Source of the DNA: Acidobacteriota bacterium
GTDB lineage: Bacteria > Acidobacteriota > Terriglobia > Bryobacterales > Bryobacteraceae
DNA: 51,449 bases
NCBI GenBank assembly: GCA_016871055.1
Contig: VFZW01000006.1
Location: 1 to 51,449 of the forward strand
Direction of reading: 5' to 3'
The position numbers were made by a program, and so were the translations under genes. Below are positions 1 to 51,449 of this stretch, piece by piece (the stretch's first letter is position 1; each line of letters begins with the position of its first letter). Below the pieces are notes generated by a model. That model did not search any database. It had not been told where the DNA came from and saw only the letters and a program-made list of their open reading frames with translations.

Positions 1-1
1 G

Positions 2-499
2 GCCCAGGTTCAGTACGCGGCCATCCTCACCGCCGCCAACGACCAGTTCCGCCCTCGCAACATGGTCGAAGCCACCATCGTCGGACTCCTCGTCGACGCC
101 CTCTGGCGCGCTGCCCGCCTCGGCAATCTCGCCAACACCGGCATCGATCGCGAGATGTGGCTGCTCAAGAAACAGTCCTCCGTCCAGCACGGCGCCGAAG
201 AACTCCACCTTCTGGCCGAACAAGCTTCGAAAACCGTACCCGGATTGGAGGCCCGCGCGCGCCATTACACCCGCGAAATCACCCGTTTGCTCGATACGCT
301 CCGCAAACTCCAAGCCTTCCCGGTTTCCGAGGAAGCATCCCAGATCATGAACGAAATGCTGGACTTAGCTACGAAAGAGGTGCCGGAACCCTCCCAGCCG
401 GAGGCCCCCAAACCCGCCACCGAGCCTGAACCGGCCCGCAAACCCGTCCAACGTGACTCCAACAAGCCCCAGGAGGGTAGTGTGCCACGACGAAAATGA
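2..499 (+). CDS. Hypothetical protein, 5' truncated by window edge; resembles the acidobacterial/planctomycete family with ...EALLVDxLAxAxWRLRR... motif
   Basis: Frame 2 is open from the window edge (AQVQYAAILTAANDQFRPRN-MVEATIVGLLVDALWRAARLGN...) to TGA at 497-499; ATGA overlap with next gene. Confidence 0.65.
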   Translation, partial: AQVQYAAILTAANDQFRPRNMVEATIVGLLVDALWRAARLGNLANTGIDREMWLLKKQSSVQHGAEELHLLAEQASKTVPGLEARARHYTREITRLLDTLRKLQAFPVSEEASQIMNEMLDLATKEVPEPSQPEAPKPATEPEPARKPVQRDSNKPQEGSVPRRK

Positions 500-1353
500 G
501 TTATACACGCGAAAAACAGCTCGAAAACTGGCAGGCGGTTGAAGTCTCTCCAACTCACACAGGAGACGTGTGTCTAAACGCCGGCCAACCGGCCCAACAG
601 AGGCGCGACCGCGAGGGAGCGCACCTTCCCCAACCGACAACCCTGACCTACAACGGAACGGCCTCGGAATGGATAGCTGCCAACCTACAACTTACACCCG
701 ACCGGTTACAAGCCGAAGCTCTCGACGCCACCGAGGACCGCGTCTTGTTACTCTGCACGCGCCAATGGGGTAAGTCGACGATCGCCGCCGCCAAAGCGCT
801 TCACCACGCGCTGACAACCAAGAACGCGTTCATCATCTTCGCCAGCGCCTGCAAGCGCCAGTCGAAGGAGCTCGCCCGCAAATGCAAGGAGTTCGCCGCG
901 CAACTCGGCCTCAAAGCAGAATCCGACGGCGAAGGTTTCACGCTGCCCAACGGCGCCCGCATTATCCCGGTGCCGCAAAACCCGGAAAAGGTGCGCTGCT
1001 ACTCCGCGCCGTCGCTGATCATCATTGACGAATCCGCTTACGTCAAAGACGAAATGTTTCAAACCGTGACACCCATGTTGGCCACATCGAACGGAACGCT
1101 CTGGATCATGAGCACCGCCGGCCTGCAACGCGGCTTCTTCTACAAAACCTGGCTCAACCGGCCCGATGACTGGAAAATCGTCAAAGCCACCGCCGACGAC
1201 TGCCCGCGCATCAGCGTCAAATTCCTCGCCCGCGAACGAGTCGCCATGGGCCAGACCGTCTTCAGCCGCGAATATCTCTGCGAATTCGTCGCCGGCCATC
1301 AGCAGTTAGTCAGTCAGGAAGACGCCGACGCGATCTTCGATAGCGATTTCTAG
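496..1353 (+). CDS. Terminase large-subunit-like ATPase (no nuclease domain visible)
   Basis: Walker A-like RQWGKST, Walker B-like LIIIDESAYV, coupling-motif-like IMSTAG; ends soon after the ATPase region. Confidence 0.75.
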   Translation: MSYTREKQLENWQAVEVSPTHTGDVCLNAGQPAQQRRDREGAHLPQPTTLTYNGTASEWIAANLQLTPDRLQAEALDATEDRVLLLCTRQWGKSTIAAAKALHHALTTKNAFIIFASACKRQSKELARKCKEFAAQLGLKAESDGEGFTLPNGARIIPVPQNPEKVRCYSAPSLIIIDESAYVKDEMFQTVTPMLATSNGTLWIMSTAGLQRGFFYKTWLNRPDDWKIVKATADDCPRISVKFLARERVAMGQTVFSREYLCEFVAGHQQLVSQEDADAIFDSDF

Positions 1354-1486
1354 AAGGGGGAGAACTTGAGTCACCATGCAACGAGCGATACTTCTCACCC
1401 GCCGGATGCCCGGGCGGCGCTTCACGTTTTTGCCTCGCAACCCGCTTGCCACCGAAACACGCTACATTCGTGGTAGCGAAACTTGT

Positions 1487-3472
1487 ATGACAAAACCGCT
1501 CTGTTTTGTTTTATCGATCATCGCGAGCGCGCAGAATGCGCCGCTCGCCATCGGCTCGTTCCGGCAGCATGTCGCAGCGCGTTACACCTCCGCCGAAGGC
1601 CTCCCGAGTGACGATGTGACCAACATCGGCATCGCAGCGAACGGAGACGTTGTCGCCGTCACCTCACGCGGCGGCGCCGTATTCCGCGCGGGCCGCTGGA
1701 CGCCGGCGTCCGCGGCCATATCGGTCCGCAAGCCCGGGGACTTTCTTCGTGACGATCGCGGCGAGCGTGTCTTTCCACGCGACGGCAACAAGAGCTGGGC
1801 GCCGGTCGACGTCCACTCTTCGGGCACTTGGTTCGCCAGCCCACAAGGCGTCGGCCAGCGCGAGGCACAGGGCTGGAAGCTCTACGGCATCGAAGACGGT
1901 CTTCCTCTCGACGAGTTCACCGGCATCGCGGCCGCGCGCGACGGCAGTGTCTGGCTGGCCACGCCGCGCGGCGCGATCCGATTCGATGGCAAGACCTGGG
2001 AGTACCGCCAGGGTCTGCGCTGGCTGCCTGACGACAACATCCGCGCCGTCGCCGTTGACGCCGAAGACAACGCCTGGTTCGCCACGGCGAAAGGCGTCGG
2101 TGTCATAAGAAACAGGCCGATGACTCTCGCCGAAAAGGCCCGTTTCTTCGAAGAGGAGATCGACCGGCGCCATCGGCGAACACCCTATGAATACGTGCTC
2201 GAAGTGGGCGTCGCCGCTCCCGGGGATGCGGCGAACTTCACCCAACGCGACAGCGACAACGACGGTCTATGGACCTCGATGTATGGCGCCGGCGAGTGCT
2301 TCGCCTACGCCGCTACGAAAGATCCGAAAGCCAAAGCGCGCGCCAAGAAAGCCTTCGATGCCATGCGGTTCCTCGGCTCGGTGACACAGGGCGGCACGCC
2401 GTCCGCGCCCCGAGGTTACGTCGCGCGCACCGTTCGGCCCGCAAGCGACCCCGATCCGAACGCATCGGCCTACACGCCCGAAGCCGATCGCAAAATGCAG
2501 TCCACCCGCGACAGCCTTTGGAAGGTCATGAATCCGCGCTGGCCGCGCAGCGCCGATGGCAAATGGTACTGGAAGGCCGACACTAGCTCCGACGAACTCG
2601 ACGGCCACTACTTTCTCTACGGCCTCTACTACGACCTCGTGGCCAAAGGCGACGCCGCCGAAGAGCGCAGCGTCAAAGCTCACGTCGCAGCGCTCACCGA
2701 TCACCTGATCGCGCACAACTTCCAACTCGTCGATCACGACGGAACCGTCACGCGTTGGGGCGTCTACAATCCGGAGAAACTCAACCACGACTCCATGTGG
2801 GCCGATGACCGCTCGCTCAACTCATCGAGCATCCTGTCCTATCTCAAAACCGCCGAGCACATTACGGGCGACGCGAAGTATGCTGCCGCCGCGAAGAAAC
2901 TCATCGCCGAGCACGGCTATCACATCAATACGATGATGGCCAAAAGCAACGGCGGCGCGGGTGCGGGCAATCAGAGCGACGACGAAATGGCCTTCATGCT
3001 GCTCTACAATCTCATGCGCTACGAGACCGATCCGAAACTCCGAATGATCTACGGCATCACGCTCAAACGCCGCTGGGATGTCGAAGCGCCCGAGTTGAAT
3101 CCGCTGTTCAATTTCATTGCTGCGAGCGTTCTCCAGAACGAGAAGTACACCGACTCGCATCGCACGCACGACCTGACGCCGCGCGGCGCGTGGCTCGAAG
3201 AGTCCGCCGATACGCTCAAACGATTCCCGCTCGACCGCTTCGACTGGCGCCACACCAATTCGCACCGCAAGGACATCGTAAAGTTCCCCGGCTCCAATCG
3301 CGGGCACCGCCGCGACGGCCGCGTCGTGCCCATTGACGAGCGCTTCGTCAACCATTGGAATCACGATCCGTGGGCGCTCGATCAAGGCGGCGCCGGCCGC
3401 AATCTTGCTAACGGCGCCGCGTTTCTGCTGCCCTATTACATGGGGCTTTACCACGGCTTCCTGAAGGATTAG
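1487..3472 (+). CDS. Exported two-component-regulator-propeller (Reg_prop-like) protein with C-terminal alpha-rich (toroid-like) domain
   Basis: Repeats such as DGSVWLATPRGAIRFDGKTW and EDNAWFATAKGVGVI; signal peptide-like MTKPLCFVLSIIASAQNA; ORF opens at 1376 but ATG 1487 fits the signal peptide. Confidence 0.7.
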   Translation: MTKPLCFVLSIIASAQNAPLAIGSFRQHVAARYTSAEGLPSDDVTNIGIAANGDVVAVTSRGGAVFRAGRWTPASAAISVRKPGDFLRDDRGERVFPRDGNKSWAPVDVHSSGTWFASPQGVGQREAQGWKLYGIEDGLPLDEFTGIAAARDGSVWLATPRGAIRFDGKTWEYRQGLRWLPDDNIRAVAVDAEDNAWFATAKGVGVIRNRPMTLAEKARFFEEEIDRRHRRTPYEYVLEVGVAAPGDAANFTQRDSDNDGLWTSMYGAGECFAYAATKDPKAKARAKKAFDAMRFLGSVTQGGTPSAPRGYVARTVRPASDPDPNASAYTPEADRKMQSTRDSLWKVMNPRWPRSADGKWYWKADTSSDELDGHYFLYGLYYDLVAKGDAAEERSVKAHVAALTDHLIAHNFQLVDHDGTVTRWGVYNPEKLNHDSMWADDRSLNSSSILSYLKTAEHITGDAKYAAAAKKLIAEHGYHINTMMAKSNGGAGAGNQSDDEMAFMLLYNLMRYETDPKLRMIYGITLKRRWDVEAPELNPLFNFIAASVLQNEKYTDSHRTHDLTPRGAWLEESADTLKRFPLDRFDWRHTNSHRKDIVKFPGSNRGHRRDGRVVPIDERFVNHWNHDPWALDQGGAGRNLANGAAFLLPYYMGLYHGFLKD

Positions 3473-3481
3473 GAGTACACC

Positions 3482-5860
3482 ATGCGCCCGCTGATTTTCC
3501 TCTTCGCACTTGGACTCAACGCCACGACGTTCCAATCGTCCGGCTTGTTTCCGATGACCAACCAGCCGCTGCAACCGCTGCGGATTCTCTCGGCCGACAT
3601 GAATCGCGACGGCTTCTCCGATCTTGTAACGATCTACACATCGCCCGGCGGTTTCTTCAACTCCTCGGTTTCGATCGCGCTCGGTTCGCGCGGCGGCTTC
3701 GCCAGTTCGTTCAACGAGACGATCGTGCAGGGCGAGGCGATTGACGCGCAGACCGCCGACTTCACCGGCGACGGCTTCCCCGACGTGTTGATCCTAACCG
3801 GCTCGGCGCTATGTCTGGCTGGCGGCAACGGCCTGGGGTTCGTCTCCGGCGTGAGTTGTTCCGCCCTCTCCGAACCTGGCGGACGCTTGGCCATCGGCGA
3901 TTTCAACGGCGATGGCTTTCAGGATGCCGCCGTCACGTTGCCCGTTTCGGCGCGCGTCGGTGTTTGGTTCAATCGCCTCGATCGCACATTCGGCCCCGGG
4001 CCGACCGCGCCCGTCGCCAGTCCCGGTGTCATCGCCGCAACGGATCTCAATACTGATGGCTTCACCGATCTGATCGTGCAAAGCCGCGCCGGCCAACTGC
4101 ACATCGTTATTAGCGGACAGGGGCCGTCGATCAACATCGCGCAGTCGATTGCGATTCCGGTGAGTGTGAGCGACATCGCGCTCGGCGATTTTACTCGCGA
4201 CCGCCGAGCCGACATTATGCTCGCCAATCCCGCCGGCAGCGCCTATCTCACGCTCGCTGCGACTGGTTCGGCGACACCCTATTTCGCCCCGCCAATGACG
4301 TCGACTTCGCTTGCCGCGCCGAATCTCTTGCAACTCGCCGATTTCAACGGCGACGGCGTTCCCGAAATCTTCGCCGCCACCAATGCCGGCATGCTGATCG
4401 CCGGCATTGGGGCCACCGGCGCCGTCTCTACACCGCCGCTGCCCGGCTTCGGCGTGGCCAGTTCCGTCCGCTTCGCCGTCGTCGACTTCAACTCCGATGG
4501 CATCCTCGACATCGCCACGGCCGGGCCGCACGCCGGATCCGCCGTCTCGATTTTTGTGGGCACGCCGACGCTCACGACAACCGTGATGGAGGTTGCGCCA
4601 AACACCCTCTTCGGCCAGCGCACAACGATCAACGTTCGCGTGCAGGTCAACACGCCGCCGTTCCCGGTCACCGCCCTCGCCTCCGGTCGGATCACGCTAT
4701 TTCGCAATGGCGTGTCGCTGCAAGATGCGCCCGTGACGCCGATCGCGTTGCCGGAAGTGCTCGCGGCCGGCGCACGCGATGTCGCGTCGGCGCGTTTCGA
4801 GATCGTGTTGCCGGTCGGGGTCTACGATCTCGCCGCCGGATTCTCGGGTACGGCCGGTTTCGCCGCGTCGAGCGCGCCCGCCGTGCGCGTGTCGATTCAA
4901 GCCGTACCGACGACGATCCGCCTCACGACGAGTTCCAACGAGATCCAGCGCGATCAAGGCCTCCGCGTCGGAGCGACGGTGCTCGGACCGCTCGCGCCCG
5001 CTGTCGAAGGAACGGTCCGGCTGGCCGTCAACGGCGCCGTCGTTTCACAGGGCCTCGTCAACGCCGGTGCCGCGCAGTTGTTCATTCCCCCCGGACTGCC
5101 CGTTGGCAAGATCAAGGTCAAGTTGACCTACGAAGGAACGGGCTATCAACCGTCTGAAACAAGCGAGATCGATTTTGTCGTGCGAACCACGCTTACCGCG
5201 GCGCACGCGGCAACTTTCCGTTCGCCCGTTCCGAGCGACGGATTCGCTACCATTACTTTGCCCGGCTTCGTGAACACCGCAACGCTTGGCCGCATTACAG
5301 CCGAGTTCCGCCAACCGGGCCTGCCCACCATCGCAACGAGCGTGACGTTTGTTGGCGACGGACAGGTGAATGTGTATATCCCGGCCGGCGTGCAGGCCGG
5401 TACGCGAACACTGCATGTTCTGCAGGACGGCGCGAGCATAGCCTCGGGCGAAGTGACGGTCGCGCGCGTGGCGCCGGGCATGTTCACGGTTGATGGTGTT
5501 GTCGACGGTGTTCCGGCGGCTTACGCGGCACTGTATTCGGCCGATGGCGGCGTCCGCAATATCCCAGTGCTTGACTGCGGGAGCGGCCGTTGCGTTGCCG
5601 CGCCGATGTCGCCCGGCGGCGACGGCGAAACACTCGTCGTTTCGATCTTCGGAACCGGCTGGCGCAACGCCGCGCGAGTGACCGCGCTCATCGCCAACAC
5701 CACCGCCGAAGTACTCTTCGCGGGCGCGCATCCGGTCACTCCGGGCCTCGATCAAATCAACGTCGTCATTCCGAAATCGCTGGCACGGCGCGGTGAAGTG
5801 GAGGTCGTTCTCGCGGCCGACGGCAACACGTCGAACCGCGCCAAAATCGTCATCCAGTAG
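3482..5860 (+). CDS. Secreted FG-GAP/VCBS-repeat protein with Ig-like region and TIGR03437-like C-terminal domain
   Basis: Seven D-x-N/T-x-D-G-like motifs (DMNRDGFSD, DFTGDGFPD, DFNGDGFQD, DLNTDGFTD, DFTRDRRAD, DFNGDGVPE, DFNSDGILD); C-term VAPGMFTVDG...VTPGLDQINVVIP. Confidence 0.8.
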   Translation: MRPLIFLFALGLNATTFQSSGLFPMTNQPLQPLRILSADMNRDGFSDLVTIYTSPGGFFNSSVSIALGSRGGFASSFNETIVQGEAIDAQTADFTGDGFPDVLILTGSALCLAGGNGLGFVSGVSCSALSEPGGRLAIGDFNGDGFQDAAVTLPVSARVGVWFNRLDRTFGPGPTAPVASPGVIAATDLNTDGFTDLIVQSRAGQLHIVISGQGPSINIAQSIAIPVSVSDIALGDFTRDRRADIMLANPAGSAYLTLAATGSATPYFAPPMTSTSLAAPNLLQLADFNGDGVPEIFAATNAGMLIAGIGATGAVSTPPLPGFGVASSVRFAVVDFNSDGILDIATAGPHAGSAVSIFVGTPTLTTTVMEVAPNTLFGQRTTINVRVQVNTPPFPVTALASGRITLFRNGVSLQDAPVTPIALPEVLAAGARDVASARFEIVLPVGVYDLAAGFSGTAGFAASSAPAVRVSIQAVPTTIRLTTSSNEIQRDQGLRVGATVLGPLAPAVEGTVRLAVNGAVVSQGLVNAGAAQLFIPPGLPVGKIKVKLTYEGTGYQPSETSEIDFVVRTTLTAAHAATFRSPVPSDGFATITLPGFVNTATLGRITAEFRQPGLPTIATSVTFVGDGQVNVYIPAGVQAGTRTLHVLQDGASIASGEVTVARVAPGMFTVDGVVDGVPAAYAALYSADGGVRNIPVLDCGSGRCVAAPMSPGGDGETLVVSIFGTGWRNAARVTALIANTTAEVLFAGAHPVTPGLDQINVVIPKSLARRGEVEVVLAADGNTSNRAKIVIQ

Positions 5861-5879
5861 GCGTATACTCAATGCACGT

Positions 5880-8800
5880 ATGCGCACCGCTTTGGTTCTC
5901 CTTCTAGCCACCGCTTCGCTCAGCCGCGCTCAGACGACGTTCGCGTCGATCACCGGATCGGTGACCGACGCCACGGGCGCCGCCATCCCAAACGCCGCCG
6001 TCACCGCGACGCAAAAAGAGACCAACTACCGCTACACAGCCACCTCGAACGCGGCCGGCAACTATACGCTGCCGCAGTTGCTCGAAGGCGAGTACACGCT
6101 AACGGTTTCGGCCGCGGGCTTCAAGCAGTTTGTCGTGCGTGAACTGAAGCTGGTCAGTCTCGATGTCCGCCGCATCGACGCACGTCTCGAAGTCGGAGGC
6201 GTCGAAACCAAAATCGAAGTCACCGCCGGCGCGACGCTGATCGAAACCGAAACGGCGCGCATTTCCGACTCCAAGGACGCGATGCAGTTGAAGGTTCTGC
6301 CTTTGAATACACGCTCGCTCTGGAACTTCATCGGCCTTACTCCGGGTGTGGTGCAGGCCGGTAACGGCAGTTCGACGAGACGCTTCGCCGGCTCGCGCGC
6401 CAACCAAAGCGACGCATCGATAGACGGCATCACCCTCTCCAATCAATACGACGGCACGCAAATTTCGCCGCTGGTCTCGCAGATCGAGAGCTTCGAAGAG
6501 GTCCGCGTCGACATGGCCAACAACACCGCCGACTTCGGCTCGATCGGCCAGGTGACCATCGTTTCGAAGGGCGGATCGAACGAACTGCACGGATCCGGAT
6601 TCGACTACTACTCCTCGCCCGTTTTTCGCGCGCGAAACCCCTTCGCCGCGCAGCGCGGAACGGGCGTTCGCCACAACCCCGGCTTCTCGGTGGGCGGCCC
6701 GGTTGTGCTGCCGAGGCTTTATGACGGCCACAACAAAACGTTCTTCTTCTACTCGCTCGAAACCACGCGCGGCAGCCAGGTGCTCTCGAACCTGAATCCG
6801 ACGGTGCCGCTTTCGCGCTGGCGCAACGGCGACTTCGCGCGCGACGGCGCGATTCGAGATCCGTTCAACAGCAACACGCCGTTCCCGAACAGCCTCGTGC
6901 CCGCCTCGCGCATCAATCCCGTTTCACAGAAGTTCCAGACGCGTTTCTATCCGCTTCCTAACTTCGGCAATCCGGATGTGCTCGTGGCGCAGAACTTCCG
7001 CACGCAACTCCAAAGGCCGTTCGACCCGAACACCTATTGGGCGGGCCGGGGCGATCATCGCTTCAACGACAAGAACTTTATCTTCGGCCGCTACACCTGG
7101 AACCGTTCGCACTCGCGCGATTACGATTCGGCTTTGCCGGCCATCGGCCGCCGCTGGCAAACGCGCGACACGAGGGCGATCAACCTCTCCTACACGAAGT
7201 CCATCTCGACGACGCTGGTGAACGAATTTCGCTGGGGCTTCGCGTGGAACGACAACCCGCGGCACGGCCCGCTGATGGGCCTGGAAGTGGTGAAGGATCT
7301 CGGTATCACCGGCCTCGCGCCGAACGTTCCCGACATCAACGGCGTTCCGCGCATCGCCTATACCGGCATCGCCGTGACCGGTACCTCGCAGACCGCATGG
7401 CGACATCCCGGCTTCAAGAACTACGCGCAGCAGCTCCAGCAGCAGACCTCCTGGTTCCGCGGCAAACACAACGTCAAGTTCGGCCTGTTCGCGGGCCGCA
7501 CGCAGTTCCAGGATCAGAACATGCCCGACGCGCTGTTCGGAAATCTGAACTTCTCGAACCGCTACACCGGCCATCCCTATGCCGATTTTCTGCTCGGAAC
7601 ACCGACTTCGGCGCAGCGCGCCGCGCCGGCAATCTTCGTCGACCGGCTGCGCTGGTCGTGGGATTTCTATGTGACCGATGAATGGAAAATCCGCAAGGAT
7701 CTGACCCTGAACCTCGGCATGCGGTATGAGATTCATCCGTCGTGGAGCGAGGCGGGCAACCGGCATTCGTTGTTCGACGTTTCGACGGGCAAGATCGTAA
7801 TTCCCGACGGTTCGCGCAATCTCGTCAGCCCGCTGATGCCAACCGGTTATGTCGATCTTGTCGAAGCGAGCCAGGCCGGCTATCCGAACAAGACTTTGCT
7901 CAAGACAGACCGCAACAACTGGGCGCCGCGCTTCGGTCTCGCGTGGCGGCCGCTTGGACCGAACACCGTAATTCGAGCCGGATTCGGCGTTTTTTACGAC
8001 ATCGTCTCGCGCTTCGCGCAGGCCGGCGGCGCGCCGTTTGTGATCAACGAACCGACCTATACGAATTCGACGCCCATTCCCGATGTGGTCTTCCCGCGCA
8101 TCTTCCCCGGCAGCGTGGCCGGGCCCGCCACGATTACGCTGCCGTCGGCGATTCGGCGCGATCTGCGCGACCCGTACTCGATGCAGTACAACCTCACGTT
8201 GGAACATCAGCGTTGGAAGACGGGTTTCCGTGCGTCGTATATCGGAACCAACACACGGCAAGGCGAGTGGGGATACAACATCAATCAGCCGCTTCCCGAC
8301 AATCGTCCGTTCGTCGACAAGCCGCGTGCGTTCCCGCGTTATCCGGCGATCACGTATCTGTCCAATGGCGCCGGGCATCAATACAACTCACTGACGCTGG
8401 AAGCCGAACGCCGCTGGGATTCCGGACTGGCGTATCAACTGTCGTGGGTCTACGCGCGAGACATCGGCGACTTGGAGCGCGGCGAATCGCCCGAAAACGC
8501 TTACGATCGCCGCCGCGAACGCGCGGTGTGGCAGGACATTCCGGCGCATCGCGTGACGGGCAATCTGATCTACGACCTGCCGTTCGGCAAGGGCAAACGC
8601 TTCGTCGGCAATGCGACCAAGCTGCAGAACCTGCTGATTGGCGGTTGGGAGTGGTCGACGATCTTCAGTTCGTACTCTGGGCAGTTCCTAACGCCGGCGT
8701 GGACCGGTCCCGACCCGACCGGCACGGCGTTCACAGCCTCGAGAACGCCCGCGCAGGTTACGATCCGGCCGAATCACCTGCGCGACGCGTCGATTCCGGC

Positions 8801-9134
8801 GGATCAACGGAGCACAGCGCGCTGGTTCGATCCGTCGGCATTCGCCCCGCCGGCGGCCGGGTTCTTCGGGACTTCGGCGAAAGGGGTGATCATCGGTCCG
8901 AGTTCGCAAATCATCAACGCGGGAATCGCGAAACACTTCTCGTGGAACGAGCGGTTCCGCGTGCGCTGTGAACTGACCGGAACCAACGTCTTTAACTCTC
9001 CGAACTACTCGAACCCCGGCCTGAACATCACGCAGGCGGGCGGAATCGGCGTGTTGACGGGCGTAGGCGGAGCTTCGGATCTGGATCCATCGGGCGCCCG
9101 CGGACTGCGCGCGGGAGTGCGCATCGAGTTCTAG
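5880..9134 (+). CDS. TonB-dependent receptor with N-terminal carboxypeptidase-regulatory-like domain (Oar-like)
   Basis: Signal peptide MRTALVLLLATASLSRAQ; SITGSVTDATGAAIPNAAVTATQKETN...; plug/barrel-like C-terminus ending in ...RAGVRIEF. Confidence 0.9.
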   Translation: MRTALVLLLATASLSRAQTTFASITGSVTDATGAAIPNAAVTATQKETNYRYTATSNAAGNYTLPQLLEGEYTLTVSAAGFKQFVVRELKLVSLDVRRIDARLEVGGVETKIEVTAGATLIETETARISDSKDAMQLKVLPLNTRSLWNFIGLTPGVVQAGNGSSTRRFAGSRANQSDASIDGITLSNQYDGTQISPLVSQIESFEEVRVDMANNTADFGSIGQVTIVSKGGSNELHGSGFDYYSSPVFRARNPFAAQRGTGVRHNPGFSVGGPVVLPRLYDGHNKTFFFYSLETTRGSQVLSNLNPTVPLSRWRNGDFARDGAIRDPFNSNTPFPNSLVPASRINPVSQKFQTRFYPLPNFGNPDVLVAQNFRTQLQRPFDPNTYWAGRGDHRFNDKNFIFGRYTWNRSHSRDYDSALPAIGRRWQTRDTRAINLSYTKSISTTLVNEFRWGFAWNDNPRHGPLMGLEVVKDLGITGLAPNVPDINGVPRIAYTGIAVTGTSQTAWRHPGFKNYAQQLQQQTSWFRGKHNVKFGLFAGRTQFQDQNMPDALFGNLNFSNRYTGHPYADFLLGTPTSAQRAAPAIFVDRLRWSWDFYVTDEWKIRKDLTLNLGMRYEIHPSWSEAGNRHSLFDVSTGKIVIPDGSRNLVSPLMPTGYVDLVEASQAGYPNKTLLKTDRNNWAPRFGLAWRPLGPNTVIRAGFGVFYDIVSRFAQAGGAPFVINEPTYTNSTPIPDVVFPRIFPGSVAGPATITLPSAIRRDLRDPYSMQYNLTLEHQRWKTGFRASYIGTNTRQGEWGYNINQPLPDNRPFVDKPRAFPRYPAITYLSNGAGHQYNSLTLEAERRWDSGLAYQLSWVYARDIGDLERGESPENAYDRRRERAVWQDIPAHRVTGNLIYDLPFGKGKRFVGNATKLQNLLIGGWEWSTIFSSYSGQFLTPAWTGPDPTGTAFTASRTPAQVTIRPNHLRDASIPADQRSTARWFDPSAFAPPAAGFFGTSAKGVIIGPSSQIINAGIAKHFSWNERFRVRCELTGTNVFNSPNYSNPGLNITQAGGIGVLTGVGGASDLDPSGARGLRAGVRIEF

Positions 9135-10285
9135 CCCGGAACCGTATCGATGACCGGGTGGCCAATCCCCTCGATCTGTGCGTGCATGTTCTGCAGCGAA
9201 CGCAGCATGGTCGAAAGCTCGGGCCAGTCGGGGTCGATCAGCGAGGCGGTCGATTCGAGCATGTTGCGGTTAAGCAGACTGATGAATAACGACACCAGTT
9301 CTGGGTCGCGCCATCCCTTGGCTACTTCTTCTTCCAGCACGGCTGTCGCCTTTTCGAGGGAGAAGGCCGGCTTATAGGTGCGTTCGGTGATGAGCGCGTC
9401 GAAGATATCGACGATCTGCATGATGCGGGCAAGTAGGGGGATGTTCTCGCCGGCGAGGCCGTCGGGATAGCCGGAGCCGTCCCACTTTTCGTGATGGCTG
9501 CGGATGATCGGCAGCACGGGGGCCAGACTCTTCATGGGGCGGCAGATCTCTTCGCCGCGAATCGTATGCTGCTGCATGATCCGCCACTCTTCCGGCGTCA
9601 GGTGCTGCTGGCCGTGGAGGATCGAATCGGGAATCGAAACTTTGCCGATGTCGTGCAGAAAGCCGCCGCGATAAAGGGCGACGAGTTCGGGACGCGACAG
9701 ACCGAGAGCGACGCCGAGCGCGACGCTGTAGGTCGCCAACCGCTGGCAGTGTTCGGCGGTGTAGGAATCGCGGGCTTCGACGGCTTGCGCGAGCGCGAAG
9801 AGGATTGTCTTGGCCTGATCGAGCGAGTCGATGGCGGATTTGTTGCGGAGAAGGGCGCGGACGCGGGCGCGAAGGACGCTCGGGTGGAGCGGCTTTACAA
9901 GATACTCGTCGGCGCCCGCTTCGATGCCGAGAACTTCATGTTCGACGCCTTGGGTGTTGGTGATGATCAGTATCGGTAATAGGCTGTTGCGGGGGCTGGC
10001 TTTAACGCGGCGGTAGAGGTCGGGGCCGAATATATCCGGCAGCATGAGATCGACGATGATGAGGTCGATTGAATTCTGCTCGATGATGCGCGACGCGGCC
10101 GCGCCGCTGGCGGCTTCGAGAAACTCGTAGTTGCCCGCCGAACGAAGCATGCCCTTAAGCAGGCGGCGGTTGATCTCATGGGCGTCGATCAGCAGCAGTT
10201 TACCGGTCTTTCCGGCTTCGAGCCACGGGGTGGCGGCCAGGGCTCCAGGTATAGGCTTAGATTGAATCGTGCCGACCGCTTGCAT
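9131..10285 (-). CDS. Response regulator receiver with HD-GYP domain (c-di-GMP phosphodiesterase-like)
   Basis: Receiver KLLLIDAHEINRRLLKGML...LIIVDLMLPDIFGPD...ADEYLVKPL; HDIGK, HHEKWDGSGYPDGLAGENIPLLARI. Confidence 0.9.
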   Translation of the reverse strand: MQAVGTIQSKPIPGALAATPWLEAGKTGKLLLIDAHEINRRLLKGMLRSAGNYEFLEAASGAAASRIIEQNSIDLIIVDLMLPDIFGPDLYRRVKASPRNSLLPILIITNTQGVEHEVLGIEAGADEYLVKPLHPSVLRARVRALLRNKSAIDSLDQAKTILFALAQAVEARDSYTAEHCQRLATYSVALGVALGLSRPELVALYRGGFLHDIGKVSIPDSILHGQQHLTPEEWRIMQQHTIRGEEICRPMKSLAPVLPIIRSHHEKWDGSGYPDGLAGENIPLLARIMQIVDIFDALITERTYKPAFSLEKATAVLEEEVAKGWRDPELVSLFISLLNRNMLESTASLIDPDWPELSTMLRSLQNMHAQIEGIGHPVIDTVPG

Positions 10286-10391
10286 GAACGCCTTTCGTCT
10301 TCCTCTGCTACTGTCGGCATTAGGTGAGAGAAAATTTAGGCGTAGCCTCTTTCGGGGTTTCGCCGGAGACAAACTGGTAGGAGAATTCCGA

Positions 10392-10997
10392 ATGAAATTG
10401 GCCATGGTCGTAGTAGCCGTATCGGCGTTTGCGGCGGAACTGAGCAAAGGCGAGCGGGATCAGGCGATGAGCCACCTGCACGCGTCACGGAAACAGGTGC
10501 TGGATCTGATCGCGCCTCTTTCGGACGAGCAATTGAAGTACAAGACCGCGCCCGAGCGCTGGAGCATCCTCGAATGCGCCGAGCACATCGCCGAAACCGA
10601 GGTGATGCTGCGCGGGCTGATTCAGAAGACCGCGAAGGGTGCGCCCGTCGACGACGCCAAGCGCGAAGCGCGGAAGGCGCAAGCGGCCGAACGCATGAAG
10701 GGCGTCGTGACGCAGATGACCGACCGCTCGAAACGGTTCTCCGCGCCGGGTGAGATTCAGCCGAAGGGGCGGTTCGCAACAAAGGAAGCCGTCGTTGCGG
10801 CGTTCGCGGCACGCCGCGATGAGACCATCAAGTGGGTCGAAACAACGCCGGACGATCTGCGTGGAAAATTCTTTAAGCTCGGACCCGCGGCGGAAAACGA
10901 CCTGTATGAGATGATATTTTTCATCAGCGCTCATTCCGAACGGCACCTTCTGCAAATGAAAGAAGTCATGGCCGCCGCGGGATTTCCGAAACGCTAA
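10392..10997 (+). CDS. DinB superfamily protein with putative signal peptide
   Basis: MKLAMVVVAVSAFAAEL followed by DinB-like ...PERWSILECAEHIAETE...SAHSERHLLQMKEV. Confidence 0.75.
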   Translation: MKLAMVVVAVSAFAAELSKGERDQAMSHLHASRKQVLDLIAPLSDEQLKYKTAPERWSILECAEHIAETEVMLRGLIQKTAKGAPVDDAKREARKAQAAERMKGVVTQMTDRSKRFSAPGEIQPKGRFATKEAVVAAFAARRDETIKWVETTPDDLRGKFFKLGPAAENDLYEMIFFISAHSERHLLQMKEVMAAAGFPKR

Positions 10998-11028
10998 CCG
11001 GATGAAAGTCATCCCAGGAAGAGAGAGT

Positions 11029-11577
11029 ATGCGGCGATTGCTGTTGACGATTTCGATTGCGGCGATGCTGGCCGGTTGCGGCAGCGGGCCGAGTTCGGTG
11101 CGCGCGGCGATCAAACCGGTGAGCGCCCGGAAGCAAGCCCCGGACTTTGAACTAAAGGACTCGACGGGGAAGGTAGTCAAACTGTCCGACTTCAAGGGAA
11201 AAGTAGTCCTTTTGAACTTCTGGGCGACCTGGTGCGGGCCGTGCAAAATTGAGATTCCTTGGTTCGTGGAATTCGAACAGAACTACAAGGACAAGGGGTT
11301 GGTGGTGCTGGGCGTGTCGATGGATGAAGAAGGCTGGGAGATCGTCAAGCCGTTCATCGAGAAACACAAGATCAACTACCGGCTTGTGATCGGAGACGAT
11401 GCGACCGCGCAGAAGTACGGCGGCGTGGATTCGCTGCCAACTTCGTTCTTGATCGACCGACAAGGCCGCACCGCCGCCGTTCATATCGGCTTGGTGAGTA
11501 AGGGAAGCTATGTTAGTGACATTACGCAACTGCTCGATGGCAGTGGTGCTGGCTCTGGCGCTAAAGGCGCAGACTGA
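11029..11577 (+). CDS. TlpA/ResA-like thioredoxin-fold lipoprotein
   Basis: Lipobox LAGC; APDFELKDSTGKVVKLSDFKGKVVLLNFWATWCGPCKIEIPWF; ORF opens at 11002. Confidence 0.9.
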   Translation: MRRLLLTISIAAMLAGCGSGPSSVRAAIKPVSARKQAPDFELKDSTGKVVKLSDFKGKVVLLNFWATWCGPCKIEIPWFVEFEQNYKDKGLVVLGVSMDEEGWEIVKPFIEKHKINYRLVIGDDATAQKYGGVDSLPTSFLIDRQGRTAAVHIGLVSKGSYVSDITQLLDGSGAGSGAKGAD

Positions 11578-11962
11578 TACGCTGCGGGTTGGGCCGGTCG
11601 CTCCGGTGTCGGGAAAACGCGGTGAACCGGTGACGGTGAAGCTCGACCTCAAACTCGCCAACGGTTACCACTTAAATTCGCATAAGCCCGAGGATCCGTA
11701 CCTGATCCCTCTGCGGCTGACCTGGGATGCGTCCGTCGACACCGTCGACGTCAAGTTTCCGGAGCCGAAACATGAGCGCTACGCCTTTTCCGACAAGCCG
11801 CTGAGTGTGTTCACGGGCGACTTTTCGATCGTCTCGACCGTGAAGCCGAAGAACGCCGGCTTTGGCGTGTTGACCGGCAAGCTGCGCTATCAGGCGTGTA
11901 ATCACAATTCGTGCCTGCCGCCGAAGACGATTGACGTGAAGGCGCCGGCGGATATCCGCTGA
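11510..11962 (+). CDS. Stand-alone DsbD N-terminal (alpha)-like domain protein, exported
   Basis: GEPVTVKLDLKLANGYHLNSHKPEDPYLIPLRLTW...GKLRYQACNHNSCLPPKTI; SD-like AAGGGAAG before ATG 11510. Confidence 0.75.
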   Translation: MLVTLRNCSMAVVLALALKAQTDTLRVGPVAPVSGKRGEPVTVKLDLKLANGYHLNSHKPEDPYLIPLRLTWDASVDTVDVKFPEPKHERYAFSDKPLSVFTGDFSIVSTVKPKNAGFGVLTGKLRYQACNHNSCLPPKTIDVKAPADIR

Positions 11963-11966
11963 ACAC

Positions 11967-12725
11967 GTGCGAACGCTTCTGATCGCGCCGGGCGCTATCG
12001 GAGATTGCATCATGCGGTTTCCGGCGATGGAGGCGTTGCGTTCGGACTATACCGAGGTCTGGATTTCACGGCCAGTCGTGCCGTTGGTTTTGTTTGCCGA
12101 TCGCGTGCGGGCGTTGGCGGATACCGGAATTGACCGGATCGGGTTGCCGGGCATCGACGTCCCGCCGCTGCGGGAGTTCGAAGGCTTCGACCGGATTGTG
12201 TCGTGGTATGGATCGGCGCGGGAAGAGTTTCGCGCGGCGGTACACGGGTTGCCGTTTACTTTTCATCCGGCGCTGGCTTCGGCGCCGCCCGTTTCGATTC
12301 CGCGGATTGCTCTGCGCGGGCCTCGGCATGGGGCTGTAATCGCGCATCCGTACTCGGGCAGCGCGAGGAAGAATTATCCGGGGTTTGCCGATCTTGCGCG
12401 CGAGGTTCCGGTCGTTCGCTGGACATGCGGGCCGGAGGAAGACTGGCCGGGAGCGGTCCGGTTCGATTGTCTGGGCGAGTTGGCGCGATGGATCTCGGGC
12501 GCGTCGTTGTTCATCGGCAACGACAGCGGGATCACGCACCTGGCCGCGGCGCTGGGCGTGCGGACGATCGCACTATTCGGCCCGACGGACCCAGCGATCT
12601 GGTGTCCGCCGGGCGAGCATGTTACGGCGCTGTCGTTCGACGAAGCGAATTTTGGGATTACTGCTTCTTTGCAGGCGCGGGCGGCTTTTTTGTCGCGTCC
12701 TCTTCGCCTTCCGGCGCGGCGTTGA
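11967..12725 (+). CDS. Glycosyltransferase family 9 (heptosyltransferase-like)
   Basis: LLIAPGAIGDCIMRFPAMEALR...; FIGNDSGITHLAAALGVRTIALFGPTDPAIWCP. Confidence 0.85.
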   Translation: MRTLLIAPGAIGDCIMRFPAMEALRSDYTEVWISRPVVPLVLFADRVRALADTGIDRIGLPGIDVPPLREFEGFDRIVSWYGSAREEFRAAVHGLPFTFHPALASAPPVSIPRIALRGPRHGAVIAHPYSGSARKNYPGFADLAREVPVVRWTCGPEEDWPGAVRFDCLGELARWISGASLFIGNDSGITHLAAALGVRTIALFGPTDPAIWCPPGEHVTALSFDEANFGITASLQARAAFLSRPLRLPARR

Positions 12726-13521
12726 CATCGACGCGGCGGCCGCCGACGGCGGGTGGAACCCAGCCATCGTTTGACGGTCCGTTCTGGAAGAACTTCGCCG
12801 TGCCGCTCAGCGGATGATCCTTGTGATAGACCGCCGCGGCTTGGCCAAATATCTTGCCGGCTTTGAGCGTGTCGTCGTGCACCTTCTTGATCATCTCCTG
12901 GTACTTCGGATGGTTCTGCGGATAGCCGGAGAATGAGCTCAAATCGGCGTTGCCGATGATGACGACATCGACGCCTTGGACTCGCGCGATGTCATACGCG
13001 TTGGCGACGCCGGTGGGCGATTCGATCATCACGACGACGAGCATGTTGTCGTTGAACGACTGGCGATAGTTGCCGTGCTTGGCCCACAACCGGCCCGCGT
13101 AACCGCCGCCGGCGCTGCGCCGCGCCTCGGGTGGATAACGGGCCCACTTGGCAGCTTCGAGCGCGCGTTCGACGGTGTCGACGGTGGGAATGATGACGCC
13201 GAGGGCGCCGAGATCGGTGGCGTGCTGAATGTGGAATTCCTGCGCGTCTGGGAGGCGGATCATGGGAATCGACGGGGCGTCGGGGCAGGCCTGGATCATC
13301 TTCTCGACGTCTCTGAATTCGAGCGTCGAGTGCTGCATTTCGAACCAGGTGTAGTCGTAGTGTTTGGCCTTTTCGCAGTAGCCGGCGGGATCGAAGGTTG
13401 ACTGGGTGAAGCTGAAGACCTGTTTGCCGTCGAGCAGTTTTTGCTTGGCGGTGTTGTAGAGCTTCGGCTTGGGCTGGGCGAAGGCGATGAGCGCGAGAGT
13501 GAGGATGAGGACTGGGCGCAT
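12658..13521 (-). CDS. HpcH/HpaI-type aldolase with predicted signal peptide
   Basis: MRPVLILTLALIAFAQ; LGALGVIIPTVDTVERALEAAKWARYPPEARRSAGG; VVVMIESPTGVANAYDIA. Confidence 0.85.
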   Translation of the reverse strand: MRPVLILTLALIAFAQPKPKLYNTAKQKLLDGKQVFSFTQSTFDPAGYCEKAKHYDYTWFEMQHSTLEFRDVEKMIQACPDAPSIPMIRLPDAQEFHIQHATDLGALGVIIPTVDTVERALEAAKWARYPPEARRSAGGGYAGRLWAKHGNYRQSFNDNMLVVVMIESPTGVANAYDIARVQGVDVVIIGNADLSSFSGYPQNHPKYQEMIKKVHDDTLKAGKIFGQAAAVYHKDHPLSGTAKFFQNGPSNDGWVPPAVGGRRVDVNAAPEGEEDATKKPPAPAKKQ

Positions 13522-13540
13522 AGTGAGAGGTAGTATATCG

Positions 13541-14089
13541 TCAACGCTGGGGGATTTCACCCGCCTTGACGCGCCGGTTGAAAGCTTCCGACTGCCCTCT
13601 GGGAATGCTGGGGGAGATCCATTCGTCGCCTTTGTACTGCTTGGCGAGCAGGACGATCTGCCCCACGTGTTGGGCGTAGTGCGCGACCTGGCGAAGGATT
13701 GCCTGCATGATGGAGTGGGGATCGCCGCGGACGGTGACGGTGCGGGACATGTCGTCATCGGTGAGCGCGCCGAGCTCGCGAAAAACGACGGCCCAGCCGT
13801 CTTCCCAATCCTGCATCATCGCTTCGCGGGTAGAAAGCGGGGCCTCGAATTCCGTATCGCGGTTCCGCCAGGGTTTCTCGCCGTCTTCGGTGAGGAAGTT
13901 GGTGAAGCGCGAGCGCATGTTGCCGGTCATGTGCTTGACGATGATGGCGATGGAGTTGCCGCCGGGGCTCGCGACGCGAAACAGATCCTCGTCGCTCAGT
14001 TGTTCGATGGCGCGCTCGGCGTACCGCTTGTAGGCCCGAAAGGACTCGAGCGATTCCTTATGAAACGAAGTCGTGAATTCGAACGCCAT
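13541..14089 (-). CDS. DinB superfamily protein (DUF1572-like)
   Basis: MAFEFTTSFHKESLESFRAYKRYAERAIEQLSDEDLFR...NSIAIIVKHMTGNMRSRFTNFLTEDGEKPWRNRDTEF. Confidence 0.8.
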   Translation of the reverse strand: MAFEFTTSFHKESLESFRAYKRYAERAIEQLSDEDLFRVASPGGNSIAIIVKHMTGNMRSRFTNFLTEDGEKPWRNRDTEFEAPLSTREAMMQDWEDGWAVVFRELGALTDDDMSRTVTVRGDPHSIMQAILRQVAHYAQHVGQIVLLAKQYKGDEWISPSIPRGQSEAFNRRVKAGEIPQR

Positions 14090-14165
14090 ATCATTTCGAG
14101 GATATCGCGCACGACGGACTCGCTTCGGCGTGGCCCGTGCGCGATTGGGGTAGCATATAAACTTC

Positions 14166-16646
14166 ATGCCGAGCGCGGGAGAGAGATTCGGGCCATATTC
14201 ACTGATCGCGCCCATTGGCGCGGGCGGAATGGGTGAAGTGTGGAAAGCGGCCGATACGCGGCTGGATCGCGTGGTGGCGATTAAGTTCCTGCTACAGGGA
14301 TCGGCGGCGGAGTTGAAGGGGCGGTTCGAACAGGAAGCCCGTGCGGCGAGCGCGCTGCAACATCCGAACATTGTCGCCGTTTACGATGTCGGCGAAGCGA
14401 ACGGCTTGCACTACATCGTTTCGGAACTGGTCGAGGGCGAGAATTTGCGCGCGGTGCTGAGCAATGGTGCAGTTCCGTTGAAGCGCACGCTCGATCTGGC
14501 GGCGCAGATTGCCGATGGCATGGCGGCGGCGCATGCGCGCGGGATTACGCACCGTGACTTGAAGCCGGAGAACATCATGGTGACGCCGGAAGGGCGGGCG
14601 AAGATTCTCGACTTCGGATTGGCCAAGCGAGGCACGCGGCAAATCAAGCCGACCGATTCGACGTTGTCGTTTGCCTCGGAGGTTGGCGCGATTCTCGGCA
14701 CGACGAATTACATGAGCCCGGAGCAGGCTCGTTCGCAGGACGTCGATTTTCGTTCGGATCAGTTCAGCTTTGGAACCGTGCTGCATGAGTTGCTGACAGG
14801 CGCGAAGCCGTTTCAGCGCGATAGCGGACCGCAGACGATGTCGGCGATCATCGCCGAGGAAGCGCCGGCGTTGCCTGCTTCTGTTCCCGCGCCGGTGCGG
14901 TGGGTGGTGGAGCGTTGCCTGGAGAAAGAGCCGGCGCAGCGGTATGGCGCGACGGCGGATCTGCATCGGGATTTGAAGCGGATGCGGGAGCATCTTTCGG
15001 ATTTGTCGGTGTCGGGAGTAGCGGCTGCGGCGGCGCCTGCACCGAAGCGGCGGTACTGGTTGATTGGAGCGGCGGCGATTGTTGTGGCGGCGGCGATATT
15101 CGGCGGTCGCGAGCCGGGCATGGACCCACTGGAAGTCTATCCGCTGCTGACAGAAGCGGAGTCGGATTCGGCGCCGTTGTTCTCGCCCGACGGGCGGTCG
15201 ATTGCGTACCTGCGCGCGGGCGCCGAACTGTGGGTACGCCCGTTGAACGGCGGTGCGCCGACGCAGCTTGCAACGAGCGTGGGCGGCAAGCCAGCGTGGT
15301 CGCGCGATGGGAATCGAATCTGTTTTCCACGCCGGTTGGAGTTGTGGTGCGTTAGCGCGGCGGGCGGCGAGCCGCGAAAGGTTTTAGATGACGCGGGTTT
15401 TGGCGGGGTCCACTTCACGCCGGACGGCACGGGTGTTGTATTTCGGCGGCCGGATTCGCTATGGATTAGTTCGCCTCTCGGTGCGGAGCTGAAGAAACTG
15501 GATAGCGTTCGCCTCCCGGAGCGGACGACGGAAATGTACGGCTACTCGCCGGATGGGAAGACGATCGCGGTGCGCACGATCACGCGCGATGTGTGGCTGG
15601 TTCCGGTGGCCGGCGGGGAGCCGGAGTTCATAATGAAAGCCGCGTACTTCGCCTGGATGCCAGACAGCCGACATGCCGTAGTCATCTCCGAGATGGAGAG
15701 TTCGCGGGCGGTGTATTTGATCGACACGCAATCACGCGCGATGCGTCTGCTGCTGCGCGGCTCGCAGCGAATATTCGATTTGGATGTGCATCCGGACGGG
15801 AAGCAGATTGCGTACGCGAGCGGCGACACCGACTGGGATCCGGTTGAGTTTTCGATGGATGGCAAACGTTTGCGCGGGTTCGGCCTTTCGACGATGATGG
15901 AGACCTCGGCGGCGTGGTCGCCGGTGGGAGACAAGTTTCTCTACATCAGTTTCGCGGGACGGACGCCGGCGATCTGGACGCGCCGCGACGATGGAAGCGA
16001 CGCGAAGCTCGTGCACCAGGGCGGTCGCGTGGCGCCGACTGTGCCGGCATTTTCGCCGGATGGCAAGCGGATCGCGTTCTGGGAGCCGAATGAGTTGAAG
16101 ACAATTCCCGCGGGTGGCGGCGAGGCGGTTGGCGTAACGGCGGTTGCCGAGCCGGTGTCGAACCTCTGCTGGGGATCGGACAACGAGACGATTTACTACG
16201 GAACCGGCCCGCGCTTGTGGAAAGTGTCCAGCCTGGGCGGCGCGCCGGTGAAGGTGGCCGAAGGGCAGTCGTGGCGCCGTGCCGTTTGCACCGCGGACGG
16301 ATGGAAAGCGGATCTGCTGCCCGAAGGAGTTTCGCCAATCGGCGGTGTGCAGGTGCTGGGCGGGTCGGTCTTTACACTCGATGTTCCGCAGCACGAGATC
16401 ACCGAGTGGGATGTGGTTTCTAAGAAGTCGAAGCGTGTGACGAAACTGGAAGTGGGGCCGGGTGAGCGAACGAATCGATTCGCGGTGCATCCCGGCGGCA
16501 AGCGGGTGGTTGTGCAGGCGGGGCGTCTGAACTACGACATCTGGATAGCCGAGAACTTCGCGCAGCCGGCGCCGTGGTGGCGGCGCTGGTTCCGGCATTG
16601 GGATGTGCCGGCGCCGCCGGAGTTGCCGCCTCCGCCGGTGGAGTAG
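14166..16646 (+). CDS. Ser/Thr protein kinase with C-terminal TolB/WD40-like propeller
   Basis: IGAGGMGEVWKA, HRDLKPENIM, DFGLA, MSPEQA; repeated FSPDGRSIAYLRAG type motifs. Confidence 0.95.
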   Translation: MPSAGERFGPYSLIAPIGAGGMGEVWKAADTRLDRVVAIKFLLQGSAAELKGRFEQEARAASALQHPNIVAVYDVGEANGLHYIVSELVEGENLRAVLSNGAVPLKRTLDLAAQIADGMAAAHARGITHRDLKPENIMVTPEGRAKILDFGLAKRGTRQIKPTDSTLSFASEVGAILGTTNYMSPEQARSQDVDFRSDQFSFGTVLHELLTGAKPFQRDSGPQTMSAIIAEEAPALPASVPAPVRWVVERCLEKEPAQRYGATADLHRDLKRMREHLSDLSVSGVAAAAAPAPKRRYWLIGAAAIVVAAAIFGGREPGMDPLEVYPLLTEAESDSAPLFSPDGRSIAYLRAGAELWVRPLNGGAPTQLATSVGGKPAWSRDGNRICFPRRLELWCVSAAGGEPRKVLDDAGFGGVHFTPDGTGVVFRRPDSLWISSPLGAELKKLDSVRLPERTTEMYGYSPDGKTIAVRTITRDVWLVPVAGGEPEFIMKAAYFAWMPDSRHAVVISEMESSRAVYLIDTQSRAMRLLLRGSQRIFDLDVHPDGKQIAYASGDTDWDPVEFSMDGKRLRGFGLSTMMETSAAWSPVGDKFLYISFAGRTPAIWTRRDDGSDAKLVHQGGRVAPTVPAFSPDGKRIAFWEPNELKTIPAGGGEAVGVTAVAEPVSNLCWGSDNETIYYGTGPRLWKVSSLGGAPVKVAEGQSWRRAVCTADGWKADLLPEGVSPIGGVQVLGGSVFTLDVPQHEITEWDVVSKKSKRVTKLEVGPGERTNRFAVHPGGKRVVVQAGRLNYDIWIAENFAQPAPWWRRWFRHWDVPAPPELPPPPVE

Positions 16647-16649
16647 CGG

Positions 16650-16963
16650 TTACTCCAGGCCCTCTCGCCGCAGAAATTTTCGGAGATTCCGCTTGCCGTT
16701 TACGATGCGGAGGATGTCCACGCCGTTTGGGCGCGGGCGATAGAACACGAGCATGTCCTCGAAGCCGGTGATTCGCCACATCCGCACCCCTTTCAGGCTA
16801 GGATGTTTGATTCGTGATCGCCAACCGATTTCCGGTTCAAGCTCGAATCAACCGCTTTCATAAAGCGTAAGCAAAGCTCCATGTCGACTTCGTCGGCGAG
16901 ATACGTTGCGTGATCGACGATGTCCACGGCAGCCCTCGGCTTGATGCTGAGGCTTTGGATCAA
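16650..16963 (-). pseudogene. ParE/RelE-family toxin, frameshifted
   Basis: N-term (TTG start overlapping ParD stop) IQSLSIKPRAAVDIVDHATYLADEVDMELCLRFMKAVDSSLN, then in the -1 frame PEIGWRSRIKHPSLKGVRMWRITGFEDMLVFYRPRPNGVDILRIVNGKRNLRKFLRREGLE*; frameshift near 16838. Confidence 0.8.
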
Positions 16964-17202
16964 CGTGTTTTTCGGGCCTGAAGCCGCCGCTCCACTTCGG
17001 CCCGTCTCTCGGCCCAAAACTTGGCGTCTACGGGAATAGACTCTCCAGAGTTCAGCCCCTCCAAGAGGAGCCGCTCCAACTCGTCTTCCGGCGATTCCTC
17101 TTCCAGAATCATATTCTCGACATACCGATCAACGGTCAGCCCGGCGGCCTCGGCTCGCGCACGCAAGCGCTCTTCGACTTTGGGATCAAGCGTTATCGTC
17201 AT
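16960..17202 (-). CDS. Antitoxin, ParD/RHH-like
   Basis: MTITLDPKVEERLRARAEAAGLTVDRYVENMILEEE; immediately upstream of ParE-like remnant (TTGA overlap). Confidence 0.75.
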   Translation of the reverse strand: MTITLDPKVEERLRARAEAAGLTVDRYVENMILEEESPEDELERLLLEGLNSGESIPVDAKFWAERRAEVERRLQARKTR

Positions 17203-17255
17203 AGGCTTTGCTTACCATTCTACTCGCGCCGCCCGGCAATGATAGACTTCTCTCG

Positions 17256-18302
17256 ATGAAGCCCCTTATTCTATTGGCCGCGGCTGCCGCATTTGCGGCC
17301 GGCTGGAAAATCGAAACCATTGCTGGGACCGGCGTGAAAGGCTACTCCGAAACGCAGCTCAACAACCCCTATGGCCTCGCGATTGGCCCCGACGGCGCGC
17401 TCTACATTTGCGACATCGACAACCACGTCATTCGCCGTCTCGATCTGAAGACGCGTAAGCTGACGACCGTCGCGGGTACAACGAAGATGGGTTATGCGGG
17501 CGACGGCGGGCCAGCTACCAAGGCCGAGATGAATCAGCCGTACGAGATCCGTTTCGACAAGGCCGGCAACATGTATTTCGTCGAGATGAAGAACCACGTC
17601 GTGCGGAAAGTCGATCGGAAAACCGGCATTATTACGACGATTGCGGGCACGGGTAAGCCGGGCTTCTCGGGCGACGGTGGACTGGCGAACGCGGCAATGT
17701 TGAATCAGCCGCACTCGATTCAGTTCGACCCGTCGGGCGGCATGTTGATCTGCGATATCTTCAATCACCGCATTCGGCGCGTCGATCTCAAGACCGGTCT
17801 GATCGACACCTGGGCGGGAACGGGCGAGAAGAAGCCGACGCCCGATGGCGCGCCATTGAAGGGCACGCCGCTGAATGGGCCGCGGGCGATCGACGTCGAC
17901 CCCGCTGGCAACTTATACTTGGCGCTGCGCGAAGGTAACGCGGTGTATCGGATCGACTGGAAGGCTCGTACGTTGCATCATATCGGCGGCACCGGCGAGA
18001 AGGGTTTTACCGGCAACGGCGGGCCGGCGAAGATGGCGAAGTTGAATGGCCCGAAGGGGATTTCGTGGTCGCCCGATGGCGGCGTTTATCTGGCCGATAC
18101 CGAGAGCCACACGATTCGGCGCATCGACTTGAAGAGCGGCGTTATCACGACGCCCGCGGGCACTGGCGAGCGCGGTGATGGGCCGGAGACGTCGCCCGGT
18201 GAGTGCAAGATGGCGCGGCCGCATGGAGTCTTTATTGATAAGAAGGGCGTGGTCTACATTGCCGATAGCGAGGCGCACCGGATTCGGCGGTTAGCGCGGT
18301 AA
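17256..18302 (+). CDS. Secreted NHL-repeat beta-propeller protein
   Basis: Repeats such as IAGTGKPGFSGDGGLANAAMLNQPHSIQFDPSGGMLICDIFNHRIRRVD; signal peptide MKPLILLAAAAAFAAG. Confidence 0.9.
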   Translation: MKPLILLAAAAAFAAGWKIETIAGTGVKGYSETQLNNPYGLAIGPDGALYICDIDNHVIRRLDLKTRKLTTVAGTTKMGYAGDGGPATKAEMNQPYEIRFDKAGNMYFVEMKNHVVRKVDRKTGIITTIAGTGKPGFSGDGGLANAAMLNQPHSIQFDPSGGMLICDIFNHRIRRVDLKTGLIDTWAGTGEKKPTPDGAPLKGTPLNGPRAIDVDPAGNLYLALREGNAVYRIDWKARTLHHIGGTGEKGFTGNGGPAKMAKLNGPKGISWSPDGGVYLADTESHTIRRIDLKSGVITTPAGTGERGDGPETSPGECKMARPHGVFIDKKGVVYIADSEAHRIRRLAR

Positions 18303-18366
18303 TTCTGATGGGTCTCCGACGGGTTTTGCCAGCGGTTTTCGCTCTTACCGAGAGAGAGGGTTTCTC

Positions 18367-21300
18367 ATGAGTACACTTGACAGCCCCGGAGGAATCGTCA
18401 GCAGCCATCCGGCCGCGGATCCATTTCCAATCCTCCTGGCACCGTCGTTAGGGAAAGAGAAAAACACGATCCGATCCGGCTTGATCCCGGTCGCCTGTTG
18501 GAAGTTGAACGATGTCCGCTTTGCTTTTGGGTCTTCCTTTGTATTGCCCGAAAGCCGTCCGGAATTTGCGGAATTGGCCGCGCTGCGCAAAGAACATCCG
18601 GGATCGCCGCTTTCGATTTTTGGGCACGCAGACCCAGTCGGCGACGATAACTTCAACAAGAGTCTGAGCGGCAACCGGGCCGAGGCAATTTATGCGGTGC
18701 TGGTCCGCGACGTGGCGATGTGGGAGACGTTGTATACAACCACCGGATCGGCCGAGGGGTGGGGCCAACCGTCGATCCAAGTGATGGTAAACGCGCTTGG
18801 GCATCCCAACGTTGCCAGCTTTCAATCGACGGCCGGCCTTAATCCCGACGGCGTGGCGGGACCGATGACACGGGCGAAGCTCTTTCCCGCGTACATGGAC
18901 TTTCTGTGTCCGGAGAAACTGAACAAGTCTGAGTTTCTATCTGGCGGTCAGGACGCAAAGGGCAAAGGCGATTACCAGGGCTGTAGCGAGTTCAATCCGG
19001 CAATGGTGTTTTCGAAGGCCGAGGATGGGAGCCTTGGCAAGCCGGAGCGAGATAGCGAGAACCGCGTGAATCGCCGCGTTATGGCATTGTTGTTTCGTGC
19101 CGGTTCGATTGTTCCGCCGGCGAAGTGGCCGTGCCCTCGAAGCAACGAGGGAGCCGATGGTTGCCGGAAGCGGTTCTGGTCGGACGGTGAGAAACGGCGG
19201 GCGCCCGGAGCGTCTCGTCGCGAGTTTGCCCAAACGAAAGACACGTTCGCGTGCCGGTTCTATCACCGGTTGGTGGAGCGTTCGCCATGCGAAGGGATCG
19301 ATCCGGTACCGGTTCTCGACGAAGTTGGTCCGTTACTCGATCAGGTAACGGGCTCGGATGCCGTGGCAGCGGTTGAAAGTGGCCCCACGGAAACGGAAAG
19401 CTCAAACTTCGCCGCGACCGAATCGGCGGTGAAAGCCAAGCCGGCCAGTGCGCCCGCGGCGGCTGCTGCCGAAGGCGATACGCCGGGTCTGACGGACCCC
19501 GACTTCGGATTCGTGATGGTCCGGAAGGACAAGTCGGTGGCGCGGCAGATTTTTCGTTTTGGCGTCGACAAACCGTTCGATGGGATTGGAACGTTGACGG
19601 TGGCGCCGGCGGGCAAGATCGAATTCTTTGTTCTTGGCGGCGGTGGAAAAGCGCTGACATTCAACGGGGACAACACATTCCCCGGGGCCGATTTGTCAAA
19701 GCCCGGCGGTGTCATCGTGGCCGCCGAGGGGATCGAAGCCAGTAAGTCGAAGAAGGACATAACCCTGACACTGACGCTTTCCGGCGGCACGAAGAAAGTG
19801 AAGCCGCCGGCTAAGTTGAAGCTGACGAGCGTCGAACTTACTCTCGACATCGCCCATCCGCCGGCGGCGGGCAAGAATCCTGAGCCGCTGCCCATGCCGG
19901 ACAAACAAACGAAGGGCGCGCGCGTCTTTAGGCAGGGCGATCCTCCTTTGGCTCGCCGCGCGGTGTTGACTGTCCGCCCGACGAAGCCGGCAAATCTAAA
20001 TCACGATCTACTGTTGCATACGCTATCCGGCCGCATCGACATTTTCACGCAACAAACCCCGGCGAAAGGCCAGGCGCCAACCAGCGGCGTGATCACAGTA
20101 CCAAGTGCGTCGATACCCGCGACCGGGAAGCAATTTTTTGTCGAGGGAAAATTCGCGAGTAAGCATCCGGCCGAGGAGACCATTCACATCGGCATTCAAA
20201 CCAACGTGCATGGGACTATCTTGAACGATCACGTGGGCGTTACGGTGGTCGAACAGAACTGGACCGGGAAGTTATTCTATAACCGCACGTGGAGCCATGA
20301 TACCGGGCAGGCTGACGCCGCGGTGAAAGAGTTTCTCCCGAATAATAAAGTCGAGTTACATGGCAAGGCTCCCGGAGCGTCGAAGGATGTGCTGGTCGCG
20401 GCGTCGGCGCTGGATAAAGACGGTAAGTTCGAGTTCTTAAATGTTCCCGAACTGGACTCCGCGTTCATTCGCATCTTCCTCGAGCACAAGGACAGCAAGG
20501 TCGTCGTGATGAAAGGCCGGCGCCGAAACGGCAGCGCAACGCCCATTAACGAGGCGGACTTCAAAATCAGGGCCGGCTCAGTGGTATCGTTCGATCACAA
20601 ACTCGATCCGGCCTTATTCAAGGGCAAAAGCGGCGATCTCGATTTCAACAATGTCGAAGTCACGCAGGCGACATTCATCAAGTTCTGCGACGCCTACGTC
20701 TCCATCGTCTTCGGTCACACGCGGCTGCTGGAGTTGACCAAGAACGCCGCCGACGCCAAACTCTGCCAGGTCTTTGTGCCGCAGGATTCGAAGGAAGGTA
20801 CAACGCAGGCCGGAGGCGAAGAGATGTTCATTCTCGAATCCGATGTACAGGACCGCGACGTGATCCTTCACGAATACGGCCATTTCATCACCGACACTAT
20901 CGTCGGCCAGTTGGAATACCTGGGGTACACGTACAACGACGCCCCCGGCAACGCTACACACTCACCCAGCGATTTCACTCCGCACGGCGCCGAACATTAC
21001 GAGTCGGCATGGTTAGAAGGACACGCCACTTTCATCAGTTGCGCACTGCGCGACAAACCGACCTACAAGGACTCCCACGAAGGCCCCGCCGACACCGATC
21101 CGAGTCCGACCCAGAACCTCATGGACGTTAATCCGTTCTGGGGCGCGCACAACGAAGCGCCGGTCCAAGAGGTTCTTTGGAACATTTTGAAGTTACAGAA
21201 CATCCCGTTCGACAAAGGCTTCTTTCCCGCCTACAACGACAAAACGACCACAACGATTTATTCCTTCTTCGACAACTGGAAGGCCAAGGGTCTGCCGGAC

Positions 21301-21657
21301 ATCGCCAAAGTCGTCACCGCTTTCAAGTCGCGCGGGATGGAGTTTGGATATCGCTTCCCGGCGGGTGCGGATATGTTCACGGCGGTCGCGGCGCCGAAAA
21401 CGTTTGACGCCGCCAAGAAAGAATTCCGCACCGTTGACGAACTCTTCAACGCCTTCGGCAAAGTGCCCGGCGACACCGCCGGCACGAAGGCCGACTACGA
21501 GATGGAGTTTTATAATCGCAACAAGAGCAGGAACGCGGGAGCGCTCGGAGCCGGATCCAACGCGGCCGTCGACGCCAGCGGAAATCTGGTGATAACCATC
21601 AGGATCACTGCTGGCAAGAAATATATCGTCCCGAGGAGATTCCAGATCAAACCGTAG
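18367..21657 (+). CDS. Large multidomain protein: OmpA-like/peptidoglycan-binding-like N-terminus, beta-rich middle, HEYGH metallopeptidase-like C-terminus
   Basis: GHADPVGDDNFNKSLSGNRAEAIYAVL; WGQPSIQVMVNALG..FQSTAGLNPDGVAGPMTRAKLF; KDTFACRFYHRLVERSPCE; RDVILHEYGHFITDTI...ESAWLEGHATFIS. Confidence 0.7.
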   Translation: MSTLDSPGGIVSSHPAADPFPILLAPSLGKEKNTIRSGLIPVACWKLNDVRFAFGSSFVLPESRPEFAELAALRKEHPGSPLSIFGHADPVGDDNFNKSLSGNRAEAIYAVLVRDVAMWETLYTTTGSAEGWGQPSIQVMVNALGHPNVASFQSTAGLNPDGVAGPMTRAKLFPAYMDFLCPEKLNKSEFLSGGQDAKGKGDYQGCSEFNPAMVFSKAEDGSLGKPERDSENRVNRRVMALLFRAGSIVPPAKWPCPRSNEGADGCRKRFWSDGEKRRAPGASRREFAQTKDTFACRFYHRLVERSPCEGIDPVPVLDEVGPLLDQVTGSDAVAAVESGPTETESSNFAATESAVKAKPASAPAAAAAEGDTPGLTDPDFGFVMVRKDKSVARQIFRFGVDKPFDGIGTLTVAPAGKIEFFVLGGGGKALTFNGDNTFPGADLSKPGGVIVAAEGIEASKSKKDITLTLTLSGGTKKVKPPAKLKLTSVELTLDIAHPPAAGKNPEPLPMPDKQTKGARVFRQGDPPLARRAVLTVRPTKPANLNHDLLLHTLSGRIDIFTQQTPAKGQAPTSGVITVPSASIPATGKQFFVEGKFASKHPAEETIHIGIQTNVHGTILNDHVGVTVVEQNWTGKLFYNRTWSHDTGQADAAVKEFLPNNKVELHGKAPGASKDVLVAASALDKDGKFEFLNVPELDSAFIRIFLEHKDSKVVVMKGRRRNGSATPINEADFKIRAGSVVSFDHKLDPALFKGKSGDLDFNNVEVTQATFIKFCDAYVSIVFGHTRLLELTKNAADAKLCQVFVPQDSKEGTTQAGGEEMFILESDVQDRDVILHEYGHFITDTIVGQLEYLGYTYNDAPGNATHSPSDFTPHGAEHYESAWLEGHATFISCALRDKPTYKDSHEGPADTDPSPTQNLMDVNPFWGAHNEAPVQEVLWNILKLQNIPFDKGFFPAYNDKTTTTIYSFFDNWKAKGLPDIAKVVTAFKSRGMEFGYRFPAGADMFTAVAAPKTFDAAKKEFRTVDELFNAFGKVPGDTAGTKADYEMEFYNRNKSRNAGALGAGSNAAVDASGNLVITIRITAGKKYIVPRRFQIKP

Positions 21658-21660
21658 GAG

Positions 21661-22128
21661 ATGCCAATGCTACCCACCGATACCACGCAGCGTCCTCTGC
21701 CCTTCCGACTCACCGAAGCCGACCTTCCGGATGTCATCCTACGCTTCCGCGTTTCGTCCACGAAACTTTTCTCCGGCTACGATGAGATTCTCATTCGAGG
21801 CAACGGGCAAATCGGCCTTCGAACAGCATTGAAACGCGATAGCGAACCAACAATGCGCGTGGGCTCGGTCGACCCCAAACTCATCGCGCGCCTCCTGCAG
21901 TACCTGAGCTCGGAAGGACTCGAGGAGTGGGACGAGTCCTATCCATCCGAGGAACGCGAATATGTCGGCAAGCTGCTAACCTTGACGGTCCGTGACCAGA
22001 CGTTGAAACAAGTGTCGATGTGCCAGCCTGAGTTCTCGGGGTTCTCTCGCGCGTGCGGCGCGATTAAACTGGTAGCGGCGATGGGCGCGCCGGAGGCGAT
22101 AAACGGTGAGTTTTTCCAGCGTATCTAG
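21661..22128 (+). CDS. Small conserved-domain protein, paralogue of the next gene
   Basis: Intact ORF 3 nt after the previous stop; C-term FSRACGAIKLVAAMGAPEAINGEFFQRI matches next gene. Confidence 0.7.
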   Translation: MPMLPTDTTQRPLPFRLTEADLPDVILRFRVSSTKLFSGYDEILIRGNGQIGLRTALKRDSEPTMRVGSVDPKLIARLLQYLSSEGLEEWDESYPSEEREYVGKLLTLTVRDQTLKQVSMCQPEFSGFSRACGAIKLVAAMGAPEAINGEFFQRI

Positions 22129-22579
22129 ACGAGCGATTCTATTCTCGCTTCCCGCGTGGGCGCGTTTGCCCTTCGGATTGCAATCGGGCCAACTCGCCGG
22201 CGTGCGCATCCGGCTGCGTTCGGTTTCGACAAAGGCCGGCAGCAAGGCCGAAGAGATTGCGATCGCCGGGGACGGCGTGGTGGTGTTACGGGCGGGCGAT
22301 CGCGAGCGGCAAGGCAAAGTTTCCGCAGCGGCTGTGGAGCGATTGCTGGAGTTGATTGAGCGCGAAGGGATCGAGAATTGGGACGCGGATTCGAAGGGGC
22401 GAAGCAGCCACTATGTGGCGCGCGCGATTCTTGTGGAAGTCAATGGCGCGGTGCGGAAGCAGGTGGAGGTGAGGGGTGAGGCATTCCCGGAGTTTGCGCA
22501 CGCGTCTGGCGCGATCCGGATGCTGGCGGCGCAGGGATGTCCGGAGGTAACGGACGGGACGTTTTTTCAGCGGTTTTGA
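22106..22579 (+). CDS. Small protein with signal-peptide-like N-terminus, paralogue of the previous gene
   Basis: FAHASGAIRMLAAQGCPEVTDGTFFQRF; overlaps previous ORF by 23 nt. Confidence 0.7.
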   Translation: MSFSSVSRRAILFSLPAWARLPFGLQSGQLAGVRIRLRSVSTKAGSKAEEIAIAGDGVVVLRAGDRERQGKVSAAAVERLLELIEREGIENWDADSKGRSSHYVARAILVEVNGAVRKQVEVRGEAFPEFAHASGAIRMLAAQGCPEVTDGTFFQRF

Positions 22580-25106
22580 GGTAGCCAGTTGAGGGTGATG
22601 GTGACCGCCGGCGGCGCAGCGCGCACATTCGAATTCATGGGCGCGACGTAATAGAACCTCTGGCCGTCCGGCGAGACGGTGAAGCGATATCCGTCGGAGG
22701 AGTTGATCGCGTTCATCTCAAACAGCGCCTTGGGCTGACCGGGCTGAATCGCGCCGCCGGGCGCGGCGCCAATCTCAACCGCCATTAACGTGAAGCCGTC
22801 GGCGAAGTAGAGTTCTTTTCCATCGCGCCGCCAGCGCGGCCCGCGTGCGCCGGTTCGCGAGATCTGCCACTTCCCTTTTCCTGGCGGAATCGATTCGACA
22901 AACACTTCGCGGCCACCGACTTCCGTCGAGTCGTACGCCAACCACTTGCCGTCGGGCGAAACCTGCGGATTCATGGAGTCGTGATTCTCACCCGTAAACA
23001 TGTCGATTTTCCCCGGCTGGTCCAATGCGACAGATGCGATTCGCCGCGACTGGCTAGACATTCGAGCAAATTCAATATAAAGCGACCGGCCGTCCGGCGA
23101 CGCGGCCTTGTGATGGGAATTTGTCTCGGCGAGTTTTTGCGGTTCGCCGCCTCCAGTCGCGGCTACGGAATAGACGGCCCCTTGCCGGCCGAAAAAGATC
23201 CGGCTTCCGTCGCCCGACCAGGCCGGGACAGCGCCGTGGGCCGGCGGGAAGGTGAGACGGTTGGGTGTCGATCGAGCGAGATCGATGGTCCAGATGTCGT
23301 ATTCGCCCGTCACCGGGTCCCGATAATCGATCGCGAGCGCCTTCCCGTCGGGTGACATTTCCGGATGCGAGTAATAGCCTTTGCCGGGGCCAAAGGAACG
23401 TAGCCGCTCACCGCGCCGATCCACCTCGAGCAGGTCGCCATTCGCATTCTGGGCTGAGACCGGCACATGCGAGAGTGTTCCGTTGTCCGACATCGCCGTC
23501 GTCGTGGTCAGCGAATTCTCGGCAATCGTCAACGGATCTCCCTCCAATCGCCCGGTCTTGCTATCGATCCGCTGCGCGACGACGCTTTCGCCCTTCCCAA
23601 ATATCAGATAGCCGCCTCCGTATCGGACGTTTGGTGGGGCCATGATGGATCCCGACGGAACCAGATCAATCGGCAGCCTCGTCTTTGGCCCGCCGTGAAT
23701 CGACGAATGATAAATTCCGGAGTTCTCGCCCGCCATCACACGATAAACGAAGTGTTCGCCATCGTCGAGAAACATGGGTCGCGAATGCCTCCGGTCCGAT
23801 TCACCAGGCGGGAAAAGATCCGCCGCCGAACTACTTCCCGCCCGCACAATCTGAAGCGGACCACGGTTCTGCCCGAACAGAATCGTGCCGTCCTTTCCCC
23901 ACGTCGCCCCAGCCACGTCCGCCGCCGCGCAGATCTTCTCATTCCCCCCACCATTCAGACCGACGCGCCGAAACGCCGACCCATCGTAGTAGCCAAAGGA
24001 CTTGCTGTCCGGCGCCCAGAAAATGAAGACCGCCTTCTCCGTGCCAGGTAGCTTGGTCGATTGCAGAGATTGCAGCGGCCGTACCCAGATCGCCCCGTCA
24101 TCAGGGCTCGTTCCGGCCATGAAAGCGAGCGTCTGGCCGTCGGGCGATATTCGTACATCGTTGGGCTTGAATCGCGTGCCTTCGGGCGGCTCAATCTGGA
24201 ACGTCACTGGCGCTCGCGGCGGCGGCTTCGGCGCGGGCTTCAACGCTACGAAGGCCAGTGGTGTTAGAGCTACCGCGGCGACAGCGGGCCAGAGCCAGTC
24301 CTTCTTTGCCTCATCGGGGGACCTCGCTTCCGTCGCCCAGTGCAGGGCACGCTTGCAGTCGGCTGCGCTTTGAAACCGCGCGTCGGGGTCTTTTGCGAGG
24401 GAGGTCTTGATGACGCGGTCGATGGCGTCGGGAATCGCGCGCGGTTCCGGCTCGTCCTTGAGAATCGCGGCTATAATGGCGGCGACGCTCGCCCCGTTGA
24501 ACGCGCGCTTGCCTGTGATCAACTCGTGAAAGACGCAGCCGAAGGCGAAGATGTCGCTGCGGGCGTCGGCGTTCTGCCCTTGCGTCTGCTCAGGCGACAT
24601 GTACTGCAACGTGCCGAGAAGCTGGCCTTCGCTGGTTAGCGCTTTGGTGAGCGTCGCATCGGTCGGCGCGAGTTGCACCTCCTGCTTGGCGAGGCCGAAG
24701 TCGAGCAGCTTGATGCCCTGCTTGGCGACCAGCACGTTGGCGCGTTTCAAGTCGCGATGCGTGATGACGCGCTTGTGGGCGGCGTCGAGAGCGTCGAGAA
24801 TTTGATAGCTGACTTCGAGGGCCCTGTCCAAAGGCAGCGGTCCTTTTAACTCCGGCCTTCGACGAACTCCATGACGAGGTAGTTCGGCCCGACGTCGTAG
24901 AGCTGGCAGATGTTCGGATGATTCAACGCGGCGACGGCGCGGGCTTTGCGTTCGAAGCGGTCGGTGAATTGGCCTTTCGCGACTTTCAGCGCGACGGTGC
25001 GGTCGAGGCGCGTGTGGCGAGCTTTGTAGACTTCGCCCATGCCGCCCTCGCCGAGCAGCGCCGTGATTTCGTAGGGGCCGAGCTTGTCGCCGGGGGCCAG
25101 GGGCAT
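22567..25106 (-). pseudogene. Ser/Thr protein kinase with TolB/WD40-like propeller, frameshifted in the kinase domain
   Basis: N-term MPLAPGDKLGPYEITALLGEGGMGEVYKARHTRLDRTVALK...NYLVMEFVEGRS* (24846-25106) continues in another frame as PELKGPLPLDRALEVSYQILDALDAAHKRVITHRDLKRANVLV...DFGLA...; break near 24853-24860. Confidence 0.8.
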
Positions 25107-25150
25107 TGCCGATTATTCTATCGCGGAAACCGAGCGTATACTGGAAATCG

Positions 25151-25360
25151 ATGGAACTAACATCACGCGAAGCGATGCTACTGGACGCCTTCAGACGCCT
25201 CCCCGCCGAAGCGGGCGACGAGATCTCGGCGCTGGTGCGCCGAATCGCGGAATCGTCATCGGGGACGAGCATTAGTTGGTCGGACGAATGGAGCGACGAG
25301 GATCTTCGCGACTTTACATCCGCCGCCGTTGACCGGATGGATGACCCCGATCCAGCATGA
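25151..25360 (+). CDS. Putative antitoxin of a PemK/MazF-like pair
   Basis: 69-aa acidic ORF (MELTSREAMLLDAFRRLPAEAGDEISALVRRIAESS...DEDLRDFTSAAVDRMDDPDPA) ending with ATGA overlap to toxin-like gene. Confidence 0.6.
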   Translation: MELTSREAMLLDAFRRLPAEAGDEISALVRRIAESSSGTSISWSDEWSDEDLRDFTSAAVDRMDDPDPA

Positions 25361-25680
25361 AACCGGGCGATATCGTGCTCGGCACATTTCACGGCGCCGT
25401 CGAAACGAAACTCCGTCCGGCGGTCGTGCTGTCCTCCGAGATCTACCTCAGGGAACGGCCCGATGTCATCGTGGGAATCTTGACTTCGAAGCTTCCGGTG
25501 CGCCTAGCTACTACCGACCATGTTCTCCGCGATTGGCGGCAGGCCGGGTTACGAATCGAGAGTTGCTTTCGCGCCTATATCCTGACAATCGATCAACGCG
25601 AGGTTACTATCATCGGCTGGCTAAGCGAACACGACTGGAGGGCCGTCAAGCTCCGCGTGAGCCACGCTATCGAAACCTAA
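25357..25680 (+). CDS. PemK/MazF-like endoribonuclease toxin
   Basis: MKPGDIVLGTFHGAVETKLRPAVVLSSEIYLRERPDVIVGILTSKLP; KPGDIV..KxRPAVVLS signature. Confidence 0.75.
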   Translation: MKPGDIVLGTFHGAVETKLRPAVVLSSEIYLRERPDVIVGILTSKLPVRLATTDHVLRDWRQAGLRIESCFRAYILTIDQREVTIIGWLSEHDWRAVKLRVSHAIET

Positions 25681-25919
25681 CCCCGAAACCCCACTGGCGC
25701 AACGGGCGGCAACGGCTTCAATCAGTTGATGAGGCGTCCGGCGGACGCAACAGCGCCCGAATGATTAGTGGCACATCTTTATGTTCCCTGTGCCAGATCG
25801 CTCGTTTCCCGTTGAGGATGTGCGTATCTACTATGTCGTGGAGGAAAAAAGCTGAGAGTGGTTCGCGCCTTGCGCGGAAGGCAGGACGTGAGGAACCTCA
25901 TCCGCAAGTCCCCCTCCAA

Positions 25920-27713
25920 CTAACGCGCGAACCCCACCGACGCCAAGACCATGCCCAGCCGCCGCGCGTCGGCTTGTTGCGCGATCGCTTTGTCGATGGC
26001 GACTTCGACTTGCGCGTCTTCGTTGCTCGGGGCGAGGGGTTTCGTCTTGATCGTGTGCAGGCCGGGGCCGGGCAACGTTACGGAGTGCACGACGGCTCCG
26101 TCCAGTTTGATCGTCACGACGCGGCCGGGGGCTGACGGCGGCAGGTAGAGCACGACTTCGATCGGCGCGTCCGACGACGGCCGCTTAAGTTGGAAGATCG
26201 CGTTCGGCTCGGCCCAGCGCGATTTGTCCTCAAGCTCGAAGACGCCGGCGACGATGTGGCGATCGGCTTCGGGATCGTTCATTGTCAGGAACGACTTTGT
26301 CGGCTTGTGCGCGACGATGGCTTCGTACGTCACGGTGTCGATCGGAGCGGTCGAAATGTCGAAAGGCCGAAGCCCTTGCTGCACGGTCGAGAAGCCGGAC
26401 CGCGAGTTGATGCCGATGATGCGGAGCGGAATTTGCGACGTGATGGACTCGGTTTTCAGCACGTTGCCAGGCTTGTGGGGGATCGCGGTGAGCTGGCTCG
26501 ATACGATCCACTCGCCGGGCAACACGCGTTGATTGCGTTCGAGCGGCACGCCGCCTTGTGACTCGAGATAGAAGCGCGCGCCGAGTTCCGTGTTGATCCA
26601 CACGCGCCGGTCGTCGGGAATTTTCAATGCGCGATATGCGTCCCAGTGTTGATAGTTCACGACGGCGAGTAAGAAGCCGGGCACAAGTGTCGCGGCGACG
26701 TGCCACGGCCGGGCGCGTTCGGCGGCGAGGATCGCGACGGGCAGAACGAGGGGCAGCAGATAGCGCGATGCGCCCGCAAAGAAAATCACGATCGCCGCGG
26801 CGAAGAAAAGCAGTACCCAGTGGCCGAGCCATTTTTCACGACGCATCTGCGCCAGCAACATCGCGCCCGCGCCGACCGAGACCCAGCAGAGCGGATTCGG
26901 ATCGAAATAGGCTGCCACGGCCGCTGGCAACAGAGCGAACAGCCAGTCGCGGCGCTGCCAGAGCAGTGGCGTCGTCAACCACGCCAGGTGGCCAAGCAGC
27001 CCAATGGCATTGCGAATCTTGTTGGTCAACTTTTGCAGTCCGTAGGTTTCGAAGTAGCCGCCGAGCACCTGGACGGGCAACGTTCCGCTGGTGGCGCGTT
27101 CGAAGAGTTGCCACCCGCCGAGCACCGCGGGAATTACACCGAGCAGCCACAACGGGCCGGTTCGGCGCAGATACAAGATCGGGATGAGGACGACGCTTTG
27201 ATAGCCCGAGAATGCCGCGAAGATCATCGCGACGCCGCACGCAAGCCAGCGTTCGTTTAAGTGCAGCGCGATCGTCAGCAACCAGAACGCAACCAGCGGA
27301 AGATCACTTTCGAGCGAGTTGCCGTTGACGACAAACGGCGGCGCGGCGCAGAACAGGAGTGTCGCGAGCAGCGGCTTTTGTGTGAAATGCCGGGCGATCG
27401 ATAGCGCCGAGAGCGCCGCGATCAGCGAGAAGAGGATGTAGGCGGCGTGGAAGACGGGTTCATGGACGTCCTTGAAAATCGCCAGCAGCGCGCCGAGAAA
27501 CCAGACGTTGAACGGAGGATGCGGATGGCCCTGCATCGAGACGTCGACGCCCCCGAAAACGTAGTGGGCGCAAAGCGGATGGAGCGGGTCGATCTGCGCA
27601 TGCTGAGCGCCGTAGAGATAGTAGACGTCGTCGCCGAGAATCGCCTGATTCAGAAACGGCAGACGAAGGAACAAGACAAAGGCGACGACCGCGATCGTCT
27701 GCCTGTTCCACAT
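25920..27713 (-). CDS. Polytopic membrane glycosyltransferase-like protein (PMT/ArnT-like) with C-terminal soluble domain
   Basis: Multiple hydrophobic segments; RLPFLNQAILGDDVYYLYGAQHAQIDPLHPL N-terminal acidic loop; GHPHPPFNVWFLGAL. Confidence 0.65.
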   Translation of the reverse strand: MWNRQTIAVVAFVLFLRLPFLNQAILGDDVYYLYGAQHAQIDPLHPLCAHYVFGGVDVSMQGHPHPPFNVWFLGALLAIFKDVHEPVFHAAYILFSLIAALSALSIARHFTQKPLLATLLFCAAPPFVVNGNSLESDLPLVAFWLLTIALHLNERWLACGVAMIFAAFSGYQSVVLIPILYLRRTGPLWLLGVIPAVLGGWQLFERATSGTLPVQVLGGYFETYGLQKLTNKIRNAIGLLGHLAWLTTPLLWQRRDWLFALLPAAVAAYFDPNPLCWVSVGAGAMLLAQMRREKWLGHWVLLFFAAAIVIFFAGASRYLLPLVLPVAILAAERARPWHVAATLVPGFLLAVVNYQHWDAYRALKIPDDRRVWINTELGARFYLESQGGVPLERNQRVLPGEWIVSSQLTAIPHKPGNVLKTESITSQIPLRIIGINSRSGFSTVQQGLRPFDISTAPIDTVTYEAIVAHKPTKSFLTMNDPEADRHIVAGVFELEDKSRWAEPNAIFQLKRPSSDAPIEVVLYLPPSAPGRVVTIKLDGAVVHSVTLPGPGLHTIKTKPLAPSNEDAQVEVAIDKAIAQQADARRLGMVLASVGFAR

Positions 27714-27715
27714 CG

Positions 27716-28093
27716 CTATTCGCCGAGATAGGCCTTGTAGTCGGCCGCCGACAGCAAGCCCTCAAGTTGTGACGGGTCGCTCAGCTTGATCTTCACGAGC
27801 CACGCCGTGCCGTGGGGATCGGAATTCAAGCGCTCGGGCGCGCTTGTGAGTTCGGTGTTCGACTCGACGACTTCGCCGGTCACCGGCGAGTAGATGTCCG
27901 ACACGGCCTTCACCGATTCCACCGAGCCGAGCGTCTTGCCCTGTTCGACCGCCGTTCCGGGTTTGGGCAAATCGACGTAGACGATGTCGCCGAGTTCGTG
28001 CTGCGCGTGGTCGGTGATGCCGATGGTGCCGGTGTCGCCTTCAACCAGGATCCACTCATGCTCTTTGGTGTACTTGAAATTTTCCGGATACAT
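27716..28093 (-). CDS. gcvH: Glycine cleavage system H protein
   Basis: MYPENFKYTKEHEWILVEGDTGTIGITDHAQHELGDIVYVDLPKPGTAVEQGKTLGSVESVKAVSDIYSPVTGEVVE. Confidence 0.97.
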   Translation of the reverse strand: MYPENFKYTKEHEWILVEGDTGTIGITDHAQHELGDIVYVDLPKPGTAVEQGKTLGSVESVKAVSDIYSPVTGEVVESNTELTSAPERLNSDPHGTAWLVKIKLSDPSQLEGLLSAADYKAYLGE

Positions 28094-29193
28094 TATTTGG
28101 CTCGCTTGTAGAAAGGCGTTGGGATGATTTCCGCGTCGACGGGCTGGTTGCGCACCATGACTTGGATCGATTGACCGGCGCCTGCTTTGGCGGCTGGGAC
28201 GTAGCAGAGGCCGATGTTGAGATTGAGAGTTGGCGCGGGGCCGCCGGATGTAACCCATCCCGCCGGAGCGCCGTCGATGTGGAGTTCGTAGCCGTCGCGG
28301 CCGATGCCGCGGCCGTTCATCTTGAACCCGGCCAGTTTGCGTTTGACGCCGGCGGCCTTGGCCTCTTCGAGTTTTGCCTTGCCGAGGAAGTCCTTTTCGA
28401 ATTTGACGATCCACGACAGCCCCGCTTCGAGCGGGTTGATGGTCGCGTCGATCTCGTGGCCATAGAGCGCCATCGCGGCTTCGAGGCGCAGGGTGTTGCG
28501 GGCACCGAGGCCCGCGGGCTTAACGCCAAACTCTTCGCCCGCCTGCATGAGTTCTTTCCAAATGCGCGGGGCTTCATCGTTGGCGGTGTAGATTTCGAAG
28601 CCGTCTTCGCCGGTGTAGCCGGTGCGTGCGATGCGCGCGGGCGTGCCAGCGACTTCGCCGTCCTGAAACCAATAATACTTGACCGGCGCGAGTTCGGTTG
28701 CCGTCAGCTTTTGCAAAGTGGCAAGCGCCTTCGGGCCTTGCACGGCGATCTGCGAAAGGCGGGGGCCGGCGTTCTCGACGGCGCAGTCGAAGCGGTTCTG
28801 CTCGACGATGTGCGCGAAGTCTTTGTCTTGATTCGAGGCGTTGACGCAGAGGAAGTAGTGATCGCCGGTGACCTTGTGGACGAGGATGTCGTCGACGAAC
28901 CCGCCGTGTTCGTAGAGGAGACCGGAGTAGTGCGCTTGGCCGATCTGCAGCTTCGCCGCGTTGTTGGTCGAGACCCAGTTGACCAGATCCAGCGCTTGCG
29001 GACCCCGGACTTCGATCTCGCCCATGTGTGAAACGTCGAACAGTCCGACGGCGGTGCGGACGGTGTTGTGTTCGTCGATGATGCCCGTGTATTGGACGGG
29101 CATGTCCCATCCGCCGAAGTCGATCATCTTGCCGCCGGCGGCGCGATGGGTGGCGTTCAGGGAGGTAGTTTGCAGCGCTGGGGCCGAATGCAT
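28093..29193 (-). CDS. gcvT: Glycine cleavage system T protein (aminomethyltransferase)
   Basis: LQTTSLNATHRAAGGKMIDFGGWDMPVQYTGIIDEHNTVRTAVGLFDVSHMGEIEVRG; stop overlaps gcvH start. Confidence 0.97.
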   Translation of the reverse strand: MHSAPALQTTSLNATHRAAGGKMIDFGGWDMPVQYTGIIDEHNTVRTAVGLFDVSHMGEIEVRGPQALDLVNWVSTNNAAKLQIGQAHYSGLLYEHGGFVDDILVHKVTGDHYFLCVNASNQDKDFAHIVEQNRFDCAVENAGPRLSQIAVQGPKALATLQKLTATELAPVKYYWFQDGEVAGTPARIARTGYTGEDGFEIYTANDEAPRIWKELMQAGEEFGVKPAGLGARNTLRLEAAMALYGHEIDATINPLEAGLSWIVKFEKDFLGKAKLEEAKAAGVKRKLAGFKMNGRGIGRDGYELHIDGAPAGWVTSGGPAPTLNLNIGLCYVPAAKAGAGQSIQVMVRNQPVDAEIIPTPFYKRAK

Positions 29194-29247
29194 GAAACAC
29201 TCAGGATAGCGGGGTTGCGGTCAGGCGGGCAAGCTAGACTAGGAACA

Positions 29248-30099
29248 TTGTTGCCGAATCGTCCGGTTACCTTCCTGTTCTGGAATCTCGGGAGGAAGAA
29301 TTTGACCGATGCCGTTGTTGCCGCCGTCGCGTAACATGGCGTGGACATTTTGATTTTGGCGGAGGCGGAGGCGTTTTCGATAGGGCAATGCATCGTTGGC
29401 CTAAACCAAACCTCGCTCGCGAAGTATCAGGGGCAGGAGACAGGCTCGAATAGGCTAACCATCATTTCGCGGTTCGAGGGAGCGCATTTGCAACACATCG
29501 CGGCGCCCGGTCCACCTCGCGATTCGCGTTGGGCATTTCATAAGCTACTGCGTCCGGGGCTGGATCCGGCGTTGATCGTAAGCGTCCATCTCCGAAGCAA
29601 GCTCTCAGCTTCCGAGAACGATCAATACGCAAGAGTGCGCCGGCTCAGCGAAGAGATTGTGCGATTGGAAACAACGGAGAAGACCACTCGCACAGTAGTC
29701 GTGGGCGACTTCAACATGGACCCGTTCGATGTTGGCATGCAGGCGTGCGACGGAATGCACGCCCTGCTGTCAAAACAAGAGATTGCGGTTCACCGCGGAG
29801 CGCGGATTCACGATACACGTAGCTACCGCATGTTTTTCAATCCGGCGTGGCGTTTGCATGGAGAGCAGTCCGACGGACCGCCCGGGAGCTACTATTTCCG
29901 AGGGGATGGTGTGCTTGTGCAGTATTGGCATCTCTTCGATCAAGTACTCGTCCGTCCGGCGTTGGTTGACGGCCTGTCAGTCAGTGGCGTTCGAATTCTC
30001 GACGCAGTCGCGGGAGGATCGTTGCTCGATAGCTCCGGGCGGCCCGACAGAATCCGTTTCTCGGACCATCTGCCCCTGTTGTTCCACCTGAGAATTTGA
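29248..30099 (+). pseudogene. Endonuclease/exonuclease/phosphatase (EEP) family nuclease with in-frame TAA at 29332-29334
   Basis: Same frame: LLPNRPVTFLFWNLGRKNLTDAVVAAVA*HGVDILILAEAE...VVVGDFNMDPFD...RFSDHLPLLFHL; GTG 29341 could start a shortened product. Confidence 0.75.
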
Positions 30100-30111
30100 C
30101 ATGATTTGGTC

Positions 30112-30507
30112 ATGGGTGTTAAAGATGTCTGGCCTGAACTCACGCCAAGTAACGAACTGACACCGCTTGGCATACTTCGCAAGCAGGCGTCGCTACTTTT
30201 TCGCAAAACGAATGGACTGCTCGAAGGAGAAGTCGTCACCGACGGAAAGGGCGGCGTTTTTCTTCACCGCTTTAATGTCGTTGCACCTGCTTTGGGTTAC
30301 TTCAAGCATGAACTGTTTTCTATCGGGCACGGGTTAAACTCTTATCCGCTTACAGGAACTAACTCAAAAGGAGAACAGACAGCAATCAAGTCGGAAGACG
30401 AGCTGTATGGGTGGATCGCAGCCCAAATCATCGATCAGAAGCCAGCGCTTGAGCGCCTGCTCAACGAAAGCATGACCGATTCCATGCGCGCCGAACTCGT
30501 CGGCTAA
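30112..30507 (+). CDS. Hypothetical protein, partner of the EEP nuclease gene
   Basis: 131-aa ORF, 12 nt after the EEP stop, same strand. Confidence 0.65.
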   Translation: MGVKDVWPELTPSNELTPLGILRKQASLLFRKTNGLLEGEVVTDGKGGVFLHRFNVVAPALGYFKHELFSIGHGLNSYPLTGTNSKGEQTAIKSEDELYGWIAAQIIDQKPALERLLNESMTDSMRAELVG

Positions 30508-32234
30508 CGCAAATCCTTCAACACCAACCCCCAGGCCGCGCCGCCGCGGTCCTTGCTCCACAGATCCTCTTCCAGTTGCGCCGCGGCATCGATTGTCGCT
30601 CCTGCCGGCACGTCGTCAATGCGGTCGGCTATGCTCCAACCCTTCACCATCTTTGCAACGCCGTTCTGGGCGAGGTGCATGAACAGATGCTTCTCGTTCT
30701 TTACCTGCGGGGGCCGGGCCACCTTCGCCTTCTGAATCGCGAACACAGGGACCGGATTGCCGTTGCCGAACGGCGCCAGCGACAGGACCTCGGCGGCGGA
30801 CTCGTCGGTCAATTCATCGAGCGTCACCACCGCGTCGCAATCGACGATTGGCGCCAGATCTTCGGGAGCGAGTTTCGACGCCGCGTAGCTCTGGAACAGC
30901 ACACGGAAATCGTTGATGTTTTCGATCTTGAGCTTGCACCCGGCGGCTTGGCGATGTCCGCCGAAACGCGTGAATACGCCGCTCATCGACTCCATTGCTT
31001 CGAGCAGATGGAAGATCGCCGGGCTGCGCCCGGAGCCGTGGGCGTCGCCGGTGGCGGGGTCTTCGCTCAACACGAACACGGGCCGCGAGTAGCGCTCGGC
31101 GAGGCGGCCGGCGACGATGCCGATCACGCCTTGATGCCATCCCGCGCCAGAGAACACAAGCCCCGCCTGCTCATCGGTCACCGGCACTTGCTCGCATGCG
31201 GCGAGGATGTTGTCGCGAATTTCGGCTTCGGTCTGTTGTCGCTCCTTGTTCAACTCGTCGAGCTTGCGGGCGATCGATTGCACCTTCGACTCGTCGCTTG
31301 ACAGAAACAGCTCGATCACGTTGGAGGCGTGATCCATGCGGCCCGCGGCGTTGAGGCGCGGGGCGATCTGGAAGGCGACTTGCCTCGCCGACGGCGCGAT
31401 GCCGATGCGAATGCCCGCTACTTCGAACAGCGCCTTGAGGCCCGCATTGCGCGGATCTTTCAATCCTTCGAGGCCGTGTTTGACGATGATGCGGTTCTCG
31501 CCGGTTAACGGAACAACATCGGCGACGGTGGCGATCGCGACCAACTTGAGCAACGATGCCAGCATCGATTTTCGCCGTGCCTCGGGCCAGTCGAGTTGCT
31601 TCATGATGGCGTGCCCGAGCTTCCACGCAACGGCCGCGCCGCAGAGGTTTTTCTCGGGGTAGTTGCAATCGGGCCGGTTGGGGTTGATGACGGCGAGCGC
31701 GGGCGGCAGCGCGTCTTCCGGCAGATGATGATCGGTGACGATGACATCGATGCCGTGCGCGTTGGCGCGCTCGACGACTTCCGTGGCGCGGATGCCGGTG
31801 TCGACGCTGATGATGAGATTGACGTTCTCGGCGCGGGCTTGATCGACGACCTCGCCGCGCATGCCGTAGCCTTCGCGGATACGGTGCGGAACGTGATAGC
31901 CGACCTCGGCGCCGGCCAGTTTCAGCACCGTGTGGAGGATAACGATGGACGAAGTTCCGTCGACGTCGTAGTCGCCGTAAAGAAGAATCTTGTCGCGGCG
32001 GGCGATGGCGTCCCGGATGCGTTGCGCGGCCTTGGCCATGCCGGCGAGCAGGAACGGATCGTGGCAGTCGTCGATGTTGGGATGAAGAAAACGTGTGGCC
32101 GCTCGCGGCGTACACACGCCGCGTTTCCACAGGACTCGCGCCGCGGGCATGGCTATGCCGGTTGCGCGCGCGAGAGCCGCGATCTCCGCGTGCGGGAAAT
32201 CGGGAATCAACCAGCGGGCGCGGCTGCCGCTCAT
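30504..32234 (-). CDS. recJ: Single-stranded-DNA-specific exonuclease RecJ
   Basis: LLYGDYDVDGTSSIVIL; VIVTDHHLPEDALPPALAVINPNRPDCNYP; GVIGIVAGRLAERYSRPVFVLS; FTRFGGHRQAAGC. Confidence 0.95.
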   Translation of the reverse strand: MSGSRARWLIPDFPHAEIAALARATGIAMPAARVLWKRGVCTPRAATRFLHPNIDDCHDPFLLAGMAKAAQRIRDAIARRDKILLYGDYDVDGTSSIVILHTVLKLAGAEVGYHVPHRIREGYGMRGEVVDQARAENVNLIISVDTGIRATEVVERANAHGIDVIVTDHHLPEDALPPALAVINPNRPDCNYPEKNLCGAAVAWKLGHAIMKQLDWPEARRKSMLASLLKLVAIATVADVVPLTGENRIIVKHGLEGLKDPRNAGLKALFEVAGIRIGIAPSARQVAFQIAPRLNAAGRMDHASNVIELFLSSDESKVQSIARKLDELNKERQQTEAEIRDNILAACEQVPVTDEQAGLVFSGAGWHQGVIGIVAGRLAERYSRPVFVLSEDPATGDAHGSGRSPAIFHLLEAMESMSGVFTRFGGHRQAAGCKLKIENINDFRVLFQSYAASKLAPEDLAPIVDCDAVVTLDELTDESAAEVLSLAPFGNGNPVPVFAIQKAKVARPPQVKNEKHLFMHLAQNGVAKMVKGWSIADRIDDVPAGATIDAAAQLEEDLWSKDRGGAAWGLVLKDLR

Positions 32235-32743
32235 CAGTTTCGGGAGAAGAATCCGCCGCGCGGCGGCGTGTTATCGTCGTCGTCGTCGAACGGATTCGAA
32301 TCGTCGTCGGGTTCGAGCGACATGTCAAGTTCGCTCATCACGGCAAGGACTTCCTTCATGAAGTCGCTGTGCGTTTCGAACAGGTGGATCGTATCGTTGA
32401 AGTCGAACGACAACTCAACGTTGCTGGTAAAACCGGCATAGGGCCGAATCGCCTTGAGCCGTTTTTCGCAGTCGCGGCGTTCGGCCATCGACAGGCTGGA
32501 ATCTTCGAGTTCCGCTTTGAGGTCATCGAGGAGCTCGTTGCTCAACTCGCGCGAGTGAACAACGATCAGCTTGATGCCGAGCTTCGCCGCGCCAGCGAGG
32601 AATTCCTTGAAATCGGGATGCTGGCGAGTGTCCCACATCAAAATGCGGCCTTCGTCGGTCATTCGTGTCACACCGTGAAAGGCAACCATACCCAACTCGT
32701 TGATGTGTTCGACGGCAGCGCCTTTGAGTTTATCGAGATCCAT
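32234..32743 (-). CDS. Conserved hypothetical protein, acidic C-terminus
   Basis: 169-aa ORF with ATGA overlap to recJ; SLEPDDDSNPFDDDDDNTPP tail. Confidence 0.65.
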   Translation of the reverse strand: MDLDKLKGAAVEHINELGMVAFHGVTRMTDEGRILMWDTRQHPDFKEFLAGAAKLGIKLIVVHSRELSNELLDDLKAELEDSSLSMAERRDCEKRLKAIRPYAGFTSNVELSFDFNDTIHLFETHSDFMKEVLAVMSELDMSLEPDDDSNPFDDDDDNTPPRGGFFSRN

Positions 32744-32746
32744 TTG

Positions 32747-34501
32747 TTACCTTTGCGCGGAGATTAGTAGTTCGTCCTTTTGCGTATTCGCCAACTCGCG
32801 CGCGGATGGCGTGACGATCGCCTTCGCGGAAATGTAGATTTTGCGCCCCGCGCGAATTGCTTCGCGGACATCCGCTTCGCATACGAAGTCTGACACAGCG
32901 ACGGGCTTCTCCGCTGGGCCCGGCTTCGAAGCTTCCGGCGTGCGCCTCGGCGCCGAGCACGGTTCGCAGGTTGTGATGATGCCTTTCGATTCGAGGAACT
33001 TGTCGACGATGTCGGCGGTGGGCGATGCGGCTGGCTTTGGGGCTGCACCCTTCCCGCCAAGGAATCGATCGACCGCGGCCGAGATGCGGGCGCGATCGAC
33101 GGGGCCGCTCGAAACGGCAGCGGAAAGCTTTGCCGGCTCGTCTTGCGACCACGGCCGGATGCCCCACGCCAGGCGCTTGATGTTGATGAGGTGCATCGGC
33201 GTGACGTTGTCGCCGGTGGCATTGCCCGCGACGGCGCCGCAGCCGAGGGTCATCGCGGGGAACAAGCCCGTGGTGATGCCGACCGAGCCTTGCGGCGTAG
33301 GAGTGTTGGCGAGCACGCGGAAAGCGGGCATGCGTTCGGCGAAGACACGGGCCTTCGCTTCGTCGTTGGTGTAGATGCCGCAGGTGTGGCCGAGTCCGTG
33401 GAATCGAAGAATCGCTTCGCACGCGTTGAGGGCGGCGTCGAAGCTTTCGACGAAGTGGAGCGCGAGGACGGGCGAGAGCTTTTCGGCGGATAGGGGAAAA
33501 TCGCGGCCGATGCCGGCAACTTCGGCGGCGAGCACGCGCGTTGAATCGGGCACTGTGAAGCCGGCGCGTTTAGCGATTTCGGCGGCGGCGTGGCCGACGA
33601 GATCCGGATTGACCGTCGTGCCCTTGCTGAACAGCACGCGCGCGAGAGCCTTGGCCTGCGTGTCGTCGCAAAGAAAGGTGCCGTTCGCTTGCAGCGCGCT
33701 CAGAACATTTTGACGAATCTTCGTTTCAGCGACGATCGTCTGTTCGGACGAGCACAGCGTGCCATAGTCGAAAGTTTTGCCGGAGAGTACGCCACGCACG
33801 GCCCACTCGGTATCGGCGGTGGTGTCGACCAGCACGGGAACATTTCCCGGTCCGACGCCATACGCGGGCTTGCCACTCGAATACGCGGCCTTCACGATGC
33901 CCGCGCCGCCGGTGGAAAGAATTACCGCGGTGCGCGGGTGCTTCATCAACTCGTTGGTCGATTCCACCGTCGGCTGGGTGATGCACTGGATAATGCCTTC
34001 GGGCGCTCCCGCCGACACGGCCGCGCGATAGAGGACTTCGGCCGTCGCGCATGTGCAGCCCTTCGCGCGCGGGTGCGGGCTGAGCACAATGGCGTTGCCG
34101 GCCTTGAGCGCGATTAACGTTTTGTAGATCGCGGTGGACGTGGGATTGGTGGTTGGCAACACGGCGGCGACAACGCCGACGGGCACGGCGATCTCGGTGA
34201 CCTTTTCATCGGGGCGTTCGCGGATCACGCCGACCGTTTTCATGCCGCGCAGTTCGGCCGGCAAACGCTCGGCGGCAAACATGTTCTTGGCGAACTTGTC
34301 TTTCGCGTTGCCGTAGCCGGTCTCGTCGACGGCCATCTTGGCGAGGTGTTCGGCGTGACCCCGCGCGGCTTCAGCCATACGTTCGGCAATGGCATCGACC
34401 TGCTCTTGCGTGAACGCGCGGAACCGTTGCGCGGCGGCCCACGCCTTTTCGATTTTCGTGCGGACCTCCTGCAAGGAGATCAGATCGGGGTCTTGCAGCA
34501 T
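32747..34501 (-). CDS. Microcompartment-type aldehyde dehydrogenase with C-terminal extension
   Basis: VGVVAAVLPTTNPTSTAIYKTLIALKAGNAIVLSPHPRA; FDYGTLCSSEQTIVAE (catalytic Cys); adjacent BMC shell gene. Confidence 0.9.
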   Translation of the reverse strand: MLQDPDLISLQEVRTKIEKAWAAAQRFRAFTQEQVDAIAERMAEAARGHAEHLAKMAVDETGYGNAKDKFAKNMFAAERLPAELRGMKTVGVIRERPDEKVTEIAVPVGVVAAVLPTTNPTSTAIYKTLIALKAGNAIVLSPHPRAKGCTCATAEVLYRAAVSAGAPEGIIQCITQPTVESTNELMKHPRTAVILSTGGAGIVKAAYSSGKPAYGVGPGNVPVLVDTTADTEWAVRGVLSGKTFDYGTLCSSEQTIVAETKIRQNVLSALQANGTFLCDDTQAKALARVLFSKGTTVNPDLVGHAAAEIAKRAGFTVPDSTRVLAAEVAGIGRDFPLSAEKLSPVLALHFVESFDAALNACEAILRFHGLGHTCGIYTNDEAKARVFAERMPAFRVLANTPTPQGSVGITTGLFPAMTLGCGAVAGNATGDNVTPMHLINIKRLAWGIRPWSQDEPAKLSAAVSSGPVDRARISAAVDRFLGGKGAAPKPAASPTADIVDKFLESKGIITTCEPCSAPRRTPEASKPGPAEKPVAVSDFVCEADVREAIRAGRKIYISAKAIVTPSARELANTQKDELLISAQR

Positions 34502-34525
34502 GGCGCGGCCGGTTGGAACGCGTTA

Positions 34526-34807
34526 CTACTTCTTGCTGTTGGCGCCGGGAAGGATCTTTTCGGTTTCAGAATGTGGATTGGGGATGACGTGCACGGCGAC
34601 CAGTTCGCCGACACGCCGCGCGGCGGCGGCGCCCGCGTCGGTGGCGGCTTTTACCGCACCCACGTCGCCGCGAACGGTGACGGTGACGTAGCCGGCGCCG
34701 ATGTATTCCTTGCCCGTCAATGTGACGTTGGCAGTCTTGACCATCGCGTCCGCCGCTTCAATCGCGCCGACGAGTCCTTTGGTTTCGACCATTCCGAGAG
34801 CTTCCAT
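34526..34807 (-). CDS. Bacterial microcompartment hexameric shell protein (BMC-H)
   Basis: [79 protein letters not shown]. Confidence 0.96.
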
Positions 34808-34862
34808 AAAATCCTCCAGCGAGCTTGTTGCCGCGATTTTCCAAGGTAACACAAACGGACGG

Positions 34863-35492
34863 CTAATCCACGATCGACGCCGACTTGATCGTGTCCAGCC
34901 TCGGGAATTCGCGTTCCAAATAGTTATAACCTTTTGTCTGGATCAATTGCGGGTGCGGGCCGGTACCGCGCGGATGGTGATCGCCGTAGACGAAGGTGAT
35001 TTGTTCCATGACATCAAGGCCTTCGACGACCTTGCCGATCGGAACGAAGCCCTTGCCATCAAGGGTGGCTGAGTTGTCGCGAAGGTTGAAGAAGAGTTGC
35101 GTCGATCGCGAGTTCTCGCCGCTGATGGCGTACGTCAGCGTGCCTTTCAGGTTCTTCTCCTTCGCGGGATCGTCGGGCAGTTTGATTGAGCGCCACAATT
35201 CGTCGCGCTTCATGTCGGGCGAGATTCCAAACTGCGCCGCGAAGTTGCGAATGACGCGATGGAACTTGACGCCGTCGTAGAACTTGTCGCGCACGAGGCC
35301 GTGGAAATGATCGGCGCCGCGCGGCGCCCAGGCGCGGCGGACCTCGACGACGATGTCGCCTTTGGTCGTCGCCATCTTGACCTTGTAGACTTCGGGGACC
35401 TTCGGCGCTTCCCGCTTCGGCTGCTCGGCCTGCTTGGAACCGCCGCAACCGGCAAGCGTGAGGAGCGCGGCGCACAAAAAGAAAGATCGCAT
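34863..35492 (-). CDS. Cyclophilin-type peptidyl-prolyl isomerase, lipoprotein
   Basis: [19 protein letters not shown] lipobox; [10 protein letters not shown]...[19 protein letters not shown]...[13 protein letters not shown]; alternative starts at 35498 and 35501. Confidence 0.9.
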
Positions 35493-35528
35493 GGGCATCA
35501 TTGTCGCGCAGCGGAGTACTCTGAATCT

Positions 35529-36032
35529 ATGGCCAGGCCGGAGAAATCGGAACACCTCGCGTACTTTTCGACTTACATCGACAAGGTCGAAGGCGACGAC
35601 GCTCTCGCGGTGATGCGCGCGCAAATCGACGATACGATTGCCGCGTTGCGGGCGCTGGGCGAGGCGCGCTGCTCGCTGCCGGCGGCGCCCGGCAAGTGGA
35701 CAATAAAGCAAGGGATCGGCCATATGATCGATACCGAAAGGGTTTTTAGCTATCGCGCGCTGCGGTTTGCGCGAAACGATCAAACGCCGCTGGCGGGATT
35801 CGAACAGGACGATTGGGCGCCCAACGCTCCCTATGATCGCTACACACTCGAAGAGTTGATCGCCGAATTCCGCGCCGTGCGCGCGGCGACGATTGCGCTG
35901 TTTGCCAAGCTCAGGCCCGAGGAGACGCTGCGGGGCGGACCGGTATCCGGGAACACGCATACGGTGCGCGCGCTGGCGTTTATGATCGCCGGTCATGAAA
36001 TTCATCACCGGCGGTTGTTGCCCGAGGCATGA
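35529..36032 (+). CDS. DinB superfamily protein
   Basis: PGKWTIKQGIGHMIDTERVFSYRALRFARNDQTPLAGFEQDDWAPNA...FMIAGHEIHHRRLL. Confidence 0.85.
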   Translation: MARPEKSEHLAYFSTYIDKVEGDDALAVMRAQIDDTIAALRALGEARCSLPAAPGKWTIKQGIGHMIDTERVFSYRALRFARNDQTPLAGFEQDDWAPNAPYDRYTLEELIAEFRAVRAATIALFAKLRPEETLRGGPVSGNTHTVRALAFMIAGHEIHHRRLLPEA

Positions 36033-38146
36033 GATTCGCGATCCTACCGTTGCTGTTGCTGGCGGGTTGCGCGAAGCCTCCCGAAACACCCCCGCTGTCG
36101 CCGGTGACGGACGCCCGCCTGTGCACGGCGTGTCATCCGAAGGAGGCTGCGGCGTACAAGCAGACGGGGATGGGGCGGTCGTTCTACAAACCTTCGGCCG
36201 CGACCGTCGCCGAGGGATCGTTTGAGCACCGGTTGTCCGGCCGAAGCTATCGCATCTCGTCAAGGGACGGGCGATTCTTCATGCGTAGGTCCGAGGGCAC
36301 GGAAGGAAACACCTGGGAAAAGGAGATCCACTACGTGTTGGGTTCGGGTAATCATGCGAGGACGTACCTGCATCGCACACCCCAGAACCGGCTTGTTGAA
36401 TTACCCGTTCACTGGTACGCCCCTGGATTTCTTGCGATGGGTCCGGGCTATGATCGCGCCGACCATTTCGACGGCCGGCGCGCGATCGGCTTCGAGTGCA
36501 TGGCTTGTCACAACGGCTATCCGGAAGCCCAGCGTGGCAAAGATTCGATGACCGATGACCCGGTGTATCCGGGGCGCATCGCGGAAGGCATCGATTGCCA
36601 GCGTTGCCATGGAAACGGCGCCGCGCACGTGCAGGCGGCGCAGGCGCAAAAAACGAAAGAAGAGATTCGCGCCGGGATCTTCAATCCGCGGCGGTTGAAT
36701 CCGGAGCGGCAGCTTGAAGTCTGCATGCAGTGCCATTTGGAAACGACTTCGTTCTCGCTGCCGAACATGGTGGTGCGCATGGAGCGCGGGGCGTTCTCCT
36801 ACGACGTCGCCGAGCCGCTCTCTTCGTTCGCGTTTCACTTCGACCACGCGCCGGGCAAAGGCCATGACGAAAAATTCGAAATCGCTTCATCGGCCTACCG
36901 GCTGCGCAAGTCGAAGTGTTTTACCGCGAGCGCGGGCAAGCTCACGTGCCTGAATTGTCATAATCCGCACAACGCCGCGATCAACATCGACGCCGCTTGC
37001 GCGCAGTGCCACAATCCGATGCGATCGACACACACGGCCAGGAAAGACTGCGCGTCGTGTCACATGCCGAAGCGGCGCACCGAAGATGTTGTCCATGTGG
37101 CGATGACCGATCACAAGATTCAACGTCCTTTGCAAGGCAGCCTGCTGGCGGCGCGCCAGGAGCGTCACGAGGTGATGGGATCGACTTCGTATCAGGGCGA
37201 AGTCGTTCCGTACTATCCGGCGAAGATCGACAACGAGCGGGATCGCGAACTGTACACGGCGGTTGCGCAAGTGGCGCATCAAAGCAATACTAAGGCGGGC
37301 GCGGCGATGCTGGCCGCGGCGGTGGAGAAACACAAGCCGCGGCATCCTGGCTTTTACCTGCAATTGGCGGCGGCGCAGCCGGCCGATGCTGCTAAGCACT
37401 ACGAGAAGGCCCTCGAACTGCAATCGAACTATGGGCCGGCGCTGCGTGCTTACGGTGCGTTGTTGGCGAAGGAAAACAAGCTGGACCGGGCGCGCGAATT
37501 GCTGGAGAAGGCGGTCGCGGTCGATCCAAACGATGGACAGGCCTGGCATGAACTCGCGCGTGTTCACTCGCTGGCTGGACGCGCCACCGACGCCATGGCG
37601 GCCGCGCGGCGCACGGTGGCTGCCGAGCCCGAAAACGCGGACGCGCACAACACGCTGGGGTTGCTGACCGGCGATGAGAAGGAGTTGCGCGAAGCGTTGC
37701 GACAGCAACCCGAACTGGCGGAAGCGCATGGCAATTTGGCCGCGATGCTGGCGACTCGCGGCGAGATTCCGCGCGCGGAGTATCACTACAAGCGGTCTCT
37801 TACGCATCCGGGTTCGCGGTTCAACTATGCCTTGTTCCTGGCGAATCAGAAGCGTTTCAGGGAGGCTACCGAACATGCGTTGCAGGTGCGGGCGCTGGGG
37901 GCGCGCGCGGCGGATCTGCTCGGTAATCTGTACGCCGCGCAAGGCAAATGGCGCGAGGCCGCGCAAACATATCGCGAGCTGTTGAAGACCGAGCCGACGA
38001 ATCCTCGCGGGCTATTGGGTTTGGCGACGGCGCTGGGAGGGCTGCGGGATCTGAACGGCGCGAAGCTCTATTTGATTAAAGCCGCGCAATCGGCGGATGC
38101 CGCCGTGAGGCAGGAAGCGGAGGCCATGCTGCGCGAGATACCATAG
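36029..38146 (+). CDS. Multiheme (seven CxxCH) cytochrome c lipoprotein with C-terminal TPR region
   Basis: CTACH, CMACH, CQRCH, CMQCH, CLNCH, CAQCH, CASCH; lipobox LAGC; TPR-like AKHYEKALELQSNYGPALRAYGALLAKENKLDRARELLEKAVAVDPND. Confidence 0.93.
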   Translation: MRFAILPLLLLAGCAKPPETPPLSPVTDARLCTACHPKEAAAYKQTGMGRSFYKPSAATVAEGSFEHRLSGRSYRISSRDGRFFMRRSEGTEGNTWEKEIHYVLGSGNHARTYLHRTPQNRLVELPVHWYAPGFLAMGPGYDRADHFDGRRAIGFECMACHNGYPEAQRGKDSMTDDPVYPGRIAEGIDCQRCHGNGAAHVQAAQAQKTKEEIRAGIFNPRRLNPERQLEVCMQCHLETTSFSLPNMVVRMERGAFSYDVAEPLSSFAFHFDHAPGKGHDEKFEIASSAYRLRKSKCFTASAGKLTCLNCHNPHNAAINIDAACAQCHNPMRSTHTARKDCASCHMPKRRTEDVVHVAMTDHKIQRPLQGSLLAARQERHEVMGSTSYQGEVVPYYPAKIDNERDRELYTAVAQVAHQSNTKAGAAMLAAAVEKHKPRHPGFYLQLAAAQPADAAKHYEKALELQSNYGPALRAYGALLAKENKLDRARELLEKAVAVDPNDGQAWHELARVHSLAGRATDAMAAARRTVAAEPENADAHNTLGLLTGDEKELREALRQQPELAEAHGNLAAMLATRGEIPRAEYHYKRSLTHPGSRFNYALFLANQKRFREATEHALQVRALGARAADLLGNLYAAQGKWREAAQTYRELLKTEPTNPRGLLGLATALGGLRDLNGAKLYLIKAAQSADAAVRQEAEAMLREIP

Positions 38147-39366
38147 TGCGCATGCGCCTTGCATTCTTTCTCGCCATTTCTCTGTTCGCGGCCGATTCGC
38201 CCGAGTCGGTTGGCTTCTCACAACAACGGCTGCAAAAACTACACGTGGCGATGGATGAGTTGGTCGATAGCAAACAACTGGCCGGTGTGCAGACAATGGT
38301 CGCGCGCCACGGCAAGGTGATCGATCAGCACGTCTACGGAAAACGCGATCTCGCCAGCGGCGCGGCGTTGCAGCCGGACACGATCTTCCGCATCTACTCG
38401 ATGACCAAGCCGATTATCGGCGTGGCGATGATGATGCTCTACGAAGAGGGCAAGTGGAAGGCGAGCGATCCGGTATCCAAGTATTTGCCGGAGTTCGCGA
38501 ATGTGCAGGTCTACAAGTCCGATGGCACGATGGCGAAGCCGAAGCGGGCGCCGACGATGGAGCAGTTGATGTCGCACACGGCGGGATTGACGTACGGCTT
38601 TTTCGGCGACACGCCGGTCGATAAGTTGTATCGGGAGGCCGCTCCGCTTGGAGCCACTTCGCTCAAGGACATGAGCGAGCGCATTGCGAAGTTGCCGCTT
38701 CTCTATGAGCCGGGAGATCAATGGGTCTATAGCGTGTCGGTCGACGTGCAGGGCTGCATTATCGAAAAGATCTCCGGAATGCCTCTCGATGTGTTCCTGC
38801 AAAAGCGGATTTTCGAACCGCTTGGCATGAAGGACACAGGCTTCTATGTGCCGGTCGAAAAGCGCGCGCGCTTCGCGACCGAGTACCGCTGGAACGCGAA
38901 AGGAGAGTTGCAGGCCGGTGGGAACGACTACTCGAAACCGCCCGCTGCGCCGTCCGGCGGCGGCGGCCTGGTGTCGACCGCGCGCGACTACATGCGCTTC
39001 GCGCAGATGGTCGCCAACAAGGGTGAATTGGACGGCGTTCGTTTGCTCTCGCCCGCCACGGTAACTCTCATGACCGCCAATCATCTTTCCTCGCGTGTAT
39101 TGAACGGTTCACACGGCGAGACACGTCCGGGCCAGGGATTCGGCTACGATTTCGCGGTGTTCATGGACCCCGCTTTGGCCGGCGCGGCGGTTGGCAAAGG
39201 CACGCATTTTTGGAGCGGCATGGCGGGCACCTGGTTTTGGATCGACCCCGTCAACGATGTCGTGTTCGTCGGCATGATTCAGCGGATCATCGATCCGAAG
39301 TCCCCCGACGTGCAGCATCTGAGCCGCGCGCTTACGATGCAGGCGCTGCTGAATCCGGCGAAGTAA
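38146..39366 (+). CDS. Beta-lactamase-family serine hydrolase (class C/DD-peptidase-like), exported
   Basis: FRIYSMTKPIIGVAMMMLYEEGK (SxxK); YSVSVDVQGCIIEKISGMPLDVFLQKRIFEPLGMKDTGF. Confidence 0.92.
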   Translation: MRMRLAFFLAISLFAADSPESVGFSQQRLQKLHVAMDELVDSKQLAGVQTMVARHGKVIDQHVYGKRDLASGAALQPDTIFRIYSMTKPIIGVAMMMLYEEGKWKASDPVSKYLPEFANVQVYKSDGTMAKPKRAPTMEQLMSHTAGLTYGFFGDTPVDKLYREAAPLGATSLKDMSERIAKLPLLYEPGDQWVYSVSVDVQGCIIEKISGMPLDVFLQKRIFEPLGMKDTGFYVPVEKRARFATEYRWNAKGELQAGGNDYSKPPAAPSGGGGLVSTARDYMRFAQMVANKGELDGVRLLSPATVTLMTANHLSSRVLNGSHGETRPGQGFGYDFAVFMDPALAGAAVGKGTHFWSGMAGTWFWIDPVNDVVFVGMIQRIIDPKSPDVQHLSRALTMQALLNPAK

Positions 39367-40252
39367 CGGTAAGCGCGGGAGCGGTTGGAGCAAGCGCCTC
39401 GACGCGAACGTAGGCTAGTGCGACCGTGACGTTGTTGCGCGGGTCGAATGCCGAGCTGGTGACGGCGCCGACTTCTTTCTCGCCGCTCATCACCTTCGCT
39501 CCGGGCGCGGCCGGAGTCGCGAGTTGCAAGCGCGTCAGGACTTTGTTGACGTGCCCGCGCGAGCGAACGCGTTCGACGATTTCCTGGCCGAGATAGCAGC
39601 CTTTCGAAAAGTGCAACGCCTGAGTGAGTTGGGTTTCCTGCGGGAGGTTGGCCTCGGTGATGTCGACGCCGTAGAGTGGCTTGGCGTGAAGGAGGCGGGC
39701 GATCTCGACGGTCTCCGGCGAAACTTCGACGGCGCGCGCATCGAGCAGCGTTTCGCGCAGCACCGGAGCATCGAGCGGGCTGATGTAAATGTGAAAACCT
39801 GTGGCGCCGCTGTAGTTCGTCCGCGCGACGAGGCGGCCTGCCCATTCGACGGAATCGAAGTCGTTGATCGGAATCGGTGCGCCGATCGACTCAAGAATCT
39901 CGGCGGCAGCGGGGCCTTCGAGAGCGAGCGTCGTTTGCTGATCCGAGACGTCTTCGAGGGTCACGTCGTCGGCGATGATGTACTTGTCGAGGTGCTCCAT
40001 GATGAACGCCCGCCGATCCGGTTCCACGTCGAGCAGCAGGTGATCGGGCTGCGCGAGGATTGTCACGTCGGACAACACGCGGCCTTGCGCGCTGAGGAAG
40101 AATGCGTAACAGCCTTGACCGGGTTCGAGTTGCTGTACGTGATTCGTCGACATGGCGTGAAGCAGGCGCTTGCGGTCTTCGCCGAACGCTTTGATCCGCC
40201 CGCGCCCGGGCAGTTCGAACAGAGCGGCGTTTTCCAAAAAGGCGTGCAACAT
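39332..40252 (-). CDS. ygfZ: Folate-binding YgfZ/GcvT-like protein
   Basis: GRGRIKAFGEDRKRLLHAMSTNHVQQLEPGQGCYAFFLSAQGRVLSDV; HFSKGCYLGQEIVERVRSRGHVNK. Confidence 0.88.
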   Translation of the reverse strand: MLHAFLENAALFELPGRGRIKAFGEDRKRLLHAMSTNHVQQLEPGQGCYAFFLSAQGRVLSDVTILAQPDHLLLDVEPDRRAFIMEHLDKYIIADDVTLEDVSDQQTTLALEGPAAAEILESIGAPIPINDFDSVEWAGRLVARTNYSGATGFHIYISPLDAPVLRETLLDARAVEVSPETVEIARLLHAKPLYGVDITEANLPQETQLTQALHFSKGCYLGQEIVERVRSRGHVNKVLTRLQLATPAAPGAKVMSGEKEVGAVTSSAFDPRNNVTVALAYVRVEALAPTAPALTVTSPDSAAPAS

Positions 40253-40254
40253 GA

Positions 40255-40602
40255 TCAGAATGCCCGCAGCGCCGCCGACAACGCGATCACCGCGAATCCG
40301 GACATCATGACGCCCTTCAGCATCCGCGCGCGCTTTTCGGGCGTCGTCGATTCCTTTGCCGCGAGAATCGACACCGCGGCGATGTGCAGCACGAGAAGAA
40401 ATTTCAAGCCGAAGACCATGTGAAATTCCTTTGGCACGCCGGCGGCCATGCGCGTCATCAGGTTGTAGACGCCGGTGAGAAACATCGCGCCGACAATGCC
40501 GGCGGTCACCGCCGGGCCATTGGAACGAAACAGGCCGCCAATCAGAGCGACGGCGCCGGCAATGTGCACAACGCGCGCGGCGTAGGGTAGTGGATCGATC
40601 AT
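40255..40602 (-). CDS. Small integral membrane protein, hypothetical
   Basis: 115 aa with several hydrophobic segments; follows ygfZ orientation with 2-nt spacing. Confidence 0.6.
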   Translation of the reverse strand: MIDPLPYAARVVHIAGAVALIGGLFRSNGPAVTAGIVGAMFLTGVYNLMTRMAAGVPKEFHMVFGLKFLLVLHIAAVSILAAKESTTPEKRARMLKGVMMSGFAVIALSAALRAF

Positions 40603-40644
40603 CGTACTTTCAGTCTCGCCCTATTCGATGCGTACAATCAACTA

Positions 40645-41277
40645 ATGATTCACGAGGTGCTGCCTGTAGGCATGCTGCAATGCAACTGTTCGGTACTTGG
40701 CGATCCGGAGACGGCCGAGGCGATCGTCGTCGATCCGGGCGACGATATTTCCGCGATTGAGGAGATTCTCTCCAAGCACGGGCTGATGGTGAAAATGATC
40801 GTCATTACGCACGCGCATATCGACCACATCGGAGGTGCGGCGAAGCTGAAGGCCTCGACCGGCGCGCCGGTCTACATGAACGAAAACGATGTTTGGCTGT
40901 ACGAGCAACTCGATATGCAGGCGGGCTGGCTCGGCATGGAAACGCCGGAGCGCACCGAGATCGAAGTGCCGCTGCGGGATGGCCAAAAGCTGACACTCGG
41001 AGCGGTGGAGATTTTCGCCATGCATACCCCGGGGCACACGCAGGGGAGTTCGTGTTTGTATATTCCGCGGGAGTCGACTCTAATCGCTGGCGATACGCTG
41101 TTTCGCGATTCAATCGGTCGAACCGATCTCCCTGGCGGCGATGGAAAGAAGATCCTGCAATCGATTCACAGCAAGCTGCTGACGCTGCCCGAAGAAACGA
41201 GCGTGACGTGCGGCCACGGCCAAAGTACAACCATCGGGCGCGAGAAGAAGCGCAACCCGTTTCTAAACCGGCTTTGA
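40645..41277 (+). CDS. MBL-fold metallo-hydrolase (glyoxalase II-like)
   Basis: ITHAHIDHIGG; HTPGHTQGSSCLYIP; LIAGDTLF; CGHGQSTTIG. Confidence 0.93.
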   Translation: MIHEVLPVGMLQCNCSVLGDPETAEAIVVDPGDDISAIEEILSKHGLMVKMIVITHAHIDHIGGAAKLKASTGAPVYMNENDVWLYEQLDMQAGWLGMETPERTEIEVPLRDGQKLTLGAVEIFAMHTPGHTQGSSCLYIPRESTLIAGDTLFRDSIGRTDLPGGDGKKILQSIHSKLLTLPEETSVTCGHGQSTTIGREKKRNPFLNRL

Positions 41278-41499
41278 CTTTTCGAGCGCCTGTAGCACGA
41301 GTTCCTTCGACTCGTTCAGGCACTGCAAAATGATCTGCAAGTCCATCGCGGGCTTGTTGGGCTGACGGACCGACTGGCAGTAGACGCCGTGCTGGCCAAC
41401 GAGTACGAGCGCGTCGGTCAGAAGGTCGGAGGCCATGGCGAGTTTGCCGCGCGCGGGACCGAATTGCGTTTCGTAACGCTCGAGCTGATCTTTATCCAT
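41263..41499 (-). CDS. Small hypothetical protein
   Basis: 78-aa ORF in the gap before the aminotransferase; non-Arg-rich composition. Confidence 0.5.
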   Translation of the reverse strand: MDKDQLERYETQFGPARGKLAMASDLLTDALVLVGQHGVYCQSVRQPNKPAMDLQIILQCLNESKELVLQALEKSKPV

Positions 41500-41522
41500 T
41501 CGATTCTTTTTATGCTAAAGGG

Positions 41523-42623
41523 GTGATCTCTCTTCCCGCTTGGCCGATTTCGACGGCCCGTGAAACCGAACTGCTCGCTCAGGTTCTGGCCAGTCCGCAA
41601 TGGGGCGGCTTTCATTCGATCGTCGGCGAGTTTGAAAAACAGTTCGCTGCCTACCAGGGCTGCGCGTACGGGGTCAGCGCCGTTAACGGCACGGTGACTC
41701 TTGAGATGATGCTCGCGTGCGCGGGGATTCAACCCGGCGACGAAGTCATCGTACCGGCGATTTCGTTTGTGTCGACGGCGACGGCGGTGACGCGCATTGG
41801 CGCGGTGCCGGTGTTTGTCGATATCGAGCCGTACTCGTTTAACATGGACCCCTCTCGCGTCGCGGAGGCGATTTCGCCGAAGACGCGAGCCTTGATCGCG
41901 GTGCACTTTGGCGGCGCGTTGGCCGATGTCGATGCGCTGGCTTCCTTGTGTGCGGAGCGGGGGCTGCTATTTTTCGAGGACGCGGCGCACGCACATGGGT
42001 CGGAATGGAATGGGAAGCGCGCGGGGTCGTTCGGATTGGCGTCGTCGTTTAGTTTTCAGAACGGCAAGGTGATGACGGCGGGCGAGGGCGGGATCGTGCT
42101 GACATCGGACGAAGCACTGGCGGCGCGGCTGCGGTCGTATGCGAATCAGGGCAGGCGGCCGGGTTATTCGTTTTTCCACCACTTCGAGGCTGGCAACAAC
42201 TACCGCATCACCGCGTTGCAAGCGGCGGTGTTGACGGCGCAGTTGGAGCGGCTGGATTCACAAATCGCGCTGCGCGCGGAGAATTGGCGCGCGTTCCTCG
42301 AAGAGTCCGGCGCTGCGCGCGGAGTCACCTGGCAGCGCGTGCCGGCGCAGGTGAATCGAAACTCGAACTATCTTGTGCTGGGCCGCGTCGACGGCGATCG
42401 CGATGCATTTTGCTCGCGGCTGCAAGCGGAGGGCATTCCGTGCACACCGTTCTATCCGCACACCCTGTACGGAAATCCGCTGTACACGAGCGGCGACGCC
42501 CCGTGCCGAGTGATGCCGTGCCCAAATGCGGAGGCCTGTATTGGCGATGCGTTTTGGATTGGGTTCCGGGCGCTGATGGGGGACGAGGAAACGGCGCGCA
42601 AAGTGGCGCGCGTGGCGCGATGA
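41523..42623 (+). CDS. DegT/DnrJ/EryC1/StrS-family aminotransferase
   Basis: GVSAVNGTVTLEMMLACAGIQPGDEVIVPAISFVSTATAV; FEDAAHAHGSEWNGKRAGSFGLASSFSFQNGKVMTAGEGGI; GTG start. Confidence 0.93.
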   Translation: MISLPAWPISTARETELLAQVLASPQWGGFHSIVGEFEKQFAAYQGCAYGVSAVNGTVTLEMMLACAGIQPGDEVIVPAISFVSTATAVTRIGAVPVFVDIEPYSFNMDPSRVAEAISPKTRALIAVHFGGALADVDALASLCAERGLLFFEDAAHAHGSEWNGKRAGSFGLASSFSFQNGKVMTAGEGGIVLTSDEALAARLRSYANQGRRPGYSFFHHFEAGNNYRITALQAAVLTAQLERLDSQIALRAENWRAFLEESGAARGVTWQRVPAQVNRNSNYLVLGRVDGDRDAFCSRLQAEGIPCTPFYPHTLYGNPLYTSGDAPCRVMPCPNAEACIGDAFWIGFRALMGDEETARKVARVAR

Positions 42624-42817
42624 AGTTCACTCTGGATCCAAACGCACGCCCCAGCGGATTAACCGATTGGGCGCGGTTGAAAACAATGTCGCCTCACGAG
42701 GCTCTGTTAGCTGCCGAGGCAGATCCCGAGAACCCGCCGCTTACGCCATCGGAACTCGCACGGTTGCGGCGGGTGCACGCCGGTAGGGTTGACCGCCCGT
42801 CAACCGAAACTCGTTGA
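42620..42817 (+). CDS. Small hypothetical protein
   Basis: 65-aa ORF coupled by ATGA to the aminotransferase. Confidence 0.45.
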   Translation: MKFTLDPNARPSGLTDWARLKTMSPHEALLAAEADPENPPLTPSELARLRRVHAGRVDRPSTETR

Positions 42818-42829
42818 AGAAGCGCTTCG

Positions 42830-43633
42830 CTAGCGCATCACTCCCGTGCTCTTCAAGAAGTCAAAAATGTTCGGATAGAGTTGATCGGAAACCTCTATGG
42901 GAAACCCGTGCTTGCCTTTGGGTGCGCTGATCAACTCGGCGCGCGCGCCGATGTCGTTTAATGCCTTTGTCAGCTTGACGCCGTGTTCATAAGGCACAAC
43001 CGGATCTTCGTCGCCGTGAAGTGTGAGGACCGGAGGCACGCCTCTGCGCACATAGGTCATGGGCGACACGCGGCGGGCGAGCGCGGTGCGGTCCGGGCCT
43101 TCGGGCACCCATGTGACGGCGTACTTGCGCATGTTGGCGCCGTGCAGTTGATCGTCGACACCGGTGATGCCATAAAAGTTGACGATGGCGCGGATCTTCG
43201 CCGGTTTGCCGAGCTTGGCGGACTTCGGCGTCATGCCCACCATCAGCGCCAAGTGGTCGCCGGCGCTGCCGCCGGTCACCGCGATGCGATTCGTATCGAC
43301 GTTCCACTTCTTCGCGTTGTCGATGAAATAGTTCGCCGCTTTCAACACGTCTTCGACGGCGGCGGGCGCGGTGGCGGCCTTGGCGAGACGGTACTCGACG
43401 TTGCAGACGACGAAGCCTTTTTCGAGATAGCGGTCGACCCAGTTGACCTTCATCGATTCTTTCGTTCCGCCCGTCCAGCCGCCACCGTGAATGACAATCA
43501 TCGCGGGCTTCGGCCCGCCGCCCGGCGGCACGTGAACATCCATGCGCGTTTCGGGATATCTGTCATAAGCGATGCCCATTTCCGGCTGTGCGGAGAGGGC
43601 GAGCGCGGCCAGCGCGAGGAGTGCGATTCGCAT
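42830..43633 (-). CDS. Exported alpha/beta hydrolase (esterase/lipase-like)
   Basis: PAMIVIHGGGWTGGTKES; IAVTGGSAGDHLALMVG; VLTLHGDEDPVVPYEHG. Confidence 0.9.
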   Translation of the reverse strand: MRIALLALAALALSAQPEMGIAYDRYPETRMDVHVPPGGGPKPAMIVIHGGGWTGGTKESMKVNWVDRYLEKGFVVCNVEYRLAKAATAPAAVEDVLKAANYFIDNAKKWNVDTNRIAVTGGSAGDHLALMVGMTPKSAKLGKPAKIRAIVNFYGITGVDDQLHGANMRKYAVTWVPEGPDRTALARRVSPMTYVRRGVPPVLTLHGDEDPVVPYEHGVKLTKALNDIGARAELISAPKGKHGFPIEVSDQLYPNIFDFLKSTGVMR

Positions 43634-43663
43634 AGAGCTATTAGAACTGATAGTGTCAAGAAA

Positions 43664-44356
43664 ATGAAGATCCTTGTTTCCCTTTTTGCCGGCCTCGCTT
43701 TGGCCGGTGCCAGCGCAGGTGTGATCGAAAGCGTGCAAGCCAATAAAGACAGGGCATTGACGGCCGATCCGTCGACGCCTTTTTGGAAAGCCGCCAGGCC
43801 GGTGATCGCGGAGAACTCGCCCTTGGGCGAAGCCGTGCCGGGGCATCGCACGGAGATCCGTTCGCGATGGACGAAACAAAATTTATACATCTTGTTCTCG
43901 TGCTCGTACGAGGAGCTTTTTCTGAAGCCGGATCCGGATGTGACGAAGGACACGTGGCGATTGTGGGAGTGGGATGTGGCCGAGGTTTTTGTCGGCGCCG
44001 AGATCGACAATATTACGCACTATCGCGAGTACCAGGTGTCGCCGCAAGGCGAGTGGATCGACCTCGACATCGACAGAAAGAAACCGCAGCCGCAGGGCGG
44101 CATGTTGTGGAACTCCGGGTACAAGGTAAAGGCGCGCATCGATGAGAAAAAAAAGATCTGGTACGGCGAGTTTCAGATTCCGATCGCGAGCATCAACGGC
44201 GCTGAAGCAAAACCCAACGGCGAGATGCGTATCAACTTCTACCGCATGCAAGGCAAGCGGCCGAACAGCAAGATGATCGCGTGGCAGGCGACCGGCGCGC
44301 GCAACTATCATGTGCCGGAAAAATTCGGCAAACTCCGCCTGGTGAGCGGCAAGTAA
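43664..44356 (+). CDS. Secreted CBM9/DOMON-like carbohydrate-binding-family protein
   Basis: Signal peptide MKILVSLFAGLALAGASA; LYILFSCSYEELFLKPDPDVTKDTWRLWEWDVAEVFVGAEIDNITHYREYQVSPQGEWIDLDID. Confidence 0.75.
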   Translation: MKILVSLFAGLALAGASAGVIESVQANKDRALTADPSTPFWKAARPVIAENSPLGEAVPGHRTEIRSRWTKQNLYILFSCSYEELFLKPDPDVTKDTWRLWEWDVAEVFVGAEIDNITHYREYQVSPQGEWIDLDIDRKKPQPQGGMLWNSGYKVKARIDEKKKIWYGEFQIPIASINGAEAKPNGEMRINFYRMQGKRPNSKMIAWQATGARNYHVPEKFGKLRLVSGK

Positions 44357-45723
44357 TGCGGGGTGACAGCGGGCTGCGCATATCGCCCGTGGGCTTGCGT
44401 GGCATCGTCGGGCGAGGGCTGACGGCCACGCACTTTCTGGATTTCGCGGCGGCCTTCGGAACGTATATCGAGCGCGGAAGGCCCGTCGTTGTTGGCCGCG
44501 ATCCGCGATCGAGCGGACGGATGGCTCGCGAGGGCGTCGTCAGCGCGTTGATGGCGTGCGGGCACGAGGTAATCGATCTGGGCGTCGTTTCGACTCCAGT
44601 TGTGCAGCATGCATTGCAGCGGTTGGACGCTGCGGGCGGCATAGCGATCTCGGCGAGCCATAACGCGGCGGAATGGAACGCGCTGCGGTTTCTCGGCGCG
44701 AACGGGACGTATCTTCCGACCGCGGAGTCGAACGAGCTGCTCGATATCTATCACCTGCGCAAGTTCAGATTTGTGGAGTGGGATTCGATCGGTACGCTGC
44801 GTGAGGACGCGACCGCGATCGAACGCTACATCGACGACCTCGAGCAAGTCTTCGATTTTGCCGCCCTTCGCGGCATGCGGGTTGTCGTCGACTGCTGCAA
44901 CGGCACCTCCGCGCCGACCCTGCGCCGCATCGTTGACCGCTTCGGTCTCGACCTGATTCTGATCAACGAACGCGTCGAGGGCGATGCCTTCGCACACGAA
45001 CCGACAACCTCCGCCCGTATGGTGGAACTGCAACTCGGGCCGCTGATTCAGCCGCTGCAAGCGCGTGCCGGATTCCTGTTCGACATCGATTCGGACCGCG
45101 TGGCGATGGCCGACGATCGCGGGCGCGGCGTGTCGGAAGAAATGATGCTCCCGCTGCTGGCCGATCACCTCATGACGCACATGCCCGGCCGAATCGCAAT
45201 TACGAACTTGTCCAGTTCGGCATTGCTCGAAGAGGTCGCGGCGAAGCATGGCGGGCGAGTGGTGCGCGTGCCCGTCGGACGGCAGGCGGCGATGGACGCG
45301 TTGGCGGCGTATCGCCCCGAACAAATTGCCGTAGCCGGCGAAGGCACCGGCGCGGTGATGATGCCGCAATTTCGCTTCATCTACGATGGCATCGCGTCGA
45401 TGCTCGCCGTCATGACGATGATGCGCGAACGCGGACAAACGGTGCGCGAAATCCTGGCGTCGTACCCGCGCTATGAAATCTTGAAGGGCGAGATTCCGCT
45501 GGAATCGCCGCGTGTGCCGGCGCTGCTGATGGACTTGCAGGACGACTATCCCGACGCGCGCGTCGACCGCAGCGACGGGCTGCGCGTCAGTTGGCCGGAC
45601 CGCTGGTTTCACGTCCGTGTCAGCCAGACCGAGCCGATCCTTCGCGTCATCTGCGAGCAGCGCGGCGAGGCGCCGTCGGCTCTCTTCGAATCCCTAATGG
45701 ACAAGGTGAGGAGCTACAGCTGA
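44356..45723 (+). CDS. Alpha-D-phosphohexomutase (phosphoglucosamine/phosphomannomutase-like), copy 1
   Basis: LRGIVGRGLT; VVVGRDPRSSGRM; AISASHNAAEWNAL; FDIDSDRVAM; TEPILRVICE. Confidence 0.88.
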   Translation: MRGDSGLRISPVGLRGIVGRGLTATHFLDFAAAFGTYIERGRPVVVGRDPRSSGRMAREGVVSALMACGHEVIDLGVVSTPVVQHALQRLDAAGGIAISASHNAAEWNALRFLGANGTYLPTAESNELLDIYHLRKFRFVEWDSIGTLREDATAIERYIDDLEQVFDFAALRGMRVVVDCCNGTSAPTLRRIVDRFGLDLILINERVEGDAFAHEPTTSARMVELQLGPLIQPLQARAGFLFDIDSDRVAMADDRGRGVSEEMMLPLLADHLMTHMPGRIAITNLSSSALLEEVAAKHGGRVVRVPVGRQAAMDALAAYRPEQIAVAGEGTGAVMMPQFRFIYDGIASMLAVMTMMRERGQTVREILASYPRYEILKGEIPLESPRVPALLMDLQDDYPDARVDRSDGLRVSWPDRWFHVRVSQTEPILRVICEQRGEAPSALFESLMDKVRSYS

Positions 45724-47084
45724 TGCCGCGCGAACACCTATTAAAAATTGGCGTTTCCGGCGTGCGCGGCGTCGTCGGCGAGTTCCTGACTCCGTCGTTG
45801 ACGCTGAGTTTCGCGCAGGCGTTCGGAACGTATGTCGGCGGCGGGCGCGTTGTTGTCGGCCGCGATACACGCACCAGCGGGCCGATGCTACAGCACGCGG
45901 TGCATTGCGGATTACTGGCGGCGGGATGCGATGTCGTCGATGTCGGTGTCTTGCCGACGCCGACGATGCAGATCTACGTCGAACATATTCGCGCGCGCGG
46001 CGGGATCGGACTGACCGCGTCGCACAATCCACCGGAGTACAACGCGTTGAAACTCTTCAACGCCGAGGGGCAGTTTTTCAATCATTACGAGCGCAACGAA
46101 CTGCTTGACCTCTACCATCAGCGCGATTTCTCGCAGGCGCAGAACGCGGCGATCGGCCATGTGCGGCGCGATGACGGCACGGCGAAATCGATCCACATCG
46201 GGCGCGTGCTGGCGAAGGTCGATGCCGATCGGATCAAGCGGCGGAAGTTCAAAGTGGCGCTCGACGCGGTGAACGGCGCGGGTTCGGTGATGACGCCGGA
46301 GTTTCTCACTGATTCGCTCGGCTGCCGTCTCGACGCAATTGCAATCGATCCGACGAAGGTCTTTCCGCGTATCGCCGAACCGAGGCCGGACACGCTGGGC
46401 GATCTGACGGCGCTGGTGCAAAAGTCCGGCGCCGATGTCGGCTTCGCGCAGGACCCCGATGCCGACCGCCTCGCAATCGCCGATGAAACGGGCCATGTGG
46501 TCGATAACGACGACGTTCTTGCGCTGGCTGTGCTGCGAGCGCTGGCCGTTGTGCCCGGCGATGTCGTGGTGAACCTAACGACATCGGCGGCGATCGACGA
46601 TATCGCCAAGACGTTTCACCGGCGCGTGTATCGAACGCCGGTGGGCGAGGCGAATGTGGTCGACACGATGCGCGCAGTGCGGGCGGCGATCGGCGGCGAA
46701 GGTTCGGCGGGCGGCGTGATTTTCCCGGCGGTGCAGTTGTGTCGCGACTCGTATATCGCGATGGCGTTCTTGCTCGACCTGATGGCGGAAACGGGGCAGA
46801 CCGTGTCGCAGTTGGTGGCTTCGCTGCCGGCGTATACGCGCAAGTCGGGCAAGGTGCCGTTCGCGCACGGCCGGCTGGGCGGGCTGATGCAGGCGCTGGA
46901 AGAAGGATTCCCGGAAGCCGAAGCCGACCGCTCCGACGGCCTAAAACTCATCTGGCCCGATCGATGGCTGCATGTGCGGGCGTCGAACACGGAGCCGTTG
47001 CTCCGGTTGGCGGTGGAGGCGCGGGATGGGGAGCGGGCATTGGCGCTTTACGATACCGCGTGGAAATTACTCACGAGCCTGTAA
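45723..47084 (+). CDS. Alpha-D-phosphohexomutase (phosphoglucosamine mutase-like), copy 2
   Basis: GVSGVRGVVGEFLTP; VVVGRDTRTSGPM; GLTASHNPPEYNALKLF; AQDPDADRLAIAD; SNTEPLLRLAVE; TGATG overlap with copy 1. Confidence 0.92.
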   Translation: MPREHLLKIGVSGVRGVVGEFLTPSLTLSFAQAFGTYVGGGRVVVGRDTRTSGPMLQHAVHCGLLAAGCDVVDVGVLPTPTMQIYVEHIRARGGIGLTASHNPPEYNALKLFNAEGQFFNHYERNELLDLYHQRDFSQAQNAAIGHVRRDDGTAKSIHIGRVLAKVDADRIKRRKFKVALDAVNGAGSVMTPEFLTDSLGCRLDAIAIDPTKVFPRIAEPRPDTLGDLTALVQKSGADVGFAQDPDADRLAIADETGHVVDNDDVLALAVLRALAVVPGDVVVNLTTSAAIDDIAKTFHRRVYRTPVGEANVVDTMRAVRAAIGGEGSAGGVIFPAVQLCRDSYIAMAFLLDLMAETGQTVSQLVASLPAYTRKSGKVPFAHGRLGGLMQALEEGFPEAEADRSDGLKLIWPDRWLHVRASNTEPLLRLAVEARDGERALALYDTAWKLLTSL

Positions 47085-47153
47085 CGATTCTCGCGATACG
47101 CTACTCTACAAACTCGTGGGTGTGTTACCCCGAATAAACAGGAGAGTTATCGA

Positions 47154-47555
47154 ATGGAACTGGAAATCGTCAAAGGCAAGTACCAGGACGTGATCGACCT
47201 GGCCAAGATGAAGAACTACAAACTGCATAACGTGCACATCGAAGGCGAGAAGCTACTGATCCGCGCCGATGCGCCGAATGAGGACATCAAGAACTCGCTC
47301 TGGAACTGCGCGAAAGAGATTGATCCGGTGTTCGCCGATTTGTGGCTTGATATCAACATCGACTCCAGTCTGCCGGCGCCGGTGGAGACGAAGACGTATA
47401 CCGTCGTCGCGGGCGACTCGTTGTGGAAGATCGCCGCGAACCACTTGGGCAATGGCGCGTTGTATCCGGAGATCATCAAGGCCAATCCGGGCAAGCTGGT
47501 CGACGACAAGTCGGTGATTCATCCCGGCGATGTGTTGGTGATTCCGAACCTGTAG
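47154..47555 (+). CDS. LysM-domain protein
   Basis: KTYTVVAGDSLWKIAANHLGNGALYPEIIKANPGKLVDDKSVIHPGDVLVIPNL; SD-like AGGAGAG upstream. Confidence 0.9.
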   Translation: MELEIVKGKYQDVIDLAKMKNYKLHNVHIEGEKLLIRADAPNEDIKNSLWNCAKEIDPVFADLWLDINIDSSLPAPVETKTYTVVAGDSLWKIAANHLGNGALYPEIIKANPGKLVDDKSVIHPGDVLVIPNL

Positions 47556-47557
47556 TT

Positions 47558-48211
47558 TTGCGCTACCTGCTTTTTCACAAGCCGTACGGTGTGTTGACAC
47601 AGTTCACCGACGCCGCGGGCACGGGACGAAAGACTCTGGAAGACTTCGTCTCCGTGCCCGGCGTGTATGCGGCCGGGCGGTTGGATGCCGATAGCGAAGG
47701 CCTGCTGCTGCTGACCGACGACGGGGATTTGCAGCACCGGTTGCTCGATCCGAAGTTTGGTCATCGGCGTACGTATTGGGTGCAAGTAGAGGGCGCGCCA
47801 TCGGAAGTAGCGCTCGCCCCGCTGCGCGCCGGTGTTCTTGTGCAAGGTGAGATGACGCTTCCAGCGGAGGCGTCGCTGCTTGGCTTCGATCCGCCGATCC
47901 CGCCGCGCGATCCGCCGGTGCGATTTCGCGCGGCGATTCCGACGACTTGGATTTCCTTGACGCTCACCGAAGGGCGGAATCGTCAGGTGCGGCGCATGAC
48001 CGCGGCGATTGGCTTTCCGACGCTGCGGCTGGTGCGGTGGTCGATGGAGGCGTTGGCGCTTGACGGACTGAAACCTGGCGAGTGGCGTTCACTCAACACC
48101 GCCGAACTTACTTCTCTGCGAGCAGCCGTTTATGGGACTCGTCGAGAGCCAGTTTCTCCTCGCGCGAAACCTTCGGGTACTCGAGGTCGAGGCCGTCGAT
48201 GGCGCGGGTGA
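47558..48211 (+). CDS. rRNA/tRNA pseudouridine synthase, RsuA/RluE-type
   Basis: YLLFHKPYGVLTQFTD; AAGRLDADSEGLLLLTDDGDLQHRLLDP; LTLTEGRNRQVRRMTAAIGFPTLRLVR; TTG start. Confidence 0.92.
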   Translation: MRYLLFHKPYGVLTQFTDAAGTGRKTLEDFVSVPGVYAAGRLDADSEGLLLLTDDGDLQHRLLDPKFGHRRTYWVQVEGAPSEVALAPLRAGVLVQGEMTLPAEASLLGFDPPIPPRDPPVRFRAAIPTTWISLTLTEGRNRQVRRMTAAIGFPTLRLVRWSMEALALDGLKPGEWRSLNTAELTSLRAAVYGTRREPVSPRAKPSGTRGRGRRWRG

Positions 48212-49010
48212 GGATGCTCGACGCCAGCATGCGGGCGGTAGACTTGTCGTCGGCGGGGATGACGTACCAGGGCGCCCATTTGGTGCTGGTGGCCGATAGC
48301 GCGTCTTCATAGGCGCGCATATAGTCGTCCCAGTATTGGCGCTCGTTCAAATCGTGCGCGGAGAATTTCCAGTTCTTCTCGGGGTTCTCGAGGCGTTCGA
48401 GGAGGCGCTTCTTTTGTTCCTCTTTCGATACGTGGAGGAAGAACTTCAAGATTAGCATGCCGTTGCGGGCGAGGTGGCGCTCGAAGTTGTTGATGTCGTC
48501 GTAGCGCTCTTCCCAGATCTTCTTGGTGATGACCTCTTCCGTCAGCTTTTGGCGCTTCAAGTACTCGGGATGCACTTTGACGACGAGCACCTCCTCGTAA
48601 TGGCTGCGGTTGAAGATTGTGATCTTGCCGCGCGCGGGCGAGACCCGCATGATGCGCCATAAATACGAATGATCCAACTCTTCGGCCGATGGCGCTTTGA
48701 AGCTGTAGACGTCGCAGCCCTGCGGATTCAGGCCCGCGGTGAGATGCTTCACCATGCCGTCCTTGCCGGCGGCGTCCATGGCCTGCAGGACGAGCAGTAC
48801 GGACCAGCGGTCGTCGGCGTACAGCTTGGCCTGCGCGTCGGCGAGTTCGTCGAGATTGTCGGCGAGCACCTTCGCCGCCGCCGCCTTCGCCTCGGCGTCG
48901 GACTTGCCCTTGAATGCATCGCCGCCGTCCCACTCGGTTGGAAACCTCTTCAGCTTGCACTTCTTGCCCGGGTCGACCAGGAACTTGTTCAGCACTTTGT
49001 TTCCGAACAT
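48108..49010 (-). CDS. ppk2: Polyphosphate kinase 2 family protein
   Basis: LLVLQAMDAAGKDGMVKHLTAGLNPQGCDVYSFKAPSAEELDHSYLWRIMRVSPARGKITIFNRSHYEEVLVVKVHPE. Confidence 0.95.
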   Translation of the reverse strand: MFGNKVLNKFLVDPGKKCKLKRFPTEWDGGDAFKGKSDAEAKAAAAKVLADNLDELADAQAKLYADDRWSVLLVLQAMDAAGKDGMVKHLTAGLNPQGCDVYSFKAPSAEELDHSYLWRIMRVSPARGKITIFNRSHYEEVLVVKVHPEYLKRQKLTEEVITKKIWEERYDDINNFERHLARNGMLILKFFLHVSKEEQKKRLLERLENPEKNWKFSAHDLNERQYWDDYMRAYEDALSATSTKWAPWYVIPADDKSTARMLASSILTRAIDGLDLEYPKVSREEKLALDESHKRLLAEK

Positions 49011-49033
49011 AACTCCACGACAATAGCAGATAG

Positions 49034-50428
49034 ATGCCTCCCGAGGTCGTAGCAGTCGCCGAACAGCGCGCGGTGTATGCGCAGGTGCGCGAACTCGTGT
49101 CGATCGCGCCGAAGCTGGCGTTCGAAAAAACGGCGCTGTTGCGCGATCCGCTGTTGCGATCGCGGTTGCGCAAGGCGGCGTACATTGCGCTGGCGGCGCG
49201 CGCGCCGGAGGATGCGGCGAAGTTGCTGCCATCGGTCGCCGATGAGAAATGGCTGGGGGCGGTACACTTCGCCGCAGCGCTGGATGTGGCGTGGCACACG
49301 GTGCGACAGCAGCCGGATCTTTCGAAGCGGCTGCTGGTGGCATCGGCGGCGCGCTGGCCCGATGCCGCGCTGCGGGCGCGGGCGCAGTACATTGATTTGC
49401 CGTATGGCCGCGAGATCTTCGATGCCGCTGCGCGCGCCGCGCCGGAGCCGCCGACATTCGAGCGGCGCGCTTCGCAACTGTTGCTCGCGCCGCCGGCGGG
49501 ATTGAGCGGCGCGGAGAAACTGACGCTGGCCGCGATGGCGCGCACCGATGTCGAAATCGATCGCGCGGTGGCGTTGGCGCGCGGCGTCGACTTGAAAGAC
49601 CCTTCGTTGTTGGCGATGCCGCCCGGTACGCTGCGCGCGGCGTTGGCGCTGTTGCCGGAACCGGATGTCCCCGATGCGTTGGCCGCGCGGGCGATGGAAG
49701 GCATCGATGCCGCCGAAGATCCGGTGCTGGAAACGGCGCGGGCGGCGGCGTTTTTGCGGAAGCCTGTGCCAGGGCTGCCGTCGCCGTATTTGGGCGAGCT
49801 CTTGCGCGCGCACATTGGCGGTCGCGGCGACCAATTCGATACGGCGGCGCTGTTCGTCGACGGCGTCAATACACAGCGCTACATCTTTCACGACGACGTC
49901 GATGGCGCGGAATCGTTTGCGAGTTTTCTGGCTGCGTACGCGGACTGGCGCGTCGAGCGCAACGATAGCTCCGTGAAGATATCGAGCCCGCGGAACGGCG
50001 CGCGGCGGATCGAGATTTTCGCGAACGTGCCGGGGCGTGCATTGACCATGACGACGCCGCCGCAAGTCATCGTGCATCGCGGGCACGATCATCACATCGA
50101 AGCGACGTTGCCGCTGCTCGATGCCGGCGCGCGGCTGATCTATCTGGGCAGTTGCCGGGGCATGCAGAATGTGGAAGATGTTGTGATGCGCTCGCCGAAC
50201 GCGGCGGTAATCGCGACGAGGGCGATCGGCGCGACCGCGGTCAACGACGCATTTTTGAAGGCGTTGAACGTGAAGCTGCTTTCGGGCGAGCCGCTGCGAT
50301 GGGATGCGGTTTGGGACTCGATGCGGCCGAAGCTGGGTGAACACTTCGCAGGTTATGTGCCGCCGCATCGCAATCACGCCGCCGTATTCTTCGAGGCATG
50401 GCTGCGTCACGCGCTGGCCGCGCGATAA
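49034..50428 (+). CDS. Hypothetical protein with putative caspase-like (clan CD) C-terminal motif
   Basis: Intact 464-aa ORF; C-term VIVHRGHDHHIEATLPLLDAGARLIYLGSCRGMQNVEDVVMRSPNAAVIATRAIG. Confidence 0.65.
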   Translation: MPPEVVAVAEQRAVYAQVRELVSIAPKLAFEKTALLRDPLLRSRLRKAAYIALAARAPEDAAKLLPSVADEKWLGAVHFAAALDVAWHTVRQQPDLSKRLLVASAARWPDAALRARAQYIDLPYGREIFDAAARAAPEPPTFERRASQLLLAPPAGLSGAEKLTLAAMARTDVEIDRAVALARGVDLKDPSLLAMPPGTLRAALALLPEPDVPDALAARAMEGIDAAEDPVLETARAAAFLRKPVPGLPSPYLGELLRAHIGGRGDQFDTAALFVDGVNTQRYIFHDDVDGAESFASFLAAYADWRVERNDSSVKISSPRNGARRIEIFANVPGRALTMTTPPQVIVHRGHDHHIEATLPLLDAGARLIYLGSCRGMQNVEDVVMRSPNAAVIATRAIGATAVNDAFLKALNVKLLSGEPLRWDAVWDSMRPKLGEHFAGYVPPHRNHAAVFFEAWLRHALAAR

Positions 50429-50436
50429 TAGCGGCC

Positions 50437-50859
50437 ATGAAGCTGATTGAATACGCCGATGCCGCGCCCGAAGCGCGCGCGATTTTTGACGACATCATGG
50501 CGGTACGCAAAACCGACCGCGTGAATAATTTCTGGAAGGCGCTGGCGAACGACCCGGCGACGATGCGGCGGACTTGGGAGAGCATCAAAGAAATCATGGG
50601 GCCGGGCGCGCTCGATCCAGTAACGAAAGAACTCATCTACATCGCCGTGAGCGCGACCAATAGCTGCGACTACTGCATCGCCACGCACACAGACGCGGCG
50701 CGGAAGAAGGGAATGACGCAGGAGATGTTTAACGAGATGATGGCCGTGGTCGGCATGGCGAACGAGACGAACCGGTTGGTGACCGGGTTCCGGGTGCCTC
50801 TGGATGAAGGCTGCTGTGATGGGCCCGTTGGCCTTGCAGAGGAAATTTACTTCGGATAA
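50437..50859 (+). CDS. Carboxymuconolactone decarboxylase/AhpD-like protein
   Basis: GALDPVTKELIYIAVSATNSCDYCIATHTDAARKKGMTQEMFNEMMAVVG (CxxC...H). Confidence 0.92.
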   Translation: MKLIEYADAAPEARAIFDDIMAVRKTDRVNNFWKALANDPATMRRTWESIKEIMGPGALDPVTKELIYIAVSATNSCDYCIATHTDAARKKGMTQEMFNEMMAVVGMANETNRLVTGFRVPLDEGCCDGPVGLAEEIYFG

Positions 50860-50879
50860 TATGGCGGTACCGCAAAGAC

Positions 50880-51365
50880 ATGCTTCCGCTTTTTCATCGC
50901 ATGACCGCGCTGGCGTGCGCCTGTGTGCCTTTGTCCGCCCAGACGCCCGTTGGCCCCGGGATCTTCGACAGCACCCGCGGAAGCATTAACAACACGCAGG
51001 TCGAGTATTCTTCGCCAGCGGGTGAAATTCCGATCTCCGTGCCGGGCTTCAACGGCCGCATGCGAATTCAGTTTCCGCGCAGCCTGCCCTCAGGTACGGT
51101 GAGCCAGGACGGAAAGAGCGTCAGGCTCGCCGAGCCGGTCACCGTCACGCTTGGCGTATCGGGAACTCGCGTGGCTGGGGCGACGAGTTCCAGCACCGAG
51201 ATTCGTGCGAGCATTCAGTACGGAAATCTACCGGGTTGCGCGCCGTTGGCGCGGAACTTCCCCGTGGGGTCGACTGTCGATCTCACGTTGACTTGCACGC
51301 TGAATACCGTCAACCTTCCGGTGAGTGTGACTCCGGCCTTCTTTCCAGCGCTGCTAGATTCTTGA
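50880..51365 (+). CDS. Secreted hypothetical protein
   Basis: N-terminal hydrophobic segment TALACACVPLSAQTPVGPG followed by beta-rich sequence. Confidence 0.55.
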   Translation: MLPLFHRMTALACACVPLSAQTPVGPGIFDSTRGSINNTQVEYSSPAGEIPISVPGFNGRMRIQFPRSLPSGTVSQDGKSVRLAEPVTVTLGVSGTRVAGATSSSTEIRASIQYGNLPGCAPLARNFPVGSTVDLTLTCTLNTVNLPVSVTPAFFPALLDS

Positions 51366-51404
51366 ATCAAAGATTCTAAATCAGAGTACTTCAACATTTT
51401 GAGG

Positions 51405-51449
51405 TTAGGCTGCGAGTAATTTGACGATCTCCTCGATGGCGCGATCGGC
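51405..51449 (-). CDS. 3' end of an unidentified CDS running off the window
   Basis: Minus-strand frame ...ADRAIEEIVKLLAA* ending at TTA 51405-51407. Confidence 0.3.
   Translation of the reverse strand, partial: ADRAIEEIVKLLAA

What the first reader, a model, noticed from the sequence alone, without database searches (positions are those of the whole stretch)
49034..50428. Putative new caspase-like (clan CD) cysteine-peptidase family member
C-terminus contains VIVHRGHDHHIE (His motif, about 50065-50099) and LIYLGSCRGMQN (Cys at 50153-50155, compare QACRG of caspases), separated by about 25 residues and each after a beta-strand-like hydrophobic run. The ~300-residue N-terminus is alpha-rich and unassigned. 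I recall similar unannotated RGHSYH...LGSCGG proteins in Bacteroidetes.
Basis: partly seen in the sequence, partly recalled or inferred. Interest (0 to 1): 0.6.

Follow-up and report, generated by a model that had tools for sequence, protein, structure and literature searches.

The report
Unannotated His-Cys enzyme family, possibly caspase-like
The gene belongs to a previously unlabelled bacterial protein family whose tail domain keeps one histidine and one cysteine in every relative examined, which fits a caspase-like protein-cutting enzyme, although neither its fold class nor any activity has been shown.

Summary
ORF 49034-50428 (+), 464 aa, is a real gene under purifying selection (dN/dS about 0.19). 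The His motif lies at 50066-50101 and the Cys codon at 50153-50155. The motif alone is cheap: a loose version occurs in 14 of 74 long frames of the window. Conservation carries the case. In 38 aligned relatives the C-terminal ~194-aa domain has one invariant His (H351, in RGH) and one invariant Cys (C374, in GxCxG), at fixed spacing. H348 of HRGH is dispensable. The family is found in 41 of 257 genomes of the order, all in the window's own family (record titles: Acidobacteria, Bryobacterales), and on four Azospirillum plasmids. Pfam, NCBIfam, PHROGs, PADLOC and PDB sequence searches assign nothing. AlphaFold2 gives a confident alpha/beta domain (pTM 0.86) with H351 and C374 just after consecutive strands, and an all-helical N-terminus. 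Membership of clan CD is not proven: Foldseek's 50 best PDB hits are almost all G domains and none is clan CD, and profile comparison stays near noise where known clan CD families find each other. Verdict: a new uncharacterised family, most likely a caspase-like cysteine peptidase (0.55); catalysis and clan unproven.

The parts
49034..50428 (+). Whole ORF, 464 aa: N-terminal helical region plus C-terminal alpha/beta domain with the His-Cys pair
   Evidence: homologs; dN/dS
49034..49843 (+). N-terminal all-helical region (residues 1-270), no family assignment; longer in many relatives
   Evidence: AlphaFold2 model; Pfam negative
49844..50425 (+). C-terminal alpha/beta domain (residues 271-464), the unit shared by all relatives including Azospirillum
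   Evidence: alignments A2 and A3; AlphaFold2 pLDDT 87, pTM 0.86
49895..49906 (+). Acidic loop after the first strand: D288, D290 and G291 invariant; candidate P1-binding acidic residues (inference)
   Evidence: 38 of 38 sequences
50078..50086 (+). R349-G350-H351, invariant; candidate catalytic His H351 (codon 50084-50086), following strand 345-348
   Evidence: 38 of 38 sequences; strand; H348 is Gln in L102-L104
50144..50161 (+). L371-G-S-C-R-G376; candidate nucleophile C374 (codon 50153-50155), following strand 368-371; G372, C374 and G376 invariant
   Evidence: 38 of 38 sequences
50204..50248 (+). Next strand (391-394) and following helix start, with invariant G399 and N404 and nearly invariant D405; loosely alignable with the strand and Asp that follow the Cys in CHAT domains
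48108..49010 (-). Neighbour: polyphosphate kinase 2 (PPK2), divergent, start codons separated by 23 nt (49011-49033); pairing kept in the genus, not outside it
   Evidence: Pfam; synteny; sequence
50437..50859 (+). Neighbour: carboxymuconolactone decarboxylase-family protein downstream on the same strand, kept in most of the close clade
   Evidence: Pfam; synteny

Best explanation
The gene encodes a member of an undescribed bacterial protein family. An N-terminal helical (solenoid-like) region is followed by a C-terminal alpha/beta domain that most likely acts as a caspase-like cysteine peptidase. Proposed mechanism: H351, at the end of one strand, activates C374, at the end of the next strand, and C374 attacks the peptide bond. 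The invariant acidic loop after the first strand (D288, D290) would bind the P1 residue, which favours Arg or Lys. The N-terminal helical region would gate access or present substrate, as helical repeats do in TPR-CHAT proteins and separase. Shown: the gene, the family, the invariance of H351 and C374, the strand-His-strand-Cys order in a confident model, and the lack of annotated relatives. Inferred: strand adjacency, catalysis, peptidase activity, P1 preference and the role of the N-terminus.
For: H351 and C374 are the only invariant His and Cys among 38 diverse members, at a fixed 23-residue spacing. The order is His then Cys, each shortly after a strand, in a model with pLDDT 87 and pTM 0.86. 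Unforced hhalign alignments, although not significant, place the motifs on the catalytic Cys of CHAT and on the catalytic His of C14 and C25. The residue before the Cys varies (GSC, GGC, GAC, GDC) while the Cys is kept. The gene is under purifying selection.
Against: Foldseek's top 50 in the PDB holds no clan CD structure; the best hits are FeoB, Ras and EF-Tu G domains with TM about 0.4. Profile scores against CHAT and C14 are inside the shuffled null and only just above it for C25, whereas known clan CD families score 36-45 against one another with the same method. The His-Cys spacing of 23 is short for the clan (general knowledge). Nothing in the neighbourhoods points to a protease substrate. 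No member appears to have been studied.
Confidence: 0.55

Rival explanations
1. A cysteine-dependent enzyme of another Rossmann-like superfamily, for instance a small-molecule amidohydrolase or transferase, in which C374 is the nucleophile, H351 assists, and D288, D290, R349 and N404 bind a substrate or metal ion. It would share the His-Cys chemistry but not the caspase ancestry.
For: Foldseek finds general Rossmann-like and P-loop alpha/beta folds rather than clan CD. GxCxG looks like the nucleophile elbow of class I glutamine amidotransferases (general knowledge). The profile comparison with clan CD is near noise level.
Against: In class I amidotransferases the His and Glu follow the Cys, but here no His after C374 is invariant. 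No Pfam family of that kind appears even at E up to 5. His before Cys on consecutive strands is the clan CD order.
Confidence: 0.28
2. A binding or regulatory domain without catalysis, in which the conserved Asp, His and Cys bind a metal ion or stabilise the fold.
For: Several Asp residues besides the His and Cys are invariant. No activity is known for any member.
Against: Only one Cys and one His are invariant, few for a metal site. RGH and GxCxG are among the best conserved stretches while the domain as a whole falls to about 35-45% identity, which is typical of an active site.
Confidence: 0.15
3. A GTPase-like domain, as the top Foldseek hits would suggest.
For: The best hits in the PDB and viral libraries are FeoB, Ras and EF-Tu G domains.
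Against: The loop after the first strand reads DDxDGxxS or close to it in all members, so the P-loop GxxxxGK[S/T] is absent. TM-scores are about 0.4, and there is no sequence match in Pfam or PDB.
Confidence: 0.02

Closest known systems
CHAT domain (Pfam PF12770), including the TPR-CHAT protease Csx29
   Same: C-terminal alpha/beta domain after a long helical N-terminus; His and Cys motifs after strands in the same order; hhalign's own alignment places LGSCR on the CHAT Cys motif (LSACR), and the strand and Asp after it line up loosely.
   Different: Not significant by profile (score 20.8, P 0.04, inside the shuffled null). The Pfam CHAT model does not hit the family. CHAT domains have a longer His-Cys spacing. 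The N-terminus shows no Pfam TPR.
Separase (MEROPS C50)
   Same: Helical N-terminal region with a C-terminal catalytic domain; GH...GC motif with a short His-Cys spacing (from memory, about 26 residues in human separase).
   Different: No detectable sequence similarity in the PDB searches; not compared by profile; eukaryotic.
Gingipain family (MEROPS C25, Pfam PF01364)
   Same: GH motif aligned in catalytic register by hhalign, with a score just above 40 shuffles; exported, as many relatives appear to be.
   Different: Probability only about 1%; the Cys motif is not in register; the Pfam C25 model does not hit the family.
Orthocaspases/metacaspases (MEROPS C14, Pfam PF00656)
   Same: His-Cys dyad in the same order; the same genome holds ordinary C14 and CHAT genes.
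   Different: Profile score inside the null; the HG...DxC signature is replaced by RGH...GxCxG; no Pfam C14 match.

Membership tests
Clan CD cysteine peptidases | Conserved His-Cys dyad with His before Cys in sequence | tested here: met
   H351 and C374 invariant in 38 of 38; A3 shows the same. That they are catalytic is not shown
Clan CD cysteine peptidases | His and Cys at the C-terminal ends of two neighbouring parallel strands (3 and 4) | tested here: inconclusive
   Model shows strand 345-348 before H351 and strand 368-371 before C374; adjacency not readable without coordinates
Clan CD cysteine peptidases | Caspase-hemoglobinase core, strand order 2-1-3-4 with flanking helices | tested here: inconclusive
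   Succession of elements is compatible, with an extra hairpin before the second core strand; Foldseek top 50 lists G domains and other Rossmann-like folds, no clan CD
Clan CD cysteine peptidases | Significant sequence similarity to a known family of the clan (not required by MEROPS) | tested here: not met
   hhalign scores 18-21 against CHAT, C14 and C25, while these score 36-45 among themselves; no Pfam or PDB hit. MEROPS assigns by structure and function, not sequence (PMC12445089)
Clan CD cysteine peptidases | Endopeptidase activity with strict P1 specificity | not testable with these tools
   needs an assay
CHAT (PF12770) | Match to the Pfam CHAT profile | tested here: not met
   no hit at E up to 5 for P0001 or for the members of A1
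Peptidase C14 (PF00656) | Match to the Pfam C14 profile | tested here: not met
Peptidase C25 (PF01364) | Match to the Pfam C25 profile | tested here: not met
Peptidase C50 (separase) | Separase catalytic profile | not tested
   no separase profile compared; PDB sequence searches negative
Class I glutamine amidotransferase-like | Nucleophile elbow Cys followed later by catalytic His and Glu | tested here: not met
   GxCxG present, but no invariant His after C374; no Pfam hit
P-loop G domain | GxxxxGK[S/T] after the first strand | tested here: not met
   replaced by an acidic DDxDG-type loop in all members

The most novel reading that the evidence does not exclude
A further family of clan CD: a compact (~194 aa) caspase-like peptidase with an RGH...GxCxG dyad 23 residues apart and an acidic DDxDG loop, fused to a helical sensor or adaptor, exported in many members, found so far only in one acidobacterial family and on plasmids of Azospirillum, with an unknown substrate.
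Probability: 0.4. Interest if true: 0.55.

Novelty: new member of a known kind. Interest (0 to 1): 0.4.

Why it matters
If confirmed it would add a family to the caspase-like proteases, in soil, lake and groundwater Acidobacteria that already carry many CHAT and C14 genes, and would give a small domain with a fixed dyad on which the lower limit of the caspase fold can be tested. If it is not a protease, it is still a conserved, unannotated, enzyme-like family with a clear candidate active site.

Tried and rejected
Pfam, NCBIfam, PHROGs and PADLOC scans: nothing above noise. PDB sequence searches with the protein and with three profiles: nothing; the widest profile gives only chance hits to ribosomal uL4 and a Gag protein. 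IMG/VR and phage records: no relative. Foldseek against viral models: mostly Ras-like proteins. A Flavobacterium plasmid hit (H9, E 0.3) is an OmpA-family protein, chance. GTPase reading rejected for lack of a P-loop. Class I amidotransferase reading (suggested by LGSCRGMQ) set low because no His after the Cys is invariant and GMQ is not conserved. An antisense ORF of 473 aa (48989-50410, minus) was considered; it is the shadow of the + frame. A functional link to PPK2 is not claimed: the pairing is limited to one genus and may be simple inheritance. Literature: no paper found that describes the motif.

Full report
WHAT WAS CHECKED. The ORF at 49034-50428 (+) encodes 464 residues. By itself the motif means little: a loose hydrophobic-H...hydrophobic-C pattern is found in 14 of 74 long frames of the window, and the GH/HG version in 8 of 74. 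The gene is real. Against its nearest relative (93% identical) dN is 0.035 and dS 0.186, with changes concentrated at third codon positions, and the start codon, at or within two codons of an in-frame stop, is kept in most of the close clade.

FAMILY. Relatives occur in 17 of 61 close genomes, in 41 of 257 genomes of the order, 11 of 84 genera, all in the same family as the window and one copy per genome apart from G005, where two pieces lie at contig ends, and in 1 of 396 genomes sampled evenly from the phylum, the window's own. Titles of matching records say Acidobacteria, Bryobacterales, Bryobacteraceae, Candidatus Solibacter or Sulfopaludibacter. Four Azospirillum plasmids also carry the domain at about 29-34% identity over 96-100% of the query, annotated as hypothetical protein. 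Phage records and IMG/VR gave none. Pfam, NCBIfam, PADLOC, PHROGs and PDB sequence searches give no assignment.

THE CANDIDATE ACTIVE SITE. In 38 members, spanning the window's genus, other genera of its family and Azospirillum, the only invariant His is H351 and the only invariant Cys is C374. Other invariant residues include R282, F285, D288, D290, G291, F298, W305, A330, P333, R349, G350, G372, G376, A390, G399, N404, W423, W427, Y441 and P444. The spacing from H351 to C374 is 23 residues in 24 of 24 measured sequences, and the wider alignment has no gap there. The residue before the Cys varies (GSC, GGC, GAC, GDC). This is the pattern expected of a catalytic pair.

FOLD. AlphaFold2 on the full protein (16 sequences) gave pLDDT 84 and pTM 0.67, and on the domain (24 sequences) pLDDT 87 and pTM 0.86. 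The N-terminal 262 residues are all helices. The domain runs strand, helix, hairpin, strand, strand (345-348, then H351), short helix, strand (368-371, then C374), helix, strand (391-394), helices. [quoted passage not shown] It is not specific, however. Foldseek against the PDB returns mainly P-loop G domains (FeoB, Ras, EF-Tu; best E 4.5e-5, TM about 0.43) and no clan CD protein among the 50 listed of 1571; the full-length model and the viral library look the same. The G-domain function is excluded by the absence of a P-loop. Ras-like sheets have the order 2-3-1-4-5-6, in which strands 3-1-4-5 correspond to the caspase order 2-1-3-4 (general knowledge), so the hits do not contradict a caspase-like core, but I could not read coordinates to check this.

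PROFILE COMPARISON WITH CONTROLS. CHAT, C14 and C25 sequences were collected from acidobacterial genomes and compared with hhalign. Known clan CD families find each other: CHAT-C14 75.6% probability (score 45), CHAT-C25 44% (37.6), C14-C25 29% (35.8). The new family scores 20.8, 18.5 and 21.2 against CHAT, C14 and C25 (probabilities 0.4-1.3%). Column-shuffled versions reach 22.3, 22.0 and 18.6 at their 95th percentile (40 shuffles each), so only C25 is above its null. The chosen alignments do fall on catalytic motifs: LGSCR on LSACR of CHAT, RGH on the AGHG of C14 and on the DGHG of C25. I treat this as a hint, not as evidence of membership. MEROPS assigns this clan by structure and function rather than by sequence (PMC12445089), so the failed sequence test lowers the claim of membership without excluding it.

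SURROUNDINGS. Upstream and divergent lies PPK2 (48108-49010, minus), with only 23 nt between the two start codons. Downstream lies a carboxymuconolactone decarboxylase-family gene (50437-50859). The PPK2 pairing is seen in 15 of the 16 same-genus loci fetched (the sixteenth, L046, has too little upstream sequence) and in none of the more distant relatives. It may be inherited order only. By eye, many distant relatives (for example L093, L096-L098, L102-L104 and Azospirillum) start with a signal-peptide-like segment, whereas the window's clade does not; no signal predictor was available. The window's genome itself holds 8 CHAT and 3 C14 matches.

HOW IT PROBABLY WORKS. The best account is a cysteine peptidase using H351 and C374, with the acidic loop D288/D290 binding a basic P1 residue and the helical N-terminus controlling access or presenting substrate. 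Shown: gene, family, invariant pair, order of elements. Inferred: adjacency, catalysis, peptide substrate, P1 preference, regulation. I give this 0.55. The main rival is a cysteine enzyme of another Rossmann-like superfamily (0.28), then a non-catalytic domain (0.15).

LIMITS. Only 38 sequences stand behind the conservation statements, and only 24 behind the domain model. The Foldseek list shows 50 of 1571 matches.

Noticed in passing
window 48108-49010 (-) and 49034-50428 (+): PPK2 and the reported gene are divergent with only 23 nt between start codons, so at least one promoter should lie inside the other gene; the pairing is kept across the genus.
   Followed up: partly
window 44281-45723 and 45726-47084 (+): Two adjacent phosphoglucomutase/phosphomannomutase-family genes in tandem (Pfam PGM_PMM domains).
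   Followed up: no
L054 and L055 (Azospirillum plasmids): The same domain sits on large Azospirillum plasmids in unrelated gene surroundings, with a signal-peptide-like start, which suggests transfer between Acidobacteriota and Alphaproteobacteria or a much wider distribution than seen here.
   Followed up: partly
G000 contigs C517, C146, C309 and others: The window's genome holds 8 CHAT-domain and 3 C14-type matches; CHAT matches were found in all 41 genomes sampled from the family.
   Followed up: no
window 50880-51365 (+): Small ORF with a signal-like start and no Pfam match at the contig end.
   Followed up: no
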